This document shows, piece after piece, positions 1-15,370 of a DNA stretch of 15,370 nucleotides. Numbering within the stretch: position 1 is the first letter of the stretch; each line of letters starts with the position of its first letter. Under the pieces are notes generated by a model that saw nothing but the letters and a program-made list of their open reading frames with translations, did not search any database and had not been told where the DNA came from. Source of the stretch: Zetaproteobacteria bacterium (GTDB taxonomy: Bacteria > Pseudomonadota > Zetaproteobacteria > Mariprofundales > Mariprofundaceae); contig JAJRTX010000201.1 of NCBI GenBank assembly GCA_021545665.1, positions 1 to 15,370 of the forward strand, written 5' to 3'. Made by a program: the position numbers and the translations under genes.

Positions 1-125
1 ACAATCGCCGCCATAAAACGGTCTCGCCTCTCCTGAATGTATCTACGCGTGCAATGTGTTCAATACAGTTGATGCCTGACATCAACCTGAACCCTGTACG
101 CTTCGTTGACAGGGGAAGCCATATC

Positions 126-155
126 AGCCCGGATTATTCATGAATAATCCGGGCT
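126..155. repeat. Perfect 30-bp palindrome upstream of thiL
   Basis: Fifteen bases (AGCCCGGATTATTCA) are followed directly by their exact reverse complement. In RNA the two arms would form a long stem with a GC-rich base and an AT-rich top. No T-run follows on either strand, so it is not a canonical Rho-independent terminator. It may still end an upstream transcript or bind a dimeric regulator of thiL, whose start lies 35 bp downstream. Its role is unknown. Confidence 0.5.
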
Positions 156-190
156 AGCGCTATGTTTCTGCCTGTATCACAATGCCGCTT

Positions 191-1120
191 ATGAGCGCGG
201 GCGAATTCACATTAATTGATACATATTTTAGGGGGCAGGGCGGCAGTCCGAATGATTTTACCTGCCTTGGCATCGGTGATGATGCTTCTATTCATAAGCT
301 TAAACCCGGCATGGAACTGGTGGTTAGTACGGATACTTCGGTTGCAGGTGTTCACTGGCCACAGGATTACCCGCTTGATAAAGCTGCTGACCGGGCTGTG
401 TGTTCAGCGCTGTCTGATCTTGCCGCTATGGGAGCGGAGCCGCTTTGCGCCTGGCTGAATGTCACAGCCAGAGATAATGAAGCGGTACAAGAAATGGGCC
501 TGGGGTCAACCGTTGCTCTTGGGCGCTATGATGTTGAACTGGTTGGCGGTGATACCTGTCGCTCTCCGCTTAACACCCTGTCGGCCACTGTTGCAGGGCA
601 ATTGCCGGAGGGCACAGCGATGCAGCGCAGTCAGGCGGAAGTTTCGGATTCGCTCTGGCTGATTGGCAGACTCGGTTTTCATGCTCTGGGATTGCAGCAG
701 TGGCAGGCAGGTAATCATGAAGGAGAATTCGTAGCTTTTTTTGATGAAATCAAACCTCAGCTGGAGGCAGGAATCCGACTTCGCGAACTGGGGGTGAAAT
801 GCTGTATTGATGTCAGTGATGGTCTGCTACAGGACGCCAGCCATCTGGTCGATGATTCACGAATCGGTATGGATATTGAGATCAGATCCGTACCGGACTG
901 GCAGTTTCTCAACAGCAAAGTGGGAGCAGCTTCAGCCTTGCAGGCGGTTGCGTTTGGCGGAGAGGATTATGCTCTGCTGTTTACAGCTCCGGTCCAATTA
1001 CAGTTGCCGGACGGACTGGCGGTGAAAATTGGAACGTGTCGCGAAGGTTCCGGTGTGCGATTACTGCAATCAGGTCAGGCTATAAATGTGGAAAAAGCGG
1101 GATTCGATCATTTTGGCTGA
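191..1120 (+). CDS. thiL: Thiamine-monophosphate kinase
   Basis: ThiL phosphorylates thiamine monophosphate with ATP to give thiamine diphosphate, the last step of cofactor synthesis, in the cytosol. The 309-residue product shows the family motifs in order: GIGDD (27-31), STDTSVAG (46-53) and SDLAAMGA (75-82) in the N-terminal AIRS-type ATP/Mg domain, GGDT (119-122), DVSDGL (207-212), and GGEDYALLF near 256-264 in the C-terminal domain. The acidic residues of GIGDD, SDL, GGD and DVSDG are the Mg/ATP ligands known for this family. I start at 191 because the MSAGEFTLI N-terminus matches the family (E. coli begins MACGEFSLI). An in-frame ATG at 182 would add three residues. Neither start has a clear ribosome binding site. 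thiL often sits next to pgpA in Proteobacteria, as here. The product length is normal and no defects are seen. Confidence 0.95.
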   Translation: MSAGEFTLIDTYFRGQGGSPNDFTCLGIGDDASIHKLKPGMELVVSTDTSVAGVHWPQDYPLDKAADRAVCSALSDLAAMGAEPLCAWLNVTARDNEAVQEMGLGSTVALGRYDVELVGGDTCRSPLNTLSATVAGQLPEGTAMQRSQAEVSDSLWLIGRLGFHALGLQQWQAGNHEGEFVAFFDEIKPQLEAGIRLRELGVKCCIDVSDGLLQDASHLVDDSRIGMDIEIRSVPDWQFLNSKVGAASALQAVAFGGEDYALLFTAPVQLQLPDGLAVKIGTCREGSGVRLLQSGQAINVEKAGFDHFG

Positions 1121-1405
1121 TACACAAAGCAAAAAGAGAGATGCCCCAGCTCTGCCGGGAAGGCTCCCGAAGTTTGATAATTTTGGGAATCTATTTCAGT
1201 GCTTCCATATGAACAGGTGCTCTTCTTTCTTTGGCGGCAAAGAAAGAAGCCAAGAAAGCCGCCCCCACACCTCTCTGTCTTTCCTCGCCTGCACATGCAC
1301 AAATGGTCGCGGCCCTGCCGCTTTCCCCATTTGTTCATACTTGTCTCGGCAGAGATCTAAGGGGGGATTGAATAACGGGAGCCCAATGAAGAGTTGGTTT
1401 TATTT
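1121..1405. other. thiL-pgpA intergenic region with repeat-like sequence
   Basis: This 285-bp gap holds no convincing gene; reading frames that cross it are interrupted or have implausible composition. A small hairpin (CGGGA, AGGC loop, TCCCG; 1156-1169) follows thiL and may help end its transcript, although no clean T-run follows. Further on there is a longer hairpin (listed separately) and a C-rich tract. A gap this large between genes that are usually adjacent suggests an insertion of repetitive sequence. Confidence 0.5.
1222..1249. repeat. 12-bp-arm hairpin, interspersed-repeat type
   Basis: CTTCTTTCTTTG, a GCGG loop, then CAAAGAAAGAAG form a perfect 12-bp inverted repeat. It is followed by a partial direct echo of the right arm (CCAAGAAAGCC). 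From memory, sequences of the form TTTCTTTGGCGGCAAAGAAA recur many times in gamma- and related proteobacterial genomes, usually between genes, so this is probably one copy of a dispersed repeat rather than a gene-specific element. It may also slow or end transcription after thiL. Copy number in this genome cannot be judged from one window. Confidence 0.6.
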
Positions 1406-1873
1406 ATGAGGGCATTAGTACTACGCTGGCTGGCAGCCGGTTTCGGCAGTGGCTGGCTGCCCAAAGCGCCAGGCACATGGGGCAGCCTGGTTTCTTTATT
1501 GCCAGCCTGGTTGCTGCTGGAGTTATATGGTGTGAGTGGATTGTTTGTCGCCAGCGCTCTGATTTTGATTGCGGGTTGTCTGGTCTGTTTTCTGGTTCTT
1601 CCAACCATGCCAGAAAAAGACCCCGGCTGGATTGTGATTGATGAATGGGCGGGTCAGTGGTTATGTATGGCTATGGTGGCCGGAGCAATAGGCATCGGAT
1701 GGCTTGCCCTTGTCATTTCTTTTGCTGCATTCCGATTATTGGATATTTTCAAACCCTGCCCGATCTCCTATTTTGAGCATTGGGGGCCGCCCTGGTGGTC
1801 AATCATGGCCGATGATGTGGCTGCTGCTGTTGTCGGCGGAGGGTTTGTGATTGTGATAGCCTCGTTTATATGA
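1406..1873 (+). CDS. pgpA: Phosphatidylglycerophosphatase A
   Basis: PgpA is an inner-membrane enzyme that removes the phosphate from phosphatidylglycerol phosphate to give phosphatidylglycerol. The 155-residue product has the family landmarks: GFGSGWLPKAPGTWGSL near the N-terminus, IVIDEWAGQW in the middle (the acidic DE pair is a proposed metal ligand), and FRLLDIFKPCPI followed by IMADDVAA near the C-terminus. Several hydrophobic stretches fit membrane segments. I choose ATG 1406, with GAAGAG 12 bp upstream. A TTG at 1394 would add four residues, but the GAAGAG would then abut the start codon. The stop overlaps the next gene's start (ATGA), so the two are probably translated together. Length is close to that of other bacterial PgpA proteins. 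Confidence 0.93.
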   Translation: MRALVLRWLAAGFGSGWLPKAPGTWGSLVSLLPAWLLLELYGVSGLFVASALILIAGCLVCFLVLPTMPEKDPGWIVIDEWAGQWLCMAMVAGAIGIGWLALVISFAAFRLLDIFKPCPISYFEHWGPPWWSIMADDVAAAVVGGGFVIVIASFI

Positions 1874-2865
1874 ATAAACAGGCTACATGGATTATCTCCG
1901 AAGCAGGATTACAAAGCCTTGCTGCTGCGGGCATCAGCACAGGCTGGTTAAAAGCCTGGTTACTCTCTGCCGGAGCCACGGATGTAGAGATACATTTGCT
2001 GGAATCTGCAACATGGCAGCATAGTGAAGCCGCTTGGCAGATATTCTTTGCCGATGAATCCGAGCTTGAAGGTGTCGCTGCATTTCATGGTTTGAGTTTC
2101 CAGACCAATGAACAGGGGCTGAATGCATTACCCGGAGCTGATGGTTTTCGCTTATCCAATCCGGATCGGACATGCTGGTTTTATCAGCGACATGCAACAA
2201 ACTCGGAAGTGTTACTACTGCCGCTGGGTGATATTGCTTATCAACGCGAGCTATATCTTTCTCAGTTGAATCAGAATCAGGCATTGCTGCCGCTCTATGT
2301 ATCCATACAAGAATCGAGAGAACTGCCATTGGAGCCGGGACTGTCGGCCAGTCTGACAAAACCTGATGCTACATTCTTGAATTCTGAAGGAAGATTGATT
2401 GAAGAACAGGTGATAGCTGCGTTATATGCGAACAGGAAACGCATTCGCACCGTGGAATCCTGTACGGGTGGCAGCATCGCAGTACGTTTATGCCGATTGC
2501 CCGGTGCATCGGAAGTCGTTGACCGTGCATGGGTGACCTACAGCAATGATGCCAAGCATGAAGAAGTCGGCGTTTCCAATAAATTACTGAACGAATACGG
2601 AGCGGTGAGCGAACAGGTGGTTACTGCCATGGCCGAAGGTGGGGCTGATTCAAACCATATCTGTGTAGCCGTCAGTGGCATCGCCGGACCCGATGGAGGC
2701 ACACCAGAAAAACCGCTTGGTACAGTGCGGATTGCCGTGGCCCAATCAGGCCAGAAAACTCAAATGAGATGTTATGAACTGCCGGGCGGACGCAGTGAAA
2801 TCCAAGCCCGCACAGTATTGATGGCCTTGGTCATGGTATTGGAAACTCTGAAAGCAACCACTTAG
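1870..2865 (+). CDS. CinA-family protein with PncC-type amidase domain and divergent N-terminal half
   Basis: The C-terminal half (about residues 178-330) is a nicotinamide-nucleotide amidohydrolase (PncC/CinA C-terminal) domain, known to deamidate NMN to nicotinic acid mononucleotide in pyridine-nucleotide salvage. It shows ESCTGG (196-201, with the proposed catalytic Ser), VTYSNDAK (222-229, with the partner Lys), GAVSEQVV (244-251) and SGIAGPDGG (269-277). The N-terminal 175 residues sit where standard CinA has a MoaB/MogA-like domain, yet the usual G-[DT]-ELL motif is missing. Faint similarity remains (WIIS at the start, WLKAWLLSAGA, and PGADGFRL near 88-95 followed by LLLPLG). I infer a decayed or strongly remodelled version of that domain, shorter than normal (331 aa against roughly 410-420 in full-length CinA). 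The ATGA overlap with pgpA implies translational coupling. A full cinA function should not be assumed. Confidence 0.88.
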   Translation: MNKQATWIISEAGLQSLAAAGISTGWLKAWLLSAGATDVEIHLLESATWQHSEAAWQIFFADESELEGVAAFHGLSFQTNEQGLNALPGADGFRLSNPDRTCWFYQRHATNSEVLLLPLGDIAYQRELYLSQLNQNQALLPLYVSIQESRELPLEPGLSASLTKPDATFLNSEGRLIEEQVIAALYANRKRIRTVESCTGGSIAVRLCRLPGASEVVDRAWVTYSNDAKHEEVGVSNKLLNEYGAVSEQVVTAMAEGGADSNHICVAVSGIAGPDGGTPEKPLGTVRIAVAQSGQKTQMRCYELPGGRSEIQARTVLMALVMVLETLKATT

Positions 2866-2910
2866 CTTAACCCCTGATTTATCTACAAAGCAAGGTCAGG
2901 CACCGACTGT

Positions 2911-3065
2911 GATGTTTATTTAACTAGCGGATCAGTGTTTTATTGTCTACACTAGCTTTAAATGAGGAAGGGGTGCCAGGAAGGCGCAATCACAGAGACA
3001 TAGAAGTTACCAACCCATATCATTCCTGAGGGGGGGAATCGTTTTGCCGAGTTTTTCAAGCATAT
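2911..3065. repeat. Diverged direct repeat, copy A
   Basis: This segment runs from GATGTTTATTTAACTAGCGG to TTTTTCAAGCATAT and matches 3176-3330 in the same orientation, about 85% identical by eye with a few one- or two-base indels. Blocks such as AAATGAGGAAGG, GACATAGAAGT, ACCAACCCATA and CATTCCTGAGGG are shared. A TAG interrupts the frame that is longest in copy B, so the repeat does not look coding. Confidence 0.8.
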
Positions 3066-3118
3066 TACTTTGTCAGTTCGATTCGCACAACGAAAGATTG
3101 CAACCGCTATTTAACGCT

Positions 3119-3139
3119 AAAAGGGCTCTGACCCCTTTT
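3119..3139. repeat. AAAAGGG / CCCTTTT hairpin
   Basis: AAAAGGG (3119-3125) pairs with CCCTTTT (3133-3139) across a 7-nt loop containing CTCTGAC. The CTCTGACCCCTTTT wording resembles repeats that often accompany REP-associated (Y1) transposase elements; that link is recalled, not shown. It could also act as a weak terminator. A related CTGACCCCTTTTGCTG block recurs near 3434. Confidence 0.45.
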
Positions 3140-3175
3140 GCTGCAAGGGTCTGATTCCTCAAAGCTTGCAGTCGG

Positions 3176-3330
3176 GATGCTTATTTAACTGGCGGATCGG
3201 TGTTTTCTCATCTACACTGGCTTCAAATGAGGAAGGAGCGCCATGGACGGCGCATTCACAGGGACATAGAAGTCACCAACCCATAATCATTCCTGAGGGA
3301 GAATCGGTTTGCCGGGTTTTTCAACCATAT
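3176..3330. repeat. Diverged direct repeat, copy B
   Basis: This is the second copy of the 155-bp repeat, offset from copy A by 265 bp and separated from it by 110 bp. It contains ATGAGGAAGGAGCGCCATGG in place of the copy A sequence and lacks two G residues of the G-run in copy A. The level of divergence suggests an old duplication, or two independent insertions of the same repeat family. Confidence 0.8.
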
Positions 3331-3433
3331 CGCACCAGCGGCTTTTTAGTGAGTCTGTAAAGCGTTTCGATTGCAGCACCCTGTGCGGCGATAGGGACAG
3401 CGATCCCGATGAAAAAATCAGACCTTCTTCGAC

Positions 3434-3456
3434 CTGACCCCTTTTGCTGTAAAAGG
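3434..3456. repeat. Second CTGACCCCTTTTGCTG block with hairpin
   Basis: The block CTGACCCCTTTTGCTG repeats the one near 3129-3144. Here CCTTTT (3440-3445) can pair with AAAAGG (3451-3456) over a 5-nt loop. Each 155-bp repeat copy is followed at some distance by this block (about 65 bp after copy A, 105 bp after copy B), so the original repeat unit may have been longer than the well-matched 155 bp. Confidence 0.45.
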
Positions 3457-3510
3457 TTATGATTATGGCTCCCATACGGAGATGATAATAATGATTCAAG
3501 GTGGTAAGAA

Positions 3511-3783
3511 ATGAAAATATGGAAACTTTCTGTCCTCAATGAAGAATCCCAGGACTGGAATGCCAGTACTTACAAGGGAGAGGTGTTTGTCAGGGCTGAA
3601 AGCGAGCAAGATGCTCGAATGCAAGCAACTTTAGTTTTTGCGATTGCCACCAAACGAAAGTTATTCGAAACAACAGCGGTTAATCCATGGAGTCAGGGTA
3701 GCCTTGTCTCCTGTGGGCCTGTTGAAGATGAAAGGTATGAGGTCAAAGGTAATGCAGGAGTGTTATCGCCAGAATCAAGTTAA
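3511..3783 (+). CDS. Conserved small protein of unknown function (cassette-type)
   Basis: A 90-residue soluble protein without signal peptide or membrane segment. It is preceded by a good ribosome binding site (AAGGTGG, about 5 bp before the ATG). Visible features are MKIWKLSVLNEESQDW, a STYKGEVFVRAESEQDAR stretch, FAIATKRK near residue 43-50, and NPWSQGSLVSC near 58-68. From memory this pattern (an alpha/beta start, a VRAESEQ.AR helix, then NPW....VSC) belongs to a family of small uncharacterised proteins found scattered in Proteobacteria, some in mobile gene pools. No enzymatic motif is evident. The stop codon lies 3 bp before an attC-like site, the layout of an integron gene cassette. Function unknown. 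Confidence 0.7.
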   Translation: MKIWKLSVLNEESQDWNASTYKGEVFVRAESEQDARMQATLVFAIATKRKLFETTAVNPWSQGSLVSCGPVEDERYEVKGNAGVLSPESS

Positions 3784-3786
3784 ATC

Positions 3787-3869
3787 GCCTAAGCAAATGC
3801 ACTCGGTCGCCAAAAAGCGGCCTCGTTCCTCGCGCTGTTTTTTTCTACCGGTGATTTACGACGTTGGCT
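3787..3869 (+). other. attC-like recombination site (integron cassette)
   Basis: Seen directly: AAAT-G-CAC-T-CGGT (3795-3807) pairs perfectly with ACCGGTGATTT (3847-3857) if G3799 and T3803 are left unpaired. Outside this stem, GCCTAAG (3787-3793) and GTTGGCT (3863-3869) can partly pair (GCC with GGC, AA with TT). Known attC sites have exactly this plan: RYYYAAC and GTTRRRY outer cores, an inner stem, and extrahelical bases on one arm only. Both cores deviate by one base from the consensus. The loop (3808-3846) holds AAAAAGCG and a T-run, so a terminator-like structure is an alternative. The position, 3 bp after one small gene and 16 bp before the next, also fits a cassette junction. No integrase gene is in the window. 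Confidence 0.6.
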
Positions 3870-3885
3870 ATAAAAGGATAGGGAT

Positions 3886-4461
3886 ATGGGATTTTTATCT
3901 AGGCTGTTTGGAAGTCGCGATCATGAGGCCTCATCAGTTCCCCTAGGTGGGGCTGGGCTGTTATCAGATGCCATAAACAATAATGTAGCCCCAAACCAAG
4001 AGGGCGCGGCAACCTTGTCAAACGCGATTCAATCGTTGGGGATAGAAGCACCGGAGGTGGATAATTCTAACGGCCTTTGTATCCAATCTCTTAGAGTAAT
4101 AGCGACGGACCTCATTAGAAGACTTGGTTACACCCCAGAATCCGTCAGCGACAATCTTCTAGTAGTTATATGTATGTTTACATCTGCTGGAAGCGTTGTA
4201 TTGGCCAATGAAATTGGCGGTGATCTAGCTTCTATACGCACGCTAGTCCCGTTAAATATATTTCATAAGCACAGCGATGGAGAGTCACTAGCAGATATTG
4301 CACAGCAATCAGAATCTCTCCTAGATTCCGATGAAAACGCAAAGATCAAAACAGCACTTATTGGAAACTTTGCCAAATGGTTAAAAGATCCAACAGAAGA
4401 ACAATTCACTCGTATTTGTGAGTTAGTCAAGTTATTGGAATCGAACCTAAGTGATCATTAG
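3886..4461 (+). CDS. Hypothetical protein, possible second cassette gene
   Basis: A 191-residue protein I do not recognise. The start is supported by AAGGATAGGG just upstream. The N-terminus MGFLSRLFG is basic and amphipathic. A mildly hydrophobic stretch (LLVVICMFTSAGSVVLA, near residue 91-107) is too polar around its edges to be a confident membrane segment. The C-terminal part is acidic and looks helical. Base composition seems AT-richer than the housekeeping neighbours by eye, consistent with foreign origin. It begins 16 bp after the attC-like site, as cassette genes do. Its own downstream attC is not recognisable: AGCCAAT at the stop would be a near-match to a left core, but no matching GTTRRRY box follows. 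Function unknown. Confidence 0.6.
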   Translation: MGFLSRLFGSRDHEASSVPLGGAGLLSDAINNNVAPNQEGAATLSNAIQSLGIEAPEVDNSNGLCIQSLRVIATDLIRRLGYTPESVSDNLLVVICMFTSAGSVVLANEIGGDLASIRTLVPLNIFHKHSDGESLADIAQQSESLLDSDENAKIKTALIGNFAKWLKDPTEEQFTRICELVKLLESNLSDH

Positions 4462-4501
4462 CCAATCGGCTAGCTTGGGGATTCTAACCCCCCCCACCCC
4501 A

Positions 4502-4521
4502 CCGTTTGCGGGTCCGCACGG
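4502..4521. repeat. GC-rich hairpin after the 191-aa gene
   Basis: TGCGG (4507-4511) and CCGCA (4514-4518) form a tight stem, extended by CCG and CGG after a 2-nt bulge. A run of eight C residues lies just upstream (4488-4495). No T-run follows on the plus strand. It may end transcription of the 191-aa gene, or be part of a degenerate recombination site. Confidence 0.35.
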
Positions 4522-4530
4522 GGCGGTTCT

Positions 4531-4562
4531 AATTCCGAATTCCAGAGTTACGGGGACATAAC
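4531..4562. repeat. AATTCC...GGGGACATAAC mobile-repeat-like sequence
   Basis: AATTCCGAATTCC followed by AGAGTTACGGGGACATAAC resembles, from memory, the 'aattcc...ggggaca' sequences that flank REP-associated Y1 transposase genes in many Proteobacteria. No transposase lies beside it, so at most it is a remnant. It marks the right end of the accessory island, 42 bp before the end of the HAD gene. Confidence 0.35.
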
Positions 4563-4604
4563 AAGTAGGGCCTTGAATCGCGGATTTGGCCTATCAAGAC
4601 ATAA

Positions 4605-5399
4605 TCAGGACGCTGGTTGAAGCAAATTCAGCGCATCGGGAAGATCGGCGATGGAGGGTAGGACAAGGTCGGCTTTGATGCCGGTTTGCTGGACGAATTC
4701 GGCGCGGTATTTGCCTGTTTGCACCAGTGCGGTTTTCAGGCTGGCCCGTTGTGCGCCGCCGATATCGGATTCTATGTCGTCGCCTATCATCAGGGTTTGA
4801 TTCGGTGAAACGCCCAAAGAGGAACAGATGCAGTGGAAAAAGTCTGTTGAGGGTTTGCCGAGTATGGTCGCCTGTTTTCCTGTGGCATATTCAATGGCCG
4901 CGACGAAGGGGCCGAGATCCAGATGCAGGCCGTCCGGTTTTTGCCAGAAGCGATTTTTGTGCAGGGCCAGCAGCTTTGATCCGGCCAGAACCTGAGTGAA
5001 AATATCGCGCAGCACTTCCGGTGAATAACCCTCGCCGCCCAGATCGCCCATAACGATGAAATCAGGCTGATGATCTGAATGTTGAATGCCTTTGAAATCG
5101 ACCTGCAATGAATCACGGATATATAGCCTGGCTGAAGAGCTGCCGATTCGTTGTACAGCCACTGCTGCGGGTGTGTACACATCTGATTCATGGATTTCGA
5201 TGCCAAAGTCTTTGAGCTTTTTTACTATGGCCTGCCTTGGCTGGGTTGTTGTGTTGGTGACAGCGGCAATTTGCAATCCTGCATTACGCAGTTGCTGAAC
5301 AGCTGAAGCGGCTCCGTTTATGATATGGTTGCCAATATAAAGTACGCCATCCAGATCAAGTAGAATGGCTTTTATTGCTGAGGGCTTCTTTGTTTCCAT
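4605..5399 (-). CDS. HAD-superfamily IIA phosphatase (HDHD2/LHPP-like)
   Basis: A cytosolic haloacid-dehalogenase-type phosphatase of subclass IIA, closest in pattern to the HDHD2/TIGR01458 group; the physiological substrate is not known. Counting from the chosen start, the four HAD motifs are visible: DLDGVL with nucleophile Asp15 and acid/base Asp17, VTNTTT (about 47-52), GKPS with Lys182, and MIGDDIESD (204-212) binding Mg. A C2-type cap with HKNRFWQKPDGL lies between motifs II and III. I start at Met 5399 (264 aa). An upstream in-frame ATG at 5417 lacks a ribosome binding site and lies upstream of a strong -10 element, so it would not be transcribed from that promoter. The gene points opposite to its neighbours and is a single transcription unit. 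Confidence 0.85.
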   Translation of the reverse strand: METKKPSAIKAILLDLDGVLYIGNHIINGAASAVQQLRNAGLQIAAVTNTTTQPRQAIVKKLKDFGIEIHESDVYTPAAVAVQRIGSSSARLYIRDSLQVDFKGIQHSDHQPDFIVMGDLGGEGYSPEVLRDIFTQVLAGSKLLALHKNRFWQKPDGLHLDLGPFVAAIEYATGKQATILGKPSTDFFHCICSSLGVSPNQTLMIGDDIESDIGGAQRASLKTALVQTGKYRAEFVQQTGIKADLVLPSIADLPDALNLLQPAS

Positions 5400-5405
5400 G
5401 CTTTT

Positions 5406-5414
5406 ATTATAGCA
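5406..5414 (-). promoter_or_regulatory. Extended -10 promoter of the HAD gene
   Basis: On the minus strand TGC-TATAAT is a perfect extended -10 element (TGnTATAAT). Its last T is six bases before the A of the ATG at 5399, so transcription would begin on or within a base of the start codon, giving a leaderless mRNA. No convincing -35 box is seen, which is common for extended -10 promoters. Confidence 0.55.
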
Positions 5415-5584
5415 CATCGAAATAATAGGGCAGTGCTGATCAATTCATAGATCGCTGCTTTGTATCTGAAAATGTGCATCTCTGTGTTGTAAATATTGCC
5501 AATAGCTCTGCTATTAGCTGCAATTTACGCCTTGATCTGAACCTTTTCAAATAGCAAATCAGTTGACCCAGAGTTAATCAGCAC

Positions 5585-5633
5585 TTCCCTGGCAAGGTGC
5601 AAGCTTATGTCGGAGCAGGGAAACTGTTACACT
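5585..5633 (+). promoter_or_regulatory. Candidate pyrE promoter with overlapping inverted repeat
   Basis: TG-T-TACACT (5625-5633) matches an extended -10 element (TGnTAnnnT) and would give a leader of about 55 nt before pyrE. TTCCCTG (5585-5591) and CAGGGAA (5616-5622) form a perfect 7-bp inverted repeat spanning the -35 region and ending just before the -10. This could be an operator or simply a hairpin. No convincing -35 hexamer is seen. Confidence 0.35.
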
Positions 5634-5696
5634 GCCGCAAATTTTTCCGGGTGAATAGTATATGACTCATCCGAACTTTACTTGAAAGGAAATGTG

Positions 5697-6278
5697 ATGA
5701 ACGAACAGGAAATTTTAGCTATGTATGAAGAGGCGGGAGCACTGTTGAGCGGGCACTTTATTCTCTCCAGTGGACGCCATTCGGCGCGTTATCTGCAATC
5801 GGCGCTGGTTTTGATGGATATCAGTAATGCCACAGCCCTGGCTACAGAATTGATAACAAAAATCGATGCTAATGATTATGATATGGTGGTTTCACCAGCT
5901 ATCGGTGGCCTGGTAATTGGTCAGGAAGTTGCCCGATTGCTGGGTAAGCCGTTTATTTTCACCGAACGCAAAGAGGGCGAAATGCAGCTGCGCCGGGGTT
6001 TCAGTATCACTGAGGGTAGCCGTTATCTGGTGGTGGAAGATGTGATTACCACTGGCGGTTCGGTACGCGAATGCATGGATGTTATTCGTCAGCTTGGCGG
6101 CAATCCGGTGAAGGTGCTGGCAGTTGTGGATCGTGCACCGGATGCGGGTGAGCGTTTTGATATACCTTTTGCAACGGCGATTAGTGTGAAAGTGGCCACA
6201 TTTGAGAAACGTGACTGTCCGATGTGTCAGGTAGGTACGATGCCAGCTGTCAAACCGGGTAGTCGGGGCGCTGCCTGA
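5697..6278 (+). CDS. pyrE: Orotate phosphoribosyltransferase
   Basis: PyrE joins orotate to PRPP to make orotidine 5'-phosphate, step five of UMP synthesis. The 193-residue protein has the PRPP-binding motif VVEDVITTGGS (112-122), SPAIGGLVIGQE (66-77) that helps bind pyrophosphate, and ERKEGEMQLRRGF (90-102), the flexible loop that covers the active site. The tail CPMCQVGTMPAVKPGSR is typical of the subgroup modelled as TIGR01367 (Thermus/alphaproteobacterial-type PyrE) rather than the E. coli type. ATG 5697 is chosen because AAAGGA lies 6 bp upstream; a TTG at 5682 would place that site inside the gene. The gene follows a 297-bp divergent gap shared with the HAD gene and probably has its own promoter. 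Confidence 0.95.
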   Translation: MNEQEILAMYEEAGALLSGHFILSSGRHSARYLQSALVLMDISNATALATELITKIDANDYDMVVSPAIGGLVIGQEVARLLGKPFIFTERKEGEMQLRRGFSITEGSRYLVVEDVITTGGSVRECMDVIRQLGGNPVKVLAVVDRAPDAGERFDIPFATAISVKVATFEKRDCPMCQVGTMPAVKPGSRGAA

Positions 6279-6381
6279 ATGCAGTGTGACAGGGGGCACG
6301 GTGTTGATATTCCGGCAGTATACATTGGCTTGACTCAATATTTTTTTGAGACATTGGAGTTATTACCCGTGAGAAATCAAT

Positions 6382-8040
6382 ATGACTGATCCGGTATTAC
6401 GCTGTTTTCCCTTCGGTGGAGTGGGAGAATTCGGCAAGAATATGATGGTGTATGCCATTGATGATGATGCCGTGATTGTCGATTGCGGCATGGGATTTCC
6501 GGAGCCGGGGCAGCATGGCGTTGATGTTGTGGTGCCGGATATTTCTGCTCTGGATGAACTGGGGCTAAATATCCATGCTCTGTTGTTAACGCATGGACAT
6601 GAAGATCACATCGGCGCTTTGCCGCATCTGCTGCCGCGTTTGAAACTGCCCGTTTATGGCTCTGAAGTGACACTGGCACTGGTCAAGGCAAAACTGACTG
6701 AGCGTGGGTTTAAGGGCGACTTGCGCCCCTTGCCGGAAAATGGCGATACTGTTGATGTCGGGCCATTTCAGGTGGAAGGCGTGCCGGTGACGCACTCGAT
6801 TATGGATGCCGTGTCTGTGGCCATTCATACTTCCATGGGTGTGATCGTGCATACGGGTGATTTCAAATTTGACCCTTCTCCGATTGATGGCCGTGCTACT
6901 GCTATCCATCGTTTTTCGCAGCTCGGTGATAAAGGCGTGCTGCTGCTTGCATCGGATTCGACCAATGCCACACGTTCAGGCAGCGGCGCCTCGGAAAGGG
7001 TTGTCGGCCCGGCACTCAAACAGGCTGTTTCACAGTGTAAGGGTAAGGTGGTGGTGACGACCTTTGCCTCGAATATGTTCCGCATTCAGCAGATTATAGA
7101 TGCAGCTATAAGCTGTGGACGTAAAGTTTCGGTGGCCGGTCGCAGTCTGGAACGCAATATGCAAATCACTCAATCATTGCAGCGGCTGAATATTCCGGCT
7201 GGCACACTGGTTGATATCAAGCAGTGTAGCGATATTCCGGCTCACGAGCTGCTGATTATTGCCACCGGTTCACAGGGAGAATCCAGAGCTGCCATTGCGC
7301 GCATGGCGCAGGGGCGCTTTACCGGTGTGAAACTTGAACAAGGTGATACGGTGATTTTTTCATCCAGCAATATTCCCGGCAATGAGCGGATTATTGCCGG
7401 ACTCTACAACCATATTTACCGCCGTGGTGCCCGCGTGATGCATGCCAGACAGGCTCCCTTGCACGTTTCCGGCCATGCCCAGGCTCATGAATTAAAAATG
7501 ATGATGCAGCTGACGCGGCCAAAGTATTTTTACCCGGTACACGGAGAATACAGAAACCTGATCGAACACCGCGATCTGAGTCTGGCGACCGGCATACCCT
7601 TTGACCACACTATTATTGCCGAGAATGGCATGAGCGTTGAGATTGATGCTGCTGGCATACGCGAAGGCGCCGGTTTCCATGCCGGCGCAGTGTTTGTCGA
7701 TGGTGATATTCGTGATGAAATTGACGGTATTGTATTGCGTGACCGGCGTGTGCTGGCCGAAGATGGCATGATATCCGTTACTGTACTGCTCAGTCAGCAT
7801 GAAGGACGTTTGCTTGAGAAACCCGGCCTGGTAGCGCGAGGAGTGTTGCATGAAGATGTAAGTGAGGATGTATTGGCTGAGGCGGCAGATGTATTACAAT
7901 CTTTTCTGGAACAGATGGATAAAGAACTGCTTGCCGATCTGGATTCGACCAAGGAAGAGGTCCGTCTGTTTTTGCGGCGCTGGTGCAGGAAGAAAATTGG
8001 TCGCAGACCCATGGTTTTGCCTGTAGTTTTGGCTATCTGA
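6382..8040 (+). CDS. rnj: Ribonuclease J
   Basis: RNase J is a metallo-beta-lactamase/beta-CASP nuclease with endonuclease and 5'-3' exonuclease activity, central to mRNA decay and rRNA processing in bacteria that carry it. The 552-residue protein has HGHEDHIG (71-78) binding two zinc ions, THS (137-139), VHTGDFKFD (156-164) with metal-ligand Asp160, SDSTNA (191-196), a beta-CASP region with TTFASN (226-231) and ATGSQGE (294-300), HVSGHAQ (361-367), and PVHGEYR (385-391). The C-terminal domain ends KKIGRRPMVLPVV, as in the family. The ATG at 6382 has only a weak GAG-type ribosome binding site. The stop overlaps the ftsK start (TGATG). RNase J is absent from E. coli, so its place ahead of ftsK is informative about lineage. 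Confidence 0.96.
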   Translation: MTDPVLRCFPFGGVGEFGKNMMVYAIDDDAVIVDCGMGFPEPGQHGVDVVVPDISALDELGLNIHALLLTHGHEDHIGALPHLLPRLKLPVYGSEVTLALVKAKLTERGFKGDLRPLPENGDTVDVGPFQVEGVPVTHSIMDAVSVAIHTSMGVIVHTGDFKFDPSPIDGRATAIHRFSQLGDKGVLLLASDSTNATRSGSGASERVVGPALKQAVSQCKGKVVVTTFASNMFRIQQIIDAAISCGRKVSVAGRSLERNMQITQSLQRLNIPAGTLVDIKQCSDIPAHELLIIATGSQGESRAAIARMAQGRFTGVKLEQGDTVIFSSSNIPGNERIIAGLYNHIYRRGARVMHARQAPLHVSGHAQAHELKMMMQLTRPKYFYPVHGEYRNLIEHRDLSLATGIPFDHTIIAENGMSVEIDAAGIREGAGFHAGAVFVDGDIRDEIDGIVLRDRRVLAEDGMISVTVLLSQHEGRLLEKPGLVARGVLHEDVSEDVLAEAADVLQSFLEQMDKELLADLDSTKEEVRLFLRRWCRKKIGRRPMVLPVVLAI

Positions 8041-10238
8041 TGGATTTACGCGCACTTATACGTGAAGCACTGGCTTTTATGATTGCCGGTGTGGTTGTTG
8101 TACTGGTACTGGCGCTTTACAGCTTTTCCCCGGCAGACCCTTCACTGAACCACGCAACACAGGCTGAGGCAGTTAATTTGACGGGTCTGGTTGGTGCTTA
8201 TATATCCGATTTTCTATTCCAGATGTTCGGTTATGCTGTCTGGCTGTGGATAGCGTTACTTATATCACTTGTTGTCCGCATTGCCTTTGGACGTAGCCCT
8301 TACCTGGGTGGTTGGACCTCATTGCTATGGCTGCCGGTCGTATTGGGGGTATCTGCACTTTTAAATGCCTATTTGGCTGTAATTCTCCCCGTTGGCCTGT
8401 TATCACCACTGCCGGCAGGCCCGGGTGGAGCATTGGGAGCCATGCTGGATAAGACACTGAATATACCACTGCACACTATTGGTCGGGATGTGTTGCTGGG
8501 TACTCTGATTCTCAGTTCTCTGGTTACAGCCTCACATTGGTCACTGCTGAAAATGGCGCATAAAATTTATAGTTGGTTCGTAGCCATGCTGGTCTTTTCT
8601 GGCAGTGTTGTTGCACGTATTTTTTCTTCAGCTTCAACACGAAAAGATCGCATGGATGCACGTGAAGTGCGTCAGAAAATACGTAAAAAACGGCCAACAC
8701 ATATTGCTAAATCTGAACCAAGTGTGAATCCGCAGGCTAAAGTGAAAATATCGCGTCGTGCCAAAGAGCAACAGCAGGCTGAGCTGGCTTTTCTTGAACC
8801 GTCGGCAACAGGGTTTAAATTGCCATCATTACATTTGTTTGATCGTGGTGCGGATGAAGGGCACAAGCATAGCCAGGAATCACTACAGGCTGTGGCGCGC
8901 ATGCTTGAGAAGAAACTTCTGGATTACCGTGTTGAAGGGAAGGTTGTGGCGGTGCAACCAGGGCCAATTGTGACACAGTTTGAGCTGGAGCCCATGGCTG
9001 GCACAAAAGTAAGCCGGATTATTGCCTTACAGGATGATCTGGCCCGTTCTATGTCCGCAATCAGTGTGCGGGTGGCTGGCAATATCCCCGGTAAGAATGT
9101 AATAGGTATTGAGATTCCCAATGAGGTTCGGGAGGGGGTACTTCTGCACAAGGTGCTGGCGAGCAAGGACTTTGCCAACAAGCGCCATATTCTTCCTATG
9201 GCTCTTGGTGTCGATATTGCCGGTAATCCGGTGGTAACGGATCTGGCAAAAATGCCACATTTACTGGTGGCAGGCACGACAGGTTCTGGTAAATCCGTGT
9301 CAGTGAATGCGATGATCTGCTCACTGCTAATGACGCATACGCCGAAAAGTCTGCGTCTGATTCTCGTTGATCCGAAAATGCTGGAGTTATCTGTTTACAA
9401 TGACATTCCGCATTTGCTGGTACCGGTGGTAACCAACCCTAATAAAGCAGCCAAGGCGCTGGCCTGGGCGGTATATGAAATGGAGCGTCGCTATCATCTG
9501 ATGAGCGAAGCAAAAGTGCGCAATGTCGATGGTTATAATAAGGCAGTACAGAAGCAGGAGGATGTGGAACGTCTGCCCTATATTGTTATTGTGATTGATG
9601 AGCTGGCCGACTTGATGATGGTGGCTGGCAAAGAAGTGGAACAGGCTATTTGCCGAATTGCTCAGAAAGCCCGGGCAGCTGGTTTACATCTTGTGCTGGC
9701 TACCCAGCGCCCCAGTGTCGATGTCATTACCGGATTGATTAAGGCGAATTTACCCAGCCGTTTATCCTTTCAGGTTTCATCCAAAATTGATTCACGCACG
9801 ATTCTCGATCAGATGGGCGCAGAACAATTGCTGGGGCAGGGTGATAGCCTTTTTCTCAGTGGTGGTAGAAATCTGACTCGTGTACATGGTGCTTTTGTTT
9901 CTGATCACGAAGTGCTTGATCTGGTAGAACATCTAAAAACTCAGGGTGAGCCGGATTATCATGAAGAGGTGTTTGAGGTGCCGGATACATCACAAGCTGG
10001 TAGTGCTGCCAGTGGCGATGATCATGATGAGAAATATGATGAAGCTGCAGAACTGGTTATTGAAAAGGGACAGTGTTCAGTTTCCATGGTACAGCGATAT
10101 TTGCGAATTGGTTACAATCGTGCCAGTCGTCTGGTGGAGCAAATGGAACGTGAGGGGCTGGTGACTGCGCCGGGTTCAGGCGGAATTCGCAAAGTTATGA
10201 CTCGTTCGGAAATGGACGGAGGAGGAGTCATCGAATGA
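8040..10238 (+). CDS. ftsK: DNA translocase FtsK
   Basis: FtsK is anchored at the division septum and pumps DNA so that the terminus regions separate and XerCD resolve dimers. The 732-residue product has an N-terminal membrane domain of about four segments (first near 13-30, others to about 180), a basic linker (about 195-245), the alpha/beta RecA-like motor with Walker A GTTGSGKS (412-419) and Walker B IVIVIDELADLM (Asp520, Glu521), LATQRPSVDVITG, and a C-terminal winged-helix gamma domain (about 663-722) that reads KOPS-type polar sequences. The linker is short, giving a SpoIIIE-sized protein rather than the 1,300 residues of E. coli. I start at ATG 8040, overlapping the rnj stop (TGATG). 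A start at 7983 would add 19 non-conserved residues encoded inside rnj. Confidence 0.95.
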   Translation: MDLRALIREALAFMIAGVVVVLVLALYSFSPADPSLNHATQAEAVNLTGLVGAYISDFLFQMFGYAVWLWIALLISLVVRIAFGRSPYLGGWTSLLWLPVVLGVSALLNAYLAVILPVGLLSPLPAGPGGALGAMLDKTLNIPLHTIGRDVLLGTLILSSLVTASHWSLLKMAHKIYSWFVAMLVFSGSVVARIFSSASTRKDRMDAREVRQKIRKKRPTHIAKSEPSVNPQAKVKISRRAKEQQQAELAFLEPSATGFKLPSLHLFDRGADEGHKHSQESLQAVARMLEKKLLDYRVEGKVVAVQPGPIVTQFELEPMAGTKVSRIIALQDDLARSMSAISVRVAGNIPGKNVIGIEIPNEVREGVLLHKVLASKDFANKRHILPMALGVDIAGNPVVTDLAKMPHLLVAGTTGSGKSVSVNAMICSLLMTHTPKSLRLILVDPKMLELSVYNDIPHLLVPVVTNPNKAAKALAWAVYEMERRYHLMSEAKVRNVDGYNKAVQKQEDVERLPYIVIVIDELADLMMVAGKEVEQAICRIAQKARAAGLHLVLATQRPSVDVITGLIKANLPSRLSFQVSSKIDSRTILDQMGAEQLLGQGDSLFLSGGRNLTRVHGAFVSDHEVLDLVEHLKTQGEPDYHEEVFEVPDTSQAGSAASGDDHDEKYDEAAELVIEKGQCSVSMVQRYLRIGYNRASRLVEQMEREGLVTAPGSGGIRKVMTRSEMDGGGVIE

Positions 10239-10897
10239 TTCAGAGGTTCCTCATTCTGGTCTGGGGTGCTTGCCTGCTATTGCCAATAATACTGTCTGCT
10301 TCTGCAGCCGAACAGGTGTTTCCACTGGATTCCCGGCAAAAAAATGATAGTAAATTTCTTGAGGAGAGCATTAAGAAACTTTCGACTATAGCTGGATTTA
10401 AATGTCACTTTGATCAATTTATTACGTACAATGATGGCGGTAGTCAGAGTTACTCGGGGGAGTTGGCTGTGCGTAAGCCGAGGCGTTTCCGATGGCAATA
10501 CAGGCAGCCGTATGAGCAGCTCTACATTGGGGATGGTAAAATTATCTGGCATTATGAAGCTGATTTGATGCAGGCTGAGCGCCTGAGTAATCTTGAATCG
10601 GTGGATCCGGTTGTGATGAAGTTACTTGATGGACGAATTTCATTTCAGGATATTCATGTGCTCAGGCAAGAGGATAGCGAAAGTTTGAATATATGGCGCT
10701 ACCAGGTTCAGATTGAAAGTGCACCTGTAGTATGGCTTGGGTTCTCCAGATATGGAGATTTGAGTTCTATTGAACGCCAGGATGTGCTGGGTAATTCGAA
10801 TCGGATAACCCTGTCTACCTGTTCTTTCATTGCGCCGGACGAAAATTTATTTAGTTTTACGCCACCTGAGGGTGTAGAAGTACTGGATTTACGGTAA
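10235..10897 (+). CDS. lolA: Outer-membrane lipoprotein carrier protein LolA
   Basis: LolA ferries lipoproteins through the periplasm from the LolCDE complex to the outer membrane. The 220-residue precursor has a signal peptide (about residues 1-25, ending SASAA before EQ). The mature part shows the LolA pattern: FDQF near 59-62, YSGELAVRKPRRFRWQY (76-92), YIGDGKIIWHYE, and a C-terminal FSFTPPEGVEVLD. It starts inside the ftsK stop (ATGA) and has a strong ribosome binding site (GGAGGAG, about 8-9 bp upstream), so it is probably translated well even if ftsK is not. ftsK-lolA adjacency is common in Proteobacteria. No LolB is in the window. Confidence 0.93.
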   Translation: MIQRFLILVWGACLLLPIILSASAAEQVFPLDSRQKNDSKFLEESIKKLSTIAGFKCHFDQFITYNDGGSQSYSGELAVRKPRRFRWQYRQPYEQLYIGDGKIIWHYEADLMQAERLSNLESVDPVVMKLLDGRISFQDIHVLRQEDSESLNIWRYQVQIESAPVVWLGFSRYGDLSSIERQDVLGNSNRITLSTCSFIAPDENLFSFTPPEGVEVLDLR

Positions 10898-10916
10898 TCA
10901 GAACAATTACAATTTA

Positions 10917-10935
10917 CATTCAAATCATTTGAATG
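10917..10935. promoter_or_regulatory. Perfect 19-bp palindrome upstream of FadL-like gene
   Basis: CATTCAAAT, a single C, then ATTTGAATG form a perfect 9-1-9 inverted repeat ending 13 bp before the start codon and touching the ribosome binding region. Size, symmetry and AT-rich ends suit a dimeric repressor such as a TetR-family protein. The CAAAT/ATTTG half-sites loosely recall fatty-acid-responsive operators, but no specific regulator can be named. Alternatively it folds in mRNA and occludes the ribosome binding site. Confidence 0.45.
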
Positions 10936-10948
10936 AATAGGAACTTTA

Positions 10949-12061
10949 ATGAAACAGATATTACTTTTTTTGGGTAGTTTGTTTATAGGCAGCGCCTGGG
11001 CTTATGCTGGAGGCTTTTCGCAGCCCGATCAGTCAGCCAGTGCTGCAGGTGTAGCTAACGCTTATGTGGCAACAGCAGATGATGCATCGGCTTTGGCCTA
11101 TAACCCGGCTGGTATTGCCTGGCAGTCAGGGGTTTCTACAACTGCTGGTTTACGTATGGGTTTCCGGGATTCATCAGTCGTATTGCCAACAGGGCCTGTT
11201 GCGCCCAATGATGGTAATGAAGTGACCACAGGCTATCTTTATGCCAGCTGGATGCCTCACGATGGCCGGTTTGGTGGCGGTATAGGCATTTCTCCTTTAT
11301 ATCAGGTAAATAATGACTGGAGTACTGGTTTTCCTGCGTCAGCAGGTATAACCAAGATAATGATTGACCATGCATCTATGGATATTATTTATGCTGTTAA
11401 TAGTAACCTGGCATTTGCAGCAGGTGGTGATTGGTATATCGCCCGGGCAACGCTGTCACAGGGGCTGAAAAACTTTAATAGTAATGATCTGGTTAGCTTT
11501 GGTGGTCATGCCTCCTTGATGTGGAAGCCAATGCCAGCATGGTCGATGGGTCTGATGTTTCGCTCTGGTTCCAGAATCAGTATTTCAGGGCAGGCAAATG
11601 ACAACCTCTCTTTTAAATTGCCGGATGAGGTAGCAGCCGGTATTGCGCACGATTTTTATGATGTCTGGAAGTTGGAAGTTGATGTGAAGTGGACACGCTG
11701 GTCTGCAATGAAGAGTTTGAGTGTGTCCGGAGTGTCCCCTCAATCCAATCCTCTGAATTTGCGTGATACCCTGACAGTCATGACTGGCCTGACATGGACG
11801 TGGCGTGAGAACTCCCAGATTCGGGCGGGTTATGCCTATGATCAGGGAGCTAGTCGCAACATTGGCTTTAGCCCCGTGATTGCCGATCAGGATGGTCATC
11901 GTATCAGTCTTGGTGCGGGTGGGGATGTGTATGGTCTACATATGGATCTGGCTTATACATATACCTATTATACAAATAAAACGGCAGCAGGGATTTTTGC
12001 TGGCACATACAGGGATCGCAAACAGGCTGTTAATTTCTCCGTATCCAAAACTTTTGACTAA
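10949..12061 (+). CDS. FadL-family outer-membrane transport protein
   Basis: FadL-type proteins are 14-stranded beta barrels with a plugged lumen that pass long-chain fatty acids or other hydrophobic compounds across the outer membrane. The 370-residue precursor has a signal peptide (MKQILLF..., cleavage likely after AYA at residue 20). The mature N-terminus matches the FadL hatch: GGFSQPDQSASAAGVANA, then TADDASALAYNPAGIA with the NPA motif (52-54). The rest alternates polar and aromatic residues as in barrel strands and ends VSKTFD, with Phe next to last. At 370 residues it is somewhat shorter than E. coli FadL, and no fad gene lies nearby, so the substrate is uncertain. AGGA upstream supports the start. 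The next gene begins at its stop codon. Confidence 0.85.
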   Translation: MKQILLFLGSLFIGSAWAYAGGFSQPDQSASAAGVANAYVATADDASALAYNPAGIAWQSGVSTTAGLRMGFRDSSVVLPTGPVAPNDGNEVTTGYLYASWMPHDGRFGGGIGISPLYQVNNDWSTGFPASAGITKIMIDHASMDIIYAVNSNLAFAAGGDWYIARATLSQGLKNFNSNDLVSFGGHASLMWKPMPAWSMGLMFRSGSRISISGQANDNLSFKLPDEVAAGIAHDFYDVWKLEVDVKWTRWSAMKSLSVSGVSPQSNPLNLRDTLTVMTGLTWTWRENSQIRAGYAYDQGASRNIGFSPVIADQDGHRISLGAGGDVYGLHMDLAYTYTYYTNKTAAGIFAGTYRDRKQAVNFSVSKTFD

Positions 12062-13373
12062 ACAGACTTCCCTGCTTGCAACAGAAAAGCTGACAGAAGT
12101 TTCTGTGCCTCTGGCACATCGAATTCGACCCCTGATCCTGAGTGAGGTGGCCGGACAATCTGAACTTACACAATCTGATTCATGGTTTGCCAGACTTATT
12201 GCTGAGGGCAGGGCAATTTCCTGCATTTTCTGGGGGCCGCCCGGGGTGGGTAAAACAACTCTGGGCATGGTGATGGCCCAGGCTGCTGATTTACCTTTTG
12301 CTCACCTCTCCGCTGTTTCAGCCGGTAAAGCGGAAGTGCAAGCTGTGGTCAGGAGGGCCAAGCAGGAAGGACAGACCTGGCTGCTGTTTTTAGATGAAAT
12401 TCATAGGTTTAATAAGGCACAGCAGGATGTGTTACTACCTTTTATCGAGGATGGCACACTGATTCTGGTCGGTGCTACGACAGAAAATCCGTCTTTCTCA
12501 CTAAATAATGCACTTCTTTCCCGTTGCCGTGTGATTGTACTCCAGTCGCTGAAGGCAGAAGATATTGTGCCAATTTTACAGCGTGCCTGTAGCAGTTTGC
12601 GGCAACAGGCACCTGTTTTCTCAGTGGAAGAAGACGCACTGGTATGGCTGGCTACATCTTCAGATGGTGATGCCCGCTACGCTTTGAATGCACTGGAATC
12701 ATTGTTTGATACTGATCAGAATGCAGCCTGGTCAAAGAAAGCTTGTGAGGCACAAAGCCTGCGCCGGGCAGCCCGTTATGATCGAGATGGAGATGCGCAC
12801 TATGATCTGATTTCAGCGCTGCATAAATGTGTGCGTGATTCTGATGCCGATGCTGCTATTTACTGGTTGGCACGAATGCTGGAAGCAGGAGAAGAGCCTT
12901 TATACATATCCCGCAGATTGATTCGCATGGCTACCGAGGATATTGGTCTGGCTGATCCTAAAGCTCTGAATATAACGCTGGATGCACACCGGATGTATGA
13001 GATTCTGGGTTCTCCAGAAGGTGAGCAGGGGCTGTTTGAAGCCGTGATTTATCTATCCCTGTCGGCCAAGAGCAATGCGACTTATATGGCCGAGAAAGAG
13101 GCGCGAAAACTAGCCAATAGAAGCCAACAGACCGAGGTTCCGATGCATTTGCGCAATGCACCGACAAAACTGATGAAGCAGTTGGGTCATGGAGATGGCT
13201 ATCATTATGCCCATAATGATGCTGATGCGGTGGTAGATCAGCAGCATTTTCCGGCGGGATTGAAGGAGATTGAATTATTTCAACCGACGGAGCGTGGTTT
13301 TGAGCGCACACTGAAAGAACGTTTGGACTGGTTACAGCAACGGCGTGCTGAAAAGTATGGGGGTAAATCATGA
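12054..13373 (+). CDS. rarA: Replication-associated recombination ATPase RarA (MgsA)
   Basis: RarA is a clamp-loader-like AAA+ ATPase that acts at stalled replication forks and on SSB-coated DNA ends. The product has Walker A GPPGVGKTT (61-69), Walker B LFLDEIHRFNK (Asp114, Glu115), sensor-1 region GATTENPSF, the arginine-finger segment ALLSRCRV, and the C-terminal tetramerisation domain (HYDLISALHKCVRDSD, MATEDIGLADP). The start is uncertain. TTG 12054 overlaps the end of the preceding gene by 8 bp and gives 439 aa, near E. coli's 447. GTG 12105 gives 422 aa, begins VPLAHRIRP right where homology starts, and has AGAAG upstream. An ATG at 11880 would add a long non-homologous tail read inside the barrel gene and is unlikely. 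The stop overlaps crcB (ATGA). Confidence 0.92.
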   Translation: MTKQTSLLATEKLTEVSVPLAHRIRPLILSEVAGQSELTQSDSWFARLIAEGRAISCIFWGPPGVGKTTLGMVMAQAADLPFAHLSAVSAGKAEVQAVVRRAKQEGQTWLLFLDEIHRFNKAQQDVLLPFIEDGTLILVGATTENPSFSLNNALLSRCRVIVLQSLKAEDIVPILQRACSSLRQQAPVFSVEEDALVWLATSSDGDARYALNALESLFDTDQNAAWSKKACEAQSLRRAARYDRDGDAHYDLISALHKCVRDSDADAAIYWLARMLEAGEEPLYISRRLIRMATEDIGLADPKALNITLDAHRMYEILGSPEGEQGLFEAVIYLSLSAKSNATYMAEKEARKLANRSQQTEVPMHLRNAPTKLMKQLGHGDGYHYAHNDADAVVDQQHFPAGLKEIELFQPTERGFERTLKERLDWLQQRRAEKYGGKS

Positions 13374-13747
13374 TGCGGCAATTACTGGTAGTGGCAGCCG
13401 GAGGTGCAACAGGTGCAGTGATGCGCTGGCTGATGGCTTCGAGTATTCAGAGAATGGCCGGTGGTGCTTTCCCCTGGGGTACTTTTGTTGTCAATGCACT
13501 GGGTAGTTTCTTGCTGGGGTTTCTGTTTGTCTGGCTGATTGAACGATCCGGCACCAGTGAGCTGATTCGGCTTGCTCTTACAGTTGGTTTTCTGGGGGCT
13601 TTTACAACATTTTCCACCTATTCGCTGGAATCTGTCCGGTTATTGCAAGAAGGAGCTTTCACAATGGCTTTTGGCAATATTATTGGTCAGGTTGTTCTCT
13701 GTCTGATGCTGACCTGGCTTGGGGTTCAGTTGGCAAGAGTGCTATAA
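13370..13747 (+). CDS. crcB: Fluoride ion channel CrcB/Fluc
   Basis: CrcB proteins form dual-topology dimers in the inner membrane that let fluoride leave the cytosol. The 125-residue protein has four hydrophobic segments and the family signatures: GGATGAVMRW (11-20), GTFVVNALGSFLLG (37-50) with the pore Asn, and GFLGAFTTFSTYSLE carrying the Phe and Thr/Ser residues that line the fluoride path. Start 13370 is 6 bp after GGGGG and overlaps the rarA stop; a second ATG follows immediately at 13373. In many bacteria crcB is under a fluoride riboswitch, but no such leader is possible here given the 4-bp overlap, so expression should follow rarA. Following rarA is a known arrangement in some Proteobacteria. 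Confidence 0.95.
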   Translation: MMRQLLVVAAGGATGAVMRWLMASSIQRMAGGAFPWGTFVVNALGSFLLGFLFVWLIERSGTSELIRLALTVGFLGAFTTFSTYSLESVRLLQEGAFTMAFGNIIGQVVLCLMLTWLGVQLARVL

Positions 13748-13918
13748 GTAGCTGTAATTGGGATATTCTACTACCTTCAGAACAGATTTATCACCAAGGA
13801 CTATCATTTCAACTATGGGAAAAATGAGACATATCAACTACAGTAACCATACAGGATAAAAGTAAAAAACTCTGGTTGACTATGGATAAGGTCAAAAAAG
13901 AGTACAGGGGGTAGTTTT
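13748..13918 (+). other. crcB-gltA intergenic region
   Basis: This 171-bp AT-rich gap separates gltA from the tightly packed genes before it, so gltA probably has its own promoter. TTGACT at 13876-13881 is a fair -35 candidate, but no good -10 lies 16-18 bp downstream. A strong ribosome binding site (GGGGG, 13907-13911) sits 7 bp before the gltA start. No terminator hairpin with a T-run was found after crcB. Confidence 0.4.
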
Positions 13919-15223
13919 ATGACTGAGAAGCTTACCATCACTGATAGTGTCAGCGGCAGGAGTATTGATCTACCGGTGCGGCGAGGTAGTCATGGGCCAC
14001 CTGTGGTCGAAATCGGGCACCTGTACAGGGAGCTGGGCTATTTTACTTTTGACCCTGGTTTTTTTGCTACCGGCAGTTGTCGTAGTGCCATTACCTTCAT
14101 CGATGGTGAGCAGGGGGTTTTGCTTTTCCGCGGTTATCCCATTGAACAGTTGGCGGAAAAAAGCAGTTTTCTGGAAGTCTCTTATCTGTTGCTCTATGGT
14201 GAGTTGCCGACATGTGATAAACTGGATGCTTTCATCACTCTTATCACACACCATAGTATGATCAATGAGAGCCTCAAGGATTTCTACCGAGGTTTCTATC
14301 ATGATGCCCATCCGATGGCGATCATGGTGGGGGTTGTGGGCTCACTGTCGGCTTTTTACCATGATTCTACAGATATCCATAACCCTTCACACCGCGAGCT
14401 TGCTGCCTTGCGCCTGATCGCTAAAATGCCAACCATCGCTGCGGCCTGTTACAAGCACTCCATCGGCGAACCCTTTATTTATCCCGACAATAGTTACAGC
14501 TATGCGGGCAATTTGTTACACATGATGTTTTCACTTCCCAGCGAACCTTACAAGGTGGATCCGGTTGCCGAAAAGGCACTCGATCTGATATTTATGCTAC
14601 ATGCTGATCATGAACAGAATGCCAGTACTTCTACGGTGCGTCTGGCCGGAAGCTCTGGTGCAAATCCCTTCGCATGTATCGCCTCCGGCATAGCAGCACT
14701 ATGGGGGCCTGCTCATGGCGGAGCCAATGAGGCGGTTTTGAGCATGCTGGGAGAAATTGGGGATGTGAAGAATATTCCTGTCTATATTGCCCGTGCCAAA
14801 AACAGGGAAGACTCATTCCGGCTGATGGGCTTTGGTCACAGAGTCTACAAAAATTACGATCCCCGTGCCCGTATTATCCGTGATATGTGCCATGAAGTGC
14901 TGGGAAAGCTGGGAGATAAAAATGATCCTTTATTTGAACTGGCGCTTGAACTTGAGGAGGTTGTTCTCAATGATGACTACTTTGTGGAACGGAAACTCTA
15001 TCCCAATGTAGACTTCTATTCAGGGCTGATTTACAGGGCTCTGGGTATTCCCGGTAATATGTTTACAGTGATGTTCGCCATCGCCCGTACTGTGGGCTGG
15101 GTGGCACAGTGGATGGAGATGATTGCCGAGCCGAATCAGCGAATAGGCAGGCCGCGCCAGTTATATGATGGAGAAGCTCTGCGCGATTATGTGGCCGTTT
15201 GTAAACGTGACAAAGGTGAATAG
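13919..15223 (+). CDS. gltA: Citrate synthase (type II)
   Basis: GltA condenses oxaloacetate and acetyl-CoA to citrate, the entry step of the TCA cycle. The 434-residue length is typical of the hexameric, NADH-sensitive type II enzymes of Gram-negative bacteria. Visible active-site motifs are LHADHEQN (His231), [10 protein letters not shown] (His266), [14 protein letters not shown] (His307, with Arg316), and PNVDFYSG (Asp365), corresponding to E. coli His229, His264, His305, Arg314 and Asp362. The N-terminal beta-domain typical of this type (residues about 5-50, [13 protein letters not shown] following) is present. The gene looks intact, ending RDKGE. An IS630-type element lies right behind it, so its natural terminator may have been displaced. 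Confidence 0.97.
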
Positions 15224-15258
15224 ATGAAAAATGTTAAGGCTCTAGTACGCAGTCTATA

Positions 15259-15370
15259 TTATAAGGTCGGGTACAGGTGTTTCAATTTAACTCTTGCATC
15301 CTGAACAGTGAAACGCCAGTTCATTTCACTTTTGATCGCATTTCTATCTTTTACCCAAGCTGAAACTTCC
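15259..15370 (-). CDS. IS630-family transposase, C-terminal fragment (runs off window)
   Basis: Reading the minus strand from the window edge gives 36 open codons ending in TAA at 15261-15259. The translation includes VKDRNAIKSEMNWRFTVQDA and ends RVKLKHLYPTL, which matches the conserved C-terminus of IS630-family transposases (typically ...W.FTT.DAR.KLK.LYPSI). The catalytic DDE residues would lie upstream, outside the window, so intactness cannot be judged. IS630 elements insert at TA. A TA lies at 15243-15244 within CTAG, and the element's end may be just inside it, but the terminal inverted repeat cannot be confirmed without the other end. Confidence 0.75.
   Translation of the reverse strand, partial: EVSAWVKDRNAIKSEMNWRFTVQDARVKLKHLYPTL

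Follow-up and report, generated by a model that had tools for sequence, protein, structure and literature searches.

A worn attC site in a probable two-cassette remnant between cinA and a HAD hydrolase gene of a Zetaproteobacterium

Introduction

Between cinA and a convergent gene for a HAD-family hydrolase in a Zetaproteobacterial contig lie two small genes, and between these is a hairpin that resembles the attC site of an integron. Two questions are raised by this locus: (i) whether the hairpin is truly an attC; and (ii) if so, how cassettes came to lie beside cinA and whether they can still leave. The DNA considered here is a stretch of 15,370 nucleotides (the window). A preliminary description, made from the letters of the window, had proposed an orphan attC-like site consisting of a perfect stem with two extruded bases and flanking core-like boxes, without an integrase in view, and had taken it for a stranded integron remnant or an off-target cassette insertion.

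For integron integrases, both the extrahelical bases and the way in which the bottom strand folds are important (PMC3053210). The features of the locus are collected in Table 1.

Results

The segment between cinA and the HAD gene is an insert

The CinA protein of the window has 57% identity to that of two Mariprofundus MAGs and up to 60% in a search of the class; thiL- and pgpA-like genes are also near the site. By its CinA the window comes from a Zetaproteobacterium resembling Mariprofundus. In eight relatives, −10 to 141 bp separate the stop of cinA from that of the HAD gene (for example 6 bp in G050, 33 bp in G043 and an overlap of 6 in G002), compared with 1739 bp here. These counts leave aside 23 of the 33 loci, which have no HAD gene in the available stretch, and two loci (L077 and L079) that repeat L001 and L002. 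The short distance in the eight relatives means that everything between the two genes in the window has been added, and the comparison of this interval that had been proposed earlier for sister strains, made here with relatives, yielded junctions free of the insert.

The left part of the insert consists of two diverged copies of a repeat of about 265 bp, in which no coding capacity was recognised. A segment of 22-30 nt around 3117-3146 recurs at 12 places in genomes of the class, and at six of these loci there are, by eye, transposase ORFs beside the motif, which we take to be RAYT-like. The right flank of the insert (4536-4604) was tried as a third copy of the repeat and as further intron sequence. 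Neither identity held up: 228 and 56 of 300 shuffles were as good against the two repeat copies, 234 against the reverse complement, and 267 and 156 of 300 against intron interiors. A search for the insert in phages found none, and in plasmids it matched only by its intron end, discussed below.

Table 1. Features of the window around the insert, with positions counted from its first letter
Feature	Position	Strand	Evidence
cinA, left neighbour of insert	1870..2865	+	PF02464, E 1.8e-45
Two diverged copies of repeat, ~265 bp apart, each then CTGACCCCTTTTGCTG(C/T)AA; left part of insert	2911..3452	+	85-100% identity over segments
Cassette 1 gene, 90 aa, function unknown	3511..3783	+	ORF; three relatives; no family over cut-off
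attC of cassette 1, degraded	3783..3869	+	R1 59.6 bits, E 2.8e-16; DNA matches of 75-85% identity in 6 genomes
R″ remains GCCTAA, ~4 nt too near L″	3787..3792	+	Deletion inferred from alignment
L″ arm with extrahelical G3799, T3803; conserved A replaced by T3807	3793..3807	+	Folds, alignment to relatives
L′ arm	3847..3859	+	Folds, R1
R′ GTTGGCT	3863..3869	+	R1; identical R′ in L039
Cassette 2 gene, 191 aa, ORFan	3886..4461	+	ORF; protein search
R″ remains TAGCCA of cassette 2 attC	4459..4464	+	Reverse complement of own left end (T)TGGCTA; same relation in L107, L109
Probable group II intron 3′ end (domains V-VI), 5′-truncated, in that R″	4465..4529	−	Identity to intron ends, shuffles
HAD-family hydrolase gene, right neighbour	4605..5417	−	PF13242, PF13344

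The hairpin is homologous to attC sites

When either strand is folded as DNA, the arm AAATGCACTCGGT (3795-3807) pairs with ACCGGTGATTT (3847-3857), and G3799 and T3803 are extruded from the 5′ arm. In the fold of the bottom strand, which would be the recombinogenic strand, the C and A opposite these positions are the extrahelical bases, both on one arm. The stem described earlier is thus present with its two extruded bases, but its last pair, T3807-A3847, proves to be a mark of decay rather than of perfection (see below). The spacing is as claimed, with the stop of the 90-aa gene (3781-3783) before the hairpin and the next ATG, at 3886, lying 16 nt past R′ in the fashion of a cassette. Folding energy alone does not lift the hairpin above chance (z-scores against shuffled sequences of 0.12 for the bottom strand, 0.44 for the top strand and −0.12 for the trimmed bottom strand); it is homology that does so.

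Homology was assessed with R1, a covariance model built from 11 other Zetaproteobacterial sites with the window excluded, and distinct from the models of IntegronFinder and HattCI. The training sites were gathered by likeness to the attC family of the window, and R1 is consequently narrow. It has a single match in the window, which is the hairpin, and with filters off over 2866-4620 its second-best match reaches only E 1.6. The covariance-model check suggested for this site accordingly gave a strong match, albeit with a model from sites of the class. Rfam at E ≤ 1 has one match, an unrelated weak one at 5076-5136.

A DNA search with 2870-3885 across 78 genomes of the class produced matches in 14, and the hairpin itself was matched in six of the 78 (G008, G064, G011, G038, G051 and G004). 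The six sites have the form TAAC-AAG-GCAAATGCACTCGG .. CCGGTGATTTGC-GAC-GTTA or close variants of it, with canonical attC cores; the R′ end is altered in G004. The G004 site (L047, G004:C47, 1489-1594) is of interest in its own right, as its R′ end is replaced beside an CAGGGGTCAGGGC motif and a RAYT-like ORF, and it looks as if a RAYT-linked element had removed R′. In the window R′ is intact. It follows the core consensus GTTRRRY, with C in place of R as its sixth letter, and its GTT is present in 23 of the 25 distinct relatives.

The attC family is placed by R1 on contigs that carry intI. Among 14 intI-bearing stretches, sites were found in three at E ≤ 1e-6 (L059, L061 and L062); a further site, in L075, reaches E 5e-4. 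In G058:C34, intI (48780-49724) is accompanied by R1 sites at 47675, 39699 and 38781; in G025:C15, intI (3183-4127) by a site at 1045; and in G013:C88, intI (2569-3513) by two weaker sites.

Across the class, 32 of the 78 genomes have R1 matches at E ≤ 1e-6, and intI exceeds its curated cut-off in 26 of the 78. Twelve of the R1-positive genomes have such an intI, G002 has a partial one, and 19 have none at E ≤ 1e-22, figures from which some integrases may be missing because many of the genomes are drafts. Judged by these matches, orphan attC sites are common in Zetaproteobacteria. One example is L065 (G051:C4, 9004-11440), where three R1 attC sites (E 1.3e-24, 1.1e-10 and 3.8e-5) form a CALIN in a contig of 1.47 Mb; its genome yielded nothing for intI at E ≤ 1e-22. 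In the ORF list of the window no integrase was recognised by eye, and the earlier remark on its absence holds for these 15.4 kb.

On the strength of this homology, we regard 3783-3869 as a real but worn integron attC, the fossil of an element whose type is already established.

The first attC has decayed in R″

The site has retained L″, both extrahelical bases, L′ and R′. Its R″ core reads GCC, compared with AAC (20), AAT (4) and AGC (1) in the 25 distinct relatives, which correspond to 26 rows other than the window, two loci of one G058 site being identical. In place of an R″ of the consensus RYYYAAC, complementary to R′, there is a displaced GCCTAA that lacks the final C, and because the remainder of the site is homologous, we read this as decay within the attC family. 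An ungapped alignment of R″ would cost five changes in seven letters beside a nearly unchanged arm; a deletion of 4 nt is therefore preferred, and GCCTAA directly before L″ suggests an R″ of RYYYAA type that was displaced by such a deletion. The core-like boxes described earlier have consequently fared unequally, R′ being sound but the putative R″ lying about 4 nt nearer the stem than in the relatives.

There is a second sign of wear at alignment column 24, where each of the 25 distinct relatives has an A that is unpaired in the model. In the window it is T3807, now paired with A3847, so that a pair occupies a position left unpaired by all relatives and the third extrahelical position kept by them is lost. 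Overall, 16 of 20 model pairs form, the second lowest number among 26 distinct sites.

Could a site in this state still be part of a functional, mobile single cassette? This would imply that IntI of this lineage needs no more than R′ and the L stem and tolerates damage in R″, and the intact R′, the 11 of 12 L-arm pairs that are kept and the preserved extrahelical G and T are in its favour. The aberrant R″ core, the replaced A and the low count of pairs argue against it, however, and damage to R″ is expected to abolish recombination here. In addition, a left end for cassette 1 was not found when TTAGGC was sought upstream; GTTATGA at 3456 is a possible but unsupported boundary. We consider a mobile cassette unlikely.

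The two genes themselves reveal little. Three proteins are related to that of 90 aa, at 91, 80 and 60% identity, and the 191-aa protein retrieved only itself among 586 candidates, with the same single protein at a looser limit. Neither has a family match over a cut-off, and structure models of the two (mean pLDDT 43.1 and 55.5) are too poor for a fold search. Neither gene was found in a recognised cassette array or in the 78 class genomes, the latter search having no positive control and so showing little, and the 90-aa gene is absent from the viral contigs searched. No relative carrying both genes around an unconserved spacer has thus come to light among these genomes. The ORFan content fits that of cassette genes.

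A probable second attC, interrupted by a group II intron remnant

The attC of the hairpin probably has a companion, as the 191-aa gene appears to be followed by another attC that has been destroyed. Group IIC-attC introns are described in part of PMC7923331 as inserting on the bottom strand of attC, in R″ at TTGT/T and opposite to the cassette genes. After such an insertion the top strand would keep five letters of R″, followed by the complement of the intron. In the window a probable intron remnant of 65 nt on the minus strand adjoins TAGCCA at the stop of the 191-aa gene, in R″ and opposite to the cassette gene, and the same arrangement is seen in L107 and L109. The junctions in the three records (G066, plasmid OZ026885 and the window) read GCCTA, GCCCA or AGCCA, in each case followed by ATCGG.

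The remnant has 82% identity to G066:C139:2438-2509, its only match among the 78 genomes, and 78.7% to an intron end in OZ026885; in comparisons with either, none of 300 shuffles was as good. Rfam gives the remnant 11.9 bits (E 4.7) against a gathering score of 40, with unrelated families higher, since it is too short; the related stretch of G066 scores 46.1 bits for Intron_gpII, over the gathering score. The intron of OZ026885 has D1-D4 domains and a group II RT (TIGR04416, 363.6 bits). In the G066 stretch a D1-D4 domain was not found at E ≤ 0.5, and this intron therefore seems truncated as well. It lies behind a 140-aa gene, and its contig also carries an intI of 442.5 bits.

L109 (G066:C139, 838-2510) is a compact integron that consists of intI, a single 140-aa cassette whose function is unknown and, within the attC of this cassette, a group II intron that appears to be truncated. 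L107 (OZ026885.1, a plasmid of Candidatus Methylocalor cossyra, 2449-5005) contains an acetyltransferase gene that resembles an unannotated cassette with the left end TTGGGCCGA, and its attC is interrupted by a group II intron, some 1.93 kb long, whose RT is annotated as 'YkfC'. Once the intron is removed from the sequence, the OZ026885 site forms an attC-like hairpin of −18.1 kcal/mol. R1 finds nothing significant in the L107 region, as expected for an attC split by an intron, and lends it no independent support either.

The three loci have a further property in common, one that is expected of any cassette, namely a left end reverse-complementary to the R″ of that cassette: over 8 nt in OZ026885 (TTGGGCCGA and TCGGCCCA), 5 nt in G066 (TTAGGC and GCCTA) and 6 nt in cassette 2 of the window (TTGGCTA and TAGCCA). 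Together with the intron junction, this match makes a cassette the best reading of the 191-aa gene. It would begin at T3864, the expected crossover between G3863 and T3864 being its left end, and its attC would be gone except for its first letters. The orphan single site of the preliminary description is thus a stray attC indeed, but probably one of two damaged attC, each with a cassette of its own.

Other explanations of the hairpin

An intrinsic terminator would explain the hairpin without recourse to integrons. A GC-rich inner hairpin, AAAAAGCGGC..GCGCTGTTTTTTT at 3812-3844, is followed by a run of seven Ts, and the RNA fold includes this inner stem. Against this, the hairpin is not among the 19 terminator-like sites of a scan, its folding energy as RNA is unexceptional (z 0.17), and the homology spans both R/L arms and R′, which would be superfluous for a terminator. 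The R1 match and the intI-linked relatives rule out a terminator as the sole explanation, which we hold to be very improbable, although the hairpin may act as a terminator in addition to being an attC.

Equally, the hairpin might be imagined as a REP/RAYT-type element belonging to the transposon-like left repeats, as a GGGTCTGACCCC-like motif that recurs beside RAYT-like ORFs is nearby, and the attC relatives L039 and L047 also have such an ORF close to them. The repeats, however, lie at least 330 bp to the left, and the hairpin is homologous to attC rather than to them; the DNA homology to attC and the R1 match refute this reading, which is scarcely credible. Chance pairing, which the fold z-scores near 0 would allow, is refuted by the R1 E-value of 2.8e-16 and has a negligible probability.

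Discussion

Our conclusion is that the hairpin very probably belongs to the remnant of a CALIN-type array of two cassettes, stranded between cinA and the HAD gene. The R1 match, the homologous attC on intI contigs and the eight junctions without insert all bear out the stray cassettes proposed in the preliminary description.

A likely course of events can be outlined. An integron integrase acting in trans, from an integron of this or an earlier host, would have joined the folded bottom strands of attC to a chromosomal site other than attI, whether in a single step or in two. At a later time the second attC would have been split by an attC-targeting group II intron, which was then truncated itself, and an apparent deletion of 4 nt would have displaced the R″ core of the first. 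Lesions in both R″ should block formation of the two-box hairpin that the integrase needs, and the cassettes are consequently probably stranded: immobilised at both attC, they probably persist as ordinary genes or as debris. An alternative for the first step is that the cassettes entered on a transposon, together with the left repeats.

The locus suggests that stray cassettes without an integrase reach housekeeping loci in Zetaproteobacteria. Integrons of Zetaproteobacteria and Mariprofundus seem to be little described in the literature library searched, where one paper names Mariprofundus a single time, as a protein match. The rule drawn from three cases, an intron scar in R″ and a left end complementary to R″, could serve as a practical finder of cassettes whose attC has been destroyed. 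A broader idea, which we offer tentatively and think rather less likely to be right than wrong, is that in this lineage attC-targeting group II introns kill attC and so fix cassettes in the chromosome, that the short 3′ scar left after each cassette gene and the complementary left end betray cassettes invisible to attC models, and that the block between cinA and the HAD gene is a pair domesticated in this way.

Finally, we compare the locus with known systems. With the attC of sedentary chromosomal integrons of Zetaproteobacteria (e.g., G058:C34, L059), the window site shares its sequence family, length, extrahelical bases and R′ core; it differs in its damaged R″ core, in the pairing of the third extrahelical position and in having no recognised intI nearby. 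Sites of the attG type are targets of off-target cassette insertion, according to PMC12444791, and the window likewise has cassettes at a chromosomal locus other than attI; the target G/TT was not located in the window, owing to rearrangement at either end of the insert. With group IIC-attC introns, as a part of PMC7923331 describes them, the window shares a 3′ end in R″ of attC, an orientation counter to that of the cassette gene, and the TTGT/T point on the bottom strand, whereas only 65 nt are left and the RT is gone. A 5′-truncated intron of this group in a cassette array is already on record (PMC7923331, section 6). The closest parallel is the CALIN, thought in passages of PMC9024848 and PMC12444791 to be a degraded integron. 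The window resembles it in having cassette genes followed by attC and no recognised intI; it departs from it in that one attC is still recognisable, whereas the default minimum of IntegronFinder 2 is two. A second is suggested by the R″ stub beside the intron and by the match of left end and R″. Under the definition given in PMC9024848, the element of the window is best read as a CALIN-type remnant, a known kind of element.
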